Origin: an uncultured Mucispirillum sp. | GTDB lineage: Bacteria; Chrysiogenota; Deferribacteres; Deferribacterales; Mucispirillaceae | Reading direction: 5' to 3' | Assembly: GCA_944326705.1 (NCBI GenBank) | Contig: CALVEY010000005.1 | Span: 1 to 64,000 of the forward strand | DNA: 64,000 bases | Part shown: positions 1 through 64,000 of the stretch, one piece after another | Layout of the letters: each line of letters begins with the position of its first letter | How positions within the stretch are numbered: the stretch's first letter is position 1 | Notes under the pieces: model-generated | The model's input: only the letters and a program-made list of their open reading frames with translations | What the model was told of the DNA's origin: nothing | The model's database searches: none | Made by a program: the position numbers and the translations under genes

Positions 1-79
1 TTTAAAAGTCTCTTTTTATACTTATAAAGCACTTTCTTATTTATTATTAAATAGTTATAAATATTCTTACAAAAAAAAT

Positions 80-90
80 GGGGTACCCCC
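80..90 (-). terminator. Possible weak terminator of the hybrid kinase gene
   Basis: Read on the minus strand, a short G5-TA-C4 block is followed at once by eight T. A hairpin here has only three or four GC pairs and a tiny loop, so it would be a poor intrinsic terminator, but it lies about 80 bases past the kinase stop codon, where one is expected. The rest of bases 1-166 is AT-rich and shows nothing else. Confidence 0.3.
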
Positions 91-166
91 AGATATTTTT
101 GATTATTTTTAATAAAATTTATTATTTTTTTATGAAAATAAGCTAAATAATATATTATTTTCAGAT

Positions 167-2719
167 TTATTTTACAAACTGATTTATAGTTTTTAAAAGT
201 ACATTAAAATTAACAGGCTTAGTTACGCAGCCATTCATGCCAGCTTCTACTGTTTTTTCAATATCTTCTGTAAACGCATTAGCAGTTAAAGCAATAATCG
301 GAAGTTCTGCTGTATCTTTTCTACCAAGTTTTCTAATTTCTTTTGTAGCAGTATATCCATCCATTTCTGGCATTAATATATCCATTAAAACTATATCTAT
401 TTCATACTCTTTTGAATTTTTTATAATTTCTAAAGCTTCTTTACCATTCCATGCTTGTATAATATTCATCTGCTTTATTTTAAGAAGTTCATTTAATATT
501 TCCATATTTACTTTATTATCTTCTACAATTAATACTGTTTTTCCATGTAGTTTTTCTTCATTAAACTGGTTTTCTTCATTATGGTTTTCTAAAGCATCAT
601 TTTCAGCATCTTCTTCTGTATATCTTTCAAAAGGAAGTGAAACAGTAACAGTTGTTCCAACACCTAAGCTGCTGTCTACACTAATATCTCCATTCATAGA
701 ATGAACTCTCTGCAATACAATAGCCATACCAAGCCCTGTGCCCTGCATTCTTTTATCGCTGAACATTTTTTCTCTTGCAAATGGCTCAAAAAGCCTGTCT
801 AAAAATACTTTTGACATACCTATACCAGTATCTTTTACTATAAAATTATAATAAAGAGATTTTGTATCTTCTATTTGATTAATAGTTAAAGATATACTGT
901 CATTTTCATGAGTATATTTAAAGGCATTTGATAAAAGATTATTTAAAATGTGGCACAGCTTATGATAATCACCTTTGATTTTATTATTTTTAATATTAAA
1001 TGACACTGTAAAACTTTTATTTTCAGTTTTAGACTGTACCTTAAATATTTCAACAAGGTTTTCTACATCATCTTTAATATTAAAAACTATCTGGTTATCA
1101 TCTTTTATACCTTTTTTATCTTTTGCTTCCACTAAAATATCATCAATAAGCTCTTTTAATAATTGGGCAGTAACTTGTATTTTATTAGAATATTCCTCTA
1201 TTTTTTCTTTATTATCAATATTATATTTTAATAACTCTACAAAACCCATAATACCATTAATAGGAGTTCTCATATCATGGCTTATATTTGAATAAAATAA
1301 ACGGTCTGATTGAATATTATCCTGCATATTCTGCACATTATCTTCTAAAAGCTGCATACTTTCCAACTGCTTTTTCTTTTCATTATCTACATTACGGAAA
1401 CACATAACTGCATCATTTGCTATATTATATGTATCAAAAAGCACACTTACATTCATCCAGCAGTTTTCACCATTTACAACCCATTTAAAATCACCGCCAA
1501 ACTCGTTTACAAGCTTTTTAGATAATTTAATCATATTTTCTATAGAAAACTGTTTATTAAATTCTGCTTTCGTTTCTTTATCCATTACCACATTTAATGA
1601 ATTTAGTAATTCATTATAATTTCCGTTTGGTTTAGGTAAAATATAAGAAAATTCTGCCTGCTTAATATTGGTATATCGCTTAGTTTTCAAATTAATTCTA
1701 TACAGCGCAGCATAAGAGTTGCTTAATGTTTTTATAGACTGGTTTTGGTACACTACCATTCTTCTTAAAACTCTGACTCTTAAAATAATAACAAATAAAA
1801 GAAATATTGCACCAATTAAAAATTCAATATGCTTAGAAAAAAAAGTAATAACATCATTTTTTATCATATTTAATGACTGTTTATATAAAACAACCTGAGA
1901 AATAGTTAATATAACAATCATATTATTTTGGGTAAAACTATAAAAAACACTGCGTTTTTTATCTTCTAAATCAATAATATAATAAAATACAGAATTATAT
2001 TCGTTATTTCCTAAATATATTTTACTGACAGTTTTTTTAATTGCAGAACGGAAATTATCAAACGGCTGATTAATGGATGACTGCATTAAAATAATTTCTC
2101 CATTACTGTCTGCTAAAAAATAAGAAGAATTTTCTGGAAGTGTGTTATCTAAAAGCCATTTATTGCCTATAGTTTTAGGGAAAATATCAAGGGCTAAAAC
2201 ATCTCTGCCATTTTCTAAAGCTGTAGCAAGAGTAAATACTTTTTCCCCATTTACAATATCTGTATAAACATCAGTATAAACAATTTCACCCTTACGCTTA
2301 CGAGCATTTGTATACCACTTCATCTGATTTACAGGCATAGTAACAGAACCAAGCCTGTTTTGACCAGATACAAGCTTACCATTTATTATACCGAAAACAT
2401 CAATACCTTCTGTGCCAAGAGTTTTTCTAATATATTCAATATAGTTGCTCATCCACTGCTGCACATCATCTTCTGAATGATTTTTAGTCATAAAAAATGA
2501 AAGACTTGCTGCACCACTTTCTAAAACAAGCGCATGTTTATTTACTATAGACTGTGCAGACTGAGTGTAAGCATTGATGTATTCATAACCAATTTTTTCT
2601 GCGTTATCTACAAGTTTATAAAAAAACATAAAAAGAAGCAGTATAAAAATAATAACCATAAGTATAATGGTAACTGCCCTTGTCATTGTTGTAGATTTTA
2701 AAGTGATAGATGTTTCCAT
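167..2719 (-). CDS. Membrane-bound hybrid sensor histidine kinase/response regulator
   Basis: 850 aa. It should sense an external signal and pass phosphate from His to an attached receiver domain. Domains in order: membrane helix (about 13-35), Cache-like outer domain (about 40-280), second helix (about 296-318), a PAS-like stretch, HisKA with H-box SHDMRTP, HATPase with G-boxes DTGIGM and GTGLGMAIV, and a C-terminal receiver with acceptor Asp in VLMDILMPEMDG. The ATG follows a predicted promoter by about 30 bases, although its Shine-Dalgarno is weak. No DNA-binding output domain and no partner regulator lie next to it, so the target is unknown and a separate HPt or regulator elsewhere is expected. 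The family call is firm; the ligand is not known. Confidence 0.93.
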   Translation of the reverse strand: METSITLKSTTMTRAVTIILMVIIFILLLFMFFYKLVDNAEKIGYEYINAYTQSAQSIVNKHALVLESGAASLSFFMTKNHSEDDVQQWMSNYIEYIRKTLGTEGIDVFGIINGKLVSGQNRLGSVTMPVNQMKWYTNARKRKGEIVYTDVYTDIVNGEKVFTLATALENGRDVLALDIFPKTIGNKWLLDNTLPENSSYFLADSNGEIILMQSSINQPFDNFRSAIKKTVSKIYLGNNEYNSVFYYIIDLEDKKRSVFYSFTQNNMIVILTISQVVLYKQSLNMIKNDVITFFSKHIEFLIGAIFLLFVIILRVRVLRRMVVYQNQSIKTLSNSYAALYRINLKTKRYTNIKQAEFSYILPKPNGNYNELLNSLNVVMDKETKAEFNKQFSIENMIKLSKKLVNEFGGDFKWVVNGENCWMNVSVLFDTYNIANDAVMCFRNVDNEKKKQLESMQLLEDNVQNMQDNIQSDRLFYSNISHDMRTPINGIMGFVELLKYNIDNKEKIEEYSNKIQVTAQLLKELIDDILVEAKDKKGIKDDNQIVFNIKDDVENLVEIFKVQSKTENKSFTVSFNIKNNKIKGDYHKLCHILNNLLSNAFKYTHENDSISLTINQIEDTKSLYYNFIVKDTGIGMSKVFLDRLFEPFAREKMFSDKRMQGTGLGMAIVLQRVHSMNGDISVDSSLGVGTTVTVSLPFERYTEEDAENDALENHNEENQFNEEKLHGKTVLIVEDNKVNMEILNELLKIKQMNIIQAWNGKEALEIIKNSKEYEIDIVLMDILMPEMDGYTATKEIRKLGRKDTAELPIIALTANAFTEDIEKTVEAGMNGCVTKPVNFNVLLKTINQFVK

Positions 2720-2750
2720 TTAACACCACTATAAATATAGATGATTATTA

Positions 2751-2779
2751 ATATTATATTTTTTTAGCTTAATATGCAA
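2751..2779 (-). promoter_or_regulatory. Predicted sigma-70 promoter of the hybrid kinase
   Basis: On the minus strand TTGCAT and TAATAT are separated by 17 bases, about 30 bases before the kinase ATG. The match is good, but AT-rich DNA gives many -10 look-alikes. Confidence 0.5.
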
Positions 2780-2798
2780 CTATTTTTCTATGAATAAT

Positions 2799-2839
2799 AA
2801 AAAAAATCCCTTACTCCTTAAAAATTAAGGAGCAAGGGG
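2799..2839 (-). terminator. Intrinsic terminator after glnN
   Basis: Minus-strand hairpin with 14-bp arms (one G-U type mismatch) and a three-base loop, followed by a run of T. It sits about 25 bases past the glnN stop and is the clear end of that transcript. Confidence 0.9.
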
Positions 2840-2864
2840 TACTACTTATTATATATATACTAAT

Positions 2865-5003
2865 TTATTTAATAAACAGCATTTCCCTGTATTTAGGAAG
2901 CGGCCATAAAGTATCAGATACTACTTTTTCTAACCTGTCTACTACGGCTCTTAATTCTGCCATTGCTTCAAGGATTTCTTCATGAAGTCCTGTAACAGCT
3001 TTTTCCATTTTTTCAGTTTTTTCTGTTAAGTCTTCAAGTCCTTTACCTAAAAGTTCTACATTTCTTTTTAATGCATCAACACCAACTGTAATACCAGCAT
3101 CTGTTGCAGATTTAACTGCAGAAAGTTCTGTTTTAAACTCTTCAATAACAGCAGGTAAAATGTTATTACGCACTATATTTAAAGCAATTTCACCTTCTAT
3201 GCGTATTTTACGGTGATATTCTTCTAAAAATACTTCAAAACGTGATTCAAGTTCTTTTTTAGAATATACGCCGTATTTATCGAAAAGATTAATATTTTTT
3301 TCATTTACTAAGCAGCGAAGTGCATCCATTGTAGTAGCAGCATTTGGAAGCCCTCTGCGTGCTGCTTCTGCTTTCCATTCTTCAGTATAGCCATCACCAT
3401 TAAAAATAACTCTTTTATGTGTTTTAATAATATCTTTTAATACTTTTTGAAGTTCGCTGTTAAAAGCTTCTTCATTGCCAACAAAGCCTTCAAGTTTCTC
3501 TGCAATATAATCAAAAGAATCTGCCACAATAGTGTTTAATACTGTCATTGGACCAGAACAAGACTGGCTTGAGCCTGGTGCTCTAAATTCAAATTTATTA
3601 CCAGTAAATGCAAAAGGGCTTGTTCTGTTTCTATCTGTAGCATCTTTTGGCAGGTTTGGCAGAGTATCTACGCCTATCTGCATTACACCCGCTTTATGTT
3701 TAGAGCTGTTTTCGCCTTTTTCTATATTTTCAATAACTTCATTAAGCTGGTCACCAAGATATATAGAAATAATTGCAGGTGGTGCTTCGTTTGCTCCAAG
3801 CCTGTGGTCATTTCCTGCATGAGCAACAGATGCTCTAAGCATATCTGCATGAGTATCAACAGCTCTAATAATACCGCATAATACAGTTAAAAATACTGCA
3901 TTCTGCTGTGGATTATTACCAGGGTTTAAAAGGTTTGTATTTCCATAATTAATAGACCAGTTATTATGTTTACCGCTTCCATTTACTCCAGCAAATGGTT
4001 TTTCATGTAAAAGGCATACAAACCCATGTCTGTCTGCCACAAGACGAAGTGTATCCATAATAAGCATATTGTGGTCAACTGCTAAGTTTAAATCTTCAAA
4101 CATTGGTGCAAGTTCGAACTGACCTGGAGCAACTTCATTATGGCGAGTTTTTGCTGGCACTCCTAATCTCCATAGTTCATCTTCCACTTCATTCATAAAG
4201 TTAAGAACTCTTTGCTGAATAGAGCCAAAATAATGGTCTTCTAACTGCTGATGTTTTGGTGGTGTTGCACCAAATAAAGTTCTGCCTGTCTGTAATAAAT
4301 CAGGTCTGTGAAGATAAAACTTTTTATCTATTAAAAAGTATTCCTGTTCAGCACCAAGAGTAACTGTAACTTTTTCTTCTTTTAATCCAAAGCATTTCAT
4401 AAGCCTTTGAGTAGAAGAAGAAAGGCATTGGATAGAGCGTAAAAGTGGTGTTTTTTTATCAAGAGCTTCACCAGTATATGAACAGAAAGCAGTTGGTATA
4501 CATAAAGTAGCACCATTTGCATGGCGTTTAATAAATGCAGGGCTTGTAGGGTCCCATGCTGTATATCCTCTTGCTTCAAATGTTCTTCTTAAACCACCAG
4601 ATGGGAAAGATGAAGCATCAGGCTCACCAACAATTAAGTTTTTAGCAGAGAATGCAAATATAGCATTATCCCCTTCTATTTCTAAAAAGGAATCATGTTT
4701 TTCAGCAGTTGAGCCAGTTAAAGGCTGAAACCAGTGTGTAAAGTGAGTAGCACCTCTTTCTATTGCCCACTGTTTCATACCATGAGCAACATCAGCTGCT
4801 ATTTCTGGGTCCAGCTGTGCTCTATTATTAATAGTGTTTAATAATTTCTCAGCTGATTTTTTAGGTAAATATTCTCTAATTGCTTTTGCATTAAAAACAT
4901 CTTCACCATAATGTTCTAATGTTGCTTTTTCTGCTTTTGCATACTCTTTTGATTTATTTTCTGCAATAGCGTTAATAGTTAAGTATCGTTTTGAAAAACT
5001 CAT
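2865..5003 (-). CDS. glnN: Glutamine synthetase type III (GSIII)
   Basis: 712 aa, the usual size of GSIII and much longer than GSI (about 470 aa). It makes glutamine from glutamate, ammonia and ATP in the cytoplasm, the first step of ammonium assimilation. Visible signatures include NEVAPGQFELAP, KPFAGVNGSGKHNNWS and a GSIII-type C-terminal extension of heptad-rich helices (about 600-690). The ATG has AAGGAGG five bases upstream. It is transcribed away from gltB, with a near-consensus sigma-54 promoter about 60-75 bases before its start, so nitrogen-dependent activation is likely. The gene is complete and ends at a strong terminator. Confidence 0.96.
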   Translation of the reverse strand: MSFSKRYLTINAIAENKSKEYAKAEKATLEHYGEDVFNAKAIREYLPKKSAEKLLNTINNRAQLDPEIAADVAHGMKQWAIERGATHFTHWFQPLTGSTAEKHDSFLEIEGDNAIFAFSAKNLIVGEPDASSFPSGGLRRTFEARGYTAWDPTSPAFIKRHANGATLCIPTAFCSYTGEALDKKTPLLRSIQCLSSSTQRLMKCFGLKEEKVTVTLGAEQEYFLIDKKFYLHRPDLLQTGRTLFGATPPKHQQLEDHYFGSIQQRVLNFMNEVEDELWRLGVPAKTRHNEVAPGQFELAPMFEDLNLAVDHNMLIMDTLRLVADRHGFVCLLHEKPFAGVNGSGKHNNWSINYGNTNLLNPGNNPQQNAVFLTVLCGIIRAVDTHADMLRASVAHAGNDHRLGANEAPPAIISIYLGDQLNEVIENIEKGENSSKHKAGVMQIGVDTLPNLPKDATDRNRTSPFAFTGNKFEFRAPGSSQSCSGPMTVLNTIVADSFDYIAEKLEGFVGNEEAFNSELQKVLKDIIKTHKRVIFNGDGYTEEWKAEAARRGLPNAATTMDALRCLVNEKNINLFDKYGVYSKKELESRFEVFLEEYHRKIRIEGEIALNIVRNNILPAVIEEFKTELSAVKSATDAGITVGVDALKRNVELLGKGLEDLTEKTEKMEKAVTGLHEEILEAMAELRAVVDRLEKVVSDTLWPLPKYREMLFIK

Positions 5004-5060
5004 ACTGCCTCCTTAATTTTATCACATAAAAATTTTATATTTTAATTTCGCTTACTATTA

Positions 5061-5080
5061 ATGCAATATAAATGCCAAAA
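5061..5080 (-). promoter_or_regulatory. Sigma-54 promoter of glnN
   Basis: Minus strand reads TTGGCATTTATATTGCAT: GG at -24 and GC at -12 with exactly ten bases between, close to the sigma-54 consensus TGGCACG-N4-TTGCA. It lies about 60 bases before the glnN ATG. The geometry is seen directly; use by sigma-54 is inferred. Confidence 0.8.
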
Positions 5081-5165
5081 TTTTTTTCATTCCAGATAAT
5101 ACATAAAACTTCCTTATTTTAAAAGAAAAATTAATAAATTAGTAAAAATTTTCTAACAGCTGATT

Positions 5166-5213
5166 TTTTACAAAATTGTAAAAGAAAAATACTGATTTTA
5201 CAATTTTTACCAA
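5166..5213. promoter_or_regulatory. Palindromic operator/enhancer between glnN and gltB
   Basis: A symmetric 18-bp site, TTTTACAA-AA-TTGTAAAA (5166-5183), is followed 30 bases later (about three helical turns) by a second TTTTACAA with a degraded partner arm (5196-5213). Both are preceded by CTGAT. The palindrome centre is about 80 bases from the -24 element of gltB and about 100 bases from that of glnN, a normal distance for a sigma-54 activator site serving both promoters. The same palindrome recurs at the promoter of the NifA-like regulator gene. Binding by that regulator is inference. Confidence 0.65.
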
Positions 5214-5253
5214 AAAATTTTATAAAAATCCTTATTTTTACATTAAAAAATTA

Positions 5254-5269
5254 TGGCATAGTTTTTGAT
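5254..5269 (+). promoter_or_regulatory. Probable sigma-54 promoter of gltBD-dapL
   Basis: TGGCATAGTTTTTGAT has GG and GA separated by ten bases. It matches the -24 element fully and the -12 element (TTGC) except for the last base. Transcription would start near 5279, about 29 bases before the gltB ATG, which has AGGAG at 5296-5300. It is weaker than the glnN promoter, so more dependent on an activator. Confidence 0.6.
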
Positions 5270-5307
5270 TATAGTAAATGCGAAGGAATAAATATAGGAG
5301 TGTTTAA

Positions 5308-8300
5308 ATGTATCCTGAAAACATCGGGCTTTATGACAGCCAATACGAAAAAGATGCCTGTGGTGTGGGGCTTATTGCAGATTTAAAAAATATACCAACA
5401 CACCAGACTGTAGAAAATGGTATTACAATTTTGAAAAATTTAATGCACAGAGGTGCAACAGGCGGCGACCCTGAAACTGGTGATGGTGCTGGTATTCTTG
5501 TATCACTGCCAGATGAATTTTTTAGAAAAGTAGTAAAAGAAAAACTGCCTGAATATGGCAAATATGGTGTTGCCGTTATTTTTGGCGGAGAAAGTATCGA
5601 AGATGATATTGAAAAAATAATTACAGAAAAATGCGGCGAAATTATCTGCTGGCGTGATGTTCCTGTGGACCTTAATGCAGTAGGCAAAGCTGCAAGAACT
5701 ACCTGTCCTAAAATAAGACAGATATTTATAAAAAGTAAATATGATACTCAAGCTCAGTTTGAAAGAAAACTTTTTATTGCAAGAAGGTTAATAGAAATTA
5801 AGCTTTCAAATGTATACATACCTAGTATGTCATCAAAAAGTGTTGTATATAAAGGGCTTTTTATGGCAACTCAGGTAGAAAACTTTTATCAGGATTTAAA
5901 AGATGCTTCTTTTAAATCACCTATTGCATTAGTTCACCAAAGATACAGCACAAATACATTTCCAACATGGGAGCTTGCTCACCCATTTAGATATATTGCT
6001 CATAATGGTGAAATAAACACATTAAAAGGCAACTTAAATAACCTTGCAGGCAGAGAGCCACAGTTTTCATCAGAGCTTTTAGGGGAAGATTTAAAAGAAA
6101 TTCTTCCATTAATTAAAGAAGGTCAAAGTGACTCTGCATCTCTTGATAATATGTTTGAGCTGCTTGTTGCAAGCGGAAGAGATTTATGCCATGCGATGCT
6201 TATGCTTATTCCGCAGGCATGGGGACCAAAATACCACATGGGTAAAGATGTAAGAGCATTTTTTGAATATCATTCTGCATTAATGGAACCATGGGACGGT
6301 CCTGCTGCTGTTGCATTTTCAGATGGTGTGAATGCTGGTGCTATACTTGACAGAAACGGACTCCGCCCTGCAAGATATACAGTTACTACTGATAATGTAT
6401 TAGTGCTTGCTTCAGAAACTGGTGTACTTGATATTCCAGCAGATAAAGTTCTTAAAAAAGGCAGACTGCGTCCTGGTGAAATTATATACTGTGACTTAGA
6501 AAACCATAGAATTATATCTGATGCAGCCGTTAAAAAAACTGCTGCTAGAAGCCTGCCGTATAGAAGATGGATTAATGAAAACAGAATATATGTACATGGG
6601 CTTTTTGAATCACTTTCTCCAGCTGAGCCGTCAAGAAATATTATTAAAAAACAAAAACTCTTTGGATATACTAAAGAAGATTTTGATTTTATCATTAAAC
6701 CAATGGCAGAAAAAGGTGCAGAACCTGTAGGCTCTATGGGAAATGATGCAGCACTTGCAGTATTAAGTGAAAAACCACAACTTTTATTTAACTATTTTAA
6801 ACAGCTTTTTGCTCAGGTTACTAACCCGCCAATAGATTCTATCAGGGAAGATTTAGTTATGAGTCTTATTACATTTATAGGTAATAAAGGCAACATATTA
6901 GAAGACGGCGCATACCATGCAAGAGTAATTGAGCTTCCAAGACCTATCATTACAAATGATGAGCTTAAAAGGCTTAGAAGTATTAGAGAAGAAGGCTTCC
7001 AGTCTGCAGTAATTAATATATCATTTAAAAATGATTTAGAGCAGTCATTAAAAAATATTGCAGAAATAGCAGTTGAAAAAGTAAAAGAAGGCTGTCCTAT
7101 ATTAATACTCAGCGATAAAAATATTGAAGATGGATATACTCCAATACCATCTCTGCTTGCTGTAACAGCAGTAAATAAAGCATTATCAAAAGCAGGTATT
7201 CGCCCAGAATCTGCAGTTATTTTAGAAACTGGTGAGGCAAGAGAGATTATGCACTTTGCTCTGCTTTTAGGCTATGGTGCAACAGCTGTATGCCCTTACC
7301 TTGCACTTGAAAGTATATCTGCCCTTGTTGATGATAATGAAATAAAAGCAGATAAAGTAAAAGCTACAGAAAACTATGTGAAAGCTGTTGATAAAGGGCT
7401 TTTAAAAGTAATGAGTAAAATGGGTATTTCCACATTAAGAAGTTACAGAAGCGGCCAGCTTTTTGAAGCAGTTGGTTTAAACAACGATATAATCAAAGAA
7501 TTTTTTACAGGAACAGCAAGCCGTATTAATGGTATAGACTTAAAAGAAATAGAACATGAAGCATTAATGAGAAGAAAAGCAGCTGATGAACATAATGATG
7601 ATATGCTTGCTTCAGGTGGGCAGTATCATTATAGAAAAGATGGTGAAAACCATTTATGGACACCAGAAAGTATGACATTATTCAGACAGGCTGTTCAAGG
7701 CAATAATAAAGAAAAATATAAAGCTTATGCAAAACTTATTAATGAACAGTCAAAACATTTATGCACATTAAGAGGACTTTTTGAATTTGCAACAGCAGTG
7801 CCTGTACCTTTAGAAGAAGTTGAAAGTGCATCATCTATTGTTAAAAGGTTTGTAACAGGTGCTATGTCACTTGGTTCTATCAGCCCAGAAGCTCACGAAA
7901 CAATAGCTATTGCTATGAATAAATTAGGTGGTATGAGTAACTGCGGTGAAGGTGGCGAAGACCCAGAAAGATATAAACCTAACGAAAAAGGCGAAGTAAG
8001 AAGCAGTGCTATTAAACAAATTGCAAGCGGCAGGTTTGGTGTTACTATAGAATACTTAACTAATGCAAAAGAGCTGCAGATTAAAATGGCACAAGGTGCA
8101 AAACCTGGTGAAGGCGGTCAGCTTCCAGGACACAAAGTAGATGCCTTTATTGCAAAATTAAGACACTCTATGCCTAATGTAAGCTTAATATCTCCTCCTC
8201 CACACCATGATATATATTCTATTGAGGATTTAGCTCAGCTTATATATGACCTGCGTAACTCTAACCCTGAAGCAAGAGTATCTGTAAAACTTGTTTCAGA

Positions 8301-9720
8301 AGTAGGCGTTGGAACTATTGCTGCAGGTGTTGCAAAAGCTCACTCTGATGTAATATTAATAAGCGGACATGATGGCGGAACTGGTGCTTCCCCACTTACA
8401 AGTATTAAACATGCAGGGCTTCCTTGGGAATTAGGGCTTGCAGAAGCGCAGCAGACTCTTGTTTTAAATAAACTTCGCGGCAGAGTTAGACTTCAGACTG
8501 ACGGTCAGTTAAAAACAGGACGAGATGTTATTATTGCTGCCCTTTTAGGTGCAGAAGAATTTGGGTTTGCAACAACAATTCTTGCAAGCTTAGGCTGTGT
8601 TATGATGAGACAGTGTCACTCAAATACATGTCCTGTTGGTATTGCTACTCAAGATAAAGAGTTAAGGAAAAAATTTGCAGGCAAACCAGAATATGTTGAA
8701 AACTTCCTTATGTTTGTAGCAGAAGAAGTTAGAGAATATTTAGCTGCTCTTGGTCTTAGAACTCTTGATGAAGCTATCGGCAGAAGTGACTTATTACAGG
8801 TTAATAAAGCAATAGAATTTTATAAAACTAAAAATCTTGATTTCTCAAAAATACTGCAGACTGTAAGCGGTAAAGAGATTAAATACAGCGGTAATTCCGG
8901 CTATGAACTTGAAAACTATGATAGAGAATTTCTGCTTGATACATTTAAAGAAAGTATAGAAACAGGTAAATCAAAAACTGTTGATTTAGAAATAAAAAAT
9001 ATTAACAGAACTGTTGGAACAGAGCTTTCTCATAATGTAGCTAAAAAATACGGCTTAAAAGGTTTAGATGATGATACTATCAATGTAAACTTTAAAGGCT
9101 GTGCAGGACAAAGTTTTGGTGCATTTTTAGCTCACGGTATCACATTTAACTTAGAAGGTGAAGCAAATGACTTTGTTGGTAAAGGTATTTCAGGTGGTAA
9201 AATCATTGTAAAACCAGCAAAAAATGCAACCTTTAAAGCTTCAGAAAATGTGGTAGCTGGTAATGTTATTGGATATGGCGGCACAAGCGGTAAAATATTC
9301 TTAAATGGTCAGGCTGGTGAAAGGTTTGCTATTAGAAACAGCGGATTTATTTCAGTTGTTGAAGGTATTGGCGACCATGGCTGCGAATATATGACAGGCG
9401 GTAGAGTTGTAATACTTGGAAATACTGGTGTTAACTTTGCAGCAGGTATGACTGGAGGTATTGCTTATGTTCTTGATATGAGTAACGATTTTGACTTACG
9501 CTGCAACACAAGCTCTGTTGACTTAGAAAATATTGAGCCAGGAAGTGATGATGAAAAAGAGCTTTTATCACTGCTGAATGAGCATATTAAATATACAGAC
9601 AGCCAGAAAGCAAAAGAAGTTATTGCAGACTGGGAAAATTATAGAGATATGTTTGTTAAAGTCTTTCCTGTTGATTATAAAAAAGCATTACAGGCATTAA
9701 AAGAAAACGGCAGCAACTAA
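5308..9720 (+). CDS. gltB: Glutamate synthase (NADPH) large subunit
   Basis: 1470 aa, full length. With GltD it turns glutamine and 2-oxoglutarate into two glutamates (GOGAT). The N-terminal glutaminase starts at Cys18 in DACGVG, so a 17-residue propeptide is expected to be removed. The central and FMN-binding synthase domains follow. The 3Fe-4S ligands are C1097, C1103 and C1108 (CVMMRQCHSNTCPVG), and the C-terminal GXGXG beta-helix domain (about 1230-1430) is intact. The ATG has AGGAG seven bases upstream. First gene of gltB-gltD-dapL, divergent from glnN, so the GS-GOGAT cycle is controlled from one intergenic region. Confidence 0.97.
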   Translation: MYPENIGLYDSQYEKDACGVGLIADLKNIPTHQTVENGITILKNLMHRGATGGDPETGDGAGILVSLPDEFFRKVVKEKLPEYGKYGVAVIFGGESIEDDIEKIITEKCGEIICWRDVPVDLNAVGKAARTTCPKIRQIFIKSKYDTQAQFERKLFIARRLIEIKLSNVYIPSMSSKSVVYKGLFMATQVENFYQDLKDASFKSPIALVHQRYSTNTFPTWELAHPFRYIAHNGEINTLKGNLNNLAGREPQFSSELLGEDLKEILPLIKEGQSDSASLDNMFELLVASGRDLCHAMLMLIPQAWGPKYHMGKDVRAFFEYHSALMEPWDGPAAVAFSDGVNAGAILDRNGLRPARYTVTTDNVLVLASETGVLDIPADKVLKKGRLRPGEIIYCDLENHRIISDAAVKKTAARSLPYRRWINENRIYVHGLFESLSPAEPSRNIIKKQKLFGYTKEDFDFIIKPMAEKGAEPVGSMGNDAALAVLSEKPQLLFNYFKQLFAQVTNPPIDSIREDLVMSLITFIGNKGNILEDGAYHARVIELPRPIITNDELKRLRSIREEGFQSAVINISFKNDLEQSLKNIAEIAVEKVKEGCPILILSDKNIEDGYTPIPSLLAVTAVNKALSKAGIRPESAVILETGEAREIMHFALLLGYGATAVCPYLALESISALVDDNEIKADKVKATENYVKAVDKGLLKVMSKMGISTLRSYRSGQLFEAVGLNNDIIKEFFTGTASRINGIDLKEIEHEALMRRKAADEHNDDMLASGGQYHYRKDGENHLWTPESMTLFRQAVQGNNKEKYKAYAKLINEQSKHLCTLRGLFEFATAVPVPLEEVESASSIVKRFVTGAMSLGSISPEAHETIAIAMNKLGGMSNCGEGGEDPERYKPNEKGEVRSSAIKQIASGRFGVTIEYLTNAKELQIKMAQGAKPGEGGQLPGHKVDAFIAKLRHSMPNVSLISPPPHHDIYSIEDLAQLIYDLRNSNPEARVSVKLVSEVGVGTIAAGVAKAHSDVILISGHDGGTGASPLTSIKHAGLPWELGLAEAQQTLVLNKLRGRVRLQTDGQLKTGRDVIIAALLGAEEFGFATTILASLGCVMMRQCHSNTCPVGIATQDKELRKKFAGKPEYVENFLMFVAEEVREYLAALGLRTLDEAIGRSDLLQVNKAIEFYKTKNLDFSKILQTVSGKEIKYSGNSGYELENYDREFLLDTFKESIETGKSKTVDLEIKNINRTVGTELSHNVAKKYGLKGLDDDTINVNFKGCAGQSFGAFLAHGITFNLEGEANDFVGKGISGGKIIVKPAKNATFKASENVVAGNVIGYGGTSGKIFLNGQAGERFAIRNSGFISVVEGIGDHGCEYMTGGRVVILGNTGVNFAAGMTGGIAYVLDMSNDFDLRCNTSSVDLENIEPGSDDEKELLSLLNEHIKYTDSQKAKEVIADWENYRDMFVKVFPVDYKKALQALKENGSN

Positions 9721-9739
9721 TTTTTGAGGATAAAAGATT

Positions 9740-11131
9740 ATGAAAACTATACCAAGAATACAAAATATATACAGACCAGAAGCTACTCGTGTAGAAGACT
9801 ATAATGAAGTAGAAAGAAAATTTAATACAGATGAATTAACTATGCAGGCTTCAAGATGTATGGACTGTGGTATACCATTCTGCCATGGTCTTGGATGCCC
9901 ATTAGGCAATGTAATACCAGAAATGAATGAAGCTGCAAGAACTTTAAACTGGAAAAGAGCATGGGAAATATTAAGCGAAACAAGTAATATGCCTGAATTT
10001 ACTAGCAGAGTATGCCCTGCCCTTTGTGAAAATGCCTGCACTAAAAATATTGAAAATGTGCCTGTAATGATTAGGCAGCTCGAAAAAGCAGTTATAGAAA
10101 ATGCTTTTGAAAATGGATATGTAAAACAAATTGTGCCAGAAAGCAAAAGCGGCAAAAGTGTTGCTGTAGTTGGTGCAGGTCCTTCTGGGCTTTATATGGC
10201 TTTTGAGCTTTATAAAAAAGGACATAATGTTACAGTCTATGAAAAAAGAAAATATGCAGGCGGTCTTTTAAGATATGGTATACCTGATTTTAAACTTGAA
10301 AAACATATTATTGAAAGACGCATAGATATTTTAAAAGCATCTGGAATTGACTTTCAGTTTAATACAGAAATAGGCAAAGATATTTCTGCTGAATATTTAA
10401 ATAAAAAATATGATGCAACAGTGCTTGCAATAGGTACACCTGTGCCTAGAGATTTACAAATCAAAGGCAGAGAATTAAAAAATATCCACTTTGCATTAGA
10501 GTTTTTATCTGGGCAGAATATGTTTATAGGCAAAGAAGTAAGCAAACTGCCTATTGATGTAAAAGGTAAAGATGTTGTTATTATTGGCGGCGGCGATACA
10601 GGAAGTGACTGTTTAGGTACATCTATCAGACAAAAAGCTGCAAATATTACTCAAATTGAGATTATGCCTGAGCCGCCAAAAGAACGCTCTGCTTCAACTC
10701 CTTGGCCAGACTGGCCTTATGAGCTTAAAACATCATCAAGCCATAAAGAAGGCGGCACAAGGCTCTGGGCAAAAGTTGTAAAAGAATTTCATGGAACAAA
10801 TGGTGCTGTTTCAAGTATTGATATTGTTGATGCTGCATGGGAATTTTCTCCAGACGGCAGACCTTTATCTTTTAAAGAAGTAGAAGGCACTCTTACAAAT
10901 ATTAAAGCAGATTATGTGTTTATTGCTATGGGCTTTTTAGGTGTAGATAATAACTCATTTATTAAAGATTTACATTTAGAAGCTGATAAAAGAGGCAGAG
11001 TGGAAGGTAATCCATCTCAAGGTATCTTTACCTGTGGAGATATGAAAACTGGTCAATCCCTTGTTGTAAGAGCAATGGCTAATGCTAAAGAAACAGCAAA
11101 AGAAGTTGATAAATATTTAAAAGGAATTTAA
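9740..11131 (+). CDS. gltD: Glutamate synthase small subunit
   Basis: 463 aa. It feeds NADPH electrons through FAD and 4Fe-4S clusters to GltB. N-terminal cluster cysteines are visible in [18 protein letters not shown] and [12 protein letters not shown]. The FAD-binding VVGAGPSGL (about 138) and the NAD(P)H-binding [11 protein letters not shown] (about 280) follow. It starts 19 bases after gltB and three bases before dapL, so it is in the same transcript. Paralogues serve other oxidoreductases, but the adjacent gltB settles the role. Confidence 0.96.
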
Positions 11132-11133
11132 AA

Positions 11134-12366
11134 ATGGCAAAAATTAACTCTAATTATTTACTGCTTCCTAACAGCTATCTTTTTGCAGAAATTGCAAGAA
11201 AAATTAAAGCATATCAGGAAGCTAACCCAAAAGCAGATATTATTAGAATGGGGATTGGGGATGTTACCCGCCCCCTTACTAATGCAGTAGTTAGTGCAAT
11301 GGAAAAAGCAGCAAAAGAAATGGCTGAAAGCTCAACTTTCAGAGGATATGGACCTGAGCAGGGGTATGATTTTTTAATCAATGCTGTAATTAATGGAGAG
11401 TATAAATCAAGAAATATTGATATATCACCAGATGAGATATTTATCAGTGACGGCTCAAAATGTGATGTAGCTAATATTCAGGAAATATTTGATATTAACT
11501 CTACTGTTGCTATTGCTGACCCAGTTTATCCTGTATACCTTGACAGTAATGTTATGGCTGGAAGAAGCGGTAAATTAAATGATAAAGGATATTTTGAGAA
11601 AATCATTTATATGCCTTCTACAAAAGAAAATAATTTTAAACCTGCTTTTCCAGACAGACATGCAGATTTAATATACATTTGCTCACCTAATAACCCAACA
11701 GGTGCAGCATTAACAAAAGCAGACCTTAAAGCATGGGTAGATTATGCACTGGAAAATAACTCTATTATTTTATATGACAGTGCATACAGTGCATATATTC
11801 AAGAAGAAGATGTATGCGGCTCTATATATGAAATACCTGATGCTAAAAAAGTAGCAATAGAATTTAAATCATTTTCAAAAACTGCAGGTTTTACAGGTAT
11901 AAGATGCGCTTTTACAGTTGTGCCAAAAGAGTTATATGCTTTTGATGATATGGGTAATAAGGTTGCACTTAATAAACTGTGGAATAGAAGGCAGACAACT
12001 AAATTTAACGGCGTATCTTATGTTACTCAAAGAGCAGCCGAAGCAGTATATTCTGAACAAGGTATGAAAGAAACAAAAGAAGTGGTTAAATACTATATGA
12101 ATAATGCTAAAATAATCTTAGATGGATTAAAACAGGCAGGTTTTGAAGTATATGGCGGCGTTAATGCTCCATATATTTGGTGGAAAATACCTGATGGTAT
12201 TAAGTCGTTTGATTTTCTTGATATTTTACTTGAAAAATATCAAATAGTAGGCACACCAGGCTCTGGCTTTGGTCCATGTGGCGAAGGATATTTTAGATTA
12301 ACAGCATTTGGCAGCCAAGAAAAAACTAAGGAAGCAATGCAGCGAATATCACAAGGCAGCTTCTAA
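11134..12366 (+). CDS. dapL: LL-diaminopimelate aminotransferase
   Basis: 410 aa, a fold-type I PLP enzyme of the DapL family. It converts tetrahydrodipicolinate to LL-diaminopimelate with glutamate as amino donor, bypassing the acylated dapD/C/E route to lysine and peptidoglycan. N-terminal [20 protein letters not shown] and [12 protein letters not shown] are typical of DapL. The PLP lysine is K249 in [12 protein letters not shown]. It starts two bases after the gltD stop and ends at a strong terminator. Co-transcription with gltBD links its amino donor to its supply. The family is well separated from other aminotransferases. Confidence 0.93.
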
Positions 12367-12387
12367 TTAGTTTATTCCTTCACACTT

Positions 12388-12413
12388 CCCCCTGAATACT
12401 TCAGGGGGTTTTT
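12388..12413 (+). terminator. Intrinsic terminator of gltB-gltD-dapL
   Basis: CCCCCTGAA and TTCAGGGGG form a perfect 9-bp stem with a three-base loop, followed by TTTTT, 21 bases past the dapL stop. Confidence 0.93.
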
Positions 12414-12446
12414 AATATGTAAGAATATTAATTAAAATTAATATTC

Positions 12447-12965
12447 TTATTCATATTTAACTAGTTTTGTATTAATGTCAATATTACGAGCTAATGGATG
12501 TTTTGGAGAACCATTTTTGTTTAAACCTAAACAATATAAATTTAAACCAAGTGATTTTAATTTTTCACATACTTCAATATCACGATTTAAAAGGTTACCA
12601 TCATTTCCCCATGCAACTACGATTATTTTAGATTTTTTTGTGATTTCATCAATCCAATAATCATTATCAGGTCCAACAGGATTATTATGTATGTATAAAT
12701 CTTTCGGTTGTGATGACCTTAATGCAAATAGGTTAATAACATATATGCCACTACAATTCTCTTTTTTTGCTAACATAACACACTTACGAATAGTTGGGTC
12801 ATCTTTTAGAGCATCTGCTTTACTTGGGTTGAGCATGATAAATGTCATCATTTCATTATTAATATCCCATGTCCGCTGTAAAAAATATCTATATGTTTTG
12901 CATGAAGAAATTTCTGCGTCGGAAGTAATATACTTCACTGTCCTAGCACCATCCATCGTTGCCAA
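12447..12965 (-). CDS. DUF1643 domain protein
   Basis: 172 aa, complete. The conserved DUF1643 signature is clear: FIMLNPSKADALKDDPTIR, then VINLFALRSSQPKDL, VAWGN and a C-terminal HPLAR. The function is not known; the family occurs scattered on phages, plasmids and genomic islands. It is the second gene of a two-gene unit facing its neighbours and overlaps the Cys-rich gene by up to 31 bases (22 if the second Met, at 12956, is the start). The patchy family and opposed orientation suggest acquisition by transfer, and expression is probably set by the poly-C promoter upstream. The domain is clear; the role is open. Confidence 0.85.
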   Translation of the reverse strand: MATMDGARTVKYITSDAEISSCKTYRYFLQRTWDINNEMMTFIMLNPSKADALKDDPTIRKCVMLAKKENCSGIYVINLFALRSSQPKDLYIHNNPVGPDNDYWIDEITKKSKIIVVAWGNDGNLLNRDIEVCEKLKSLGLNLYCLGLNKNGSPKHPLARNIDINTKLVKYE

Positions 12966-13141
12966 TTATTGCAATTATCTGTAGGATATTTTTCATTTCC
13001 ATTCCAAGACCTTTTATTATAGCATTTACCTTTATGATTATCCATATATTCCACATTATCAAACCAATTATCTGGTTCACGATGACCAGACCAATATTCA
13101 CATGTTGCACATTGTTCTCTTTGTTTGTTACATGATGCCAT
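12935..13141 (-). CDS. Small Cys- and Trp-rich protein, unknown function
   Basis: 68 aa with five cysteines (C4, C11, C14, then two near CYNKR and CNNW) and five Trp, a pattern suggesting a small metal-binding or zinc-ribbon-like fold. It has no signal peptide or membrane segment. The ATG has AAGGAG six bases upstream, and it is the first gene after the poly-C promoter. Its 3' end overlaps the start of the DUF1643 gene, implying coupled translation. I do not recognise a named family. The strong ribosome site and promoter argue that it is a real gene. Confidence 0.65.
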   Translation of the reverse strand: MASCNKQREQCATCEYWSGHREPDNWFDNVEYMDNHKGKCYNKRSWNGNEKYPTDNCNNWQRWMVLGQ

Positions 13142-13189
13142 AAAAACTCCTTCTTATTTAATTATTTAAATATTATCAGCTGATTTTAA

Positions 13190-13217
13190 AAAATATCATG
13201 GGGGGGGGATTTGTCAA
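13190..13217 (-). promoter_or_regulatory. Promoter with poly-C spacer, probably phase-variable
   Basis: On the minus strand TTGACA (13217-13212) and TATTTT (13195-13190) flank a 16-base spacer containing nine consecutive C (13208-13200). Loss or gain of one C by slippage would move the spacing to 15 or 17. The tract sits 59 bases before the Cys-rich gene start. A run of nine C is exceptional in DNA this AT-rich. Phase variation by spacer-length change is established for Neisseria and Haemophilus promoters; its use here is inference. Confidence 0.6.
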
Positions 13218-13236
13218 TAAAAAAATAATATTTTCT

Positions 13237-13266
13237 CTTTACAATTTTGTAAAATTTAATTATAAC
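13237..13266 (+). promoter_or_regulatory. Promoter of the NifA-like regulator overlapped by a palindromic operator
   Basis: CTTTACAA-TT-TTGTAAAA (13237-13254) is one base short of the full palindrome seen between glnN and gltB. Its left arm contains TTTACA (13238-13243), which with TATAAC (13261-13266) forms a sigma-70 promoter with a 17-base spacer. A protein on the palindrome would cover the -35, so repression of this gene, probably self-repression, is the simplest reading. Confidence 0.6.
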
Positions 13267-13294
13267 CTATTATTCAAAATAATAAGGATTATAA

Positions 13295-14854
13295 ATGGCA
13301 GGCAGAAAATCTAAACAAGAAGAACATTCATTAAGTGCAGAAATTACAGTATTACAAGAAATAAGCTACGCTATCGTTCATAAAAAAAATGTCAGCGAGC
13401 TTTTACACCAGATATTAGAAATATTAAGCTCACGGCTTAATATGATACGCGGCACATTCACTATTGTAAAACATAATAAATTATATATTGAAGCTACTCA
13501 TGATTTACATGAAGCTGAAAAAAAGCATATTTCATACAATATAGGTGAAGGAATAACTGGCCATGTAGCAGAATGCGGCAGACCTCATTTAATTGAAGAT
13601 ATCGTTCATGACCCTAGGTTTTTAAACAGACTTGGCGCAAGAGATAAAGATGAAAAAATTGCATTTATATGTGTGCCTATTATTAATATGGAAAGAGTTA
13701 TAGGCACATTAAGTGTTGATAGAGTCATGGATGAAAATGCTGACCTGCAAAAAGATTTAAAATTTTTAGAAATTGTGGGCAATATTGTAGGTGAAGCATT
13801 AATGGCTGTAGTGGCAGAACATGAAGAAAAAGAACAGCTTATACACGAAAATAAACAATTAAGAGATATGCTTGATGATAGTAACCCGCCTGCTTTAATT
13901 GGTAACTGCAAAAGTATGCGTGATATATATGCACTAATCAAACAGGTAGCAGCAAGTGATGCAACAGTGCTTCTTCGTGGAGCTTCTGGTACTGGTAAAG
14001 AAATGGTTGCAAGAGCAATAGTGTCACTTAGTGATAGAAAAGATAAACCTTTTATTACATTAAACTGTGCAGCAATCCCAGAAAACCTTGTAGAAAGTGA
14101 GCTGTTTGGTCATGAAAAAGGTGCATTTACTGGCGCTGTTGCAAGGCGTATAGGTCATGTAGAAAAAGCAAATACAGGCACATTATTTCTTGATGAGGTT
14201 GGAGATTTATCACTTGCTTCACAAGTAAAGTTATTAAGATTTATTCAGGAAAGAACATTTACAAGGCTTGGCAGCAGCCAGACTTTAAAATCAGATGTGC
14301 GGTTAATTGCTGCTACAAGTAGAAATCTTGAAGAAATGATTGCAAATGGTCAGTTTAGAGAAGACTTATATTACAGGCTTAATATTTTCCCTATCACTAT
14401 GCCTGATTTAAATTCCAGAAGAAGCGATATTATACTTTTAGCAGAACATTTTATTGAAAAACATAACTTAAGATATAAAAAAAATATAAAAAGGCTTTCC
14501 ACCCCTGCTATTAATATGCTTATGAGTTACCACTGGCCTGGCAATGTAAGAGAGCTTGAAAACTGTATAGAAAGAGCAGTTATTACAGCAACAGATGACT
14601 GTATACATGGATATAACCTGCCTGCATCTTTACAGACTGGTAAAACATCTAATTCTTCACTTTTACCTGATGGTGCAGCTTCATTTAATACTCTTGTAGA
14701 TTCTTATGAAAGAGAATTAATAGTAGAATCATTAAAAAGAAACCACGGAAATATGTCTGCAGCTGCTAGAGATTTAGATTTATCACCAAGAGTAATACAC
14801 TATAAAATAAGACGGCTTGGTATTACTCCAGAATGGTATCAAGATAAGGTATAA
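13295..14854 (+). CDS. NifA-like sigma-54-dependent activator (GAF-AAA+-Fis)
   Basis: 519 aa. N-terminal GAF sensor (about 28-170), a linker, then the AAA+ domain with Walker A GASGTGKE (K235), the sigma-54 contact loop GAFTGA (276-281) and Walker B LFLDEVGDL. A Fis-type helix-turn-helix is at about 478-515. This is the NifA order, but no nitrogen-fixation gene is in the window and no receiver domain is present, so it is not NtrC itself. Its place beside glnN/gltBD-dapL and the palindrome it shares with them suggest a role in nitrogen assimilation. The effector is not known. Class is certain, target inferred. Confidence 0.92.
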   Translation: MAGRKSKQEEHSLSAEITVLQEISYAIVHKKNVSELLHQILEILSSRLNMIRGTFTIVKHNKLYIEATHDLHEAEKKHISYNIGEGITGHVAECGRPHLIEDIVHDPRFLNRLGARDKDEKIAFICVPIINMERVIGTLSVDRVMDENADLQKDLKFLEIVGNIVGEALMAVVAEHEEKEQLIHENKQLRDMLDDSNPPALIGNCKSMRDIYALIKQVAASDATVLLRGASGTGKEMVARAIVSLSDRKDKPFITLNCAAIPENLVESELFGHEKGAFTGAVARRIGHVEKANTGTLFLDEVGDLSLASQVKLLRFIQERTFTRLGSSQTLKSDVRLIAATSRNLEEMIANGQFREDLYYRLNIFPITMPDLNSRRSDIILLAEHFIEKHNLRYKKNIKRLSTPAINMLMSYHWPGNVRELENCIERAVITATDDCIHGYNLPASLQTGKTSNSSLLPDGAASFNTLVDSYERELIVESLKRNHGNMSAAARDLDLSPRVIHYKIRRLGITPEWYQDKV

Positions 14855-14923
14855 AAAAAATTACTTTAAAACAATACTTAATCTTACTTAATTAAATCCC
14901 AATAAATTTCTTATATTTAATCA

Positions 14924-14951
14924 TAAAAAAAGCCCATAAATAATATGGGCT
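14924..14951 (-). terminator. Minus-strand intrinsic terminator
   Basis: AGCCCAT and ATGGGCT form a 7-bp stem with a seven-base loop. On the minus strand it is followed by seven T; on the plus strand no T run follows. It would end transcripts coming from the M23 peptidase side, or a small RNA from the structured island. Confidence 0.6.
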
Positions 14952-15025
14952 CATACTATCAAAAAAGTTATTGATTATTTTAAACTTATAATAAGAAATA
15001 TTATCTGCATTAAAATTAATCTGTT

Positions 15026-15224
15026 TAACTAAACTTGGAGCGTGTATCCAAGTTTAGTTACCCTTATAGCCTAATAAAATGCGGCGAGTGTTTTTACGAG
15101 GACACTTTTTCCCGACTGAATAAGGAGGAATATGAAAAAGTGGCTGGAGAGCATTATTAGGCTGGCAAAAGACTGTCGAAAAAATATATTTTTTCGACAA
15201 TCTGAAGCCCATAAATATGGGCTT
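15026..15224. ncRNA. Unassigned GC-rich structured island, candidate RNA
   Basis: Within the gap 14855-15260 this stretch is clearly richer in GC than its surroundings and packed with inverted repeats. There is a 14-bp hairpin (15026-15060). A long closing stem joins 15068-15082 to 15151-15163 (13 pairs, two bulged A). Inside it are two mutually exclusive helices, AGTGT/ACACT (15087-15106) and CACTTTTTC/GAAAAAGTG (15103-15142). A perfect 26-bp palindrome (15174-15199) and an 8-bp hairpin (15205-15224) follow. It matches none of tmRNA, RNase P, 4.5S, 6S or the common riboswitches that I can recall. Strand is undecided. The rest of the gap shows nothing clear. Confidence 0.4.
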
Positions 15225-15242
15225 AAATCAATTATATTATAA
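15132..15242 (+). CDS. Possible 36-aa peptide inside the structured island
   Basis: The ORF begins MKKWLESIIRLAKDC and is preceded by AAGGAGG three bases before the ATG, the best ribosome site in this gap. The N-terminal half could form a basic amphipathic helix. The Shine-Dalgarno lies in the loop of the CACTTTTTC/GAAAAAGTG helix and the ATG at its edge, so folding could control translation. The last third runs through two hairpins and may be only RNA structure read by chance. No family is recognised; a small toxin or a leader peptide are options, neither supported further. Confidence 0.3.
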   Translation: MKKWLESIIRLAKDCRKNIFFRQSEAHKYGLKSIIL

Positions 15243-15260
15243 TGTAAATTATATTTATTA

Positions 15261-16433
15261 TTAGAACTGCATAACAGCCATAGAACTTACAGGCGGCACT
15301 GTATAAAGCGGACTGTTTTGAGCATACATAATATGTGACATATCAAGCTTATCAAAATATGATTCAGCAAATTCTAAAAATGCTGCAACATCATCTTTTT
15401 TCAATGTTTTAGGTGTTGCTACAAACTTTAATGGGTTTAACCATTTGCCGTTTTTTCTTATGCGGTAATCAAGGTGTGGACCTGTTGAATAGCCTGTTGA
15501 ACCAACATAACCAATAATCTGCCCCTGCTCCACATGGCTTCCCTGTTTTATTGCTCTGTTAAAGCCATTTAAATGAAGATAAAAAGTTTCATAACCATTA
15601 GGGTGACGAATTGCAATATAATTACCATTGCCTTTTGAGCGTGATTTGATTTTTACAATGCCACTTGCTGTTGCTTTTACTGGCGTGCCTGTTGGTGCAG
15701 CATAGTCAACACCATAGTGCGGTCTGTGGTATCCTAATACTGGATGCAGCCTTGATGTAGAATATCTTGAAGAAATGCGGGAATAGTTTAATGGAACACG
15801 AAGGAAGCCACGTTCCAGCCCTTCCCCTTTTTCATTATAATAGCCTTTATTTTTACCGCCGTCATTATAATAAACTGCTCTTTTTAATTTACCTTGATTA
15901 TAAAAATCAGCAGCTACAATTTTTCCATAACCTGCATATTTATCTTTAATAAATTTTTTCTCAACTAATACTATAAACTTATCCCCTGGGCGTAAATCTT
16001 TGAAAAAATCTATTTCCCATTCAAAAATACTTGCCAGGTTTGCTGCCAATTCTGCATCTTCGCCAGCTTTATACATTGCATCAAATAAGTTTGTTTCTAT
16101 AGTGCCTCTTACAAGCACATTCATCATTTCATATTGATATTCATTAATACTTACTTTTGTTGAGCCGTCAAGCATACGCTCTATAATAATATCTTTATCA
16201 AGGGCAGCATTTAAAGTAACTTTATTAGGTTCTAATGTTAATTTCATACCAGGTCTTAATATAAAACCTTTATAATCTTTTTTTATCTGTGCATTTATTT
16301 CTGCCATTTCCTGTGGAGTAAATCTATCTGATAAAATACCATAAAGAGTATCTCCTGATTTTACTTCATAAGTTTCTGCATATACAGTAAATGCTGAAAA
16401 TAAAAATAATAATACAACTAAAACTCTATACAT
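15261..16433 (-). CDS. LysM-M23 murein endopeptidase (MepM-like)
   Basis: 390 aa, exported. A signal peptide (1-20, ending TVYAE) leads into a LysM domain (about 22-68) that binds peptidoglycan, then a middle domain, then an M23 zinc peptidase (about 225-340) with the HxxxD and HxH-type ligands visible in HYGVDYAAPTG, HLNGF and HLDYRI. It should cut peptide cross-links during wall growth. Last gene of the long minus-strand run, 12 bases after dedA. The metal ligands look intact, so an active enzyme is expected rather than an EnvC-type activator. Confidence 0.92.
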   Translation of the reverse strand: MYRVLVVLLFLFSAFTVYAETYEVKSGDTLYGILSDRFTPQEMAEINAQIKKDYKGFILRPGMKLTLEPNKVTLNAALDKDIIIERMLDGSTKVSINEYQYEMMNVLVRGTIETNLFDAMYKAGEDAELAANLASIFEWEIDFFKDLRPGDKFIVLVEKKFIKDKYAGYGKIVAADFYNQGKLKRAVYYNDGGKNKGYYNEKGEGLERGFLRVPLNYSRISSRYSTSRLHPVLGYHRPHYGVDYAAPTGTPVKATASGIVKIKSRSKGNGNYIAIRHPNGYETFYLHLNGFNRAIKQGSHVEQGQIIGYVGSTGYSTGPHLDYRIRKNGKWLNPLKFVATPKTLKKDDVAAFLEFAESYFDKLDMSHIMYAQNSPLYTVPPVSSMAVMQF

Positions 16434-16445
16434 CTATACACCTGA

Positions 16446-17102
16446 TTATGAGATTGTTTCCCTTTTTTTACGATATTTATATATTATCACATAAATTATT
16501 ACAAGCAAAATTAATGCCGGAAATACAAAAACCATTATTTTATCAACATTTTCTTTTACTATATCAATATTATCTCCAATAAAATATCCAATATAGGCTA
16601 AAATTGTACACCAAATACCAGCACCCAGTGCAGTATAAAATATAAATTTCTTTAAATTCATTTTTACAAGACCAGCAGGGAAAGATATGTACTGTCTAAT
16701 AACTGGAATAAGCCTTCCTACAAAGGTAGTTATTTCTCCATGAGTATTAAAAAATACTTCAAATCTAGCAAATTTTTCATGGTCTATGAAAAAAAATTTA
16801 GAGTGTTTTAGTAAAAAATCTCGTCCAAATCTGCAAGCTATCCAGTAATTTACTAATGCTCCTAAAACAGAACCAAAAATACCTGATAAAATCACAAGAA
16901 ATATATTCAGCTTCCCAGATGATGCTAAATATCCAGCAGGTGGAATTACAACCTCACTTGGAAAAGGAATAAAAGAGCTTTCAACTGCCATAAGTACAAT
17001 AATTCCAAAATATCCTAATCTTCCTACAGTATCTACTAAAAAAGTAACAACTACTACTCCAATACCTAGTATATCATGAAATAAGCCCTTTATTGTTTCC
17101 AT
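16446..17102 (-). CDS. DedA family membrane protein
   Basis: 218 aa with four to five hydrophobic segments. The DedA/SNARE-associated motifs are present: PFPSEVVIPPAGYLA and FVGRLIPVIRQYISFPAG. The family acts in membrane lipid homeostasis; several members recycle undecaprenyl phosphate or flip phospholipids, but which applies here cannot be told. Its ATG overlaps the recN stop (TAATG), so translation is coupled. Confidence 0.93.
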   Translation of the reverse strand: METIKGLFHDILGIGVVVVTFLVDTVGRLGYFGIIVLMAVESSFIPFPSEVVIPPAGYLASSGKLNIFLVILSGIFGSVLGALVNYWIACRFGRDFLLKHSKFFFIDHEKFARFEVFFNTHGEITTFVGRLIPVIRQYISFPAGLVKMNLKKFIFYTALGAGIWCTILAYIGYFIGDNIDIVKENVDKIMVFVFPALILLVIIYVIIYKYRKKRETIS

Positions 17103-18757
17103 TAAATACTGCTCCTGTTTATCATATCTTCTGCCTGCTGCATTGCTGTAGGCGTTGCTTCACCAGAAATCATTGTTGCTATAATATTTATTTTTGATGC
17201 TTTGTCAAGTTTTAATATATTTGTAGAAGAAATTCCATTTTTATCTGACTTTGAAATGTGGAAATGGCTGTCACCCATTGCTGCAACTACTGGTAAATGA
17301 GTTATAACTATAATCTGCTTTCTTTTGCTTAACTGTTTTAATTTTTTTGCAACAGCTCCTGCAGCTTTTCCGCTTATACCTGTATCTATTTCATCAAAAA
17401 GCATTGTGCTTACATTATCATAATCAGCAAATACTTCTTTTAATGCAAGCATAACGCGTGATACTTCACCACCTGAAGCAACAGTTGCAAGTGGAGCAGT
17501 TTTAAAGCCTGCATTAGTTGAGATAAAAAACTCTGCACTAATACCGCCAGAATAATCTAAGTCATTATTTTCTTTAAAAACAACTTCAAATTTTGCAGAG
17601 TTTAATTCTAATTCATGTAATATATTTTCTGTTTTTTTACTTAAATCAACAGCCGCTTTTTTTCTTGCTTCATTTAATATTTTACTGCTTTTTAATGCTT
17701 CATCTTTTAATAAAGCCACTTCTTTTTCAAGTTTGGAAGTAATATCTTCCTCGCCGTCAATACCTGCTAAATCTTCTTCTAATTTATTTTTATATTCAAT
17801 AACACTTTCAAGTGAGCCGCCGTATCTTTTTGATAAATCCTGTAGTTTATATTTCCTGTCTATTAAATTATTTAATTCTTCTGGGGTAATTTCCTGTTCT
17901 TCTTCACTTAAAAGATTTGTTATTAATGATGATGCTTCGTTAATATTTTCTAATGCAACCTGCAGGAATTCTTCTGCCTTTTGAGCATCCTGCGACATAC
18001 TGCTTAAGCTGTTTATTGCTCTTGATGCTTTTTCAATTAATTCTGATGCCGTAATTTCGCCATCACTTAAAGCATCCATAGATAAAGTTACTGCTTCTCT
18101 AACTTTTTCTATACTTGATAAAAACTTTATTCTCTCTTCTATAGCTGCATCTTTTTCTAAATCAATATTATAAGACAGGATTTCATTATACTGCATTTTA
18201 TACATTTCCTGCATTTTTATAATATTTTCTCTATTCTTTTTTAAATCTTCTAATTTATCAAGTTTTTCTCTATAAGCCCTGTATTTAATGCTGAAATCAT
18301 CTTTTAAATTATTATCTACAAAAAAATCTACAAAGGATAAGTGTTTTGCAGGGTTAAATAAAAACTGATTTTCATGCTGGCCGTGAATATCTATTAAAGA
18401 CTCTGACACATCTCTCAGTCTGTTAACAGGGGCTGCTTTACCATTTATAAAAGCCTTATTTTTACCATTTTCATCAGTTTCTCTTGATATTATAAGCTCA
18501 TCTTCTATTTCATACTGCTCTATTAATTCAGGCTCAATATTTAAATCATCACAAAATATACCTTCTGCAGAGAATTTTTCCTGCGGATTTCTAGGTGTTA
18601 CTCTGCCTAGTCTGTCCCCTGTTAAATATTTTAATGCTCCAACAAGCACAGATTTACCAGCACCTGTTTCACCTGTAATAACATTTAATCCTTTTTCAAA
18701 TTCCAAGCTTACTTTTTCTATAACTGCTATATTTTTTACGGCTAGATATGTTAACAC
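17102..18757 (-). CDS. recN: DNA repair protein RecN
   Basis: 551 aa, normal length for this SMC-like ATPase that joins DNA ends in double-strand break repair. Walker A is GETGAGKS near residue 30, the coiled-coil arms fill the middle, and the ABC signature SGGEVSRVMLAL and Walker B LFDEIDTGISGKAAGAV are near the C-terminus. The start overlaps the nadK stop by seven bases, the usual nadK-recN pairing. No SOS box is visible, as expected for a gene inside a long transcript. Confidence 0.96.
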   Translation of the reverse strand: MLTYLAVKNIAVIEKVSLEFEKGLNVITGETGAGKSVLVGALKYLTGDRLGRVTPRNPQEKFSAEGIFCDDLNIEPELIEQYEIEDELIISRETDENGKNKAFINGKAAPVNRLRDVSESLIDIHGQHENQFLFNPAKHLSFVDFFVDNNLKDDFSIKYRAYREKLDKLEDLKKNRENIIKMQEMYKMQYNEILSYNIDLEKDAAIEERIKFLSSIEKVREAVTLSMDALSDGEITASELIEKASRAINSLSSMSQDAQKAEEFLQVALENINEASSLITNLLSEEEQEITPEELNNLIDRKYKLQDLSKRYGGSLESVIEYKNKLEEDLAGIDGEEDITSKLEKEVALLKDEALKSSKILNEARKKAAVDLSKKTENILHELELNSAKFEVVFKENNDLDYSGGISAEFFISTNAGFKTAPLATVASGGEVSRVMLALKEVFADYDNVSTMLFDEIDTGISGKAAGAVAKKLKQLSKRKQIIVITHLPVVAAMGDSHFHISKSDKNGISSTNILKLDKASKINIIATMISGEATPTAMQQAEDMINRSSI

Positions 18758-19608
18758 GGCATACCTCCCCAGCCAAGTTTATCTCTTAATATACTATAGT
18801 AATTTCTATCCTGTGATACAGCTAAATGTAAATCGCATGATGAACGGACTACTCTTAATACACTTCCGCTGTTAAATGGGCGGACAATCTGTCCGTCATA
18901 AGTTGCATAACATTCCACATTACTTGTTTCTATGCGTATATCTACACTGCTTGTTTTTGGCAGAACTATAGGGCGTATATTTAAAGCATGGGGACATATT
19001 GGAGAAAGTATGATAGAATCTAAATCAGAATGGACAATTGGTCCGCCTGCTGAAATTGTATAACCTGTAGAGCCTGTAGGTGTAGAAATTATTGCACCAT
19101 CTGAACGATAGCGTGTTACGAAGCTGTTATCAATAAAAATACTTAACTCTATCATTCTTGATGGAGCACCTTTATTTATAACAATTTCATTTAATGCTTC
19201 CTCTTCAAAAACATTTTCACCATTTTCTAATATTATACCAGCAACTTTCATGCGGCGTTTAATTATTAATTTCTTTTCTATAAAATCATTTATAATTTTT
19301 TCAAAATCATCAATATTATATTCCATTATAAACCCTAACCTGCCAAGGTTAAAGCCAAGCACTGGAACAGTTAAAAATCTAAACATTCTAGAAGCATATA
19401 AAAGAGTGCCGTCCCCACCTAAAACTATTACTAAATCAGCCTGAGAACGCATATCACTAATAGAATAGCTGTCTTTATCTATAACAAGCCTTTCAATAGT
19501 TTCTTTTTCAAGCATTGGAGTTATACCTTTTGCTTCTAATATTTGTATAACTGTTTCTACTGTATTTTTTACTTCGCCTTTTGGTTTTACAATTAATGCC
19601 GCTTTCAC
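18751..19608 (-). CDS. nadK: NAD kinase
   Basis: 285 aa. It phosphorylates NAD to NADP in the cytoplasm. The family motifs GGDGTLL (near 68) and TPTGSTGYTISAGGPI are intact. The start is GTG, directly after the tlyA stop. The order tlyA-nadK-recN is common in bacteria. NADPH supply is relevant to the glutamate synthase nearby, though not regulated with it. Confidence 0.96.
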   Translation of the reverse strand: MKAALIVKPKGEVKNTVETVIQILEAKGITPMLEKETIERLVIDKDSYSISDMRSQADLVIVLGGDGTLLYASRMFRFLTVPVLGFNLGRLGFIMEYNIDDFEKIINDFIEKKLIIKRRMKVAGIILENGENVFEEEALNEIVINKGAPSRMIELSIFIDNSFVTRYRSDGAIISTPTGSTGYTISAGGPIVHSDLDSIILSPICPHALNIRPIVLPKTSSVDIRIETSNVECYATYDGQIVRPFNSGSVLRVVRSSCDLHLAVSQDRNYYSILRDKLGWGGMPC

Positions 19609-20391
19609 TTACAATGTAACCTTTTCTATTATATTTTCTATATTATTATTTTCATGTATTCCTTTATACACAAAATAGGATAAATATTCAATATTACCTT
19701 TTGCTCCAGTTATACATGATTTTGTTATATCTATAAAGGAAAAATTATATTCTTTTGCAAAATCTATAACTTTTTTGATTACTCTTTTATGGATATTTTT
19801 ATCACTGACTATGCCGCCATCTTCAACTTCATAACGCTCTGCTTCAAACTGAGGCTTTATAAGTGCTATAAATATTGTCCCCTGCCTGCAAAAATTAACT
19901 GCATTAGGAATAATAGAGCATAATGAAATAAATGATACATCTGTAACTATAAAATCACAGTATCTGTTTATTTTTTCAAACTCAAAATATTTAAAATTAG
20001 TATTTTCAAAAGAAATAACTTTTTCATTATGTAGAAGCTTATTATGCAGCTGAGCAGTGCCAGAATCAACTGCTACAACACATTCTGCCCCTTCCTGAAG
20101 GCATACATCAGTAAATCCGCCAGTTGATGAGCCTATATCCATTACAAAAGCATTCTGCATATTTAACTTAAAAGTATCTACTGCATGCTTAAGTTTTAAA
20201 CCGCCGCGGCTGACATAGGGCAGCCTGTCTTTTAGCCTGACAACAGCATCAAAAGGAACTAAATCGCCAGCTTTATCTATCCGCTTATCATTTGCAACAG
20301 CAAGCCCTGCCATTATAAATCTTCTTGCTTCATCTATACTTACTGCAAGCCCTTTTTCCACAAGCAGTTCATCTATTCTTCTTTTCTTCAT
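19609..20391 (-). CDS. tlyA: TlyA family rRNA 2'-O-methyltransferase
   Basis: 260 aa. An N-terminal S4 RNA-binding domain (about 3-60, RIDELLVEKGLAVSIDEARR) is joined to an FtsJ/RrmJ-type methyltransferase with the SAM site VMDIGSSTGGFTDVCLQEGA. TlyA methylates cytidine 2'-OH in 16S and/or 23S rRNA; which positions here is unknown. Older annotations call it haemolysin, which the sequence does not support. It lies between dxs and nadK. Confidence 0.93.
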   Translation of the reverse strand: MKKRRIDELLVEKGLAVSIDEARRFIMAGLAVANDKRIDKAGDLVPFDAVVRLKDRLPYVSRGGLKLKHAVDTFKLNMQNAFVMDIGSSTGGFTDVCLQEGAECVVAVDSGTAQLHNKLLHNEKVISFENTNFKYFEFEKINRYCDFIVTDVSFISLCSIIPNAVNFCRQGTIFIALIKPQFEAERYEVEDGGIVSDKNIHKRVIKKVIDFAKEYNFSFIDITKSCITGAKGNIEYLSYFVYKGIHENNNIENIIEKVTL

Positions 20392-20405
20392 AATATATTA
20401 AATTA

Positions 20406-22286
20406 TTAAGCCTTACATGTGCAGTCTTTTATAGTATTATAAATACTTTCCCAGTCAAGCCCTGCATATTTTCGTAAATCTGTAACTGTGCCGTGCTCAA
20501 AAAATTCATCACCTATACCAATAGTTCTGCATGGTATATAAATGCCGCTGTTATTCAGCAGTGAAACAATCATTTCTCCAGCACCACCCATTAATGCACC
20601 TTCTTCAATTACAACTACAAAAGATTTATCTTTTAAAATATTTAATAAACATTCTTTATTAAGCGGTTTTACAAACCTAAGGTTAATAAGTGTAACATCA
20701 ATACCTTCATTATGAAGTTTTTTATATGCAGTATAAACTTCGCAGAATATATGACCAACAGAGATAATGGCAGTTTTTCCTTTATCAGAAATAACTTCTG
20801 GTTTTCCAAGTTCTATTTGATTAAATGGCAGTTCATTATTATCATATACACTGCCCCTTGCATATCGTATAACAACAGGTTTATTTAATTCATAGCTTAA
20901 ATCAAGCATAGCTTCTAACTCATTTTTATCTTTTGGAAGCATAATATTTAAATTTGGAATAGTTTTTAAATATGCAATATCATATATACCATGATGAGTT
21001 GAGCCGTCTGCTCCAACAAAACCGCCCCTGTCCACACAAAGTGTCACTGGAAGCTCTGCTATTGCAATATCATGAATAATCTGGTCATAAGCACGCTGTA
21101 AAAATGTAGAATATATTGCACAGTATGGTTTCATACCAGCAACAGCAAGCCCTGCTGAAAAAGCTACCGCATACTGCTCTGCTATACCCACATCAAAAAA
21201 TCTTTCTGGAAATTTTTCTGCAAACTTTTTCAGACCAGTGCCGTCACCCATTGCTGCTGTTATGGCTGCTATATTGTTATGATTTTCTGCCATAGACAAT
21301 ATTTTTCTACCAAAAACATCTGTCCATGATAAAGTATCACTTTTGCCTTTAGCAAGACCAGTTTCTTTATCAAAAGCTGATACACCATGAAAAACATCTG
21401 GACTTTTTTCTGCAGGCTCATATCCTTTACCCTTTTTAGTTGCAATATGCACTAAAACAGGTCTTTTCTGCAGTTTTGCATTAGAGAGAGCTTTTTCTAT
21501 TTCTTTTATATTATGGCCATCTATTGGACCAATATATCTTATACCTAAGTTTTCAAAAAATGCACCAGGGGATAACATACCTATCATTACATTTTCCATT
21601 TTCTTAGCTATTTTTAAGACAGTATCTCCAAATGGAGCTTCTTCTGCTGCATTTTTAAAATCATAACGCATCTTTGTTGCAAGTGCACTTGTTAACGACT
21701 TAGAAAGATATGATGAAAAACCACCAACATTTGCACTGATAGACATTTCATTATCATTTAAAACTATAATAATATTTTTTTTAAATACACCAATATTATT
21801 TAAAGCTTCTAAAGCTATACCGCCAGTTAAAGCACCATCGCCAATAACTGCCACTGCTTTTCCTTCTTTATTTAATATTGAATTTGCAAGAGTAATGCCT
21901 ATTGCTGAAGATATAGATGTGCTTGCATGACCAGAAATACATGTATCATATATACTTTCTTCTGGTCTTGAAAATCCACTTATACCTTTATACTGCCTAA
22001 GTGTATGAAAAGAATTAAGTCTGTCCGTTAATATTTTATAAGCGTATGACTGGTGACTTACATCCCATATTATTTTATCTTTTGGTAAATCAAAAACACG
22101 CAGTAATGCAATGGTAAGTTCTACTACACCAAGGCTTGGTGCAATATGACCACCATTTTTAGATGTTACATCAATAATTAATTCTCTTGTTTCTTTTGCA
22201 ACTTTTTCTAAATCGTCATAAGACAGGTTTTTTATATCCTGGGGAAGACTTAATGATTGAAGAAACTCTGCATTATTGTTTTCTAT
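20406..22286 (-). CDS. dxs: 1-Deoxy-D-xylulose-5-phosphate synthase, non-canonical start
   Basis: About 626 aa. It joins pyruvate and glyceraldehyde-3-phosphate using thiamine diphosphate, the first step of the DXP isoprenoid route. Seen: WDVSHQSYAYKIL, the ThDP motif GDGALTGG with NDNEMSIS, and catalytic Glu in DVGIAEQYAVAF. The frame is open and homologous back to the ispA stop, but between the upstream TAA (22292-22290) and the GTG at 21854 there is no ATG, GTG or TTG. The expected N-terminus is at ATC (22289) or ATA (22286), five or eight bases after GGAG. A CTG about 20 codons further in is another option. The GTG would delete 144 conserved residues. Function certain, start uncertain. 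Confidence 0.9.
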   Translation of the reverse strand: MENNNAEFLQSLSLPQDIKNLSYDDLEKVAKETRELIIDVTSKNGGHIAPSLGVVELTIALLRVFDLPKDKIIWDVSHQSYAYKILTDRLNSFHTLRQYKGISGFSRPEESIYDTCISGHASTSISSAIGITLANSILNKEGKAVAVIGDGALTGGIALEALNNIGVFKKNIIIVLNDNEMSISANVGGFSSYLSKSLTSALATKMRYDFKNAAEEAPFGDTVLKIAKKMENVMIGMLSPGAFFENLGIRYIGPIDGHNIKEIEKALSNAKLQKRPVLVHIATKKGKGYEPAEKSPDVFHGVSAFDKETGLAKGKSDTLSWTDVFGRKILSMAENHNNIAAITAAMGDGTGLKKFAEKFPERFFDVGIAEQYAVAFSAGLAVAGMKPYCAIYSTFLQRAYDQIIHDIAIAELPVTLCVDRGGFVGADGSTHHGIYDIAYLKTIPNLNIMLPKDKNELEAMLDLSYELNKPVVIRYARGSVYDNNELPFNQIELGKPEVISDKGKTAIISVGHIFCEVYTAYKKLHNEGIDVTLINLRFVKPLNKECLLNILKDKSFVVVIEEGALMGGAGEMIVSLLNNSGIYIPCRTIGIGDEFFEHGTVTDLRKYAGLDWESIYNTIKDCTCKA

Positions 22287-23176
22287 GATTTACGCTCCGT
22301 AATAAATTTAGCAATAGAAAGCAGTGTATCAGCTTTATCTCCAAAACTTTCTAAACTTTTACATGCTTTATCTATATACTGTTCTGCTTTTTCTTTTGCA
22401 CCAGCAAGTGAATAAACAGCAGGATATGTTGCTTTATGGCTGTTTATATCTTTTTGAACATTTTTACCAAGTGTTTCTAATGATGAAGTAATATCTAAAA
22501 TATCATCTACTACTTGAAAAGCAAGCCCTGCATATTTTCCAAATGAAATAAGCTGCTCCATCTGCTTATCATTTGCTCTGCCAGCTATACCGCCTAAATA
22601 TACGGCACATTCTATTAAAGCTGCAGTTTTATTTTTATGTATAAACTCCACAAGTTCTGCTGTAGGTTTCCTGCCCTCTGCTGCAATATCAGCATACTGA
22701 CCACCAACCATACCTAAATCGCCTGCAGCAAGTGAGAGTTTATATATGGCTTTTACACGAATATCATCTGGAATATTTGGAGTGACAGTATAGTCAGACA
22801 TAATCTCAAATGCTTTTGTAAGAAGAGCATCGCCTGCTAAAATAGCCTGTGCCTCCCCAAAAGCAATATGGTTAGATGGCTTGCCGCGTCTCATATCATC
22901 ATTATCCATAGCTGGCAAATCATCATGGATTAATGAATAAGTATGAAGCACTTCAATAGCTGCTGCAAAAGGTGTAACATATTCATAATCACTTGAGAAA
23001 ATACCATAAGATGCATAAACTAATGCAGGACGCAGCCTTTTACCGCCTGCAAAAACGCTGTATCGCATACCTTCTGTTAATTTAGCAGTATAAACAGCAG
23101 AATTTACAAACCTGTTATCTAAAAAATGCTCCACTCTTTCAGAGCTTTCTTGAAAAAAAGATAATATATTACTCAT
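22283..23176 (-). CDS. ispA: Polyprenyl (farnesyl/geranylgeranyl) diphosphate synthase
   Basis: 297 aa. It condenses isopentenyl and allylic diphosphates. The first aspartate-rich motif is HDDLPAMDNDDMRRGKP and the second DDILDIT, with GKRLRP near the N-terminus. Product length cannot be read safely from sequence. Its start overlaps xseB and its stop overlaps the start region of dxs. The order xseB-ispA-dxs-tlyA is widespread, and puts two steps of the same pathway together. Confidence 0.95.
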   Translation of the reverse strand: MSNILSFFQESSERVEHFLDNRFVNSAVYTAKLTEGMRYSVFAGGKRLRPALVYASYGIFSSDYEYVTPFAAAIEVLHTYSLIHDDLPAMDNDDMRRGKPSNHIAFGEAQAILAGDALLTKAFEIMSDYTVTPNIPDDIRVKAIYKLSLAAGDLGMVGGQYADIAAEGRKPTAELVEFIHKNKTAALIECAVYLGGIAGRANDKQMEQLISFGKYAGLAFQVVDDILDITSSLETLGKNVQKDINSHKATYPAVYSLAGAKEKAEQYIDKACKSLESFGDKADTLLSIAKFITERKS

Positions 23177-23402
23177 TTGGTTTTAAATCACTTGTAATTA
23201 TGTTGCCGTTACTATCTTCTTCCATAACTACTTTAACAGAGTCTTCAACTTCTTTTAAAGCTTTGCGGCATTCTTTTGAAAGGTTCATACCTTCCTGAAA
23301 AAGTTTAACAGTTTCTTCTAATGACTGTTCTTCTTTTTCTAAAGCTGACACAATATCTTCTAATCTTTTTAAATTATTTTCAAAATCTACAACAGCTTTC
23401 AT
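23169..23402 (-). CDS. xseB: Exodeoxyribonuclease VII small subunit
   Basis: 77 aa from the ATG chosen here (MKAVVDFENNLKRLEDIV), which overlaps the bcp stop as TAATG; a start four codons earlier is less likely. It is a small helical protein with the XseB pattern EKEEQSLEETVKLFQEGM. It assembles with XseA, coded about 20 kb away, into the single-strand DNA nuclease. Confidence 0.93.
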   Translation of the reverse strand: MKAVVDFENNLKRLEDIVSALEKEEQSLEETVKLFQEGMNLSKECRKALKEVEDSVKVVMEEDSNGNIITSDLKPNE

Positions 23403-23857
23403 TATAACACACATCCTAATACTTTTTCTGCATGACCGCTTGCTTTTACTTTATAAAAAGCTTCTTCAATAATACCTTCTTCATTTATAATAAATGTAGA
23501 ACGAATTATGCCTTTATAAACTTTGCCATACATTGTTTTATCGCCATAAGCAAAATAAGCTGCTGAAACAGTATTTTCTGGGTCAGATAATAAAGTAACT
23601 TTTAAATCATGGTCGTTGATAAATTTATGGTGTTTTTTCATATTATCTGGGCTTACACCAAAAATCTGGATATTTTTATTTTTAAATTCATCTATTAACT
23701 GGCTGAATTCTATTGCTTCTTTAGTGCAGCCAGATGTATTATCTTTTGGATAAAAATATAAAACATATTTAGAACCTTTTAAACTTTCGCTTGATACTGT
23801 GCCACCATTGCTGCTTTCAAGTTCAAAAGATGGTGCTTTATCTCCTTTTTTTAACAT
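23402..23857 (-). CDS. bcp: Thiol peroxidase of the Bcp/PrxQ type
   Basis: 151 aa from the ATG at 23857, which has AAGGAG six bases upstream; a longer reading frame lacks such a site. It reduces hydroperoxides using thioredoxin. The peroxidatic Cys is in DNTSGCTKEAIEF, after the YPKD motif. The usual second Cys five residues later is absent (Ala-Ile-Glu-Phe follows), so a one-Cys mechanism or a distant partner Cys is likely. It sits between rlmN and xseB in the long run. Confidence 0.93.
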   Translation of the reverse strand: MLKKGDKAPSFELESSNGGTVSSESLKGSKYVLYFYPKDNTSGCTKEAIEFSQLIDEFKNKNIQIFGVSPDNMKKHHKFINDHDLKVTLLSDPENTVSAAYFAYGDKTMYGKVYKGIIRSTFIINEEGIIEEAFYKVKASGHAEKVLGCVL

Positions 23858-23873
23858 ATTATTCTCCTTTAAG

Positions 23874-24923
23874 TTACAAATTTCCTGCACCTTTATAGTC
23901 TGCTGCAAGCTGACCACAGGCACCTGCAATATCCTGGCCTAATTTTTTCCTGATAAATGCAGTAAGGTTATTATTTATTAAATATTCTTGAAACTGTAAT
24001 ACATTTTTTTCATTTGGAGTTTTAAACTCAGAGTAAGGCGAACCATTATATGATATAAGGTTTATTTTAGCTTTTATTCCTTTAATAAGCTGCACAAATT
24101 CTTTAGCATGAGCTAATGAATCATTTACCCCGCCAAGTAAAACATATTCCAGTGTAATGCGTTTTCTTTTATCTAAATCTACATTTCTTAATGTTTGTAT
24201 TAAGTCATTTAAATGATTTTTATTTGTTACAGGCATAATAGATGCTCTTATTTTTTCATTTGGAGCATTAATTGATACAGCAAGATTAACAGGTGTTTCC
24301 ATTTGGAAAAACTTTTTAATGCCGCTGATTAAACCTGATGTGGATACAGTGATTTTTCTGTGAGAAAATCCAAAAGCTTCATCATCTAATAATATGATAA
24401 GTGCTTTTTGTAAATTATCTATGTTATCAAGTGGTTCGCCCATACCCATAAAAACTAAATTTAAAAGCCTTTCTTCAAAAAGCTCTTCAGCACTTTTTCT
24501 TAAAGCTGCAACCTGAGCTAATATTTCCCCAACAGTTAAGTTACGCTTAAATCCAACAGCCCCAGCTGTTGCACAAAACTTGCAGCCCATACGACAGCCT
24601 ACTTGAGTGGATATACAGCCAGAAATTCTGCTGCCGTCACTTAATAGAACAGACTCTATACTTTCACCGTCTTCTAATCTAAAAAGAAATTTAATAGAGC
24701 CATCACTAGAAGTAAGTCTTTTAACTTCCTCAAAATAGGTAAACTCATATTCAGATGATAATTTTTCCCGCAGGGACGCAGGAATATTGGTCATCATATC
24801 AAATGATGTAACATTATTGTGATAAAGCCAGTTATATATCTGTTTACCGCGGAAAGACTGTTCTGAAAAGTTTTCTACAACTTCTTTTATTTCTTCTGCA
24901 GATAAACAATCTATTTTTTTCAT
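23874..24923 (-). CDS. rlmN: 23S rRNA/tRNA adenine-C2 methyltransferase RlmN
   Basis: 349 aa from the ATG at 24923 (MKKIDCL), preceded by AAAGAG; a TTG five codons earlier is possible. It is a radical SAM enzyme that methylates A2503 of 23S rRNA and A37 of some tRNAs. The cluster motif is GCRMGCKFCATAG, and the C-terminal methyl-carrying Cys lies in GACGQLA. The length is normal. Confidence 0.96.
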   Translation of the reverse strand: MKKIDCLSAEEIKEVVENFSEQSFRGKQIYNWLYHNNVTSFDMMTNIPASLREKLSSEYEFTYFEEVKRLTSSDGSIKFLFRLEDGESIESVLLSDGSRISGCISTQVGCRMGCKFCATAGAVGFKRNLTVGEILAQVAALRKSAEELFEERLLNLVFMGMGEPLDNIDNLQKALIILLDDEAFGFSHRKITVSTSGLISGIKKFFQMETPVNLAVSINAPNEKIRASIMPVTNKNHLNDLIQTLRNVDLDKRKRITLEYVLLGGVNDSLAHAKEFVQLIKGIKAKINLISYNGSPYSEFKTPNEKNVLQFQEYLINNNLTAFIRKKLGQDIAGACGQLAADYKGAGNL

Positions 24924-24945
24924 ATACTCTTTTACCAAAACTTTC

Positions 24946-25296
24946 TTATTTTAAAAGTTTAGCTTTGGCTTCTTCATCATCACCAACAATAGTAAAAAGC
25001 CTGTTTAAGTTAGTATGAACAAATATTTTATAAATATCATCGCTAACATTAGAAAAAATCAGACTTTTGTCTTTTTCTTTTAATACTTTAAATAATTGAA
25101 TTAACTCCCTTAAACCGCTTGAGTTTAAATATGTTATATCAGAAAAGTTAACAACAACACTATCAACTTCAGCAGATATACCCTCAATATAGACTTTTAA
25201 CTCTTCACCATTAAAAGAGTCAATCTCATGAACTGGGAAGATAAATTCAACTTTAATACTTCCACCCACTGTTTCACGCTGACTATTAAAAGACAT
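24946..25296 (-). CDS. STAS domain protein (anti-sigma factor antagonist type)
   Basis: 116 aa, a single STAS domain. The usual phosphorylation segment is visible as FSDITYLNSSGLRELIQLF, with Ser-Ser before Gly-Leu-Arg. Such proteins bind serine-kinase anti-sigma factors or act in other partner switches. No kinase or phosphatase is adjacent. It overlaps the upstream PilZ gene by 11 bases, so the two are translated together and may act in one pathway. Confidence 0.9.
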   Translation of the reverse strand: MSFNSQRETVGGSIKVEFIFPVHEIDSFNGEELKVYIEGISAEVDSVVVNFSDITYLNSSGLRELIQLFKVLKEKDKSLIFSNVSDDIYKIFVHTNLNRLFTIVGDDEEAKAKLLK

Positions 25297-25981
25297 TTTT
25301 CCTCCTAAAATTATCTATTAATCTTTCTTTATTATATTGACGTTGAAAAACACACCTTATAATTTTATCTCTAGCAGATTCTGTTAAAGATGTAAACATT
25401 ATTCCAACAGCGTGGCCTTCTTCTTCCACACCTATATATCTTATTACTTTAGCACTAACATTTTCAAGACCTTCTACAAGGCCGCTTAAATCTATTTCCA
25501 GCACATCATCTTTATCTAAAGGCACGGGACTGATTAGTTTCATACCGCCGCCAGAAAGGTCTGTGCATGTCATTGTAATTATATCATTTTTTTGGTAATC
25601 GGTGCCATTAAGCCCGTTTGCTACCTTAACAAGTTTAACAGGTATACGCCTAAGCATCTCAACCCTGTAAAATGCCCGCATTTCATTTCGTTGTATACTT
25701 GCAGGCAGCTCAATAGCTAAAAGAGTAATATTCTCTTTTATAATACCTATTGGTTTAGTTGTAAAGAAATACTTACCGCTTTCTATTGTAAACATAAACT
25801 CTAGTTCAGTTTTTTTTGTTACAATAAGGTTTTCACCATTATCTGTTGGCGGAAGTATTGTAAATGATGTATCATAAACATCACTTACTTTTGTAAAAAA
25901 CAGCCTTTGTGTACCGCTTACTGCCACCCAAAGCTTTAAATCTGGTTTAATAAGTTTTTTGACAGCAGTAATTGTTTCCAT
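25286..25981 (-). CDS. PilZ domain protein, YcgR-like, c-di-GMP effector
   Basis: 231 aa. The N-terminal half (about 1-95) is a YcgR-N-like beta domain. The C-terminal PilZ domain begins at RNEMRAFYRV, which supplies the RxxxR c-di-GMP motif, followed by the DLSGGGMKL (D/NxSxxG) motif. Both ligand motifs are intact. Such proteins adjust flagella, pili or secretion in response to c-di-GMP. No motility gene is adjacent; the neighbour is the STAS protein. Confidence 0.92.
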   Translation of the reverse strand: METITAVKKLIKPDLKLWVAVSGTQRLFFTKVSDVYDTSFTILPPTDNGENLIVTKKTELEFMFTIESGKYFFTTKPIGIIKENITLLAIELPASIQRNEMRAFYRVEMLRRIPVKLVKVANGLNGTDYQKNDIITMTCTDLSGGGMKLISPVPLDKDDVLEIDLSGLVEGLENVSAKVIRYIGVEEEGHAVGIMFTSLTESARDKIIRCVFQRQYNKERLIDNFRRKNVF

Positions 25982-25997
25982 AGGCTTATTTCCTTAA

Positions 25998-26585
25998 CTA
26001 TTTTGCAAAAACACGGCTTCCAGGTTTAACACAAGGAATACCTTCTTTACACATTGGACATTCTTCTGCATTGTAGCTTTTTACATCAACAGCTGCAAGG
26101 GGATAAAAAGGCACAGTAAAGCCAGCAGTGCCAGAGCTTCTATCAATAATAGATGCAATACCTACAACAATGCCGCCAGCATCTTCTACTGCTTTCATAC
26201 ATTCTTTAGTAGATTTGCCAGTAGTAACTACATCTTCTGCAACTAAAACTTTCTCACCTTTTTGCAGTGTAAAACCACGGCGGAAAGTCATAACTCCATC
26301 AACCCTTTCTGTAAAAAGAGTTCTTTTATTCATTTGAGATGCAAGTTCATATCCAAATCTAATACCGCCTATTGCAGGGCTGACTATTGTTGTAAAATCT
26401 AAGTCTTTTAATGCATCAACTAAACCGCTGATAACTTTTTTTGCATTAGCAGGGTCCTGCATAATAAGTTCAGATTGAAGATAAGCATCAGAATGAAGAC
26501 CTGATGAAAGAAGAAAATGTCCTCTTAATAAAGCTCCATGTTCTTCATAATTTTTAACTACTGCATCACTATTCATTTTATTCAT
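25998..26585 (-). CDS. pyrE: Orotate phosphoribosyltransferase
   Basis: 195 aa. It makes OMP from orotate and PRPP. The PRPP motif is VLVAEDVVTTGKS. The C-terminal Cys-containing tail (CPMCKEGIPCVKPGSR) is typical of the pyrE branch found in thermophiles and anaerobes. The ATG follows AAGGAG by four bases and overlaps the pyrF end. With pyrF it gives the last two steps to UMP. Confidence 0.95.
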   Translation of the reverse strand: MNKMNSDAVVKNYEEHGALLRGHFLLSSGLHSDAYLQSELIMQDPANAKKVISGLVDALKDLDFTTIVSPAIGGIRFGYELASQMNKRTLFTERVDGVMTFRRGFTLQKGEKVLVAEDVVTTGKSTKECMKAVEDAGGIVVGIASIIDRSSGTAGFTVPFYPLAAVDVKSYNAEECPMCKEGIPCVKPGSRVFAK

Positions 26586-27282
26586 TAATCTCCTTTAATA
26601 TTGCTTCTGCTGCATAAGCTGGGTCATCAGCTGCCGTAATAGGTCTGCCAATAACTATATAATCAGAGCCAAGATGTAAAGCATCTTTTGGCGTAACAAC
26701 TCTTTTTTGGTCTGTAATATCAGCTCCTGCTGGTCTGATACCTGGTGTTACAGTAATAAAATCACTGCCTAAGTTTTCTTTAATGATTTTAGTTTCTTTT
26801 GCACTAGAAACAACGCCGTCAAGACCGCATTCTTTAGCAAAACCTGCTAATTTTAAAACATAGTCGGTAGCTGAAAATCCATTTATACCATATTCTAATA
26901 AATGACTGTCATCTAAACTTGTAAGCACAGTAACGCCTATTAATAATGGTTTTACAAGGTTTTTTCTACTGCATTCATTTTGCAGTTCTTCCACACATTT
27001 CTGCATCATCTGCCTGCCACCCTGAGTGTGAATATTTATTATATCCGCACCATAATTGGCAGCTGCAGAAACAGCACGGGAAGCAGTATTTGGTATATCA
27101 TGAAATTTTAAATCAAGAAATACTTTTTTATTTTCTGATTTCAGCCAGTCTATAATAGCAGGACCGCTTGAAACAAAAAGCTCTAAGCCTACTTTATAAT
27201 AAGAAATATTTGAGCCTACTTTTTTTACAAGCTCTTTAGCTTTATTAATATTATCAAAATCTAATGCTGTAATTATTTCCAT
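26578..27282 (-). CDS. pyrF: Orotidine 5'-phosphate decarboxylase
   Basis: 234 aa, type 1 family. It decarboxylates OMP to UMP. The catalytic motif DLKFHDIPNTA holds the Lys and Asp residues. The stop overlaps the pyrE start. It lies 63 bases after rnfB, one of the larger gaps of the run, in which I see no terminator. Confidence 0.96.
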   Translation of the reverse strand: MEIITALDFDNINKAKELVKKVGSNISYYKVGLELFVSSGPAIIDWLKSENKKVFLDLKFHDIPNTASRAVSAAANYGADIINIHTQGGRQMMQKCVEELQNECSRKNLVKPLLIGVTVLTSLDDSHLLEYGINGFSATDYVLKLAGFAKECGLDGVVSSAKETKIIKENLGSDFITVTPGIRPAGADITDQKRVVTPKDALHLGSDYIVIGRPITAADDPAYAAEAILKEINE

Positions 27283-27345
27283 ATTAAACCCCGTTAACCC
27301 ATTTTTACTACACTATCATATTATTTTAAAAACTTCAATTTATAT

Positions 27346-28119
27346 TTATATTTTTATTGTATCACTTGGACACACTTCTTCACACTTACCACAGTTAATA
27401 CACTTATTATAATCAATAGATGCAAGAAAATTATTTACATGAATTGCATCATATTCACAAGCTTTTTCACATAATTTACAGCCTACACAGCCTGTATTGC
27501 AAAACTTTTTCTGCAGACCGCCCTTTTCTGTTGAAAGGCAGGCAACATTAACTTTATGCTCACTTTCTAAAAATATTAAGTGTTTAGGACACTCTGCAAC
27601 ACATAACCCGCAGCCTGTACATTTTTCATAATCTACTTCTGCAAAACCATTTTTTCCAACATGTATTGCATCAAATGGACATGCTTTTTCACATGTTCCA
27701 CCACCAACACAGCCATATTTACATGCTTTTATACCGCCATCATACTGACTCATTAAAAGGCAGTCATTAGGTCCAAAATATTCATATCTGTTTTGGCAGC
27801 TGATACCACCTGTGCACCTGACATAAGCTTTTTTCTTTACACTTTCAGTGCTTTCAAGTCCTAATAAGCTTGATATATTTTTAATTTCATTTTCTTTTAA
27901 AGCAGCGCACAGACTTACTGGTGCAGTGCCTTCACAAATTGCTTTTGCTAATGCTGCACAGCCTGCATATCCACATGCTCCACAGTTTGCTCCTGATAAC
28001 ATATCTTTTACTACTTCTATTCTTTCATCTTTTACTACATAAAAATATTTAGAAGCAAAGGCAAGCCCGCTGCCTGCAATAAGACCTATAATACCTAATA
28101 CTAATACTGCCTCTATCAT
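27346..28119 (-). CDS. rnfB: Rnf complex subunit RnfB
   Basis: 257 aa. An N-terminal membrane anchor (1-25) is followed by a CxxCxxxxC cluster (GANCGACGYAGC) and two or more ferredoxin-type 4Fe-4S motifs (for example CTGCGLCVAECPKH and CINCGKCEEVCPSD). RnfB is the likely entry point for electrons from ferredoxin. Last gene of rnfCDGEAB, two bases after rnfA. Confidence 0.96.
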   Translation of the reverse strand: MIEAVLVLGIIGLIAGSGLAFASKYFYVVKDERIEVVKDMLSGANCGACGYAGCAALAKAICEGTAPVSLCAALKENEIKNISSLLGLESTESVKKKAYVRCTGGISCQNRYEYFGPNDCLLMSQYDGGIKACKYGCVGGGTCEKACPFDAIHVGKNGFAEVDYEKCTGCGLCVAECPKHLIFLESEHKVNVACLSTEKGGLQKKFCNTGCVGCKLCEKACEYDAIHVNNFLASIDYNKCINCGKCEEVCPSDTIKI

Positions 28120-28120
28120 A

Positions 28121-28699
28121 CTATTTCACCATACCTGAAAAACCCATAAATGCAAGAGAAAGTATACCTGCCATAATAAAAACTATAGGCATTCCTTGAA
28201 AATATTTAGGTACTGCAGAATAAGCTATTCTTTCTCTTAAGCCTGCAAATAAAATTAATGCAAGCCCAAAACCTGCTGCTGTTCCAAAGCTGAATATAAG
28301 CATCTCTATAAAAGAATATTTAAACTGTACATTTAATAATGCTACACCTAAAACTGCACAATTAGTTGTAATAAGCGGCAGATATATTCCTAAACCTGAA
28401 TAAAGCTCCGGCAGAGTTTTTTCTATTACCATTTCTACAAACTGAACAAGTGATGCAATTATTAATATAAAAACAATAGTTCTTAAATATTCAAGAGATA
28501 ATGGCACTAATATATATCTATCTATTAAAAAAGATACAACAGCAGATATTGTCATAACAAATGCTACTGATAAACTCATACCAACAGCAGTTTCTGTACT
28601 TTTTGATACTCCCATAAATGGGCATATTCCTAAAAATCTGCTTAAAACTATATTATTTACTAATGCGGCACCAACAAAAAGAAGAAGTAAATGTTCCAT
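28121..28699 (-). CDS. rnfA: Rnf complex subunit RnfA
   Basis: 192 aa, six predicted membrane helices, homologous to NqrE. The family motif NNIVLSRFLGICPFMGVS near the N-terminus includes the Cys that binds an iron-sulfur centre in the membrane core. Its ATG overlaps the rnfE stop. Confidence 0.95.
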   Translation of the reverse strand: MEHLLLLFVGAALVNNIVLSRFLGICPFMGVSKSTETAVGMSLSVAFVMTISAVVSFLIDRYILVPLSLEYLRTIVFILIIASLVQFVEMVIEKTLPELYSGLGIYLPLITTNCAVLGVALLNVQFKYSFIEMLIFSFGTAAGFGLALILFAGLRERIAYSAVPKYFQGMPIVFIMAGILSLAFMGFSGMVK

Positions 28700-29298
28700 T
28701 ATTTTTCACCTTTCATTCTGCTGTCAATAAACTGTTTGCCTGCAAATAAAAACCCTAAAAATAAAAAAGCTCCAGGGGGCATAACAGCAATTAAAAGCGG
28801 ATTATAAGAAGAAAGCATTACTGGCATATTAAAAAATGTTCCTGCTCCAATAATTTCTCTAAAAGAGCCAAGTATAAACAATGCTATTGTAAATCCTATA
28901 CCAACACTAAGTCCGTCAATTAATGAATATAATGGATTATTTTTTGATGCAAACGCCTCTGCTCTGCCTAATACAATGCAGTTTACAACAATTAATGGTA
29001 TAAATATTCCTAAAACTTTATGCAGGGAATAAAAATTTGCTTTCATCATCTGGTCAATAATTGTAACAAAACATGCTATAACAACAATATATGCTGGTAT
29101 TCTTACATTTTTAGTAATATACTTTGCAATTAATGATATAACTAAATTAGAGCCTGTTAAAACTGCAGTAGTTGCAAGCCCCATACCAAGAGCGTTTACA
29201 GCACTTGTTGTAACTGCTAAAGTAGGACAAAGACCAAGCATCTGTTTAAAAATAGCATTATTACTATATAAACCATTTGTTATAATATTTTTTATCAT
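28699..29298 (-). CDS. rnfE: Rnf complex subunit RnfE
   Basis: 199 aa, six predicted helices, homologous to NqrD and to RnfA in inverted topology. The motif NAIFKQMLGLCPTLAVT carries the matching Cys. It overlaps rnfA by one base, as is usual for these paired membrane subunits. Confidence 0.95.
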   Translation of the reverse strand: MIKNIITNGLYSNNAIFKQMLGLCPTLAVTTSAVNALGMGLATTAVLTGSNLVISLIAKYITKNVRIPAYIVVIACFVTIIDQMMKANFYSLHKVLGIFIPLIVVNCIVLGRAEAFASKNNPLYSLIDGLSVGIGFTIALFILGSFREIIGAGTFFNMPVMLSSYNPLLIAVMPPGAFLFLGFLFAGKQFIDSRMKGEK

Positions 29299-29299
29299 A

Positions 29300-29845
29300 T
29301 CATTTACCTATTGCACTATTTATAACTTTTAAACTGTCTTTAACACCTGCAGCTACAGCTCTTGGGCTGATTGTTGCTCCGCTGAACTGCTCAATTGTGC
29401 CGCCGTCTTTTTTTACAGCTATTTTATCATTTACAGTAAAGCCTTTAAATAAATCTAAAAATGATTTACTTGTTATTTTATCCCCAAGACCTGGTGTTTC
29501 AGAATGATAAATTACAGCAACACCAGATACTGCGCCTTTGCTATCTGTGCCTGTTAAAATTGATACAGCACCGCCATATCCTTGAGTATTTATTACATTT
29601 ACAGCATAGCCTGTAATTGTGCCGTTATCTTTAGCTATAAATATTTTTTGGTTATTTATTATTTCATAATCCTTATCAGGCTCATTATTATGATAAGGCA
29701 GTATAGATTTAAAAGCATTTAAAATTTCCTGCCTTTCCTGATAAGCTATCTTATCTTTTGTAAAAGAATATGATAAAGCAAGCATTATACCTGCTAATAC
29801 TGTTATTATTGTTATGGTAAATACAGATTTAAAAAAGCTGTTCAT
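29300..29845 (-). CDS. rnfG: Rnf complex subunit RnfG
   Basis: 181 aa from MNSFFKSVFTI; an earlier start would lie deeper in rnfD and lacks the anchor at the N-terminus. One membrane anchor is followed by an FMN-binding domain exposed outside. The flavinylation motif is SGATISPRAV, where the second-last Thr/Ser residues are the normal covalent FMN site. It overlaps the rnfD end by 17 bases. Confidence 0.94.
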   Translation of the reverse strand: MNSFFKSVFTITIITVLAGIMLALSYSFTKDKIAYQERQEILNAFKSILPYHNNEPDKDYEIINNQKIFIAKDNGTITGYAVNVINTQGYGGAVSILTGTDSKGAVSGVAVIYHSETPGLGDKITSKSFLDLFKGFTVNDKIAVKKDGGTIEQFSGATISPRAVAAGVKDSLKVINSAIGK

Positions 29846-30809
29846 CTCTATCTCCAAACACTTTTGGTCTAAAAAATTTATCAAGAATAGGTGTAAACGC
29901 GTTCATAATTAATATTGCAAACCCTACCCCTTCAGGATAGCCGCCATAAACCCTGATACATACTGTTAAAATACCGCAGCCTATACCAAAAAGGATTTTG
30001 CCTGCCCAGTACATAGGGCTTGTAGAATAATCTGTCGCCATAAAAAAAGCACCAAGCAAAAGACCGCCGCTTATAATATGATTATAAGGGGAAATAGTAA
30101 TGTTAGAATCAATACTATTTAATATAAATGTAAAAACAAAAACAGTGCCTATAAAAGATACGGGAATATGCCATGAAATTATTCTTTTATACATTAAAAA
30201 TAAACCACCAATAATTAAAGCAAGTGGAGAAATCTCACCTAATGAGCCCCCTGCAGAAATTAAAAGCTGATGATAATCTATATTTATGTGGTTAATAATG
30301 CCGTAAGCTGACAAATCTGTTTTTGCATTTCCAAGCATAGTTGCACCACTTAATGCATCTATATTAGAATAAAGGGGCTCTTGAAAAGATGTCATAAGAG
30401 CTGGAAATGATATTAAAAGCACCATTCTGCCTGTTAAAGCAGGGTTAAACGGATTCTGCCCAAGACCACCAAACACCATTTTACCTACTATTATTGCAAA
30501 AAATACACCAATGAATGCCGTCCATAAAGGCAAGCCTGGCGGAAGAGTAAGAGCAAGTAAAAGTCCTGTTAATACTGCACTTAAATCATTTATTGTAGTT
30601 TTTCTGCCTTGAATTTTACAAAAAATATGCTCTAAAAACACAGCAGAAATAATACACACTGCATATAAGGTTAAAGCATATAAGCCGTAATTTATAATAG
30701 ATATAATAACAGCAGGTAAAAGTGAAATAATAACAAAAAGCATTATTTTAAATGTATCCATACTGCTTCTTATGTGAGGAGCAAAAGTAACATTCATTAA
30801 CTGTTTCAT
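29829..30809 (-). CDS. rnfD: Rnf complex subunit RnfD
   Basis: 326 aa from the ATG just after the rnfC stop. A polytopic subunit homologous to NqrB; covalent FMN is expected at Thr in DALSGATMLG. With the other subunits it couples ferredoxin:NAD electron transfer to ion export; whether sodium or protons are moved cannot be decided by eye. Confidence 0.95.
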   Translation of the reverse strand: MKQLMNVTFAPHIRSSMDTFKIMLFVIISLLPAVIISIINYGLYALTLYAVCIISAVFLEHIFCKIQGRKTTINDLSAVLTGLLLALTLPPGLPLWTAFIGVFFAIIVGKMVFGGLGQNPFNPALTGRMVLLISFPALMTSFQEPLYSNIDALSGATMLGNAKTDLSAYGIINHINIDYHQLLISAGGSLGEISPLALIIGGLFLMYKRIISWHIPVSFIGTVFVFTFILNSIDSNITISPYNHIISGGLLLGAFFMATDYSTSPMYWAGKILFGIGCGILTVCIRVYGGYPEGVGFAILIMNAFTPILDKFFRPKVFGDRDEQLF

Positions 30810-30810
30810 A

Positions 30811-32109
30811 TTATTTGTTTTCCTTTTTCTTAGCAAGAAATATAGTGGCTTTTTTCTTACCTGCTTTTATAGTTTCTGCTAAAAGCCTGCCTGACGGACA
30901 AATATATGAACAGCAGCCACATTCTATACAGCTCATAATTTTTTCATCAACATTTTTTTCAACCATATTATGTAAAAAGTTCTGCTCTAATTCTCTAGGA
31001 ATAAGCCCCATTACACAAACTTCACTGCACTTTCCGCACCTTATACAAGGCAGTATTTTATGTTTTTTCTGGTTTTTTAAAAGCAGCACTCCACCAGTAG
31101 TTTTGATTACAGGAATATCAAGAGAAGCAACTGAGCCGCCAGTCATAGGGCCGCCAAATATCACTTTATGCCCTTTTTTATATTTATTGCCAGTTCTTTC
31201 TAAAAATCTTTCAACAGGCACACCTATTGGCATAAGATAGTTTGCTGCATTTTCAACTTCACCTGCTACTGTTACAATCCTTTCAAAAAGCGGTTTTGAA
31301 AAAACTGCAGCTTCATATAAAGCATTTACAGTTGCTACATTCTGTATTAATACTCCAATATCTGCAGGCAGCCTGCCAGATGGCACTATGCGGCCTAATA
31401 CAGAATATATTAGCTGTTTTTCTCCACCCTGCGGGTATTTTGTTGGCAGAGAAATAATATCTATATTATATTTTTGAGACTGCTGCTTTAAAAGGGCTAT
31501 ACAGTCTTTTTTATTATTTTCAACTGCAATAATACATACACTTGCTTTAACATGCTCTTTTATCATTTTAGCACCAGCAAGTATATTTTCACTTTTTGCA
31601 CGCATTAAAGCATGGTCGCACATTAAATAAGGCTCACACTCTGCTCCATTAATAATCACTGTATCTATTGGCTTATTAGGGTTTAATTTTATATATGTAG
31701 GAAAACCTGCACCACCAAGACCAACTATCCCTGCAAGGCGTGCTAAATCGGATAAATCATTTCCACCATCTAATTTTTTAAAATTAGATGTGTCATCATT
31801 TAATGCTTTTATTGTACAGCCACTGACTTCACCTATTGCTGGGTGATAAACTGTTGATATATCAATTATTTTACCATTTACTGGGCTGTGTATTCTAGAA
31901 GATAAGCCGGCACCACATTCTGCTAAAAGCTGACCTCTTTCCACTTCGTCGCCAATATTAACGACCGCAGATGCAGGCGAACCTATATGCTGAACAAAGG
32001 GGATGAAAAAATCATCCCCTTCCATAATTGTAAAATCTCTAACAGACGATATATCAGATGTTTTATGAGCATCTGGATGAATACCGCCTTTTAAATTAAA
32101 TTCTGTCAT
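30811..32109 (-). CDS. rnfC: Rnf complex subunit RnfC
   Basis: 432 aa, the NADH-binding subunit. The N-terminal SLBB/NQRA-like part contains [14 protein letters not shown] and the nucleotide region; two 4Fe-4S motifs near the C-terminus are [11 protein letters not shown] and [11 protein letters not shown]. First gene of the rnf set, it overlaps the dCMP deaminase gene by 14 bases. rnf thus follows glyA and the deaminase in one run without its own visible promoter. Confidence 0.96.
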
Positions 32110-32560
32110 TATTTTCTTTTTTATACTGCAGTATGCGAATATCTGTATCTTTTAATAATTCATCTGCTAAACTGTCTTCATAATATTCTTCATAGACTAT
32201 CTTTGCTATTTTTGCATTGATAATCATTTTTGTACATATTGAGCATGGCTTTGTTGTGCAGTAGAGAACTGCTCCCTCTGTTGAAACACCATAAAGGGCT
32301 GCCTGAATAATTGCATTCTGCTCAGCATGAAGCCCTCTGCATAATTCATGGCGTTCTCCACTAGGCACATTAAGTTTCTGCCTAAGACAGCCAGTTACTT
32401 CGCAGTGAGTAACACCAGCTGGTGCTCCATTATAACCTGTCGCAATAACTCTGGTATCTTTTACCAAAACTGCTCCAACATGACGGCGTAAACAGGACGA
32501 ACGAGTCGCTGTCAGTTTTGTCATTTCCATAAAGTAGTCATCCCAGCTGGGTCTTTTCAT
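32096..32560 (-). CDS. Deoxycytidylate deaminase (ComEB type)
   Basis: 154 aa from [10 protein letters not shown], whose ATG is right after the glyA stop. A zinc-dependent deaminase giving dUMP from dCMP. Zinc and catalytic residues are in HAEQNAI and PCSIC. It provides dUMP for thymidylate synthesis; glyA upstream supplies the one-carbon unit, and a dUTPase is coded elsewhere in the window. Confidence 0.93.
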
Positions 32561-32561
32561 A

Positions 32562-33818
32562 TTAGTATAACCTTCCTTTGTATAAAGGGTATGCAGCACA
32601 AAGTTCTTTTACTTTGCCTTTAACTTCTGCAATTTTATTATCGTCATTGATATTTTCAAATACATCAGCAATATAGTTACCGATTAATTCCATTTCTTTT
32701 TCTTTCATACCTCTTGTAGTAACTGCTGGAGCACCAATACGTATACCGCTTGTTACAAATGGAGATAATGTTTCAAAAGGAATAGTATTTTTATTAGTTG
32801 TAATATTTGCTTTATCAAGAGCTACTTGACAGTCTTTACCAGTTAAGCCTTTAGATTGAACATCTATTAAAACAAGGTGGTTATCTGTACCACCGGAAAC
32901 TATACGGAAACCTCTGCTTTTAATAGTTTCTGCAAGCTGTTTAGCGTTTTTAACAATTTGAGTTTGGTATGCTTTAAATTCATCACTTAATGCTTCTTTG
33001 AAAGCAACAGCTTTACCAGCAATTACATGCATTAATGGACCGCCCTGCATACCTGGGAATACTTGAGAGTTAATAGCTTTTTCATACTGAGCTTTTGCAA
33101 GTATCATACCGCCTCTTGGGCCTCTTAATGTTTTGTGTGTTGTAGTTGTAACAATATCTGCATAAGGAACTGGGTTTTCATGAACTCCTGCTGCAACAAG
33201 ACCAGCAATGTGAGCCATATCCACCATTAATACTGCACCTACAATATCTGCAATTTTTCTAAACTGAGCAAAATCAATAGCTCTTGGATATGCACTTGCA
33301 CCTGCGATTATTAATTTTGGTTTATTTTCAACTGCTAATTTTTCAACTTCATCATAATCTATAGTTTCTGTATCTTTAGTTACACCGTAAGGGATAACAT
33401 TAAAGAATTTACCAGAAAAGTTTACAGGGCTTCCATGAGTTAAGTGGCCGCCGTGAGATAAGTTCATACCTAAAATAGTATCACCGCTTTGTAATACAGA
33501 AAAATATGCACCAAAGTTTGCCTGGCTGCCTGAGTGCGGCTGCACATTAACATATTCTGCACCAAAAAGCTGTTTTGCTCTGTCGATAGCAAGCTGCTCT
33601 GCAATATCAACAAATTCACATCCACCATAATAGCGTTTTGCAGGATAACCTTCTGCATATTTGTTAGTTAAAACAGAGCCAACTGCTTCTAATACAGCAG
33701 GGCTTACAAAGTTTTCACTAGCAATAAGCTCAATGTGCTCTTCCTGACGGTTTGCCTCTTTCATTAAGGCATCGTAGATTTCTGGGTCAAATTGTTTTAC
33801 ATGTTCGTAAAGACTCAT
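32562..33818 (-). CDS. glyA: Serine hydroxymethyltransferase
   Basis: 418 aa from the ATG at 33818, ten bases after AAGGAG; a TTG three codons earlier is less likely. It interconverts serine and glycine with tetrahydrofolate. The PLP lysine is in [14 protein letters not shown]. The order rpiB-glyA-dCMP deaminase is a common bacterial arrangement. Confidence 0.97.
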
Positions 33819-33849
33819 TGTTTTCAAACTCCTTAAAGCGAAAATTATA

Positions 33850-34281
33850 CTAATCTAAATCTAATTTGCATATACGGCGTTCGTGTCTGCCGCCTTCAAA
33901 TTCTTCTTTTAACCATTCTTTTATCATTTCTTTAGCTATTGGTAAAGCTACAATATTAGCTCCCATTGCTAAAACATTTGCATTGTTATGCTGACGGCTT
34001 AATCTTACACTGTATATATCTGAACATAAAGCAGCTCTTATACCTTTATGTCTGTTTGCTGCAATAGATATGCCTATACCTGTGCCGCAAATAAATATAC
34101 CGCGTTCTGCTTTGCCTTCTAAAATAGTAAGGGCTGCAGTATTTGCATAGTCTGGGTAGTCACATGATTCTTTTGAATAAGTGCCACAATCTATTACATT
34201 ATGGCCCTCTGATTCTAAAAATGCTTTTACATCTTCTTTTAATGTAAAGCCTGCATGGTCTGATACAACAACAATATTCAT
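33850..34281 (-). CDS. rpiB: Ribose 5-phosphate isomerase B
   Basis: 143 aa, of the RpiB/LacA/LacB family. It interconverts ribose 5-phosphate and ribulose 5-phosphate. Motifs VVSDHAGF at the N-terminus and [12 protein letters not shown] for phosphate binding are intact; the catalytic Cys is in ALCSD. It lies 31 bases before glyA. Confidence 0.95.
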
Positions 34282-34298
34282 ATTAACCCCAATATTTT

Positions 34299-35075
34299 CT
34301 ATATTTCTGTTTCAGGATATACTTCACTAATTAGTTTATATTCTCTTATAATATTATCATCATCTATTGTAAAGGAAAAACCATTAAACAATATATTTCC
34401 TTTTGTTTCCACAGTAAATCTGTGGGGAATCTGCGTAATAAATCTTTCTATAACACTTTCTGCTTCCATACCTAATACTGAATATTCAGCTCCGCACATT
34501 CCTGCATCAGTTAAATAAAGTGTATTCGTATCTATCATTTTTAAATCATTTGTCTGCACATGGGTATGAGTGCCACATATAACATTTGCTCTGCCTTTTG
34601 CAAAATATCCAAATGCCTGTTTTTCGCTTGTTGCTTCCCCATGAAAATCTACTAAAATAAAAGCATCATCAGGTATCTCTTTATATATATTATTAAATGC
34701 TTCAAATGGACAGTTACTTGTATTTAAAAATACTCTGCCTATAAGATTAATTACACATATTTTCTTGTTTAAAACATCAAAAATTTTATACCCTGCCCCA
34801 GGGAGTTTATCTGATAAATTAGCAGGTCTTATAAACAAATCCCAGTTATCTATAAGAGATATGGTTTCTTTTTTATCCCATGTATGATTGCCTGCTGTCA
34901 TAGCATTTATTCCTGTATCTTTTAATTCATGATACACTTTATCAGTTATACCAAAACCTGCAGCAGAGTTTTCCACATTACCAATAATAAAATCATACTG
35001 ATTATTTGATAAATGGTGCTTAACAGCCTTTCTTCCGCTTCTGCCTACAATATCACCAATAAAAAGCAGTTTCAT
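34299..35075 (-). CDS. ymdB: YmdB-type metallophosphoesterase (TIGR00282 family)
   Basis: 258 aa. Metal ligands are visible in FIGDIVGRSGR, GNVENSAAGFG, GNHTWD and GTHTHVQTND. The family acts as a 2',3'-cyclic nucleotide phosphodiesterase and affects RNA turnover and development in Bacillus. It neighbours the YhaM-type exonuclease, forming a small RNA-metabolism pair. Confidence 0.92.
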   Translation of the reverse strand: MKLLFIGDIVGRSGRKAVKHHLSNNQYDFIIGNVENSAAGFGITDKVYHELKDTGINAMTAGNHTWDKKETISLIDNWDLFIRPANLSDKLPGAGYKIFDVLNKKICVINLIGRVFLNTSNCPFEAFNNIYKEIPDDAFILVDFHGEATSEKQAFGYFAKGRANVICGTHTHVQTNDLKMIDTNTLYLTDAGMCGAEYSVLGMEAESVIERFITQIPHRFTVETKGNILFNGFSFTIDDDNIIREYKLISEVYPETEI

Positions 35076-35082
35076 ATATTTT

Positions 35083-36018
35083 TTATTCCTCAGGTATTAA
35101 CCCATGATTATAAAACTGACGCTCTAATATTCTGTCATACTGGCTCCAGCCGCCTTCTTCCACATTTTCTCTTTCAAATGCCATATTAAATGAATTTATT
35201 CTTGCATCTATATTATCAACATAATGCAGTATAAAAGCTTCTTTTGTTTTTGGACGTTTTGGTGAGCCGTATTCCAATAAACCGTGGTGGCTTGCTATTA
35301 AATGGATAAGCAAATCACGGGCTTTTTTTGGAAAATCAGGTATACTTTCAATATATTTATCTACCATATTTATGCCAAGCAGTAAATGGCCTAAAAGTTT
35401 GCCTTCATCTGTATATTCAAAAGAGTTATCTATATCTATTTCCTGAACTTTGCCTATATCATGAAATAATGCACCCATAATAGTAAGCTCTTTATTAACA
35501 TTTTCTTTGCCGTAAAAATCACATATTAATGCTGATAATTTTACCATAGATAATGTATGCTCTAATAAACCGTGTATATATGCATGGTGAACGCTTTTAG
35601 CAGCAGAACATTTTGTAAAAAGATTATATACATCTTTATCTGCATAAAAAGCATTGCAAAGGCTTTTAAAATAAGAGCTTTTAATATGCTTCTGCAGCAC
35701 TGCTTTTAGCTCATCTTCCATAGCTTTCGCATCTTTATCAGATTTAGGAAGAAATTCATTAGTATCTTCCCCTTCTAATAAAGTCATGTCGCTTACTTTT
35801 AACTGAGTTACACCATTATACTGCTGCAAAGCTCCAGTAACTTCTACTACCTGACCTCTTGCTGGCTCAAATGAAAGCTTGTTGCTGTCAAACATGATAG
35901 CATTCATACTTCCACCTTCCGTATCTGTAAGTGTCATACGAATAAATGGCCTGTTATCTTTAGTAGTATTTGTAATAAGGTTAAAAATCATATATTTTTT
36001 TGTAATGCCTAAATCCAT
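35083..36018 (-). CDS. YhaM-type 3'-5' exonuclease (OB-fold plus HD domain)
   Basis: 311 aa. The N-terminal OB-fold nucleic-acid-binding domain (about 10-80) and the HD hydrolase domain with HAYIHGLLEHTLSMV and FHDIGKVQEID are both intact. YhaM/CBF1 proteins degrade RNA or DNA from the 3' end. It ends seven bases before ymdB and begins directly after the DUF4911 stop. Confidence 0.9.
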   Translation of the reverse strand: MDLGITKKYMIFNLITNTTKDNRPFIRMTLTDTEGGSMNAIMFDSNKLSFEPARGQVVEVTGALQQYNGVTQLKVSDMTLLEGEDTNEFLPKSDKDAKAMEDELKAVLQKHIKSSYFKSLCNAFYADKDVYNLFTKCSAAKSVHHAYIHGLLEHTLSMVKLSALICDFYGKENVNKELTIMGALFHDIGKVQEIDIDNSFEYTDEGKLLGHLLLGINMVDKYIESIPDFPKKARDLLIHLIASHHGLLEYGSPKRPKTKEAFILHYVDNIDARINSFNMAFERENVEEGGWSQYDRILERQFYNHGLIPEE

Positions 36019-36309
36019 TTATATCTCCCTGCCCTGCAGTGCAAATTCATCTACATTCTCAGATTTATCAACTATAATATCTGTAATTGATAAACCTTCC
36101 TGCTGCAATGCCTGCATTACTTCTAATGTAGTTTTATACATAGAGTTTGTTGTAAATACAGCACAGTTGCATGCTTCTTTATCAATAGTGCGTATAAGCC
36201 CTAAACCGCCGTAAGAATCTAATATAGAATTTACAATAATAATATCTTCTTTATTACATGAAAAACGTATTCTTATTGTATAAAACTCTTTATCCACTAC
36301 TCTATACAC
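36019..36309 (-). CDS. DUF4911 domain protein
   Basis: 96 aa. The pattern (IRIRFSCNKEDIIIVNSILDSYGGLGLIRTID) fits DUF4911, a small family with no known function found near yhaM and nus/rib genes in several anaerobes. No signal peptide or catalytic motif is seen. It overlaps the preceding unknown gene by 13 bases. Confidence 0.75.
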   Translation of the reverse strand: MYRVVDKEFYTIRIRFSCNKEDIIIVNSILDSYGGLGLIRTIDKEACNCAVFTTNSMYKTTLEVMQALQQEGLSITDIIVDKSENVDEFALQGREI

Positions 36310-36689
36310 CCAAAATTCATTAATATTACATCAACATTTTCAAGCTTAGCAGCAATAGGCTCTATATTAAAATGTATTGAGTTTTCAAGATATATTCTTT
36401 CAAGTTTTAAATCTTTAACCATATCTAAAAAAATATGAGGATTTCTCTGCACTTCTTGAAAATCTAATAAAAATATACCTTTTTCAAAAAAGATATTATC
36501 TTTTTTAAGATATATTTTTGTATCAAACTCTAACCCTTCCAAAGAAGAAGACACTGCACCATGAGAAAAGAAATCTATTCTGCTGGAGCCGCCCCTTGGA
36601 CGGTTATTTACAAAATCATAATCAATTATTGCAGGGCTGTATTCTACCTGACCAAAATCAATAATAAGTTTTTCTTTATTTTCTTCCAT
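36297..36689 (-). CDS. Unknown conserved-looking protein between nusB and DUF4911
   Basis: 130 aa, soluble, acidic to neutral, no signal peptide, no motif I recognise. It begins with MEENKEKLIIDFGQVEYSP and has alternating hydrophobic strands, suggesting a beta-rich fold. Overlaps with nusB (14 bases) and with the DUF4911 gene (13 bases) show that it is truly translated. A lineage-specific partner of one neighbour is possible. Confidence 0.75.
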   Translation of the reverse strand: MEENKEKLIIDFGQVEYSPAIIDYDFVNNRPRGGSSRIDFFSHGAVSSSLEGLEFDTKIYLKKDNIFFEKGIFLLDFQEVQRNPHIFLDMVKDLKLERIYLENSIHFNIEPIAAKLENVDVILMNFGCIE

Positions 36690-37110
36690 TATCCAACTCT
36701 ATGGAAAATTTATTTTTTACATTTTCCAAAATACCGTTTACAAAAGATGCAGATTTTTCATCTCCATAGTTTTTTGCTAAAGTAACATAGTCATCAATAA
36801 CTGCATAGTATGGAGCATCACCTTCAAAAAGCTCTGATATACCAAGCCTTAAAATACATCTTTCTATTGCTCCGATTCTGTCAATAGTCCAGTTTTTGTT
36901 TATAAGCTCAGATATAATAGCTTCATCTTTTTCTTTATTTTTATATGCAGTTTCAAAAAGTTTATCTGCAAAATCTAATACATCTTCAGCTTCATCTGCA
37001 TATTCAAGTCTGAAAGATGATTTTGTTTCACTAACTGAGTTATCTGCCAAAGTAGCGCTGTAAAGCATTTGTATGGCGTAATCACGCCCTTGTGTTCTTT
37101 TTCTTTTCAT
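36676..37110 (-). CDS. nusB: Transcription antitermination factor NusB
   Basis: 144 aa. It begins KRKRTQGRDYAIQMLYS, the arginine-rich boxA RNA-binding end of NusB, and contains INKNWTIDRIGAIERCILRLG near the C-terminus. With NusE it acts in rRNA antitermination. The ATG overlaps the ribH stop, the common ribH-nusB pairing. Confidence 0.95.
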   Translation of the reverse strand: MKRKRTQGRDYAIQMLYSATLADNSVSETKSSFRLEYADEAEDVLDFADKLFETAYKNKEKDEAIISELINKNWTIDRIGAIERCILRLGISELFEGDAPYYAVIDDYVTLAKNYGDEKSASFVNGILENVKNKFSIELDNGRK

Positions 37111-37571
37111 TATATGCCTTTATAAAGGTTTATCATTTCTAATGCAGCCATAGCAGCATCACTGCCTTTGTTACCTGCTTTTGTTCCTGCTCTTTCAACA
37201 GCCTGTTCAATAGTATCTGTAGTTAATACACCAAAAATTACTGGAATATTATACTGCATAGAAACTGCTGCAACACCTTTTGATACTTCTGCAGCCACAT
37301 AATCAAAATGTGGAGTAGAGCCTCTGATTACTGCGCCTAATGTGATAACAGCATCATATTTGCCGCTTTTAGCAATTTTATTACATACTGATGGTATTTC
37401 AAAAGCTCCTGGAACTCTGTATAAATCTATATCATCAGTATTAACATTATGGCGGAGTAATGTATCTTCTGCGCCGCCAATTAATTCTTTAGTAATAAAT
37501 TCATTAAATCTTGAAGCAACTATTGCAATTTTTAATCCTTTCCCGTCAAAATTTCCTTCAAACACTTTCAT
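37110..37571 (-). CDS. ribH: 6,7-Dimethyl-8-ribityllumazine synthase
   Basis: 153 aa. It makes the lumazine precursor of riboflavin. Signatures: [44 protein letters not shown]. The usual length for an icosahedral or pentameric enzyme. It ends the rib set ribD-ribE-ribBA-ribH. Confidence 0.96.
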
Positions 37572-37590
37572 TTTATCCTCTCAATATTTT

Positions 37591-38799
37591 TTATATATCT
37601 AAAATATGACCTAATTTTTGTTTTTTAGTCTGCATATATTTCATATTTTCGCCGCCTATACCGCACTGAATTGGCACTCTTTCCACAATTTCAATACCGT
37701 ATTTCTCAAGACCTGAAAATTTTCTTGGGTTATTAGACATAAAACGCATTTTACTTACTCCCAGCTTTCTTAAAAGCTGAGCACCAAAAGAGTAATCTCT
37801 TTCATCATCTAAAAATCCAAGCTTAATATTAGCTTCCACAGTATCATAACCTTCATCCTGCAGTTTATAAGCTTTAATTTTATTTAAAAGCCCTATACCT
37901 CTGCCTTCTTGAAACATATACAAAATAACGCCTCTGCCTTCCTGCTCTATCATCTGCATAGCAGTATGCAGCTGGTTGCCACAGTCACATCTTAAAGAAG
38001 CAAACCCATCACCTGTTAAACATTGAGAATGAACTCTAACAAGCGGCGGATTACCACCTTCAATATCACCTTTTATTAACGCAACTGCTTCTTTACCGTC
38101 TGCCTTATTTTGGTATCCTTCTATTCTAAATGTTCCAAATTCTGTTGGAAGAATAGCTGATGATACTTTTTCTATTAAGTTGTCATTTATTTTTCTATAT
38201 TCTATTAAGTCTTCAATAGTCAATATTTTTAATGAATGAGTATGAGCAAATTTTTCTAAATCATTCATTCTTGCCATTGTGCCATCATCATTCATTATTT
38301 CGCATATTACTCCAGCATGGTTTAGACCTGCAAGGCGAGCTAAATCAACAGAGCCTTCTGTCTGACCTGGGCGCACTAACACTCCGCCTTCTCTTGCCCT
38401 TAAAGGAAATATATGACCTGGCCTTATTAAATCGCTTTTCTTAGAAAGCGGGTCAGCAAGCACTTTGATAGTTTTTGCCCTGTCAAAAGCTGATATGCCA
38501 GTTGTAACACCTTGTTTTGCTTCAACTGATACTGTAAATGCTGTTCCAAACCTGCATGCATTATTCTGCGACATCTGCTCTAAACCAAGAGCATCGCATC
38601 TATCACCGCTTAATGCAACACATATAAGCCCTCTGCCATATGTGGCCATAAAGTTAACTTTTTCAGGTGTAACAAAATCTGCAGCAAAAACTAAATCACC
38701 TTCGTTTTCACGAGATTCATCATCCGTTAAAATCAGCATACCGCCGGATTTTATTATATTTACTGCCTCTTCAACACTGGCACGAACACTCATATCCAT
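37591..38799 (-). CDS. ribBA: Bifunctional DHBP synthase/GTP cyclohydrolase II
   Basis: 402 aa. The N-terminal RibB half (1-200, DDESRENEGDLVFAADFV) makes the four-carbon unit from ribulose 5-phosphate; the C-terminal RibA half opens GTP, with zinc cysteines in HSQCLTGDGFASLRCDCGNQL. Both halves appear intact. It is preceded by ribE with six bases between. Confidence 0.96.
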   Translation of the reverse strand: MDMSVRASVEEAVNIIKSGGMLILTDDESRENEGDLVFAADFVTPEKVNFMATYGRGLICVALSGDRCDALGLEQMSQNNACRFGTAFTVSVEAKQGVTTGISAFDRAKTIKVLADPLSKKSDLIRPGHIFPLRAREGGVLVRPGQTEGSVDLARLAGLNHAGVICEIMNDDGTMARMNDLEKFAHTHSLKILTIEDLIEYRKINDNLIEKVSSAILPTEFGTFRIEGYQNKADGKEAVALIKGDIEGGNPPLVRVHSQCLTGDGFASLRCDCGNQLHTAMQMIEQEGRGVILYMFQEGRGIGLLNKIKAYKLQDEGYDTVEANIKLGFLDDERDYSFGAQLLRKLGVSKMRFMSNNPRKFSGLEKYGIEIVERVPIQCGIGGENMKYMQTKKQKLGHILDI

Positions 38800-38805
38800 T
38801 TATAA

Positions 38806-39441
38806 CTACCTTTTAAAACCTAATATTAATGATTTTAATTTATTATCTTTTTCTTCAGAATAAACCATTTTTTCTACATATCTGGCAATAATATCTGATT
38901 CTAAATTAACTATATCGCCATTTTTTTTATACTTTAAGTTTGTATTTTCATAAGTATGTGGAATAACTGCAACTTCAAAGCTGTCATTTTTTACATCAGC
39001 AACTGTTAAGCTGATACCATCTATTGCTACAGAGCATTTTGACACAATATACTTATCAATATGCTTAGGACAGCTTATAAATAATTTATAAGAATCACCA
39101 TACTTAGTAATATTTAAAATTCTTCCTGTGCCATCAACATGGCCCTGAACAATATGACCGCCAAGCCTTGATGATAAAGTTAAAGCTCTTTCTAAATTTA
39201 CAATACTGCCGATTTTAATATTATTAAGTGATGTTTTTGCAATTGTTTCATAGCTTACATCAGCTTCAAAAAAGCTGCTGCCAAAACTGACTGCCGTTAA
39301 ACAGACACCGTTAACTGCAATAGAATCACCTAAAAGCAAACCTTCAGTTACTTTATTACATTCTACTTTCAACTTTAAACTTTTATCGCCTTTTGTTAAG
39401 GCGCTTATTTTTCCAAGCTCTTCTATTATTCCAGTAAACAT
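38806..39441 (-). CDS. ribE: Riboflavin synthase alpha chain
   Basis: 211 aa with two lumazine-binding repeats, the first starting MFTGIIEELG and the second near residue 97 (GHIVQGHVDGTG). It dismutates two lumazines to riboflavin. Six bases separate it from ribD and ribBA. Confidence 0.96.
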   Translation of the reverse strand: MFTGIIEELGKISALTKGDKSLKLKVECNKVTEGLLLGDSIAVNGVCLTAVSFGSSFFEADVSYETIAKTSLNNIKIGSIVNLERALTLSSRLGGHIVQGHVDGTGRILNITKYGDSYKLFISCPKHIDKYIVSKCSVAIDGISLTVADVKNDSFEVAVIPHTYENTNLKYKKNGDIVNLESDIIARYVEKMVYSEEKDNKLKSLILGFKR

Positions 39442-39447
39442 ATTATT

Positions 39448-40581
39448 CTACTTATAATTTTTAGTAAATTCTACAGCCTGTGCTGCATAATCATTTATTC
39501 TTGCAGATATTAATATATCTTTGCCGCATGTATTTATTTCATAGTCTTTGAATACTAATGCTTCATTCATATTATCAATACCTATGCCGCCTATTGATGA
39601 AATGGCATCTTTTCCACCAATTATTTTTGGAGCAATAAATGCTTCCAGCCTGTCTACAAGCCTGTTATCAAAAAAAGAGCCGTTTACTCTGCTGCCTGCT
39701 TCAACAAATACATTCATATGTCCTAATTCATATAATGAATGAAGCACTTCTTTTATATCAAGCATTCCATTTATGCAAGGAACGTTTATAACTTTTATAT
39801 TTTTATCATTAAGCTGCATAATTTTGCTGCTGTCAGCATTTTCTGAAGTATAAATAATTACTGGTGCATCTGCTGCACTATTTACCATATTGGCATTAAT
39901 ATCTATTTTTAAGCTGCTGTCAAGCACTGCTCTAACTGGCTGCCTTGCAGCATCTTTTCTTCTATCAGTCATTAATGGGTTATCTGCTTCTACTGTTCCA
40001 ATACCTGTTAAAACTACATCTGAAAAACCACGCATCTTATGAACAAGTTCTCTAGCATTATCGCCAGTTATCCATTTAGAATGGCCTGTTTTACATGCAA
40101 TCCTGCCATCTATACTGCTTGCAGTTTTTAATGTTACATAAGGTAATTTTACTGTCTGATATTTAATAAAATCTTCTATTAATAAGCTGCATTCTTCTGC
40201 TAAAATACCATATTCTACTTCAATGCCTGCATTTTTAAGAATATTTACACCCTGCCCTCTGTGTTTTGGGTTAATATCAAGCACACCTATATAAACTTTT
40301 TTAATACCTGATGAAATAATTTTTTCAACACAAGGTGGCGTTTTTCCATAGGTAGAGCATGGCTCAAGTGTAACAAAAAGCTCGCAGCCTGCAACATCTT
40401 CACCTGCATTTTTTATAGCATTTACTTCAGCATGATGACTACCGTATTTTTCATGGATACCATAAACTGCCTGCCCATTTTTTATAACAGCAGCACCAAC
40501 TAATGGGTTAGTTAAAGTAAATCCTTTAGCATTACGGGCAAGCTCAACACACCTGCCCATAACAGCTTCTTTATTCTGCAT
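39448..40581 (-). CDS. ribD: Bifunctional pyrimidine deaminase/reductase
   Basis: 377 aa from the ATG at 40581 (MQNKEAVMGRCVELA); a TTG seven codons earlier or an ATG seven codons later are alternatives. The N-terminal deaminase has HAEVNAI and PCSTYGKTPPC; the C-terminal reductase has KTASSIDGRIA and VFVEAGSRVNGSFF. It overlaps plsY by 11 bases, leaving no room for an FMN riboswitch, which commonly controls ribD operons. Confidence 0.95.
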   Translation of the reverse strand: MQNKEAVMGRCVELARNAKGFTLTNPLVGAAVIKNGQAVYGIHEKYGSHHAEVNAIKNAGEDVAGCELFVTLEPCSTYGKTPPCVEKIISSGIKKVYIGVLDINPKHRGQGVNILKNAGIEVEYGILAEECSLLIEDFIKYQTVKLPYVTLKTASSIDGRIACKTGHSKWITGDNARELVHKMRGFSDVVLTGIGTVEADNPLMTDRRKDAARQPVRAVLDSSLKIDINANMVNSAADAPVIIYTSENADSSKIMQLNDKNIKVINVPCINGMLDIKEVLHSLYELGHMNVFVEAGSRVNGSFFDNRLVDRLEAFIAPKIIGGKDAISSIGGIGIDNMNEALVFKDYEINTCGKDILISARINDYAAQAVEFTKNYK

Positions 40582-41182
40582 CTTTTTCTTTTTTCCTGAC
40601 AAATCTGTTTTCTTCGCCTTTTATTATACGCACAATATTTGAGCGGTGTTTAAATATTACAAAGAAAACTATAACAGCAGTAAGCACTTTAAGTGCAAAC
40701 CAGTCACTCATAGCACATACTGCAATAAGCAGTGTAAGAGAGCCTAAAATAGAGCCTGCTGACACCATTTTTGTTGCAAGAAAAACTATTATAAATACAA
40801 TAAGCCCTATACCTATCTCTACAGGAGCAAGAGCTAAAAACACACCTGCACCAGTTGCAACACCTTTGCCGCCTTTAAATCCAAGAAATACTGTATATGT
40901 ATGACCAAGAACAACAACTGCTGCTGTAACTAATGTAATAATAGTCTGACCATAAAAATGAAGTGATATAAATACAGGAATAAATCCTTTTAATGCATCA
41001 AGCACAAATACACTTATAAAACCCCATTTTCCAAGAACCCTTGCTGCATTTGTAGCACCAGCATTGCCACTGCCAACAGTTCTTATATCTATTTTTTTAA
41101 CAAGCTTAACTATAATATATGCAAATGGTATTGCACCAATAAAATATGCTGCTATAATTAATAATATCTGTGGTATTGTCAT
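40571..41182 (-). CDS. plsY: Glycerol-3-phosphate acyltransferase PlsY
   Basis: 203 aa, about five membrane helices. It acylates glycerol-3-phosphate with acyl phosphate, the first step of phospholipid synthesis. Motifs GSGNAGATNAARVLG and GFKGGKGVATG are intact. It follows pgsA by three bases, a natural lipid pair. Confidence 0.95.
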   Translation of the reverse strand: MTIPQILLIIAAYFIGAIPFAYIIVKLVKKIDIRTVGSGNAGATNAARVLGKWGFISVFVLDALKGFIPVFISLHFYGQTIITLVTAAVVVLGHTYTVFLGFKGGKGVATGAGVFLALAPVEIGIGLIVFIIVFLATKMVSAGSILGSLTLLIAVCAMSDWFALKVLTAVIVFFVIFKHRSNIVRIIKGEENRFVRKKEKDAE

Positions 41183-41185
41183 AAT

Positions 41186-41746
41186 TTATGCAATCTCCCC
41201 TTTATTTTCATTTCTAAAGTAATCTCTATAATATACAAATGCTGAATATATAGATAATACTAATGCTGCATACATAAGAATAGTTCCTATTAAGAACCAG
41301 TTTATGCCAAGCCATGTAATTTTAAATGAAAGCATACCTATTGCTACCATTTGAAAAGTTGTTTTTAACTTACCCCATATACCTGCTGCAATAATTACAC
41401 CTTTGCTGGCAGCAAGATTACGCAAAGCTTCCATTGCAAAATCTCTTGCAAGCATTAATACGGCTATCCACCAGTAAAGCCTGTCTAAATCTATTAATGC
41501 AATTAAGGCTGCTGCCACAAGTATTTTATCAGCAATAGGGTCTAATATTTTACCTAAATCGGTAACCATATTATACTTTCTTGCAATATAACCATCAAGG
41601 AAATCTGAAACACCTGCAAATATAAAAATAATTGTTGCAGTCACATTACTCCAGTCTTTATTTATGTAAAGCACAATAAGATAAAGAGGTATAGCCACAA
41701 CTCTTACTATTGTTAACTGGTTAGCAATATTAAGCTCTAATTTCAT
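41186..41746 (-). CDS. pgsA: CDP-diacylglycerol-glycerol-3-phosphate phosphatidyltransferase
   Basis: 186 aa, membrane enzyme. The CDP-alcohol phosphotransferase motif is complete, from DFLDGYIARKY to GKILDPIADK. It makes phosphatidylglycerol phosphate. Other members of the family (such as cardiolipin or serine branches) are less likely, given the length and the NQLTIVRVVAIP start. Confidence 0.94.
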   Translation of the reverse strand: MKLELNIANQLTIVRVVAIPLYLIVLYINKDWSNVTATIIFIFAGVSDFLDGYIARKYNMVTDLGKILDPIADKILVAAALIALIDLDRLYWWIAVLMLARDFAMEALRNLAASKGVIIAAGIWGKLKTTFQMVAIGMLSFKITWLGINWFLIGTILMYAALVLSIYSAFVYYRDYFRNENKGEIA

Positions 41747-41771
41747 AATCTCCTCCTGTTAAAATTATAGG

Positions 41772-42251
41772 TTATGCATCTATAAATTCAATTTTAATAA
41801 TTTCATATTCAGTTTCACCTTTTGGTGCCTGAACAGTGAAATCATCACCTTCTTCCTTACCCATCATAGCTCTTGCAAGTGGTGACATAATAGATATTTT
41901 ACCATTAAAAATATCTGCTTCATCACTGCCTACAATAGTGTATGTTTTTTGTTCTTCTGTATCAATATTTTCAATAGTTACTGTTGCACCAAAAGCAACT
42001 TTATCACCAGACATTTGTGATATATCTATAATTTCAAAAAGGCTCATTTTATATTCAAGCTCGTTAATACGGGCTTCAATCATACCCTGCCTTTCTTTTG
42101 CTGCATCATATTCAGCATTTTCACTTAAATCCCCATGTCCTCTTGCTTCTTGAATAGCAAGTATTACTTCATTCCTATCTACATTACGCAGTTTATCAAG
42201 CTCTGCTTTTAATTTTTCATAACCACCGCGTGTTATAGGTATTCTGCTCAT
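41772..42251 (-). CDS. greA: Transcription elongation factor GreA
   Basis: 159 aa, normal length. The N-terminal coiled coil (1-75, PITRGGYEKLKAELDKL, with acidic tip near ENAEYDAAKE) is followed by an FKBP-like C-terminal domain. It rescues backtracked RNA polymerase. First gene of the long minus-strand run; the 121-base gap upstream is AT-rich with no confident terminator. Confidence 0.96.
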   Translation of the reverse strand: MSRIPITRGGYEKLKAELDKLRNVDRNEVILAIQEARGHGDLSENAEYDAAKERQGMIEARINELEYKMSLFEIIDISQMSGDKVAFGATVTIENIDTEEQKTYTIVGSDEADIFNGKISIMSPLARAMMGKEEGDDFTVQAPKGETEYEIIKIEFIDA

Positions 42252-42372
42252 TTACATCTCCTTGAAATCTATATTTTTTTTATTTATCCCATTTTTATAC
42301 CTTTTATTCAGGTATTTTTAAAATATCTTAAAAGCATATCATATTTTTTTAAAAAGCGGTATAAAAAAAATA

Positions 42373-44022
42373 CTATTTTAGAATTTTTTCTATATTGTTT
42401 TCTTCTATGCTGTTTTTGCTGCTACTGCTGTGTATTTTTTCTGGATATGCACTAACTATTCCATCTTTTAATGTTATAGTAAGCTCTTTATCCATTTCCA
42501 CTTTATTAACTGATGATATTATTTTGTCTTTTTGAGTTACAACAGCATAACCTCTTTCTATAACATTTTGTGGGTCAAGCAGACGCAGTTTACTTTCAAG
42601 CATGGAAACATCAGCATTTTTATTAAATCTGTAATCAATCATATACTGGTCTAACCGTCTAAAATATTCTTTTAACAGGCTGTTTGAAGCTGCATATTTT
42701 TCTCTTACTGCTCTTAAAAGAGCTTTTTCTATTGTATCAAGCTTATATTTATAACTGTCTAACTTTTTAGCAGGGTTAAATAAGCTTATTTTATTAGTAT
42801 AAAATTCTAAACGGGCAGCTTTCTTTTCAAGTTTATTTGATACTGCTGTTTTTATATTTTTTTTATACATTATCTCTTTTTGGTTATAGTTTGAAAGTTT
42901 AACAGCCATATTTGCCAGCAATGTTTTACGGCTGTTAGCTATTCTTACTTTATATGCTTCTATTAAATTATTAGGATTAGAGGCAGCAACCACGCTTTCA
43001 TATTTTGCAAGCTTTTTATTTAGTTCATATAATCTTTTATTAAGAATATTTTCTATCATATTATTAAAGCCGGCAATTTTATGATTAAGCTTTATAAGTT
43101 TATTCTGTGGCGATTTACTTTCTAATTTTAATGAAGCCATATCAAGCTGCTGATTTTTTTTCTCAAGCATATTTATCATATTTTTATTTAATACAAATAT
43201 ATATTTTTCAAGCAGCTGCTGAGCGGCTTTATAGTTAGATGATAAATATGCAGCTGCTGCAGTTGGAGTTGCTGCTCTATAGTCTGCTACATAGTCTATA
43301 ATGGTAAAGTCTGTTTCATGACCTACTGCACTAATAAGAGGAACTTTTGAAGCAGCTGCTGCTCGAGCTACAGCTTCCTGATTAAAAACAGCTAAATCTT
43401 CCATACTGCCGCCACCGCGCATAACAACTATTACATCATATCTTTCTGTATGACTTCCTGCTTTTAAGATTGTATCTGCAATAACTTGTGCATTTTCTAT
43501 ATTCTGCACAGGAATATTCCACACATCTATTAAATATCTGCCTTTTTCATTTTTAGTAGTAACTATAAAATCTTTAATTACAGCACCAGTTAATGCGGTT
43601 AATACAGCCACTCTGTATGGATATTTAGGAATTGGTCTTTTTCTTGATTCATCAAAAAGGCCTTCTGCAAAAAGTTTCTTTTTCATTTCTTCAAACTGCT
43701 TCCATAAAAGCCCTTCTGAATCATATTCTATTTTTTTTACATTTATCTGATAACTGCTTGATTTATCATAAGTTTTTATATCACCATACACTTTTACTTT
43801 ATCACCAAGTTTAGGCATAAAATTATTAGATGCATGATAATATTTAAAATAAGTTGCATTTAATATAGCATCGCCTTCCTTTAATGTAAAATATATATGG
43901 CCGCTTGAATTCTGCTTTGATACCTGCGATATCTCACCTGTTACTGCAACCATCTCTGGGAAGGCATTTTTTAATATACTTGATAATATCTGTGATATTT
44001 CTTTAACACTAAATTCCTGCAT
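42373..44022 (-). CDS. xseA: Exodeoxyribonuclease VII large subunit
   Basis: 549 aa, longer than the usual 400-460. The OB-fold (about 15-100) and catalytic core with VVMRGGGSMEDLAVFN and SAVGHETDFTIIDYVADYRAATPTAA are normal; the extra length is in a long Lys-rich coiled-coil arm (about 270-470). It pairs with XseB, coded far downstream. Last gene of mutL-miaA-ftsB-like-xseA. Confidence 0.95.
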   Translation of the reverse strand: MQEFSVKEISQILSSILKNAFPEMVAVTGEISQVSKQNSSGHIYFTLKEGDAILNATYFKYYHASNNFMPKLGDKVKVYGDIKTYDKSSSYQINVKKIEYDSEGLLWKQFEEMKKKLFAEGLFDESRKRPIPKYPYRVAVLTALTGAVIKDFIVTTKNEKGRYLIDVWNIPVQNIENAQVIADTILKAGSHTERYDVIVVMRGGGSMEDLAVFNQEAVARAAAASKVPLISAVGHETDFTIIDYVADYRAATPTAAAAYLSSNYKAAQQLLEKYIFVLNKNMINMLEKKNQQLDMASLKLESKSPQNKLIKLNHKIAGFNNMIENILNKRLYELNKKLAKYESVVAASNPNNLIEAYKVRIANSRKTLLANMAVKLSNYNQKEIMYKKNIKTAVSNKLEKKAARLEFYTNKISLFNPAKKLDSYKYKLDTIEKALLRAVREKYAASNSLLKEYFRRLDQYMIDYRFNKNADVSMLESKLRLLDPQNVIERGYAVVTQKDKIISSVNKVEMDKELTITLKDGIVSAYPEKIHSSSSKNSIEENNIEKILK

Positions 44023-44033
44023 AATATACTCAA

Positions 44034-44324
44034 TTATTTCTTTTCTTCTGTAGTTTTATTATCTTCTATAATATATACATCTTCGCCCATTTTCTGCAGA
44101 CCAAGTTCTCTTCTTATAATCCCTTCTAAGTATTCCTGATTTTTAATGGCAAGCTCTAATTCTCTTTCTTTTTCTGCTATTTCTTTATCCATTTCTCTAA
44201 GCCTTTCTTCATAGCTTTGACGAACTGTTACAAGCTCATTATATTTAAGCACACCATTATGACCAAAAATAATATAAAATACAATAGCACATATAATTAC
44301 TGTAAATATTATTGCATACCTCAT
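44034..44324 (-). CDS. FtsB/DivIC-like septum formation initiator
   Basis: 96 aa. An N-terminal membrane helix (3-20) is followed by a coiled coil (about 32-72) and the family end motif EGIIRRELGLQKMGEDVYII. It should act in the FtsB-FtsL-FtsQ divisome complex at the membrane. Its start overlaps the miaA stop by four bases. Confidence 0.88.
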   Translation of the reverse strand: MRYAIIFTVIICAIVFYIIFGHNGVLKYNELVTVRQSYEERLREMDKEIAEKERELELAIKNQEYLEGIIRRELGLQKMGEDVYIIEDNKTTEEKK

Positions 44325-45241
44325 AACAAGCTCCTTTTTCCATTAATCAAATCTATTAAGTTATTTTCAAGCAGCAAAACATCATCATACATAACTACAT
44401 TTTCTTTATTTCTAAACCAGGTAAACTGTCGCTTTGCAAAATGCCTTGTTTCTTTTGCTATCTGGCTTATAATATGTTCTTCACTTCCGCCATTTATAAT
44501 ATAATCAGCAATTAATTTATAGCCTATTGCTCTAAATGATGGACATTCTGTATTATACCCTGCATTTAAAAGGTTTTCCACTTCCTGTTTCCAGCCTTTT
44601 TTCCACATTTGCACAGTTCTTTCGTTTATTTTTTCATAAAGCCCTTTTCTGTCCTGCCATAAAACTGCACAGGTATATTTATATTTTGGCTCTCTGTTGT
44701 ATTTTTTATGCGCTTCTGTAAAAGAGATACCAAGTCCATAATATATTTCTAATGCACGAATAATTCTTGCAGGGTCATTACTGCTGATTTTAACTGCATA
44801 TTCATTATCTACCTGCATAAGTTTATTATATAATGCACCTAAGCCGTCAAGTTCTGCTTTTTTCTGCAGCTCCTGCCTGATATTGCTCTCAATTTCTGGG
44901 CAGTTAAATATACCATCAGTTAATGATTTAATATAAAGCCCTGTGCCACCTGCTATTACAGGTACTTTACCTCTTTTTATTATATCATCAATAAGCTCTT
45001 CTGCCTGCTGAACAAATATGCCTGCAGAATAACATTCATCTGGCTGCATAATATCTATAAGATGATGTTTTACCTGCTGCATTTCCTGCTTACTGACTTT
45101 TGCTGTGCCAATATCAAGCCCTTTATATACTTGAAAAGCATCAGCACTTATAATTTCAACAATTCCTGTTTTTAATGCAGCATTAAAAGCTGTTCCACTT
45201 TTGCCGGAAGATGTAGGGCCTGTAATAATAGGTATTATCAT
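44321..45241 (-). CDS. miaA: tRNA dimethylallyltransferase
   Basis: 306 aa from MIIPIITGPTSSGKSG, whose ATG overlaps the mutL stop as ATGA; a longer frame exists but adds residues foreign to the family. It prenylates A37 of tRNAs reading UNN codons. The P-loop GPTSSGKS and the DAFQVYKGLDIGTAK segment are intact. The mutL-miaA pairing is classical. Confidence 0.96.
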   Translation of the reverse strand: MIIPIITGPTSSGKSGTAFNAALKTGIVEIISADAFQVYKGLDIGTAKVSKQEMQQVKHHLIDIMQPDECYSAGIFVQQAEELIDDIIKRGKVPVIAGGTGLYIKSLTDGIFNCPEIESNIRQELQKKAELDGLGALYNKLMQVDNEYAVKISSNDPARIIRALEIYYGLGISFTEAHKKYNREPKYKYTCAVLWQDRKGLYEKINERTVQMWKKGWKQEVENLLNAGYNTECPSFRAIGYKLIADYIINGGSEEHIISQIAKETRHFAKRQFTWFRNKENVVMYDDVLLLENNLIDLINGKRSLL

Positions 45242-47130
45242 CTGTAAAATTTCCTTGCAAGCTCCTGCACAGTCATCATATATATAATTGGTCTGCCGTG
45301 TGGGCATGTACCAAAATTATCAGTATTAAAAAGCAGTGTAACAAGATACTCCATTTCTGCATAAGTTAATTCATTACCTGCTTTTATGGCAGATTTACAT
45401 GAAAGCATAGCCCGCGGAGCTTCTTCCTGCTTTGATTTACCAGTTAAGCATAAGTCTACTGCTATATTTGTAAACTCTTTTGCTATATTTTTTCTTATAA
45501 TATTATATGGCACTCTTAAAATTTCAAGCTTATCTATACCTGTAATTTTATAAGCATATCCAAAAGATTCTATAATAACTTTATACCTGTCAATATTTTC
45601 TATAATTTCATCAGTCATTACAACTTCTACTGCATCATGCAGAACTATGGAAGGCTTTGGTTTAGCAGCATTATCTGACTGTATTTTTTCAAAAAGTATT
45701 CTTTCATGTGCTGCATGCTGGTCAATAAATAATATTTCTTTATTCGGTGTTTCTATAATAATATATGTTTTATCTACCTGACCTACAACTCTAAATTCTC
45801 CACCTGCTATACGGCTGTCAAGTGTATCTGCATTACTATTTAATGCTTCTTTATTATCATTATTAACTACTGGAATATCTTCAAGTGTTTCATCAAGAGA
45901 TAAAGTATATGCAGGCTGTGGCATTTTTATTTCAGAGCTTTCTTCTGCAGCTGCTTTTGGACTGTTATTATAAGAAGTATTGCTACTGCTGCTTTTATAC
46001 TCTGAAAAAGTTTTATAACTATTATCTTTATTAAATACAGGTTTATTTTCAACTGGTTTTTCATATTCTACATTACTCTGCTCTTTATTATCTTGTTTTT
46101 CATTAATAGTATAACCCTGCTGTATATAGTTGCCAGTATATCCAGTATTTACGCCTTTGCCTTTAAAAGAATTTGCTACAGCGTCACTTACAAGAGAAAA
46201 CATTTCTCCAGCATTTACAAATCTTACTTCAAGTTTTGCAGGGTGCACATTAGCATCAACTATGTCTGGACTAATTCTAATATCTATAACTGCTGCAGGA
46301 AATCTGCCATCTGGTATAAGCCTGTGATATGCATTAATAACTGCCTGCACTAAACTTGTATCTTTTATAAGCCTGCCATTAACACCAATGATAATAGCGT
46401 CTCTTTTTAACCTGTCACTAGCTGATGGCAGTGTGGCGCAGGCTATTATTTTTTTACCAGCATACTCAGCCACTCCTTGACAGAATGCTTTACCACTGAA
46501 TACTTTAGCTGCTCTTACTGCTGTATCATCAGTAGATAATGCATGATATACTTCTTTATCATTACATTTTAAAGTAATATCTATATCTGGATTAATAAGA
46601 GAAAAATGTTTTATAAGCTTTATAATTTCTGCTTCCAGACTTTTAGAGCTTTTTAAAAACTTACGCCTTGCAGGCAGATTTTCAAATAGTCTGTCAGCTT
46701 CTATAATTGTGCCTTTTACTGCTGCAGTTGGCTTAATTTCTCCAATTTTACCATACTGGCATGTGATAGTATATGCTTTGCCGTCTTTACCACTTGTAAT
46801 TTTAAAATCACTTACAGAAGATATTGCAGCTAACGCTTCTCCCCTGAAGCCAAAAGTAGCAGCAGAATAAACATCTTCCACTGTTTCTGCCTTACTTGTT
46901 GCAAAACGCTCTAATGCAAGTGGTAAATCATCTTTATCTATTCCTTTGCCATTATCAGTAACTTTTATTTTATTTAATCCGCCTTCATTAATTTCAACAA
47001 TAATTTTTGTTGCTCCAGCATCGCATGAGTTTTCTATTAATTCTTTTACAACATTAAAAGGTTTTTCAACCACTTCACCTGCTGCTATTTTAGAAGCAAC
47101 TTCTGGGGACAGCCTTTTTATTACAGACAT
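45238..47130 (-). CDS. mutL: DNA mismatch repair protein MutL with endonuclease motif
   Basis: 630 aa. The N-terminal GHKL ATPase has VVKELIENSCDAG, DNGKGI and GFRGEALAAISSV. A disordered linker (about 335-440, rich in N, S and K) leads to the C-terminal domain with the endonuclease motif DQHAAHERILFE (D470) and CPHGRP. This motif marks a nicking MutL, as in bacteria without MutH. Confidence 0.96.
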   Translation of the reverse strand: MSVIKRLSPEVASKIAAGEVVEKPFNVVKELIENSCDAGATKIIVEINEGGLNKIKVTDNGKGIDKDDLPLALERFATSKAETVEDVYSAATFGFRGEALAAISSVSDFKITSGKDGKAYTITCQYGKIGEIKPTAAVKGTIIEADRLFENLPARRKFLKSSKSLEAEIIKLIKHFSLINPDIDITLKCNDKEVYHALSTDDTAVRAAKVFSGKAFCQGVAEYAGKKIIACATLPSASDRLKRDAIIIGVNGRLIKDTSLVQAVINAYHRLIPDGRFPAAVIDIRISPDIVDANVHPAKLEVRFVNAGEMFSLVSDAVANSFKGKGVNTGYTGNYIQQGYTINEKQDNKEQSNVEYEKPVENKPVFNKDNSYKTFSEYKSSSSNTSYNNSPKAAAEESSEIKMPQPAYTLSLDETLEDIPVVNNDNKEALNSNADTLDSRIAGGEFRVVGQVDKTYIIIETPNKEILFIDQHAAHERILFEKIQSDNAAKPKPSIVLHDAVEVVMTDEIIENIDRYKVIIESFGYAYKITGIDKLEILRVPYNIIRKNIAKEFTNIAVDLCLTGKSKQEEAPRAMLSCKSAIKAGNELTYAEMEYLVTLLFNTDNFGTCPHGRPIIYMMTVQELARKFYR

Positions 47131-47158
47131 ACTTTATCCTTATATTTATTTGAACAGT

Positions 47159-47187
47159 ATTTTACTAGATTTTTTATTTTTTTACAA
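47159..47187 (-). promoter_or_regulatory. Predicted promoter of mutL-miaA-ftsB-like-xseA
   Basis: Minus strand TTGTAA and TAAAAT are 17 bases apart, just after the terminator of the preceding gene and about 30 bases before mutL. Confidence 0.5.
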
Positions 47188-47193
47188 TAGGGC

Positions 47194-47224
47194 AAAAAAA
47201 ATTCCGCCAAATAATATGGCGGAA
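47194..47224 (-). terminator. Intrinsic terminator after the DsbC-like lipoprotein gene
   Basis: Minus-strand stem TTCCGCCA/TGGCGGAA with a seven-base loop, followed by a run of T. It is 23 bases past the stop codon. Confidence 0.92.
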
Positions 47225-47246
47225 CTAATGATTATAATATGGTTTA

Positions 47247-48176
47247 TTATTTAATATTATTTAAAGCTTTTAAGATTAAACCTTCATTATATCCAGAAAT
47301 AGCTTTACCATTAATATAAAATGCTGGTGTAGCATCAATATTTAATTTCTCAGCTAATTTTTTTGTTCCTTCAATTTTTGCTTTAATCTCATCAGAATTA
47401 ACTAATTCTTTAAATTTATCAGGGTTATCTGTTTTAGCTGCAAAATCACTAATAATTTGATTATTTACATCATTAACTATTTTAGTCACTGTTTCTTGAT
47501 TCATTTGAACGCCTGATTTTTGTAATTCTGCAAGTTTTGCTTCTATGATTTTTATATAATCAGATTCAAACAGGTCATTTTTAAAATTAAATCCCATTTG
47601 CATACCAGCTTCAAATACTTGTGCCATAATTGGGGCATTTGGGTGCATATCTAATGGTAAATGAACCATATATAACGCATAGTCTGATTTACCTTTTAAT
47701 TCACTTTTAAATAAGCTGTTTGCTTTTTTACAGTATGGGCATTGAAAATCAGTAATTTCAACAATAACATTTTTAGAGTTTTTGTTACCACCTGCAAGTG
47801 TCAGGTTAGTTGTATCTATTGTTTCCACTTTAGCAAATTCAAACTCTAATTCATCTTTTAAAGATGATAACGTGTTAGAGTCAATTATATCTTTTGCAAA
47901 ATACTGTCCGTTTGTAATAACTCTTTCAGTATTAACAAGGTTATCTTTATTATATATTTTTATTTCTGCAAATGAAAAACCAGGAAGTGTATCTTTAAGA
48001 TTTTTAAGTTCACTAACTTGAACTTTTATATCCTGACCAGTTTTAGCAAAAGCAGCCTGTAAATTTTTTTCTAATATTTTTAAATCAGCATTTGATGCCT
48101 GGTTAATATTTGCTTTAGAAGTGCAGCCTGCAGCTAATGCAGCAAGTAAAACAACCAGTATAATTAAACGTTTCAT
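47247..48176 (-). CDS. Thioredoxin-fold disulfide isomerase-like lipoprotein
   Basis: 309 aa from MKRLIILVVLL, which has AAGGAG seven bases upstream. The lipobox is ALAAGC (Cys18 of this start), so it is anchored to the membrane facing the periplasm. The first part (about 30-120) resembles the DsbC/DsbG N-terminal domain (ITNGQYFAKDIID). The thioredoxin domain has active site FQCPYCKKA and the cis-proline loop DATPAFYING, with a large helical insertion as in DsbA. A role in disulfide formation or repair is likely; oxidase or isomerase is open. Confidence 0.85.
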   Translation of the reverse strand: MKRLIILVVLLAALAAGCTSKANINQASNADLKILEKNLQAAFAKTGQDIKVQVSELKNLKDTLPGFSFAEIKIYNKDNLVNTERVITNGQYFAKDIIDSNTLSSLKDELEFEFAKVETIDTTNLTLAGGNKNSKNVIVEITDFQCPYCKKANSLFKSELKGKSDYALYMVHLPLDMHPNAPIMAQVFEAGMQMGFNFKNDLFESDYIKIIEAKLAELQKSGVQMNQETVTKIVNDVNNQIISDFAAKTDNPDKFKELVNSDEIKAKIEGTKKLAEKLNIDATPAFYINGKAISGYNEGLILKALNNIK

Positions 48177-48199
48177 ATTCAGCTCCTTAAATATAAATA

Positions 48200-48235
48200 G
48201 TGTCAATATTTAACACACTTAAATATATTATTCAA
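48200..48235 (-). promoter_or_regulatory. Promoter of the DsbC-like gene with overlapping palindrome
   Basis: Minus strand TTGAAT (48235-48230) and TAAATA (48212-48207) have a 17-base spacer. An imperfect palindrome, GTGTTAAATATTGACAC on the minus strand, covers the -10. A repressor site is possible. Confidence 0.4.
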
Positions 48236-48271
48236 ATATTCTAATATATTCTATACATATTTTATACAAAT

Positions 48272-48727
48272 TTATTTAATAATGCTGTAGCATGAAGTAA
48301 TTTCAGTGCCACCATCTACTTCCCTAAGCTGGAAATAATATTTTTCATTATCAACTATCATTTCTATATTAGCTTTTTTACCTTCTTTAATATGTATTTT
48401 TTTCGGTAAAATTTCATAGAACATTGATACTGTAGAGTTATTTACATATTCCTTATTTACAAAATACTTTTCATTAGAATCCGGCAGGTATCTTTTCCAA
48501 TATTCTGCATATTTATGGTTTGGCACAAAATAAGCACCAAATTCTTCATAAGCTTTACCTATTCTTTTATCTTTAAAAAAATATTTAAAATATTCTTTAC
48601 ATTCAGCTGAATTTACAGACTTTTCCATAATTACAAAATCACAATTTGGGCATGCTTTTTCATATACTTCAGCATATGCAGAAATATTTAATACTAATAG
48701 TGAAATTATTATAACAAAAATTTTCAT
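48272..48727 (-). CDS. Exported protein of unknown function
   Basis: 151 aa from MKIFVIIISLLVL; the signal peptide ends near ISAYAE. Starts eight or four codons earlier are possible but would lengthen the signal region. The mature part begins with a Cys pair (EKACPNCDF), has one further Cys (AECKEYF), and is rich in Tyr and Lys. No family is recognised. It lies between the DsbC-like gene and the tRNAs, which fits a periplasmic thiol-containing substrate or partner, but this is only position. Confidence 0.7.
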   Translation of the reverse strand: MKIFVIIISLLVLNISAYAEVYEKACPNCDFVIMEKSVNSAECKEYFKYFFKDKRIGKAYEEFGAYFVPNHKYAEYWKRYLPDSNEKYFVNKEYVNNSTVSMFYEILPKKIHIKEGKKANIEMIVDNEKYYFQLREVDGGTEITSCYSIIK

Positions 48728-48797
48728 ATATAACCCCATAAATTTTTGCATAGTTTATTATAAAAAGAGAAAAAAGAAAAGAGAAAAATAAAAGAAA

Positions 48798-48868
48798 AGG
48801 CGACGTCCGGATTTGAACCGGAGTACAAGGCTTTGCAGGCCTCTGCCTAACCACTCGGCCACGTCGCC
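48798..48868 (-). tRNA. tRNA-Cys (GCA)
   Basis: Cloverleaf on the minus strand: acceptor GGCGACG paired with CGTCGCC, anticodon GCA in CTGCAAA, T-loop GGTTCAAATCC, and U at the discriminator position as in all tRNA-Cys. CCA is not encoded. Confidence 0.96.
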
Positions 48869-48878
48869 ATATAAAAAA

Positions 48879-48951
48879 AGCGGGTGACGAGACTCGAACT
48901 CGCGACCTCAACCTTGGCAAGGTCACGCTCTACCAACTGAGCTACACCCGC
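48879..48951 (-). tRNA. tRNA-Gly (GCC)
   Basis: Cloverleaf on the minus strand: acceptor GCGGGTG/CACCCGC, D-arm TAGCTCAGTTGGTAGAGC, anticodon GCC in CTTGCCAAG, T-loop AGTTCGAGTCT, discriminator U. CCA is not encoded. It precedes tRNA-Cys by ten bases in one transcript. Confidence 0.97.
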
Positions 48952-48962
48952 GTGGGAATTAT

Positions 48963-48991
48963 TATATATAATATTTCCTATATAATGTCAA
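48963..48991 (-). promoter_or_regulatory. Promoter of the tRNA-Gly/tRNA-Cys unit
   Basis: Minus strand TTGACA and TATATA with a 17-base spacer, ending 12 bases before tRNA-Gly. The exported-protein gene beyond the tRNAs may share it. Confidence 0.65.
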
Positions 48992-49043
48992 TAAAAAATT
49001 TTATATTTTTTTATTTTTTTATTTTCTTTTTATTATTAATAAG

Positions 49044-49397
49044 TTAGTTATCTAATATTAATGGTTTTTCTTGATTACCCTGCAGTTGTAATGAAACACC
49101 ATTATCTGTCATAATCATAGAAAGCATATCTTCCAGCACAACTTTTTCCCCACCTGTTTCAATTAATGTACTTAAAGCATTATCTGGTATCTGCATTATT
49201 TTAGTGCATGGTTTTGGCACTCCTGCTATATTGTGTGTGCAGCCAGAAATAGATGCATTTATTAAATCACTTTTTGTAATGGCAGGATTTCCATTAATAA
49301 TTAAATCACTGCCTTTATCAGATTTTAGCTGAACTATACCATTGTGAGCACATATAACTTTATCATTTTCTAATAATGGTTTCATACAACATCTCAT
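49044..49397 (-). CDS. Small PAAR-like protein
   Basis: 117 aa (113 if the second Met is used). It has VICAHNGIVQL, INGNPAITKSD, ISGCTHNIAGVPKPCT and a short beta-rich C-terminus. This order of Cys-His-Gly, then ISGC and KPCT, resembles small PAAR-like proteins seen near type VI secretion or phage-tail-like systems. No such system is in the window. Similarity is from memory of the pattern, so the family call is tentative. The ribosome site is weak. Confidence 0.5.
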   Translation of the reverse strand: MRCCMKPLLENDKVICAHNGIVQLKSDKGSDLIINGNPAITKSDLINASISGCTHNIAGVPKPCTKIMQIPDNALSTLIETGGEKVVLEDMLSMIMTDNGVSLQLQGNQEKPLILDN

Positions 49398-49532
49398 GTT
49401 TAATGCAAAACAATAATATGTTTATTTTCATATTATATTATATCTATTTTCAATAATAATTTCATAATTTAGCAATAAATATATTTAACTAATTAAATTA
49501 TATTAATTAAGATTAGCAGATATGATATATTT

Positions 49533-49568
49533 GATATAGATATAGATATAGATAGAGAGAGAAAGAGA
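49533..49568. repeat. Short tandem repeat of GATATA then GA
   Basis: In the 259-base gap before the DUF302 gene, about four imperfect GATATA units run into GAGAGA. It lies outside genes and no function is evident. Confidence 0.6.
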
Positions 49569-49598
49569 ATTATTTTAATATTTTTATAAATTTTACAT

Positions 49599-49629
49599 AA
49601 AAAACCCTGTGTATAAAATACACAGGGCA
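49599..49629 (-). terminator. Intrinsic terminator after the DUF302 gene
   Basis: Perfect 10-bp stem CCCTGTGTAT/ATACACAGGG with a three-base loop, followed on the minus strand by six T. Confidence 0.93.
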
Positions 49630-49656
49630 AAAAAAGTGGGTAGGTATATTATAAAA

Positions 49657-50112
49657 TTATTTAAGGATATTTTTTGCCATTCCGTCTAACATACCTTGAG
49701 TGCCTTTAATAAATTGATGTTTATCAGCACCTTTATAGTTTTTAGCTATGTCAGTTGGGTTTACATAAGAAAAATATACTTTGCCTTTATCTTCAAAAAT
49801 GTATATTTTTAAAGGTAAATCAATACCAGCCTGTGGATAATCTTTCATAAAAGTAGCGCCAAAAGCAGGGTTGCCAAAAATAAGTAATGTGCCTTGGCCC
49901 ATTTCAGCATTTAATTTTTTTGCATTTTCGCCATGGTTAATAACTGCAAATAATGTTGCTTTTTTATTTGCTTTAATAGCATTAATTGTTTTTTCTACTG
50001 TTGTTTTGTAATCATATTTACTTTCTATTGCAGTAGTATGACCTGCAGCAAAAGAAACAGCTGCAAAACCTAATACAAATACAGCTACAGTTAAAAACTT
50101 AAACTTTTTCAT
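49657..50112 (-). CDS. Exported DUF302 domain protein
   Basis: 151 aa. Signal peptide 1-23 (cut near VSFAAGH), then a single DUF302 domain with ATLFAVINHGENAKKL, LLIFGNPAFGATFM and the PLKIYIFED segment. DUF302 proteins are small, often periplasmic, without an agreed function. AAGGAG precedes the ATG. It is a single-gene unit with its own terminator. Confidence 0.88.
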   Translation of the reverse strand: MKKFKFLTVAVFVLGFAAVSFAAGHTTAIESKYDYKTTVEKTINAIKANKKATLFAVINHGENAKKLNAEMGQGTLLIFGNPAFGATFMKDYPQAGIDLPLKIYIFEDKGKVYFSYVNPTDIAKNYKGADKHQFIKGTQGMLDGMAKNILK

Positions 50113-50234
50113 ACTATTTTACTCCTTTTTATATTTTTATAAAAATTAGCACACAGTAATGAATATGTCAACAATCTTAACCAAAAAAACATAATTTCTA
50201 CATAATTAGTTTTGATTACTATTATTAATAAAGA

Positions 50235-51128
50235 TTAATTAATAACAATACTTAATTTTAGTGGATGGTCTGAACTTTCACATCTTTCTGCTGCTGCAAG
50301 CAGATTGCCTTTATTATCCATAATAAAAAAATTACTGCCCTCATGCTCTATTGGAAAAGATAAAAAAGAATCTCTCTCTGGAGAAACACCATTTTTTATA
50401 CGTTTAATAAAACTGTCTTTAACAACAGCCCTGCCCCAGTCTAATACATCGTAAACAGGAATAACAGCCTGCGACAGCTTATTTTCTTCAGAAAGTTTTT
50501 CAAGCTGAGATATTTTATAAGATTTGTTAGACTTAAATACACCATTAGCTGAACGAATAAGACCACTCATTAATGCACCAGTTTCTAAACGCTCGCCAAG
50601 AGTATTTATAATACTTCTTATATATGTTCCTTTCCCGCATGATACTTTAATAATACCTAATGGATACTCATAATGTAAAAGGTCAATAGAATATATTTCC
50701 ATTTCTTTTTCACCAGCATCTTCTATCTCACCTTTTCGTGCAAGTTTATAAGCTCTTACACCATTTATTTTTTTGGCAGAATATGCTGGCACTTTTAATG
50801 AAATCTTACCTGTTAAAGAATGAAGAACATTTTTTAAATCTTTCTCGCTGACAATTTTATCGGATACTTTTTCTATTTCTGATGTATTATCATAACTATG
50901 GCTTCTTTCACCAAGTTTAAGTTCTGCAATATATTCTTTATCTACACTTGATAAATAATCTGCAAATCTTGTTGCATAACCTACTAAAACAGGAAGAACA
51001 CCTTCTGCCATAGGGTCAAGTGTACCAAGGTGGCCGCATTTTGATACATTAAAAAGGCGGCGTATTTTTGCTACAACATCAAAAGATGTCATACCTGCTT
51101 CTTTATATACATTTACAATACCATTCAT
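50235..51128 (-). CDS. truB: tRNA pseudouridine-55 synthase
   Basis: 297 aa. The catalytic Asp is in GHLGTLDPMAEGVLP, and KGTYIRSI is the second signature. It forms pseudouridine 55 in the T-loop of tRNAs. It overlaps rbfA by one base and ends the rimP-nusA-infB operon. Confidence 0.95.
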   Translation of the reverse strand: MNGIVNVYKEAGMTSFDVVAKIRRLFNVSKCGHLGTLDPMAEGVLPVLVGYATRFADYLSSVDKEYIAELKLGERSHSYDNTSEIEKVSDKIVSEKDLKNVLHSLTGKISLKVPAYSAKKINGVRAYKLARKGEIEDAGEKEMEIYSIDLLHYEYPLGIIKVSCGKGTYIRSIINTLGERLETGALMSGLIRSANGVFKSNKSYKISQLEKLSEENKLSQAVIPVYDVLDWGRAVVKDSFIKRIKNGVSPERDSFLSFPIEHEGSNFFIMDNKGNLLAAAERCESSDHPLKLSIVIN

Positions 51129-51478
51129 TAATGGTTTTCCTTTTCTATTAAACTAAGCAGGTTATCTATTCTATCTGCTTCCTGTCTTGAATCATCAATA
51201 ACAAACTCTAACTTTGGCACTTTTTTCATGCGAACAGATTTTAATATTTCTTTACGAATAAAACCTGCAGAACGCTCTAAACCTGCCTGTATACCTTTTA
51301 CAGCATCATTATTATATGTAGTCCAGTATATTCTAGCTAAATCTAAATCTACACTTACTTTAACGGCAGTAATAACAACATCTTTTACCTTAGGGTCATG
51401 AACACTGTCCCTTATTACATTTGATACTTCCTGCCTGATAAGCTCAGCTACTCGTTTTGTTCTTAATGTTTCCTGCAT
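51128..51478 (-). CDS. rbfA: Ribosome-binding factor A
   Basis: 116 aa, a KH-type protein for late 16S rRNA maturation. It has RTKRVAELIRQEVSNVIRD at the start and ISVxVDLDLARIYW-like central strands. It lies one base after infB. Confidence 0.95.
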   Translation of the reverse strand: MQETLRTKRVAELIRQEVSNVIRDSVHDPKVKDVVITAVKVSVDLDLARIYWTTYNNDAVKGIQAGLERSAGFIRKEILKSVRMKKVPKLEFVIDDSRQEADRIDNLLSLIEKENH

Positions 51479-51479
51479 A

Positions 51480-54419
51480 CTATTTCTCGTTTTCGTCTTT
51501 TGCTACATCTTCAAGTGTTCTTTTTTCTTCAACTACTTCATATACTTCTAAAACATCATTTTCTTTAATGTCTTGATATTTTTCAATAGTTAAGCCGCAC
51601 TCATAGCCTGCCACAACTTCTTTTACATCATCAGTAAAGCGTTTTAATGAGCTTAATTTGCCATCAAAAATTACAATAGAATCTCTAATAACTCTAACAT
51701 TTGAGTTTCTAGTAACTTTACCATCAGTAACAAAGCAGCCAGCAATTTTACCAACTTTTGGTGCAGAGAAAATTTGTCTTATTTCTATATGACCTATAAT
51801 ATTTTCTTTCATTTCTGGAGAAAGCAGACCTTCAAGAGCAAGTTTTACATCATCTATTGCTTTATAGATTACAGAATAAAGCTCAATATCTATTTTTTCT
51901 CTTTCTGCAGCCTGTTTTGCTTTTGCATCAGGGCGCACATTAAAGCCTATGATAATAGCACTTGATGCAACTGCAAGAGATACATCTGATTCATTAATTG
52001 CACCTATACCATCATGAATAATGCTTACTTTAACTTCTTTATTAGAAAGTTTTAAAAGAGATGAAGATAATGCTTCTAATGAGCCTTGAGCATCTGCTTT
52101 TAATACAATATTTAATTCTTTTAACTCGCCGTCTTTCATTTTATTAAAGAAATCTGCAAGAGAAAGTTTACCTCTATCAGCCATTTGCTGTTCTTTTGCA
52201 AGTTTTGCTCTTAATTCTGTAACTTGTTTTGCTGTTTTTTCATCAGTTACTATAAATTTTTCACCAGCTTCTGGAAGCTCGCTAAAACCCATTACTTCAG
52301 CAGGAATAGAAAGACCTGCTTCTTTTATAGATGAGCCTTTATAGTTAAACATAGCCCTTACTTTACCAAACTGAGAGCCTGAAATAAATGTATCGCCTTT
52401 TCTTAAAGTACCATTTTTAACAAGCACTGTTGCTACAGGTCCTTTTTGTTTATCAAGACGGCTTTCAATAACAACACCTTCTGCTGGTCTGTTTGGATTG
52501 CCTTTTAAATCAAGCATTTCTGCTTCAAGTAATACTCTATCTAATAAATCATCAATATGCAGGCGTTTTTTTGCAGAAATTTCCTGGAATTGATAATCTC
52601 CACCCCATTCTTCTGGGATAATGCCGTATTCTGCAAGCTGTTGTTTAACTCTGTCTGGATTTGCTCCATCTTTATCTATCTTATTAATTGCAACAACTAT
52701 ACGAACACCAGCTGCTTTTGCATGGTCAATAGCTTCTTTTGTCTGAGGTTTAACACCATCATCTGCTGCAACAACTAAAATAACTATATCAGTTAATAAT
52801 GCACCGCGGGCACGAAGTGTTGTAAATGCTTCATGACCTGGAGTATCTAAAAATGTAACAGTTCCGTTACTGCATTCTACTTCGTATGCACCAATATGCT
52901 GAGTAATACCACCAGCTTCACCAGCAACCACACTTGTTGAGCGGATAGCATCTAAAAGAGATGTTTTACCATGGTCAACGTGTCCCATAACTGTAACTAT
53001 TGGCGGACGTTTTTCTAAATCTTCTTCTTTATCTTCATAAACTGGCAGTAAATCATCTTCTGTAATAGTTTTAACTGTTACATCTACACCATATTCAATA
53101 CCTAAAAGCTGAGCACTTTCAGCATCTATTGACTGGTTAACACTTGCCATTATGCCCATAGAGAATAATTTTTTAATAAGTTCAGTAGTTTTTACACCTA
53201 TTAAGCTGCCAAATTCAGATATAACAATATGCTCCCCTATTTCTACTTTTTCAGGGCGGACAAATGCTTTTACCTGAGATTTATCTTGTTTTTTATTCAC
53301 TTTTTTATTTAATTTATTTTTATTATAGTTGTTATTTTTTGGCTGTCTGTCTGGGTCAACATCTAATAAATCAGAAATATCAATATTAGGTGAAATAGTT
53401 GGTGTATTTTCTACTTCACTTTCAATATTAAGTTCATCCATACCTTCATTAATAGTTTTCATCCAGCTTTTAGAGCGTTTACCATCTTTTTTACTTTTTG
53501 GTTTTTTATTTTCTTTATCTTTATCTTTATTTTCGTCTTCTTTCTTTTTAACAATACGCTTTCTATCTTCATCACCAGTCATAAATACATTTTCATTATT
53601 CATTCTCTGCTGACTGCCAGCCTGCTGATTTTTACCGCCTTTATTATCGCGGAATCTATCATTTGAGCCTTCTTTATCTCTGTCCTGAAAACGTTTATCA
53701 CCTTTATCTTTGTTAAAAGGTTTATCAGATTTCTCATTTCTATCTTTAGAGAAATTCTTATTTTTATCATTTGGTTTATTTTTATCTTTATTAAATGGTT
53801 TATTATCTTTACGGTCGTCTTTTTTCTGTTCTTTTGGACGGTCCTGATTTTTATTTTGAGAATTTTGTTGGCTTTGAGCATTTTGGTTGTGGCTTGGTTT
53901 TTGAACATTTTTAGCTGCTTCATTATTATTAGCTGCAGCAGCAGTAGGTTTTACATCGGCAGAAGCAGTAGTATGCATTTCTTTTGCTTCCTGTTTTACA
54001 GCAGTTTCTTTCGCACTCTGCTCACTGTTTTGCTGTTGAGCTGCTTTTTCTTTATTATACTGAATTCTGTCTTCATCTACTTTTTTAATTTGCTGTTCAA
54101 CTAATTTTTTACGTTTTTTAAGCTCTTCTTTGCTTAATTTAATATTAGGACCTTCCTGCTGACTGCCAGTGTTTTTATTATTTACAACTACTTCTTTAAT
54201 CTTAACACCTTTTTTATGGCGTTCTAATGCTTTTTGGAGCATTTCCTGCCTTCTGTCAAGCTGTCCTCTTTTGTCAAGCCCTGCTGCTGTTACATCTTCA
54301 TCTTTAACAGTATCATTACCATTAGATACATGCACACCTGAAGCCTGTAATACTTTTAATGCTTCTTCAACGCTGATACCTGCATTTTTTGCCACTTCGC
54401 TAACTTTTTTTAATGCCAT
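51480..54419 (-). CDS. infB: Translation initiation factor IF-2
   Basis: 979 aa. The N-terminal IF2_N motif (about 1-50) is followed by a very long, charged, low-complexity region rich in K, N, D and Q (about 75-390). The GTPase domain starts near 478 with GHVDHGKTSLLD, then DTPGHEAF and NKIDK; domains II-IV follow normally. IF-2 brings initiator tRNA to the ribosome. The start overlaps the rnpM end by 20 bases. Confidence 0.97.
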   Translation of the reverse strand: MALKKVSEVAKNAGISVEEALKVLQASGVHVSNGNDTVKDEDVTAAGLDKRGQLDRRQEMLQKALERHKKGVKIKEVVVNNKNTGSQQEGPNIKLSKEELKKRKKLVEQQIKKVDEDRIQYNKEKAAQQQNSEQSAKETAVKQEAKEMHTTASADVKPTAAAANNNEAAKNVQKPSHNQNAQSQQNSQNKNQDRPKEQKKDDRKDNKPFNKDKNKPNDKNKNFSKDRNEKSDKPFNKDKGDKRFQDRDKEGSNDRFRDNKGGKNQQAGSQQRMNNENVFMTGDEDRKRIVKKKEDENKDKDKENKKPKSKKDGKRSKSWMKTINEGMDELNIESEVENTPTISPNIDISDLLDVDPDRQPKNNNYNKNKLNKKVNKKQDKSQVKAFVRPEKVEIGEHIVISEFGSLIGVKTTELIKKLFSMGIMASVNQSIDAESAQLLGIEYGVDVTVKTITEDDLLPVYEDKEEDLEKRPPIVTVMGHVDHGKTSLLDAIRSTSVVAGEAGGITQHIGAYEVECSNGTVTFLDTPGHEAFTTLRARGALLTDIVILVVAADDGVKPQTKEAIDHAKAAGVRIVVAINKIDKDGANPDRVKQQLAEYGIIPEEWGGDYQFQEISAKKRLHIDDLLDRVLLEAEMLDLKGNPNRPAEGVVIESRLDKQKGPVATVLVKNGTLRKGDTFISGSQFGKVRAMFNYKGSSIKEAGLSIPAEVMGFSELPEAGEKFIVTDEKTAKQVTELRAKLAKEQQMADRGKLSLADFFNKMKDGELKELNIVLKADAQGSLEALSSSLLKLSNKEVKVSIIHDGIGAINESDVSLAVASSAIIIGFNVRPDAKAKQAAEREKIDIELYSVIYKAIDDVKLALEGLLSPEMKENIIGHIEIRQIFSAPKVGKIAGCFVTDGKVTRNSNVRVIRDSIVIFDGKLSSLKRFTDDVKEVVAGYECGLTIEKYQDIKENDVLEVYEVVEEKRTLEDVAKDENEK

Positions 54420-54918
54420 TTAATTCTCCGTAAAATAAACCATCAATGTTTGTAATCAAGTTTTTATATTTTATTAATTTATCTGCTGTATATTTATCAT
54501 AAACAATACAGAATCTTTTACTGCCATTATAAACTGCCTTATCTAATAATATACTATTGCTGCCTGCTGATACATCATATCTGCACAAAATTAACTTATC
54601 AGTATTTATATCAGCATCACAAACACCATATTTATCAAACAACTTATTAATATGATATATAGTATTATTTTTTATACTAACTTTTAGTTTATCATATAAT
54701 AAATTTGTATTTAAACTTTCATCTAAATATCTGTATACAGTTTTCTTTTTAAATACTTTGCTTATACATGTATTTTTTTCACATACATAAAAACTTCTGC
54801 TTTGCATATTCTGCCAAAAATCAAAAATAATTTCCGGCAGAGTAATTCTTAACAGATTTGATTTATGCTGCCTTATTCCACAAAATGCACAAACTCTGTA
54901 TTCTTTTGGCTTAGACAA
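54400..54918 (-). CDS. rnpM: YlxR-type RNA-binding protein (RnpM) with L7Ae-like tail
   Basis: 172 aa. The YlxR domain (1-80) shows RVCAFCGIRQHKSNLLRI and a second Cys-x-CIS pair; the C-terminal half resembles an L7Ae-like fold (often separate as YlxQ). YlxR/RnpM binds RNase P RNA and modulates it in Bacillus. It lies between nusA and infB, the normal position. Confidence 0.82.
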   Translation of the reverse strand: MSKPKEYRVCAFCGIRQHKSNLLRITLPEIIFDFWQNMQSRSFYVCEKNTCISKVFKKKTVYRYLDESLNTNLLYDKLKVSIKNNTIYHINKLFDKYGVCDADINTDKLILCRYDVSAGSNSILLDKAVYNGSKRFCIVYDKYTADKLIKYKNLITNIDGLFYGELNGIKKS

Positions 54919-54928
54919 TTAATAAATC

Positions 54929-56236
54929 CTATTCTTCGTCATCAAGCTCATCAAGTTTTGCAGTTAAATAATCTATTGCAGCATTGATTATACCAACAGC
55001 AGCTTCTTCAGAGATTTCTAAATAAGATACTATTTCATCAACACTTGCACTAGAAAGTTTTTCTATATCGCCTATACCATGTTCCATTAATTTAGAAATC
55101 ATAGCATGATTTAATACTTCTAAGTTTTCTAAATTATAAAGTTCATAGAATGCTTTTAATTCCTGCTCCTGCTCTTCTAAACGGCTTGTTCTAATTTCTG
55201 CATATTCGCTTTCTTTTAATACATCTAAACGCCATTCAGTTAATATAGCTGCAAGGCGTACATTTTGACCTTTTTTACCAATAGCTAAAGAAAGCTGGTC
55301 ATCAGGAACAACTATTTCTATAGTTTTATCATCTTCAATAATATTTGTTAATAAAACATTAGCAGGGCTGATTGCATTACATACATATTTAACAGGGTCT
55401 GGTGACCATTCTACAACATCAATTTTTTCTTTTTTAAGTTCATCAGAAATAGTTGATATTCTAGCACCTTTTACACCAATACATGCACCTACTGGGTCAA
55501 TATTAGAGTTTTTAGAATATACTGCAACTTTTGCTCTATCTCCCGGCTCTCTTGCAGCACCCTTAACTTCAATAATACCTTCAAATACTTCTGGTATTTC
55601 TGCTTCAAATAATTTTTTAAGGAAATTAGGATGTGAACGAGATAAAACTAACTGCGGCCAGCCTTTTACAAGCTTAATATCTAAAAGTAAAGCACGCACA
55701 TAGTCATTTCTATTAAAAAATTCACCTGGTATCATTTCTTTTTTAGGAAGAATAGCTTCAGTTTTACCAATATTAATAATAATATTATCTCTATCTGTTT
55801 TTAAAATAGTTCCGTTAACTATTTCGCCAAGTTTGCTTTGGAAATCATCTAATATAACTTGTTTTTCAGCTTCTTTTAATTTTTCAATAAGTTTTTGTTT
55901 AGCAACAAGAGCTGCCTGCCTGCCTAAAGCATCAAGAGTAGTTGGCACCATTAATATATCACCATACTGTGGGTTTTCTTTAAACTCTTTTGCTTCTTCC
56001 ATAGTTATTTCATACCAGTTGCTTTCTTTTGATTCTGATACTTCTTTTGGTACTAATATATTTATAAGCCCTTTATCTAAATCAACAGTAACTTCTGGCT
56101 CTAAATATTTACCAATACGCTTAACTGTAGCAGCTACAATCGCTTCATGAAGAGCGTCTGCTAATATTTCTCTAGATATACCTTTTTCTCTGCCTAAATC
56201 TTCCACAGTTTTTATGATTTCTTTACTGCTGCTCAT
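54929..56236 (-). CDS. nusA: Transcription factor NusA
   Basis: 435 aa. It has an N-terminal polymerase-binding domain, S1 (about 130-200), two KH domains (IGVKGARISTISDEL and AIGKKGQNVRLAAILTEW) and one short acidic C-terminal domain. It lacks the two full repeats of the 495-aa E. coli protein. It affects pausing, termination and antitermination. It lies eight bases after rimP. Confidence 0.96.
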   Translation of the reverse strand: MSSSKEIIKTVEDLGREKGISREILADALHEAIVAATVKRIGKYLEPEVTVDLDKGLINILVPKEVSESKESNWYEITMEEAKEFKENPQYGDILMVPTTLDALGRQAALVAKQKLIEKLKEAEKQVILDDFQSKLGEIVNGTILKTDRDNIIINIGKTEAILPKKEMIPGEFFNRNDYVRALLLDIKLVKGWPQLVLSRSHPNFLKKLFEAEIPEVFEGIIEVKGAAREPGDRAKVAVYSKNSNIDPVGACIGVKGARISTISDELKKEKIDVVEWSPDPVKYVCNAISPANVLLTNIIEDDKTIEIVVPDDQLSLAIGKKGQNVRLAAILTEWRLDVLKESEYAEIRTSRLEEQEQELKAFYELYNLENLEVLNHAMISKLMEHGIGDIEKLSSASVDEIVSYLEISEEAAVGIINAAIDYLTAKLDELDDEE

Positions 56237-56244
56237 TATTCCTC

Positions 56245-56715
56245 CTAAAATTCATATTCAATGCGGGCTTTTGCAATGTCTGAAATAACAATATCAAATT
56301 CTGCACTTTCTTCTTTTGTGTAGATATGGACAATGCCATTTTCACATGACATTACTTTACCTTTATATCTTTTACGCCCATCTGCGGCTTTTGTTTTTGT
56401 TTCAAAATAAACTATTTTATTAATACAGTTAATAAAATCCTGCTCTGTGCGCAGTTTTCTGTCTGGTCCTGGGCTTGATACCTCAAAATTATATGATGAA
56501 CATTTAATATCATTTTCATGATTGTCAAGCCATTTAGAAAGCTCACGGCTTATATCTGCGCATATATTTAAGGAAGTATCATCACCATCAATAGTGACAC
56601 GCAAAGTGTGAGATTTCTTTTCAGGTTTTAATGTAATATCAAGCACTTTACAGTTATATTTGCTGGCAGTTTTTTCTGCATATTCTGCAAATTCTTTTGG
56701 TATTGTTAAACGCAA
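56245..56715 (-). CDS. rimP: Ribosome maturation factor RimP
   Basis: 156 aa. The start is TTG with AAGGAG seven bases upstream; no ATG fits. The RimP pattern is seen in LRVTIDGDDTSLNICADISRELSKWLD and YNFEVSSPGPDRKLRTEQDF. It assists 30S assembly. First gene of the operon, preceded by a long leader with a terminator. Confidence 0.93.
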   Translation of the reverse strand: MRLTIPKEFAEYAEKTASKYNCKVLDITLKPEKKSHTLRVTIDGDDTSLNICADISRELSKWLDNHENDIKCSSYNFEVSSPGPDRKLRTEQDFINCINKIVYFETKTKAADGRKRYKGKVMSCENGIVHIYTKEESAEFDIVISDIAKARIEYEF

Positions 56716-56732
56716 ATCTATACTCCTTAAAC

Positions 56733-56760
56733 AAAAAAATAGGCGGGAACAACCCGCCTA
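56733..56760 (-). terminator. Intrinsic terminator in the rimP-nusA leader
   Basis: Minus-strand stem TAGGCGGG/CCCGCCTA with a five-base loop and seven T, lying between the predicted promoter and the rimP start. It would stop transcription before the operon unless read through, so it looks like an attenuator. The remainder of the 331-base gap before the MFS gene holds the leader and two divergent promoters. Confidence 0.85.
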
Positions 56761-56915
56761 ACTACATCTTATAATATGAATAAATATTATAAGAATAATT
56801 ACAACAAGAAATATCCTGCATAACAAGATATTACTAGCATCATAAATAATTTACTATCTATGAGCGGAAATAAGGTATACTCCTTATAAAGTTACCATTC
56901 AAATAACTTTTGCAT

Positions 56916-56944
56916 TTTTTATCATATTTTTTATGTAATAGCAA
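56916..56944 (-). promoter_or_regulatory. Predicted promoter of the rimP-nusA-infB operon
   Basis: Minus strand TTGCTA and TAAAAA with a 17-base spacer, giving a leader of about 195 bases that ends in the terminator. Confidence 0.4.
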
Positions 56945-56981
56945 GCATTTTTTATAGTTTTTTACTTTTTTTACAAATGAG

Positions 56982-57010
56982 TTGACAGAGTAAATTTTTT
57001 TTAATAATAT
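56982..57010 (+). promoter_or_regulatory. Sigma-70 promoter of the MFS transporter gene
   Basis: Consensus TTGACA and TAATAT with a 17-base spacer; the start would be near 57017, 30 bases before the ATG. Confidence 0.75.
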
Positions 57011-57046
57011 TCCAGGCTGAAAAAAAATTATAATGAAAGGTTATAT

Positions 57047-58225
57047 ATGTCTATTTCTGAAAAAACATTTACTTTACCAGTTATTACATTAATTCTTTTA
57101 AGTTTTTGTCTTGGAACAAGTGAATTTATTATTGTAGGTATTCTGCCGGATATTTCATCTGGCTTAAATGTATCTATTACTATTGCAGGAAGTCTTGTTT
57201 CAATATTTGCAATTGTCTATGCAGTAGGCACACCATTTGCTGCCGCGCTTGCAGGACTTTTTAATAAGTTTAATTTAATTATTGCATTAACTGTCATATT
57301 TATTACTGGCAATTTTTTATGTATAATTGCACCTAACTATTATACATTAGCTGCTGCAAGAGTAGTTATTGCCATAGTTTCAGGCACACTTCTTTCTGTT
57401 TCAATGGCTTTTGTGCCAGATATTGTATCAGAGAAAAAACGGGCATCAGTTGTTTCCTGGCTTTATGCTGGCTTTAGTATAGCTTCTGTTTTTGGAGTAC
57501 CAATAGGCACACTTATAAGCCACAGCTTTGGCTGGCGATATTCATTTATATTTATTACTGCCTTTTCACTGATAATGTTTATTCTTATGATAATATCACT
57601 GCCACGCAATACATTGACTGTAAGATTAAATGTTATAGGTCAGTTTGTTATTTTTAAAGATAAAAGGCTGTTATTAAGTATATTTACTGTATTTTTTGGG
57701 GCATCAGCTTCTTATGTGCTTTATACATATTTAGCGCCTGTATTTGAAGAAATACTGCATATTCCAGCAAAATATATAAGTGTTGCACTGCTTGCTTTTG
57801 GAATATCTGTACTTTTTAGTAATATTTATTCTGGTAAAATGGCAGAAAAAAATGGAGTTTATAAGTTAAGGTTTAGTTTTCTGGCTCAGGCTGTTTTTAT
57901 GTTTGCACTGCCGATAGCTTTTTATAATAATATTGCAGGGATAATATTTATTTTTATACTTGGCTTTTTAATGTATCTGCAAAACTCTCCAATACAGGTA
58001 AATGTATTAAATATTGCTACAAAAGAATATCCTGGAGCAGTAACTCTGGCAGCTTCTATGAATTCATTTGCTTTTAATTTTGGTATAGCTTTTGGCTCTA
58101 TATGCGGCAGTTTCTTTGTAGATGATATAGGTATGCGTTATGTAGGTACAGGCGGCGGTATACTTGCTGTATTTGCATTAATATCCGCAGTTTTACTTTA
58201 TAAATATTCTTCTGCTAAAAATTAA
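57047..58225 (+). CDS. MFS transporter, AraJ/YdhP-like exporter
   Basis: 392 aa with 12 predicted membrane helices. The N-terminal LGTSEFIIVGILPDIS is typical of the DHA1 group that exports sugars, purines or drugs. The substrate cannot be told. It has its own good promoter and AAAGG before the ATG. No regulator is adjacent. Confidence 0.88.
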   Translation: MSISEKTFTLPVITLILLSFCLGTSEFIIVGILPDISSGLNVSITIAGSLVSIFAIVYAVGTPFAAALAGLFNKFNLIIALTVIFITGNFLCIIAPNYYTLAAARVVIAIVSGTLLSVSMAFVPDIVSEKKRASVVSWLYAGFSIASVFGVPIGTLISHSFGWRYSFIFITAFSLIMFILMIISLPRNTLTVRLNVIGQFVIFKDKRLLLSIFTVFFGASASYVLYTYLAPVFEEILHIPAKYISVALLAFGISVLFSNIYSGKMAEKNGVYKLRFSFLAQAVFMFALPIAFYNNIAGIIFIFILGFLMYLQNSPIQVNVLNIATKEYPGAVTLAASMNSFAFNFGIAFGSICGSFFVDDIGMRYVGTGGGILAVFALISAVLLYKYSSAKN

Positions 58226-58246
58226 TTAAAAGTTTATTTTATACTA

Positions 58247-58274
58247 TTGCAATAAAATTTATTATGTATATAAT
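58247..58274 (+). promoter_or_regulatory. Predicted promoter of the pepV-like gene
   Basis: TTGCAA and TATAAT with a 16-base spacer, about 30 bases before the chosen ATG. Confidence 0.5.
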
Positions 58275-58304
58275 AAATAAAATATTAATTAACTGGTGAA
58301 ACTT

Positions 58305-59708
58305 ATGGAAAATATAGATAATTTAATAGAAAAATATTTTGATAAAGCTGTGCAGGATATGCAGGATTTAATTAAAATCAATTCTCAGCTTGATAGAGAT
58401 ACTATTGATGATAAACATCCATTTGGAAAAGGTGCTGCAGAGTGTTTAAATAAATTTATTAATATTGCAGAAAATGATGGTTTTACTGTTAAAAATATTG
58501 ATAACTATGCAGGGTATGCAGAATGTGGTGATGGTGACTTAATAGGTATTTTAGCTCATTTAGATGTAGTTCCTGCAGGCAATGAAAGCTTATGGCAGTA
58601 TCCGCCATTTGCAGCAGAAATACATGATAATAAATTATACGGCAGAGGTGCAATAGATGATAAAGGACCATTAATTGCAGCATATACTGCTGTTAAAATC
58701 TTAAAAGAAGCTGGAATAAAACTTAATAAAAGATTTAGAATAATTGCAGGCTGTGACGAAGAAACATCTATGCGCTGCTTAAAAAAATATAATGAAACTG
58801 AAGAAATGCCTGTATTTTCATTTTCTCCAGATGCTAATTTCCCTGCTGTATATGCAGAAAAAGGTCAAATGCAGATAACTATGAAAAGAGATTTCCCTTT
58901 GCAGGGTTTTGAGCCAATTAAACTTTTAGGGCTTACATGCGGTGAAAGAGTAAATGTTGTGCCAGATACTGCATACGCATACTTTGCAGGTGATTTAGCA
59001 AAAATAAAAAGACAGCTTGAAGAAATAGCAGGCGATGATTTAGAAATAGATTATTATCAGGATAACTATTTACAGGTAAAAGCAACTGGTAAATCTGCAC
59101 ACGCCATGAACCCAGAAAAAGGTGTAAATGCAATGTATAAACTACTGCATTATCTTGCACACCCTTCACTAGATTATGGCTCATGGGAACTTATGCTCTG
59201 GATTAGACAGGTTGCTTATCTTTTAAACGATGACAGCGACGGCAAAAACTTTAATATAGACTGTCATGATGATATTTCAGGAAATTTAACAATAAATCTT
59301 GGAATACTTAGATATAAAACAGAAGATTTAACATTAAAATTTGATATTAGATATCCAGTTACAATGAAAAGCTCTAAAATGGAAAATAAAATCAATAATC
59401 TTGCTGCAAAAATGATGATGCTGACACAAATCAGTAAACATATTCCACCATTATATGTTGATAAAAATAATCCATATCTGCAAGAGCTTTTAAAAGCATA
59501 TCAGGAAGTAACAGGAGATAAAAGTGAACCTGTTGCAATAGGCGGCAGAACTTACTGCACTATGATGCCTAACTCTCTTTCCTTTGGTGCAAATTTTAAA
59601 GAAGATGAAGAGCTTGCCCACCAAAATAATGAGTATATAGGTTTAGATAAATTTAAAAAATTAATTAAAATATATACTAAAGCATTACTAAACTTAAATA
59701 ATATGTAA
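58305..59708 (+). CDS. pepV: PepV-type M20 dipeptidase
   Basis: 467 aa from the ATG; a GTG three codons earlier is possible. A zinc peptidase of the Sapep/PepV group acting on dipeptides in the cytoplasm. Metal ligands are in HLDVVPAG, GRGAIDDKGP, GCDEETSM and the late GGRTYCTMMP region. The length matches PepV. It ends at a terminator shared with the convergent gene. Confidence 0.9.
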   Translation: MENIDNLIEKYFDKAVQDMQDLIKINSQLDRDTIDDKHPFGKGAAECLNKFINIAENDGFTVKNIDNYAGYAECGDGDLIGILAHLDVVPAGNESLWQYPPFAAEIHDNKLYGRGAIDDKGPLIAAYTAVKILKEAGIKLNKRFRIIAGCDEETSMRCLKKYNETEEMPVFSFSPDANFPAVYAEKGQMQITMKRDFPLQGFEPIKLLGLTCGERVNVVPDTAYAYFAGDLAKIKRQLEEIAGDDLEIDYYQDNYLQVKATGKSAHAMNPEKGVNAMYKLLHYLAHPSLDYGSWELMLWIRQVAYLLNDDSDGKNFNIDCHDDISGNLTINLGILRYKTEDLTLKFDIRYPVTMKSSKMENKINNLAAKMMMLTQISKHIPPLYVDKNNPYLQELLKAYQEVTGDKSEPVAIGGRTYCTMMPNSLSFGANFKEDEELAHQNNEYIGLDKFKKLIKIYTKALLNLNNM

Positions 59709-59716
59709 AAAAGAAA

Positions 59717-59750
59717 AAGGCGAAAATGTATATTTTCGCCTTGTATTTTA
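59717..59750. terminator. Bidirectional terminator between pepV and the PsiE-like gene
   Basis: Perfect 11-bp stem AAGGCGAAAAT/ATTTTCGCCTT with a four-base loop; T-rich sequence follows on both strands, so it can serve both convergent genes. Confidence 0.88.
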
Positions 59751-59751
59751 T

Positions 59752-60654
59752 TTAATTTTTTGTTCTTTCTTCTGATTTTGCAAGCATCCAGTATGTAACA
59801 CCTAATACTAAAATACCGCCAAGCATAAGTATCATAGTCTTTGTATTGCTTGCATCATGTTTCAATGTCATAATTAATACTTCACGAATAAAGGCAATCA
59901 ACACTACACCAACAAATATGCTTATCTTAAACTTATCCCCTTTCAGCATTTGTATTTCTGAGTTTATAAGCTCTATTAATACCCATAAAACAAGCAGTGA
60001 ACCTAATGCAGTAACAAATAACTTATCTGGTTCAACTCCCTTTAAATCCCACAGGCTCCATATAAAAAATCCAACACCTGCAATAGTCATTATCATTAAA
60101 AATACAAGCAGCATAGAATGAGTAACAAGAGATGCTTTTTCTGCCCATACAAGTATTTTATTTTTCATTTTTGATGTATGGCTTGTAGATTTATCTCTTG
60201 GAATATAAGTATTCATAGTAACATATATTGCTGCATTTATCACTTTTGTATATGCCTTTAATATACCTTTATAATCCCATTCACATTCGCTTATTTCTAT
60301 AAGTTTATTTTGAAACCATATACGGATAAAGCTGAAAAGTTCAGCAATTCGTTCCCCAGAAAAAGCTCCTTTTGGCACCTGCTGCAGATTAAATTCACTT
60401 ACAAATTCACTAAAAGAGCCATTCAGCCTGCCAGAAATAACTGCATTATACCAGCTTAATAGTTTTTCTGTATTTAATTTATCTAAAATATTTCCATATT
60501 CTGACATAAATAATGAATCTTTTTGAAGATATGATAATACATCTTTTACAAAAGCTGTCTCAAACTGCTGCATCTGCTCTTTAATAGATAGAACATATTC
60601 CATATCTGATTCAGCAAAATCAAATCTTTCTAAAATTTCAGTATAATATACCAT
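59752..60654 (-). CDS. Protoglobin-like domain fused to a PsiE membrane domain
   Basis: 300 aa. The C-terminal half (about 175-300) has four membrane helices and the PsiE family pattern ELINSEIQMLKGDKFKISIF followed by FIREVLIM. The N-terminal 165 residues are all-helical and resemble a globin-sensor/protoglobin fold, but the proximal-His position is not obvious (SEFNLQQVPKGAF has no His), so heme binding is doubtful. PsiE is induced by phosphate starvation in E. coli; its action is unknown. PsiE part fairly sure, N-terminal part tentative. Confidence 0.7.
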   Translation of the reverse strand: MVYYTEILERFDFAESDMEYVLSIKEQMQQFETAFVKDVLSYLQKDSLFMSEYGNILDKLNTEKLLSWYNAVISGRLNGSFSEFVSEFNLQQVPKGAFSGERIAELFSFIRIWFQNKLIEISECEWDYKGILKAYTKVINAAIYVTMNTYIPRDKSTSHTSKMKNKILVWAEKASLVTHSMLLVFLMIMTIAGVGFFIWSLWDLKGVEPDKLFVTALGSLLVLWVLIELINSEIQMLKGDKFKISIFVGVVLIAFIREVLIMTLKHDASNTKTMILMLGGILVLGVTYWMLAKSEERTKN

Positions 60655-60767
60655 TATATTTTTACTCCAAAAACCAGTTTATATATTTTAATTTTAAATA
60701 TTAAAATTTTCAGTATATACAATTTTATTAAAATAGTATCATTAAAAATTAATACACTGCATTAAAA

Positions 60768-60792
60768 AACATCAGCCCGCATAAGCGGGCTG
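60768..60792 (-). terminator. Intrinsic terminator after the hotdog thioesterase gene
   Basis: Stem CAGCCCGC/GCGGGCTG with a four-base loop, followed on the minus strand by ATGTTTTTT. It ends the dut-glgP-thioesterase transcript. Confidence 0.9.
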
Positions 60793-60812
60793 AATTAATA
60801 ATTATATTTAAT

Positions 60813-61316
60813 TTATAACTTACAGTATTTAACTGCCTTAGGGTGATACGTCAGCTCATCTAAAAAGGAAAGATGCGGTATCGTTTCTGCCATTTTTTCT
60901 TTAGATGTAGGGAAGAAAAGCCCTTTGGAAGCAGTAATTATTTTACCGTCCATATCAGTAATCTTACCCTTTGTAGAAAACATACCACCACGCTCTGCCC
61001 CAACAAATTCTGCTGTTAAAAGTAACGGCTCACCAATAGGTGCATTTCTTTTATAGGTAACACTTAATTCTCTAGTAAAGAGAAATGTTTCTATATCAGA
61101 AAATATAAAGGCAGACCAGCCCATAGCTTCATCAAGTATTGATGACAACACACCACCATGAGTTATATGGGGAAAACTGTTAAAGTGTGGTGCAAAATTT
61201 AAGTCAACTTTAACACTGTTATCCTGCACATAAAACTGCACCTGCAGACCATGAACATTATTATGACCGCATACAAAACAGCCATCAGAATATGGCAGAT
61301 ATAATTTTTCACTCAT
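60813..61316 (-). CDS. PaaI-like hotdog-fold thioesterase
   Basis: 167 aa. A single hotdog domain with HGGVLSSILDEAMGW, the PaaI-type active region, and an N-terminal CFVCGHNNVHGLQVQF (CxxCG...GL) segment common in this subgroup. It likely cleaves an acyl-CoA; the substrate is unknown. It starts one base after the glgP stop. Confidence 0.85.
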   Translation of the reverse strand: MSEKLYLPYSDGCFVCGHNNVHGLQVQFYVQDNSVKVDLNFAPHFNSFPHITHGGVLSSILDEAMGWSAFIFSDIETFLFTRELSVTYKRNAPIGEPLLLTAEFVGAERGGMFSTKGKITDMDGKIITASKGLFFPTSKEKMAETIPHLSFLDELTYHPKAVKYCKL

Positions 61317-61317
61317 A

Positions 61318-63855
61318 TTACGCCCATTTAGCTTTATTTAATTCAAATGGATTTTTTAAGAACCTGTGGAAAGGTGTTACTAAAAATCCAACTTTTAATT
61401 TACCAGAACGAGTTAAAGTGTATGATGCACTAAACATATCGCTGTTTTTTTCCTGGTTTAAGCGGATAAATTCAGGGTCTTTTAAGCTGCCGCTTTCGCC
61501 ATCATATTCAACAACAGCAAATACACCTAAATGCTCAGCAGCTGTTCCGTTAGTATTAACCTGTGCTTTAAATTTCACTGTTTCTCCAGGAACAAAACCT
61601 TTTGGAGCATCTACTTCTGAGCTGATAAATGATACGCCGTCCCATCTGTCTAATATTTGGTTATGCCAGTCAAGATATTTTTTAGCTTCTTCATAGTTAT
61701 TTGCATTAAATTCTTTCTGCAGTTCATGAAGCGGCACATAATACTGGTCAGCATAGTCCATTAACATTCTTGATGTGTTAAAGTAGCTTGGCACTGTTCT
61801 TAAGTTTTCTTTAACCATTTTCAGCCATTCTCTAGGCATACCAGATTTATCTTTTGCATAGAAAACAGGAATAATATCTTTTTCAAGAGTATTATAAATT
61901 TCCATACTTTCCACATAGTCTTGATAGCCGCTGTCTGGGTATTCTTCACCAGCACCGATTGCCCAGCCATTTTTAGCATTAAAGCCTTCATCCCACCAGC
62001 CGTCTAAAATAGATAAGTTTAATGCACCGTTGGCACTGGCTTTCATACCAGATGTACCAGATGCTTCCATAGGTCTGCGTGGGTTATTAAGCCATATATC
62101 TACACCGCGAGTCATATAGCGTGCTACTTCTATATCATAGTCTTCAATAAATACTATATGTTTGCGGAATTCCGGTTTTTTAGCTATATGAATAATTTTT
62201 TTGATAATTTCTTTACCTTCATTATCTTTTGGGTGAGCTTTACCAGCAATAATAAACTGAATAGGTCTTTCTGGATTGCTGAAAAGTCTTTTTAACCTTT
62301 CTTCGTCCATAAATAAAAGATAGCCGCGTTTATATGTAGCAAATCTTCTTGCAAAGCCTATAGTTAAAGCGTTAGGGTTTAAAATATCTTCTGCTGCTAA
62401 TAATTCGCTTGCACTGCCGCCATTTTTACGGATAGTTTCTTTTGTAGTCCTGCGGATAAATGATACAAGGCGCTCTCTTTGGTTGCGTTTCATATCAAAT
62501 AAAACATTATCAGGAATATTATTAACTTTTTCCCATATATCAAAATCATAAGGCTTAGACGCCCAGTCTTCTGATACATAGCGAGAAAGCATATTTTTCA
62601 TTTCACTGGACATAAATGTTGGAAGATGCACACCATTTGTAATATGACCTATTGGCACTTGTGATAAAATAGCCTGAGACCACATAGAGTGGAACATTTC
62701 TCTGCTGACTTCACCATGAAGTTTACTTACACCATTTCTATAAGTAGAAAGGTTGATACCACATACTGCCATATTAAATGGTTCATTAGTATTGCTTCTA
62801 TCTTTTCTGCCAAAGCTCATAAGCATATTTAAGTTAATACCTACAGGCTCATAAATACCGCTTAAATATTGTTTAATTTGCTCAATACTAAAAACATCAA
62901 ACCCTGCAGGAACAGGTGTATGTGTAGTAAAAAGAGTGCTTTTACGAACAATTTCTGTTGCAAGGCGGAAATCTATACCCTGCTCTATAAGCTGTTTTAA
63001 ACGCTCAATAGAAACAAATGCAGGGTGACCTTCGTTTAAATGATAAACTGTTGGCTGTAAGCCCATTGCAGCTAATGCTCTAACACCAGCTACACCAAGG
63101 ACAATTTCCTGACGGATACGCATATTGCTGTCGCCGTCATAAAGTTTACCTGTAATAATTCTATCATCTGGGTGGTTCTCTGGAACATCAGTATCTAAAA
63201 GAACTATTTCCATTAAACCTACTTTTAATTTCCACACTCTGATTTTAACATCTCTTTCACCGATTTTCATTTCAAGAGTGATTTCTTTGCCGTTTTTATC
63301 TTCTGCTCTTGTAAGAGGCATAAGATAAAATTCGTTATATGGATAGCGTTCCTGCTGCCAGCCGTCTGAGCTCATATACTGGTGAAAATAACCATTTCTA
63401 TAAAGAAGACCAACTGCTACAAGCGGTATGCCCATATCAGAAGTTGATTTACAATGGTCGCCAGATAAAATACCTAAGCCGCCAGAATAAAGCTGAACAG
63501 ATTCATGTATACCATACTCTGCAGAAAAATAAGCAACAAGCATATCTGATGCGTCTTTATGGGCTTTAGTAAACCAGCGAGGCAGTGACATATACTGTTG
63601 AAAATCATCGTATACATCATTTAAGCTTGCCATAAACACATCATCATCCATTAAGCGTTTACAGTCGTCCATAGTAAGTGCTGAAATAACAGCAAGTGGA
63701 TTATGCTCAGATTCTTCCCAGAGTTTTTCATTAATATTTTTATAAAGAGCTGTTGCAGGAGAATTCCATGCAAACCAAAGATTATAAGCCATTGTTTCCA
63801 ACGGTTTCAGCTCTGCAGGGAGCTGCACTTTCACTTCATACTCACGAATATTCAT
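61318..63855 (-). CDS. glgP: Alpha-glucan (glycogen/maltodextrin) phosphorylase
   Basis: 845 aa, GT35 family, of the branch with an N-terminal DUF3417 segment. It releases glucose 1-phosphate from alpha-1,4-glucans. YSGGLGILSGDH marks this branch; the PLP lysine is K605 in EASGTSGMKASANGALN. About 100 extra C-terminal residues form a beta-rich domain. No other glycogen gene is in view. It follows dut by about 35 bases. Confidence 0.95.
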   Translation of the reverse strand: MNIREYEVKVQLPAELKPLETMAYNLWFAWNSPATALYKNINEKLWEESEHNPLAVISALTMDDCKRLMDDDVFMASLNDVYDDFQQYMSLPRWFTKAHKDASDMLVAYFSAEYGIHESVQLYSGGLGILSGDHCKSTSDMGIPLVAVGLLYRNGYFHQYMSSDGWQQERYPYNEFYLMPLTRAEDKNGKEITLEMKIGERDVKIRVWKLKVGLMEIVLLDTDVPENHPDDRIITGKLYDGDSNMRIRQEIVLGVAGVRALAAMGLQPTVYHLNEGHPAFVSIERLKQLIEQGIDFRLATEIVRKSTLFTTHTPVPAGFDVFSIEQIKQYLSGIYEPVGINLNMLMSFGRKDRSNTNEPFNMAVCGINLSTYRNGVSKLHGEVSREMFHSMWSQAILSQVPIGHITNGVHLPTFMSSEMKNMLSRYVSEDWASKPYDFDIWEKVNNIPDNVLFDMKRNQRERLVSFIRRTTKETIRKNGGSASELLAAEDILNPNALTIGFARRFATYKRGYLLFMDEERLKRLFSNPERPIQFIIAGKAHPKDNEGKEIIKKIIHIAKKPEFRKHIVFIEDYDIEVARYMTRGVDIWLNNPRRPMEASGTSGMKASANGALNLSILDGWWDEGFNAKNGWAIGAGEEYPDSGYQDYVESMEIYNTLEKDIIPVFYAKDKSGMPREWLKMVKENLRTVPSYFNTSRMLMDYADQYYVPLHELQKEFNANNYEEAKKYLDWHNQILDRWDGVSFISSEVDAPKGFVPGETVKFKAQVNTNGTAAEHLGVFAVVEYDGESGSLKDPEFIRLNQEKNSDMFSASYTLTRSGKLKVGFLVTPFHRFLKNPFELNKAKWA

Positions 63856-63890
63856 TCTTCCTCCATATTTCGCAATTTATATTATTTTAT

Positions 63891-64000
63891 TTATTTACCT
63901 GTATGACCAAAACCACCTGCACCTCTTACAGTTTCTGATAAAGATGAAGTGATTTGAAATTCTGCTCTGCTGTATTTTGATATAACAAGCTGAGCTATTC
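63891..64000 (-). CDS. dut: dUTP diphosphatase, C-terminal part (runs off the window)
   Basis: Only the last 36 codons are present. They end [11 protein letters not shown], the glycine-rich motif V of trimeric dUTPases, preceded by [13 protein letters not shown]. The 5' part lies beyond the window edge. dUTPase removes dUTP and provides dUMP. Confidence 0.88.

Follow-up and report, generated by a model that had tools for sequence, protein, structure and literature searches.

The two-gene unit described here is best explained, overall, as an acquired and phase-variable gene for a UDG-like base-excision enzyme (DUF1643) with a coupled Cys-rich and probably zinc-binding partner, a reading to which a probability of about one half is given. 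It was found in a 64,000-nucleotide stretch of Mucispirillum DNA. According to this proposal, the variable spacer would hold an accessory insert with a single transcription unit, made up of the Cys-rich protein and the translationally coupled DUF1643. Within all that was searched, the two genes are paired in this genome alone.

The two-gene unit and its site in the genus

The unit lies on the minus strand and consists of the gene for a 68-aa Cys-rich protein (12935..13141; ATG at 13141-13139, TGA at 12937-12935), with a Shine-Dalgarno sequence AAGGAG on the same strand at 13147-13152, 5 nt before the ATG, followed by the DUF1643 gene (12447..12938). Its neighbours are a glutamate-synthase/aminotransferase run on one side and a sigma-54 activator on the other, and both of its genes run opposite to these flanking plus-strand genes. 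The biosynthetic run, judged by eye to be GltB/GltD-like, ends with a class I/II aminotransferase (11134..12366, plus strand), and the activator (13295..14854, plus strand) has a GAF, sigma-54-interaction and Fis HTH architecture, both genes being assigned by domain matches. For DUF1643, the mechanical ORF list gives a TTG start (12447-12965); however, the GTG at 12938 is probably the start in use rather than the listed TTG at 12965, since the 163-aa protein then begins with MKYITSD and aligns with the MNYISSD of the ortholog in a second genome of the genus (G009). From this GTG, the protein of the present genome (G000) aligns end to end with that free-standing ortholog at 69% identity. In the printed sequence, the stop codon of the small ORF and the start of DUF1643 share a 4-nt GTGA (12935..12938, minus strand), an overlap that suggests translational coupling between them. 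The ORF list and the printed sequence are thus in agreement with the original prediction of two overlapping reading frames opposed to all neighbours. A perfect AT-rich inverted repeat with 14-bp arms, TAAGAATATTAATT/AA/AATTAATATTCTTA, was also observed at the 3' end of the DUF1643 gene (12420-12449), where it overlaps the stop codon.

The edges of the insert were drawn by eye from a comparison of the same site within the genus, in which the activator was located in eight of ten genomes, and these eight form the comparison. The left edge is the intrinsic terminator of the upstream plus-strand operon (12388..12408, plus strand), and the right edge is a TTTACAA-TT-TTGTAAA inverted repeat in the activator promoter region (13238..13253, plus strand). 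This repeat is kept in 8/8 sites and is a probable operator of the sigma-54 activator gene. DUF1643 was found at two of the eight sites (G000 and G009) and the Cys ORF at G000 only, while five sites hold a short empty spacer and one, in another species (G006), is filled by an ORF judged by eye to be transposase-like (locus L013, 3199-4137). The presence of this ORF in the same intergenic site points to the spacer as a repeated insertion point. An accessory and patchy unit, as had been claimed, is therefore what the eight sites reveal, with both genes together at just one of them. Cargo of a mobile element with clear ends was considered and rejected, as visual inspection of the edges of the insert among the same-genus sites showed neither terminal repeats nor a target-site duplication.

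PF07799 matched above its cut-off in 2/59 genomes searched, both of this genus; weak DUF1643-like matches in two order-level relatives (G034, G015) were discarded, being under the cut-off and interrupted by stops. Between G000 and G009, the DUF1643 gene has a dN of 0.185 and a dS of 0.743, and the neighbouring aminotransferase a dN of 0.047 and a dS of 0.694. The similar dS values indicate that DUF1643 has been resident since the common ancestor of the two genomes, so that it is probably older than their split and under purifying selection. Purifying selection, which the original prediction presumed for the small ORF, was in this way found for DUF1643; for the small ORF, what was seen is conservation at the family level, among relatives in other phyla.

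The Cys-rich protein family and its pairing with DUF1643

The 68-aa protein carries the motif C-A-T-C-x-Y-W-x-G-x-R ... G-K-C ... C-x-x-W-x-x-W, and its small-ORF relatives in other phyla share 29-41% identity and four invariant Cys. Among ten aligned members, the four Cys, W17, G19, R21, W63 and L66 are kept. The search was seeded with one phage contig and one plasmid, and profile scans then extended the set by one viral contig and nine from genomes; further scans found the Cys family in 4/397 genomes of one taxonomic family (one of them already known) and in 2/289 relatives, G000 among them, a weak match in G014 being left out. Among the models of Pfam, NCBIfam, PHROG and PADLOC, none fits these proteins. 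Judged by its sequence, the small ORF belongs to a real, rare and undescribed family, and its protein probably binds zinc. The only matches obtained from PDB sequences were ribosomal L37 proteins (E 0.07-0.18), which were set aside as a shared zinc-ribbon-like Cys pattern and not homology.

By their gene content, the neighbourhoods of the family are defence-flavoured, yet they are not those of one system. A WYL regulator (Pfam) adjoins 3/20 family loci (L008, L041, L183), and other neighbours include PDDEXK_4 (L008), HSDR_N (L180) and a VWA-like DUF2201 gene, which overlaps the Cys ORF by an ATGA in L017, a locus that also has a DUF262 gene two genes downstream of the Cys ORF. Some of the three loci with WYL were additionally seen to have a nuclease or DnaB-like ATPase gene, and L008 a reverse-transcriptase-like ORF (by eye). 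In L041, Cys mini-ORFs stand in tandem, at 5968-6171 and from 6172 onward, the second being a weak family match (E 7e-5).

The idea that the Cys-rich protein and DUF1643 are a conserved pair was not supported. A profile search for the Cys family gave nothing better than E 0.07 in a set of 110 further loci retrieved for their DUF1643 (of viral, phage, plasmid and bacterial origin, with 107 distinct centres and flanks of 1.5-5 kb where the contig allowed), that is, the family occurs at 0/110 of them. Conversely, a DUF1643 profile found the domain at 0/20 Cys-family loci; the same profile recovers 108/110 DUF1643 loci, missing L193 and L194, which Pfam accepts just at its cut-off. DUF1643 is present elsewhere in two of the 12 genomes or records that have the Cys family, and the G009 ortholog is found without a Cys ORF. 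Since no second adjacency was found in 110 plus 20 loci, a conserved two-gene system was rejected.

These counts also lend weight to the strongest competing explanation, in which the two proteins are unrelated cargo under one promoter and the small one works by itself, as a regulator or a zinc-ribbon adaptor for other loci, often those with nuclease or WYL genes. The absence of either gene from the loci of the other, the WYL, PDDEXK_4, HSDR_N and DUF2201 neighbours and the solitary DUF1643 of the same genus all agree with such an arrangement, which is a serious contender and could well be correct. On the other hand, the 4-nt GTGA overlap suggests that expression of the two genes is coupled. 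A physical partnership between the Cys-rich protein and DUF1643 is nevertheless doubtful. Membership of either protein in a known defence family was likewise tried and rejected, since PADLOC has no model for the Cys-rich protein or for DUF1643 and NCBIfam returned one chance-level match.

DUF1643 as a candidate UDG relative

The second protein is a full-length member of DUF1643 (PF07799; phrog_3230), matched at E 8e-46 with 155.8 bits, where the cut-off is 22.5, over positions 1-134 of the 134-position profile. The domain was found in 144/50,697 phage records and 1160/72,556 plasmid records, as anticipated by the original prediction, which described it as common on mobile DNA. Thus, more than 1000 plasmid and more than 100 phage records carry a domain for which the available portions of the literature consulted state no function. 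In contrast to the DUF1643 genes of phages, plasmids and SCC elements, the present one is chromosomal, lies behind a poly-C promoter and is overlapped by a Cys mini-ORF. The available text of two staphylococcal SCC descriptions places DUF1643 near SAUGI UDG inhibitor genes (PMC10821479, PMC12540322), and a further source, likewise available in part, describes an ISL3-type IS that has DUF1643 as its cargo (PMC13231603). A link between DUF1643 and UDGs is not stated in the available portions of the literature found, and the domain is absent among the best 5 of 1,268 matches on glycosylases and defence.

In 77 DUF1643 sequences, R17, R22, N37, P38, S39, A41, T49, N69, W110, G111, P145, H147, P148 and L149 are invariant, and no Cys is invariant or nearly so. 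This set (A5) was obtained after 2/80 loci were dropped for want of a clean ORF and 14/78 for redundancy or length, with 2/14 first-scan loci left out. Four UDG signatures were recognised in UDG order, namely LNPS, vNLF, AWG and HPL. The invariant N37-P38-S39, located after a predicted strand (30-35), corresponds to UDG motif 1 (G-x-N/D/E-P) and aligns with this motif in both family 4 and Mug. Similarly, the invariant N69 corresponds to the base-reading Asn of the second core strand and aligns with the aNiv Asn of family 4, and H147-P148-L149, invariant in all 77, may correspond to motif 3 (H/N-P-S/A), the profile alignments ending before HPL. The residue roles are those of UNG and SMUG1. On this basis, N37 (LNPS) would represent motif 1, N69 (NLF) the base-reading Asn and H147 (HPL) motif 3, while the strand before W110-G111 would be the third core strand. 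In the S. tokodaii UDG, N82 is given as the usual base-reading Asn in the available text of its source (PMC11078745).

Profile comparisons by hhalign gave matches to three UDG families that are weak but exceed their controls. Against family-4 UDGs, three motifs aligned in order, FImLNPS falling on MFVGeaPG, vNLF on aNiv and vVAWG on viCLGs, with a score equalled by 2/300 column shuffles; against Mug, the alignment was at motif 1 (1/100 shuffles as good) and, against UNG, at the LLWG motif (3/100 shuffles as good). The profiles were built from 40 family-4 UDGs (10/50 UDG loci were not entered), from E. coli mug with 9 of 25 rows listed among 100 matching records, and from five UNG loci with GQDPY. 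The hhalign probabilities of DUF1643 against UDG families were low (1.4-8.3%); for scale, family 4 gave 5.15 (0/60 shuffles) when compared with UNG, to which it is accepted as related, and 95.7 when compared with Mug. By this test, DUF1643 would be about as distant from family 4 as UNG is. When single sequences were used, comparisons with Mug and the family-4 seed remained inside the shuffle range, and that with L173 came out just above it, at 16.27, the best shuffle scoring 15.97. A Pfam search of the protein returned only DUF1643, UDG being below detection, and a PDB sequence profile search gave no UDG up to E 10 and no credible relative.

AlphaFold2 models built from 13 and 77 sequences had mean pLDDT values of 88.7 and 93.8, and Foldseek found no match to either at E <= 0.001. 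With VIA-align, both models matched UDGs and UdgX at Z 4.7-6.0 and rmsd 3.7-4.3 over 123-143 of 160-163 residues, values under 8, for which the documentation of the program warns that the likeness may be no more than a common arrangement. Indeed, glutamate dehydrogenase, esterase, transketolase and other alpha/beta folds are tied in Z with the UDGs, and the UDG reading was chosen because of coverage and motif order, not Z. In relation to the UDG superfamily (family 4, UNG, Mug, UdgX), DUF1643 has the N/D-P motif, the base-reading Asn, the third-strand G motif and a candidate HP motif in the same order, and UDG and UdgX structures turn up repeatedly among its fold matches, although profile and fold scores are weak; unlike family 4, it is devoid of the four Fe-S cysteines. 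Taken together, a divergent member of the UDG superfamily, with the four-stranded alpha/beta/alpha UDG fold, is the likely identity of DUF1643.

As a UDG member with these motifs, DUF1643 would cut the N-glycosidic bond in DNA or nucleotides, leaving abasic sites, and such enzymatic activity is slightly more likely than not. A different enzyme was also weighed, namely a Rossmann-like nucleotide N-hydrolase or nucleotide-metabolism enzyme of DNPH1 or CMP N-glycosidase type, active in phage or plasmid salvage or base modification, in which case the promoter switch would only limit cost. When the second model was compared, chains of DNPH1 and of CMP N-glycosidase scored on a par with UdgX (Z 5.4-6.3; DNPH1 itself Z 6.3, rmsd 3.7, 102 residues). 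The neighbours of viral DUF1643 genes, which are mixed and have no dominant partner, would also suit such an enzyme, since they include five D12-class and two C5 DNA methyltransferases among 118 proteins, a thymidylate synthase-like gene in phage AXL_3 and a nicotinate phosphoribosyltransferase in CcrColossus. However, DNPH1-type matches span 92-107 residues, against 123-142 for UDG, and the invariant residues keep the UDG motif order, which makes this enzyme type an unlikely one.

The poly-C promoter, the proposed role and known systems

Upstream of the small ORF, a minus-strand promoter (13190..13217) is formed by TTGACA (13217-13212), a 16-nt spacer containing C9, and TATTTT (13195-13190), with an extended TG before the second hexamer. 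Under a first-order model, a tract such as this one, G9 on the plus strand (13200..13208), is expected about 0.02 times in 64 kb, and a weaker test by 7-mer shuffling gave at least three matches in 5/100 shuffles. Genome-wide, 37 G/C tracts of at least 8 were counted, against about 3.7 expected 8-mers under a first-order model. Five of 30 runs examined lie in promoter spacers of 15, 16 or 19 nt behind a TTGACA first hexamer (L239, which is this locus, L252, L261, L262 and L263), the other four preceding lipoprotein-like genes. The pattern TTGACA-C7+-TA occurs at eight distinct places in this genome (C5, C15 three times, C35, C36, C42 and C66), and over ten genomes it was matched 113 times, against 2 for the reversed pattern, overlapping readings being counted. 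Inspection covered 22 distinct class loci, outside which stands L263, a real member missed by the regular expression. Fifteen of the 22 precede lipobox proteins (11 by regular expression, four by eye), three precede other envelope-like genes (by eye), three have no clear gene or are doubtful, and the remaining one is this unit, the only case with a soluble Cys-rich ORF.

The position of C9 in the spacer, together with the genus-wide class, makes phase variation likely, and promoters of the type TTGACAT-T-C9-ATGATA are likely a phase-variation repertoire of the genus. Slippage in the tract would change the -35/-10 spacing, which is 16 now and would be 17 at C10, so that cells would differ in making the proteins of the unit. 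The original prediction of a switchable promoter finds its counterpart in this architecture, and tract switching at C9 is probable. The homopolymer might instead be an assembly or mutational accident within a constitutive promoter, given that one genome per species leaves a single tract length on record and that a spacer of 16 is already usable; such an accident is quite improbable in view of the excess of tracts and of the same architecture across the genus. Least probable is a phase-variable surface or antigen system acting on the envelope and not on DNA, for although the lipobox majority of the class and the TCCCCCCCCCATGATA...AAATCAGCTGATAA elements shared with lipoprotein promoter L261 would suit co-regulation with lipoproteins, no signal peptide or lipobox was seen by eye in either protein and the unit is the sole soluble Cys-rich case.

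Homopolymer-spacer promoters that vary in phase, such as Neisseria porA with its poly-C/G between -35 and -10, usually serve surface proteins. The present promoter has the same placement of the tract and its genus class serves mostly lipoproteins, but the two proteins of this unit look soluble. Nothing on this promoter class was found in the literature searched under Mucispirillum or poly-C phase variation, a search that cannot prove absence. The class would offer the genus a ready repertoire for phase variation, among whose lipoproteins one soluble and putatively DNA-related unit stands out.

For the phase-variable, UDG-like reading, the likeliest benefit would be a form of bet-hedging that protects against foreign DNA carrying non-canonical bases, of the sort known for Brig1 and Brig3. 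A defence role is a tentative suggestion made by analogy, for which a Brig-like anti-phage function is plausible. The frequency of DUF1643 in phages is hard to square with a role directed solely against them, and counter-roles may be conceived there. The fullest version, in which DUF1643 would be an unrecognised UDG clade that travels on phages, plasmids and SCC elements and that here, behind a lipoprotein-type poly-C switch, would supply an anti-phage enzyme that excises bases, varies in phase and is coupled to a zinc-ribbon partner, is speculative and rather improbable. The glycosylase hypothesis centred on N37 and H147 makes the DUF1643 family directly testable, beside the recent Brig enzymes.

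According to the available portions of their descriptions, Brig1 and Brig3-BapA are UDG-superfamily enzymes working outside repair, in defence against phages with modified bases, the role to which that of DUF1643 is likened (PMC11078745, PMC13160076). Those portions mention no phase-variable promoter in the Brig systems, unlike the present unit, and BapA is described as a glucosyl hydrolase, unlike the 68-aa Cys-rich protein, the likeness being one of description. Brig3 is nonetheless described as acting from a two-gene operon with its partner, as this two-gene unit might, and the best structural match reported for Brig1, the S. tokodaii family-4 UDG, is also among the fold matches of DUF1643 (4zbx/4zby).

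Follow-up and report, generated by a model that had tools for sequence, protein, structure and literature searches.

A run of nine cytosines lies in a promoter spacer in Mucispirillum, upstream of genes for a cysteine-rich protein and a DUF1643 protein, and we consider it likely that this tract is a slippage-prone contingency element of that promoter and part of a genus-wide phasome. The window, which is the whole 64-kb stretch of DNA that we analysed, comes from a draft genome of Mucispirillum sp. (G000; phylum Deferribacterota, genus label g1) of 2.39 Mb in 79 contigs, which is 97% complete. The original prediction had placed nine C between TTGACA and TATTTT, with a 16-bp spacer, and a direct read of the window sequence shows that this is exact: the minus strand at 13217-13190 is TTGACA-AAT-C9-ATGA-TATTTT, for a spacer of 3 + 9 + 4 = 16 bp (Table 1). 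It had also claimed that no other G or C homopolymer in the 64 kb is this long; indeed, this is the only G/C run of over 5 nucleotides. The genome holds a single copy of the full promoter sequence, and the locus with the tract is present in one genome only.

The best spacing between the -35 and -10 boxes of sigma-70 promoters is 17 bp, and, as had been pointed out, one added C would bring this promoter exactly to that optimum. We propose that slips which add or remove a C as the DNA is replicated would give a spacer of 15 bp (C8), 16 bp (C9), or 17 bp (C10), and that this would change the activity of the promoter reversibly. With 7 nt of the spacer outside the C run, the C9 form would have partial activity and a tract longer by one C would be optimal; the strongest state is probably C10. 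The likely mechanism is slipped-strand mispairing, and the gene pair may be expressed in just part of the population. Slippage within populations at this site, the length that is ON, the start of transcription, and the capture of the promoter (described below) are all what we infer from sequence.

Table 1. The tract, its promoter, and the genes downstream (positions in the window)
Feature	Position	Strand	Remarks
-35 box, TTGACA	13212..13217	-	Matches consensus at 6/6
C9 tract, proposed slippage site	13200..13208	-	G9 on the plus strand; direct read
-10 box, TATTTT	13190..13195	-	Matches consensus at 4/6; preceded by TGA (extended -10 type)
AAAATCAGCTGATAA block with palindrome ATCAGCTGAT, around the expected transcription start	13173..13187	-	Sequence comparison
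Ribosome-binding site AAGGAG of the Cys-rich gene	13147..13152	-	Direct read
Cys-rich protein gene (68 aa), first in proposed operon	12935..13141	-	No Pfam, NCBIfam, PHROG, or PADLOC family
DUF1643 protein gene (PF07799, E = 8e-46), second in proposed operon	12447..12965	-	Start lies inside the end of the Cys-rich frame

Long C and G tracts across Mucispirillum

We counted tracts in whole genomes with pattern searches. The window's genome contains 37 C/G runs of at least 8 (32 of nine, three of ten, and two of eight), plus one run of seven. By third-order extrapolation from the window, runs of at least nine are expected about 0.01 times per 64 kb and about 0.4 times per 2.39-Mb genome, while 35 were seen. 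Across nine genomes from genus g1 (the sum leaves out G004, which is 57% complete), there are 13 C7, 26 C8, 225 C9, and 53 tracts of C10 or more. In contrast, five outgroups from other genera of the order have 187 C7, 36 C8, 6 C9, and 7 of C10 or more, so that the balance of C9 and C7 is reversed. As in a phasome, long G/C tracts are in excess both over expectation and over relatives, and the window's tract exceeds the cut-off that PhasomeIt uses for phase variability (at least 7 G/C; PMC6321876). By our count, 11 of the tracts in the window's genome lie between -35 and -10 boxes, 23 lie in genes, and 4 lie elsewhere.

G011, which belongs to a second genus of the family, carries 60 C9 tracts as well as the promoter motif, whereas a third genus (g2) has 0-3, which suggests gain or loss within the family. 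One outgroup from the order (G024) has 99 C7 and 10 C9, which is more than the remaining outgroups.

Tracts inside genes

Among the 23 coding tracts of the window's genome, 13 are in frame, seven change the frame, and three are C-terminal (L037, L038 at 4308, and L045). Their products include MBOAT acyltransferases, TAT-signal molybdopterin oxidoreductases, a methyltransferase, a type I restriction specificity subunit, and proteins of glycosyltransferase family 9 and of the RgpF-like, FdtA-like, sulfatase-family, and radical SAM/SPASM types. (L047 is the oxidoreductase that was scanned; the other paralogues were named by their common N-terminus and their length.) In L038 (6891), L039 (2510), L040, L041, L049, L059, and L042, the frame changes exactly at the tract and a long frame is open past it. 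L040, L041, L049, and L059 are oxidoreductase paralogues of L044 and L047, which are in frame, and L042 is a TAT-signal protein with a G10 tract. As in a phasome of the Campylobacter type, there are tracts in surface or surface-modifying genes, some of them with frame breaks.

Six paralogous TAT-signal oxidoreductases of the molybdopterin type have G8-G10 in a common N-terminal linker; two are in frame and four are out of frame. These are candidates for phase-variable respiration. The type I restriction specificity subunit (L036:1917-3077; Methylase_S, E = 3e-45) has an in-frame G9 between its two domains, and this tract could possibly make the methylation pattern phase-variable.

A family of promoters with a standard geometry

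In the window's promoter, the tract lies between the -35 and -10 boxes and its length sets the spacer, which is the layout of opc-type promoters. We searched for similar promoters with the pattern TTGAC-N2-6-C7+-N4-14-TANNNT. There are about 10 matches in the window's genome. Of the 10 g1 genomes searched, 9 have the pattern, as does G011; a control with the pattern backwards had one match among the g1 genomes. (The 11 promoter tracts of the window's genome include two outside the pattern, namely C36:1644 and the G tract at C41:14942, and one C7, at C15:47158.) Together, G011, the window's genome, and eight of the nine other g1 genomes gave 74 distinct promoter places; the ninth, G004, has none. 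The genes behind these tracts encode mostly lipoproteins, whose translations show a lipobox, and outer-membrane proteins, and their ribosome sites have a short, regular spacing.

The commonest form of the promoter is TTGACATT-C9-ATGATATAAT, and where the window's promoter has TATTTT, most sister promoters carry ATGATATAAT. The flanks of the tract are mostly of lengths (2,4), (3,3), or (4,2), and the 5' and 3' lengths are negatively correlated (r = -0.41). In 56 of the 74 promoters, the two flanks add up to a non-C spacer of 6 nt (in 10,000 shuffles of the same lengths, the mean was 35 and the maximum was 47); if identical strings are collapsed, this holds for 30 of 48 (versus 15.5). With such flanks, a C9 tract makes a 15-bp spacer and a C11 tract a 17-bp spacer; the window's promoter, whose flanks sum to 7, is one longer. 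Because the non-C spacer of most sister promoters is 6 nt, the common C9 gives a poor spacer of 15 bp, and we propose that these promoters would be mostly OFF at C9 and ON at C10-C11 (16-17 bp).

The same geometry could be read in another way: the tract might be a fixed regulatory element whose length is functional and which does not slip. C9 and its flanks might be a binding site, or the short spacer of 15 or 16 bp might suit a dedicated, MerR-like regulator or respond to supercoiling. Tract lengths do cluster tightly at 9, which also counts against slippage, the total spacer clusters at 15 bp (49 of 74 promoters), and the conserved ATGATATAAT block adjoins the tract. However, the C9/G9 spike also appears within coding sequences, on which promoter factors do not act. 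Furthermore, promoter tracts range from 7 to 11 in length (with a mode of 9), and in one orthologous pair, 7 Cs in one genome correspond to 9 Cs in another, with matching flanks. We therefore view a fixed element as unlikely. The mode of C9 has a precedent under slippage as well: in Campylobacter jejuni, mutation biases keep tracts mainly at G9 and G10 (PMC8355987).

Length differences between sister species and mismatch repair

Three tracts differ cleanly in length between the window's genome and its sister species G003, with flanks that abut the tract. One is the orthologous promoter just mentioned, which has C7 in the window's genome (C15:47158) and C9 in G003 (C16:8997). The others are in L035 and L046, which have G9 in frame in the window's genome and G10 out of frame in G003. 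When tracts are paired by exact flanks of 12 bases, 3 of 7 differ in length, as compared to 2 of 28 A/T runs of 7-8 with 14-base flanks (P = 0.04, from few cases). Most paired tracts are equal in length, usually 9. Two other differences were rejected as examples of slippage: the L042/L170 pair (C10 in the window's genome and C9 in G003) differs by a C/A substitution that leaves the total length unchanged, and the G001/G005 pair (C9 and C10) also differs by substitution.

Both MutS1 and a full-length MutL were found, over the cut-off, in the window's genome and in most of the genus, so slippage is not explained by the loss of mismatch repair, which we rejected as the cause. The presence of these genes weighs somewhat against slippage. 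C. jejuni, in contrast, lacks functional mismatch repair (PMC8355987), but such a loss is not a general requirement for a phasome.

Comparison to known systems

In Neisseria meningitidis, the length of a poly-C tract in the opc promoter (11-14 C) tunes transcription (Sarkari et al. 1994, as summarized in PMC6389960). As described there, opc resembles most of the Mucispirillum class in having a poly-C tract in the promoter of a surface protein. The Mucispirillum tracts are shorter (7-11, mode 9) and belong to a promoter family with a standard geometry, whereas opc is a single gene; and unlike opc, the window's gene pair shows no sign of a surface location. In the fim2, fim3, and fimX promoters of Bordetella, the length of a C-stretch alters the transcript level (PMC1891110), as the poly-C tracts of Mucispirillum promoters would do. 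In Bordetella, this length is discussed as the distance from an activator-binding region to the -10 box, whereas the window's tract separates a perfect -35 box from the -10 box.

The closest likeness in scale is to the phasome of Campylobacter, in which each genome has tens of G/C tracts, mainly of 9-10, most of them in genes (many of these for surface structures) and a minority intergenic (PMC6321876, PMC8355987). Mucispirillum, which belongs to a different phylum, differs in that about 30% of the tracts here sit in promoter spacers, where they share a conserved motif, and in that the targets include TAT molybdopterin oxidoreductases. The titles and abstracts of the open-licence literature on Mucispirillum mention no slippage, phase-variation, or antigenic-variation system, which is not proof of absence; a Mucispirillum genome paper (PMC5285517) does not use phase-variation terms, and we found no report of such a system from the phylum Deferribacterota in the open-licence literature.

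If our reading is correct, then Mucispirillum, which lives in gut mucus, uses slippage in a way similar to Campylobacter, to vary its surface lipoproteins, its glycan enzymes, a restriction-specificity subunit, and its respiratory oxidoreductases. The mixture could then differ from one colony or mouse to the next, which bears on the use of Mucispirillum in defined mouse communities. Also, the fixed geometry of the promoters offers many natural replicates for relating spacer length to promoter activity.

The Cys-rich/DUF1643 pair and the origin of its promoter

Because the start of the DUF1643 gene overlaps the end of the Cys-rich gene, the two are probably co-transcribed from one promoter. This pair is an atypical target, as most sister promoters serve surface lipoproteins. 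The Cys-rich gene was not found in any of 15 relatives searched, and DUF1643 is carried by 2 of 10 g1 genomes. Outside of the window's genome, the closest relative of the DUF1643 protein (70%) is from Candidatus Mucispirillum faecigallinarum (L010/G009), where it is encoded at the equivalent position but with neither the tract nor the Cys-rich gene; the absence of the tract there is a point against slippage. The Cys-rich protein has a weak match on a Sphaerotilus plasmid, where the listed neighbours do not include DUF1643, and another on an unannotated faecal phage contig. We found no convincing Cys-rich partner adjoining DUF1643 in other genomes. We rejected a role in defence or in phage for the pair: PADLOC had no results, and the family that the DUF1643 protein matches, phrog_3230, is of unknown function.

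Downstream of the tract, AAAATCAGCTGATAA lies at the same offset in the window's promoter and in three C9 promoters of a lipoprotein family (C35:101 in the window's genome, C87 in G009, and C70 in G008). This 15-mer occurs once in the window. The shared block suggests a common origin of the module or a common operator, and capture or a shared operator would be the simplest reading; judging by these sequences, the window's module was probably captured from a lipoprotein promoter. A phage origin for the motif was rejected, as viral contigs gave no match. More tentatively, Mucispirillum might have a standardised and copyable cassette, TTGACA-TT-C9-ATGATATAAT and its compensated variants, which moves to new genes and makes them randomly switchable, with a slip of 1-2 bases taking them out of a default OFF state. 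The window would then be a recent capture by an accessory operon, and, with the tract-bearing oxidoreductases, the genus would randomise both its surface lipoproteins and its anaerobic respiration. This broader proposal is plausible, but we would not yet favor it.

A copied module might also be a relic that slips without effect, if the pair uses an upstream site resembling TTTACA/TATTAT or is not needed at all. The narrow distribution of the two genes and the leader shared with the lipoprotein family are compatible with this, and there is a promoter-like match without a tract (TTTACA-17-TATTAT, 13253-13225) upstream of the Cys-rich gene, which also tells against slippage as the switch. However, a perfect -35 box, an extended -10 box, and a good ribosome site have been kept, and C10 would give exactly 17 bp. 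Moreover, the upstream TTTACA falls in an inverted repeat beside a divergent regulator gene, which may explain the promoter-like match. A relic thus seems improbable. Finally, a chance run or an assembly artefact is very improbable, and is ruled out for the tract class as a whole: the genomes are mostly drafts that give one length per site, but G006, which is a single contig, has 33 C9 and 10 longer runs, and the 35 runs in the window's genome far exceed the expected number.

Phase variation by slippage is the best reading for the class of tracts, and probably for the window's site as well, because the site belongs to that genus-wide class. The original prediction of a phase-variable switch thus gains strong support at the level of the class, from the excess of C9, the recurrent architecture, the compensation between flanks, the length differences between species, and the frame breaks; the window's site is itself a candidate.

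The inverted repeat (TTTACAA-AA-TTGTAAA, 13238-13253, minus strand) lies between the tract promoter and the divergent gene for a sigma-54-type regulator (13295-14854). It is operator-like and is conserved in G009/L010.
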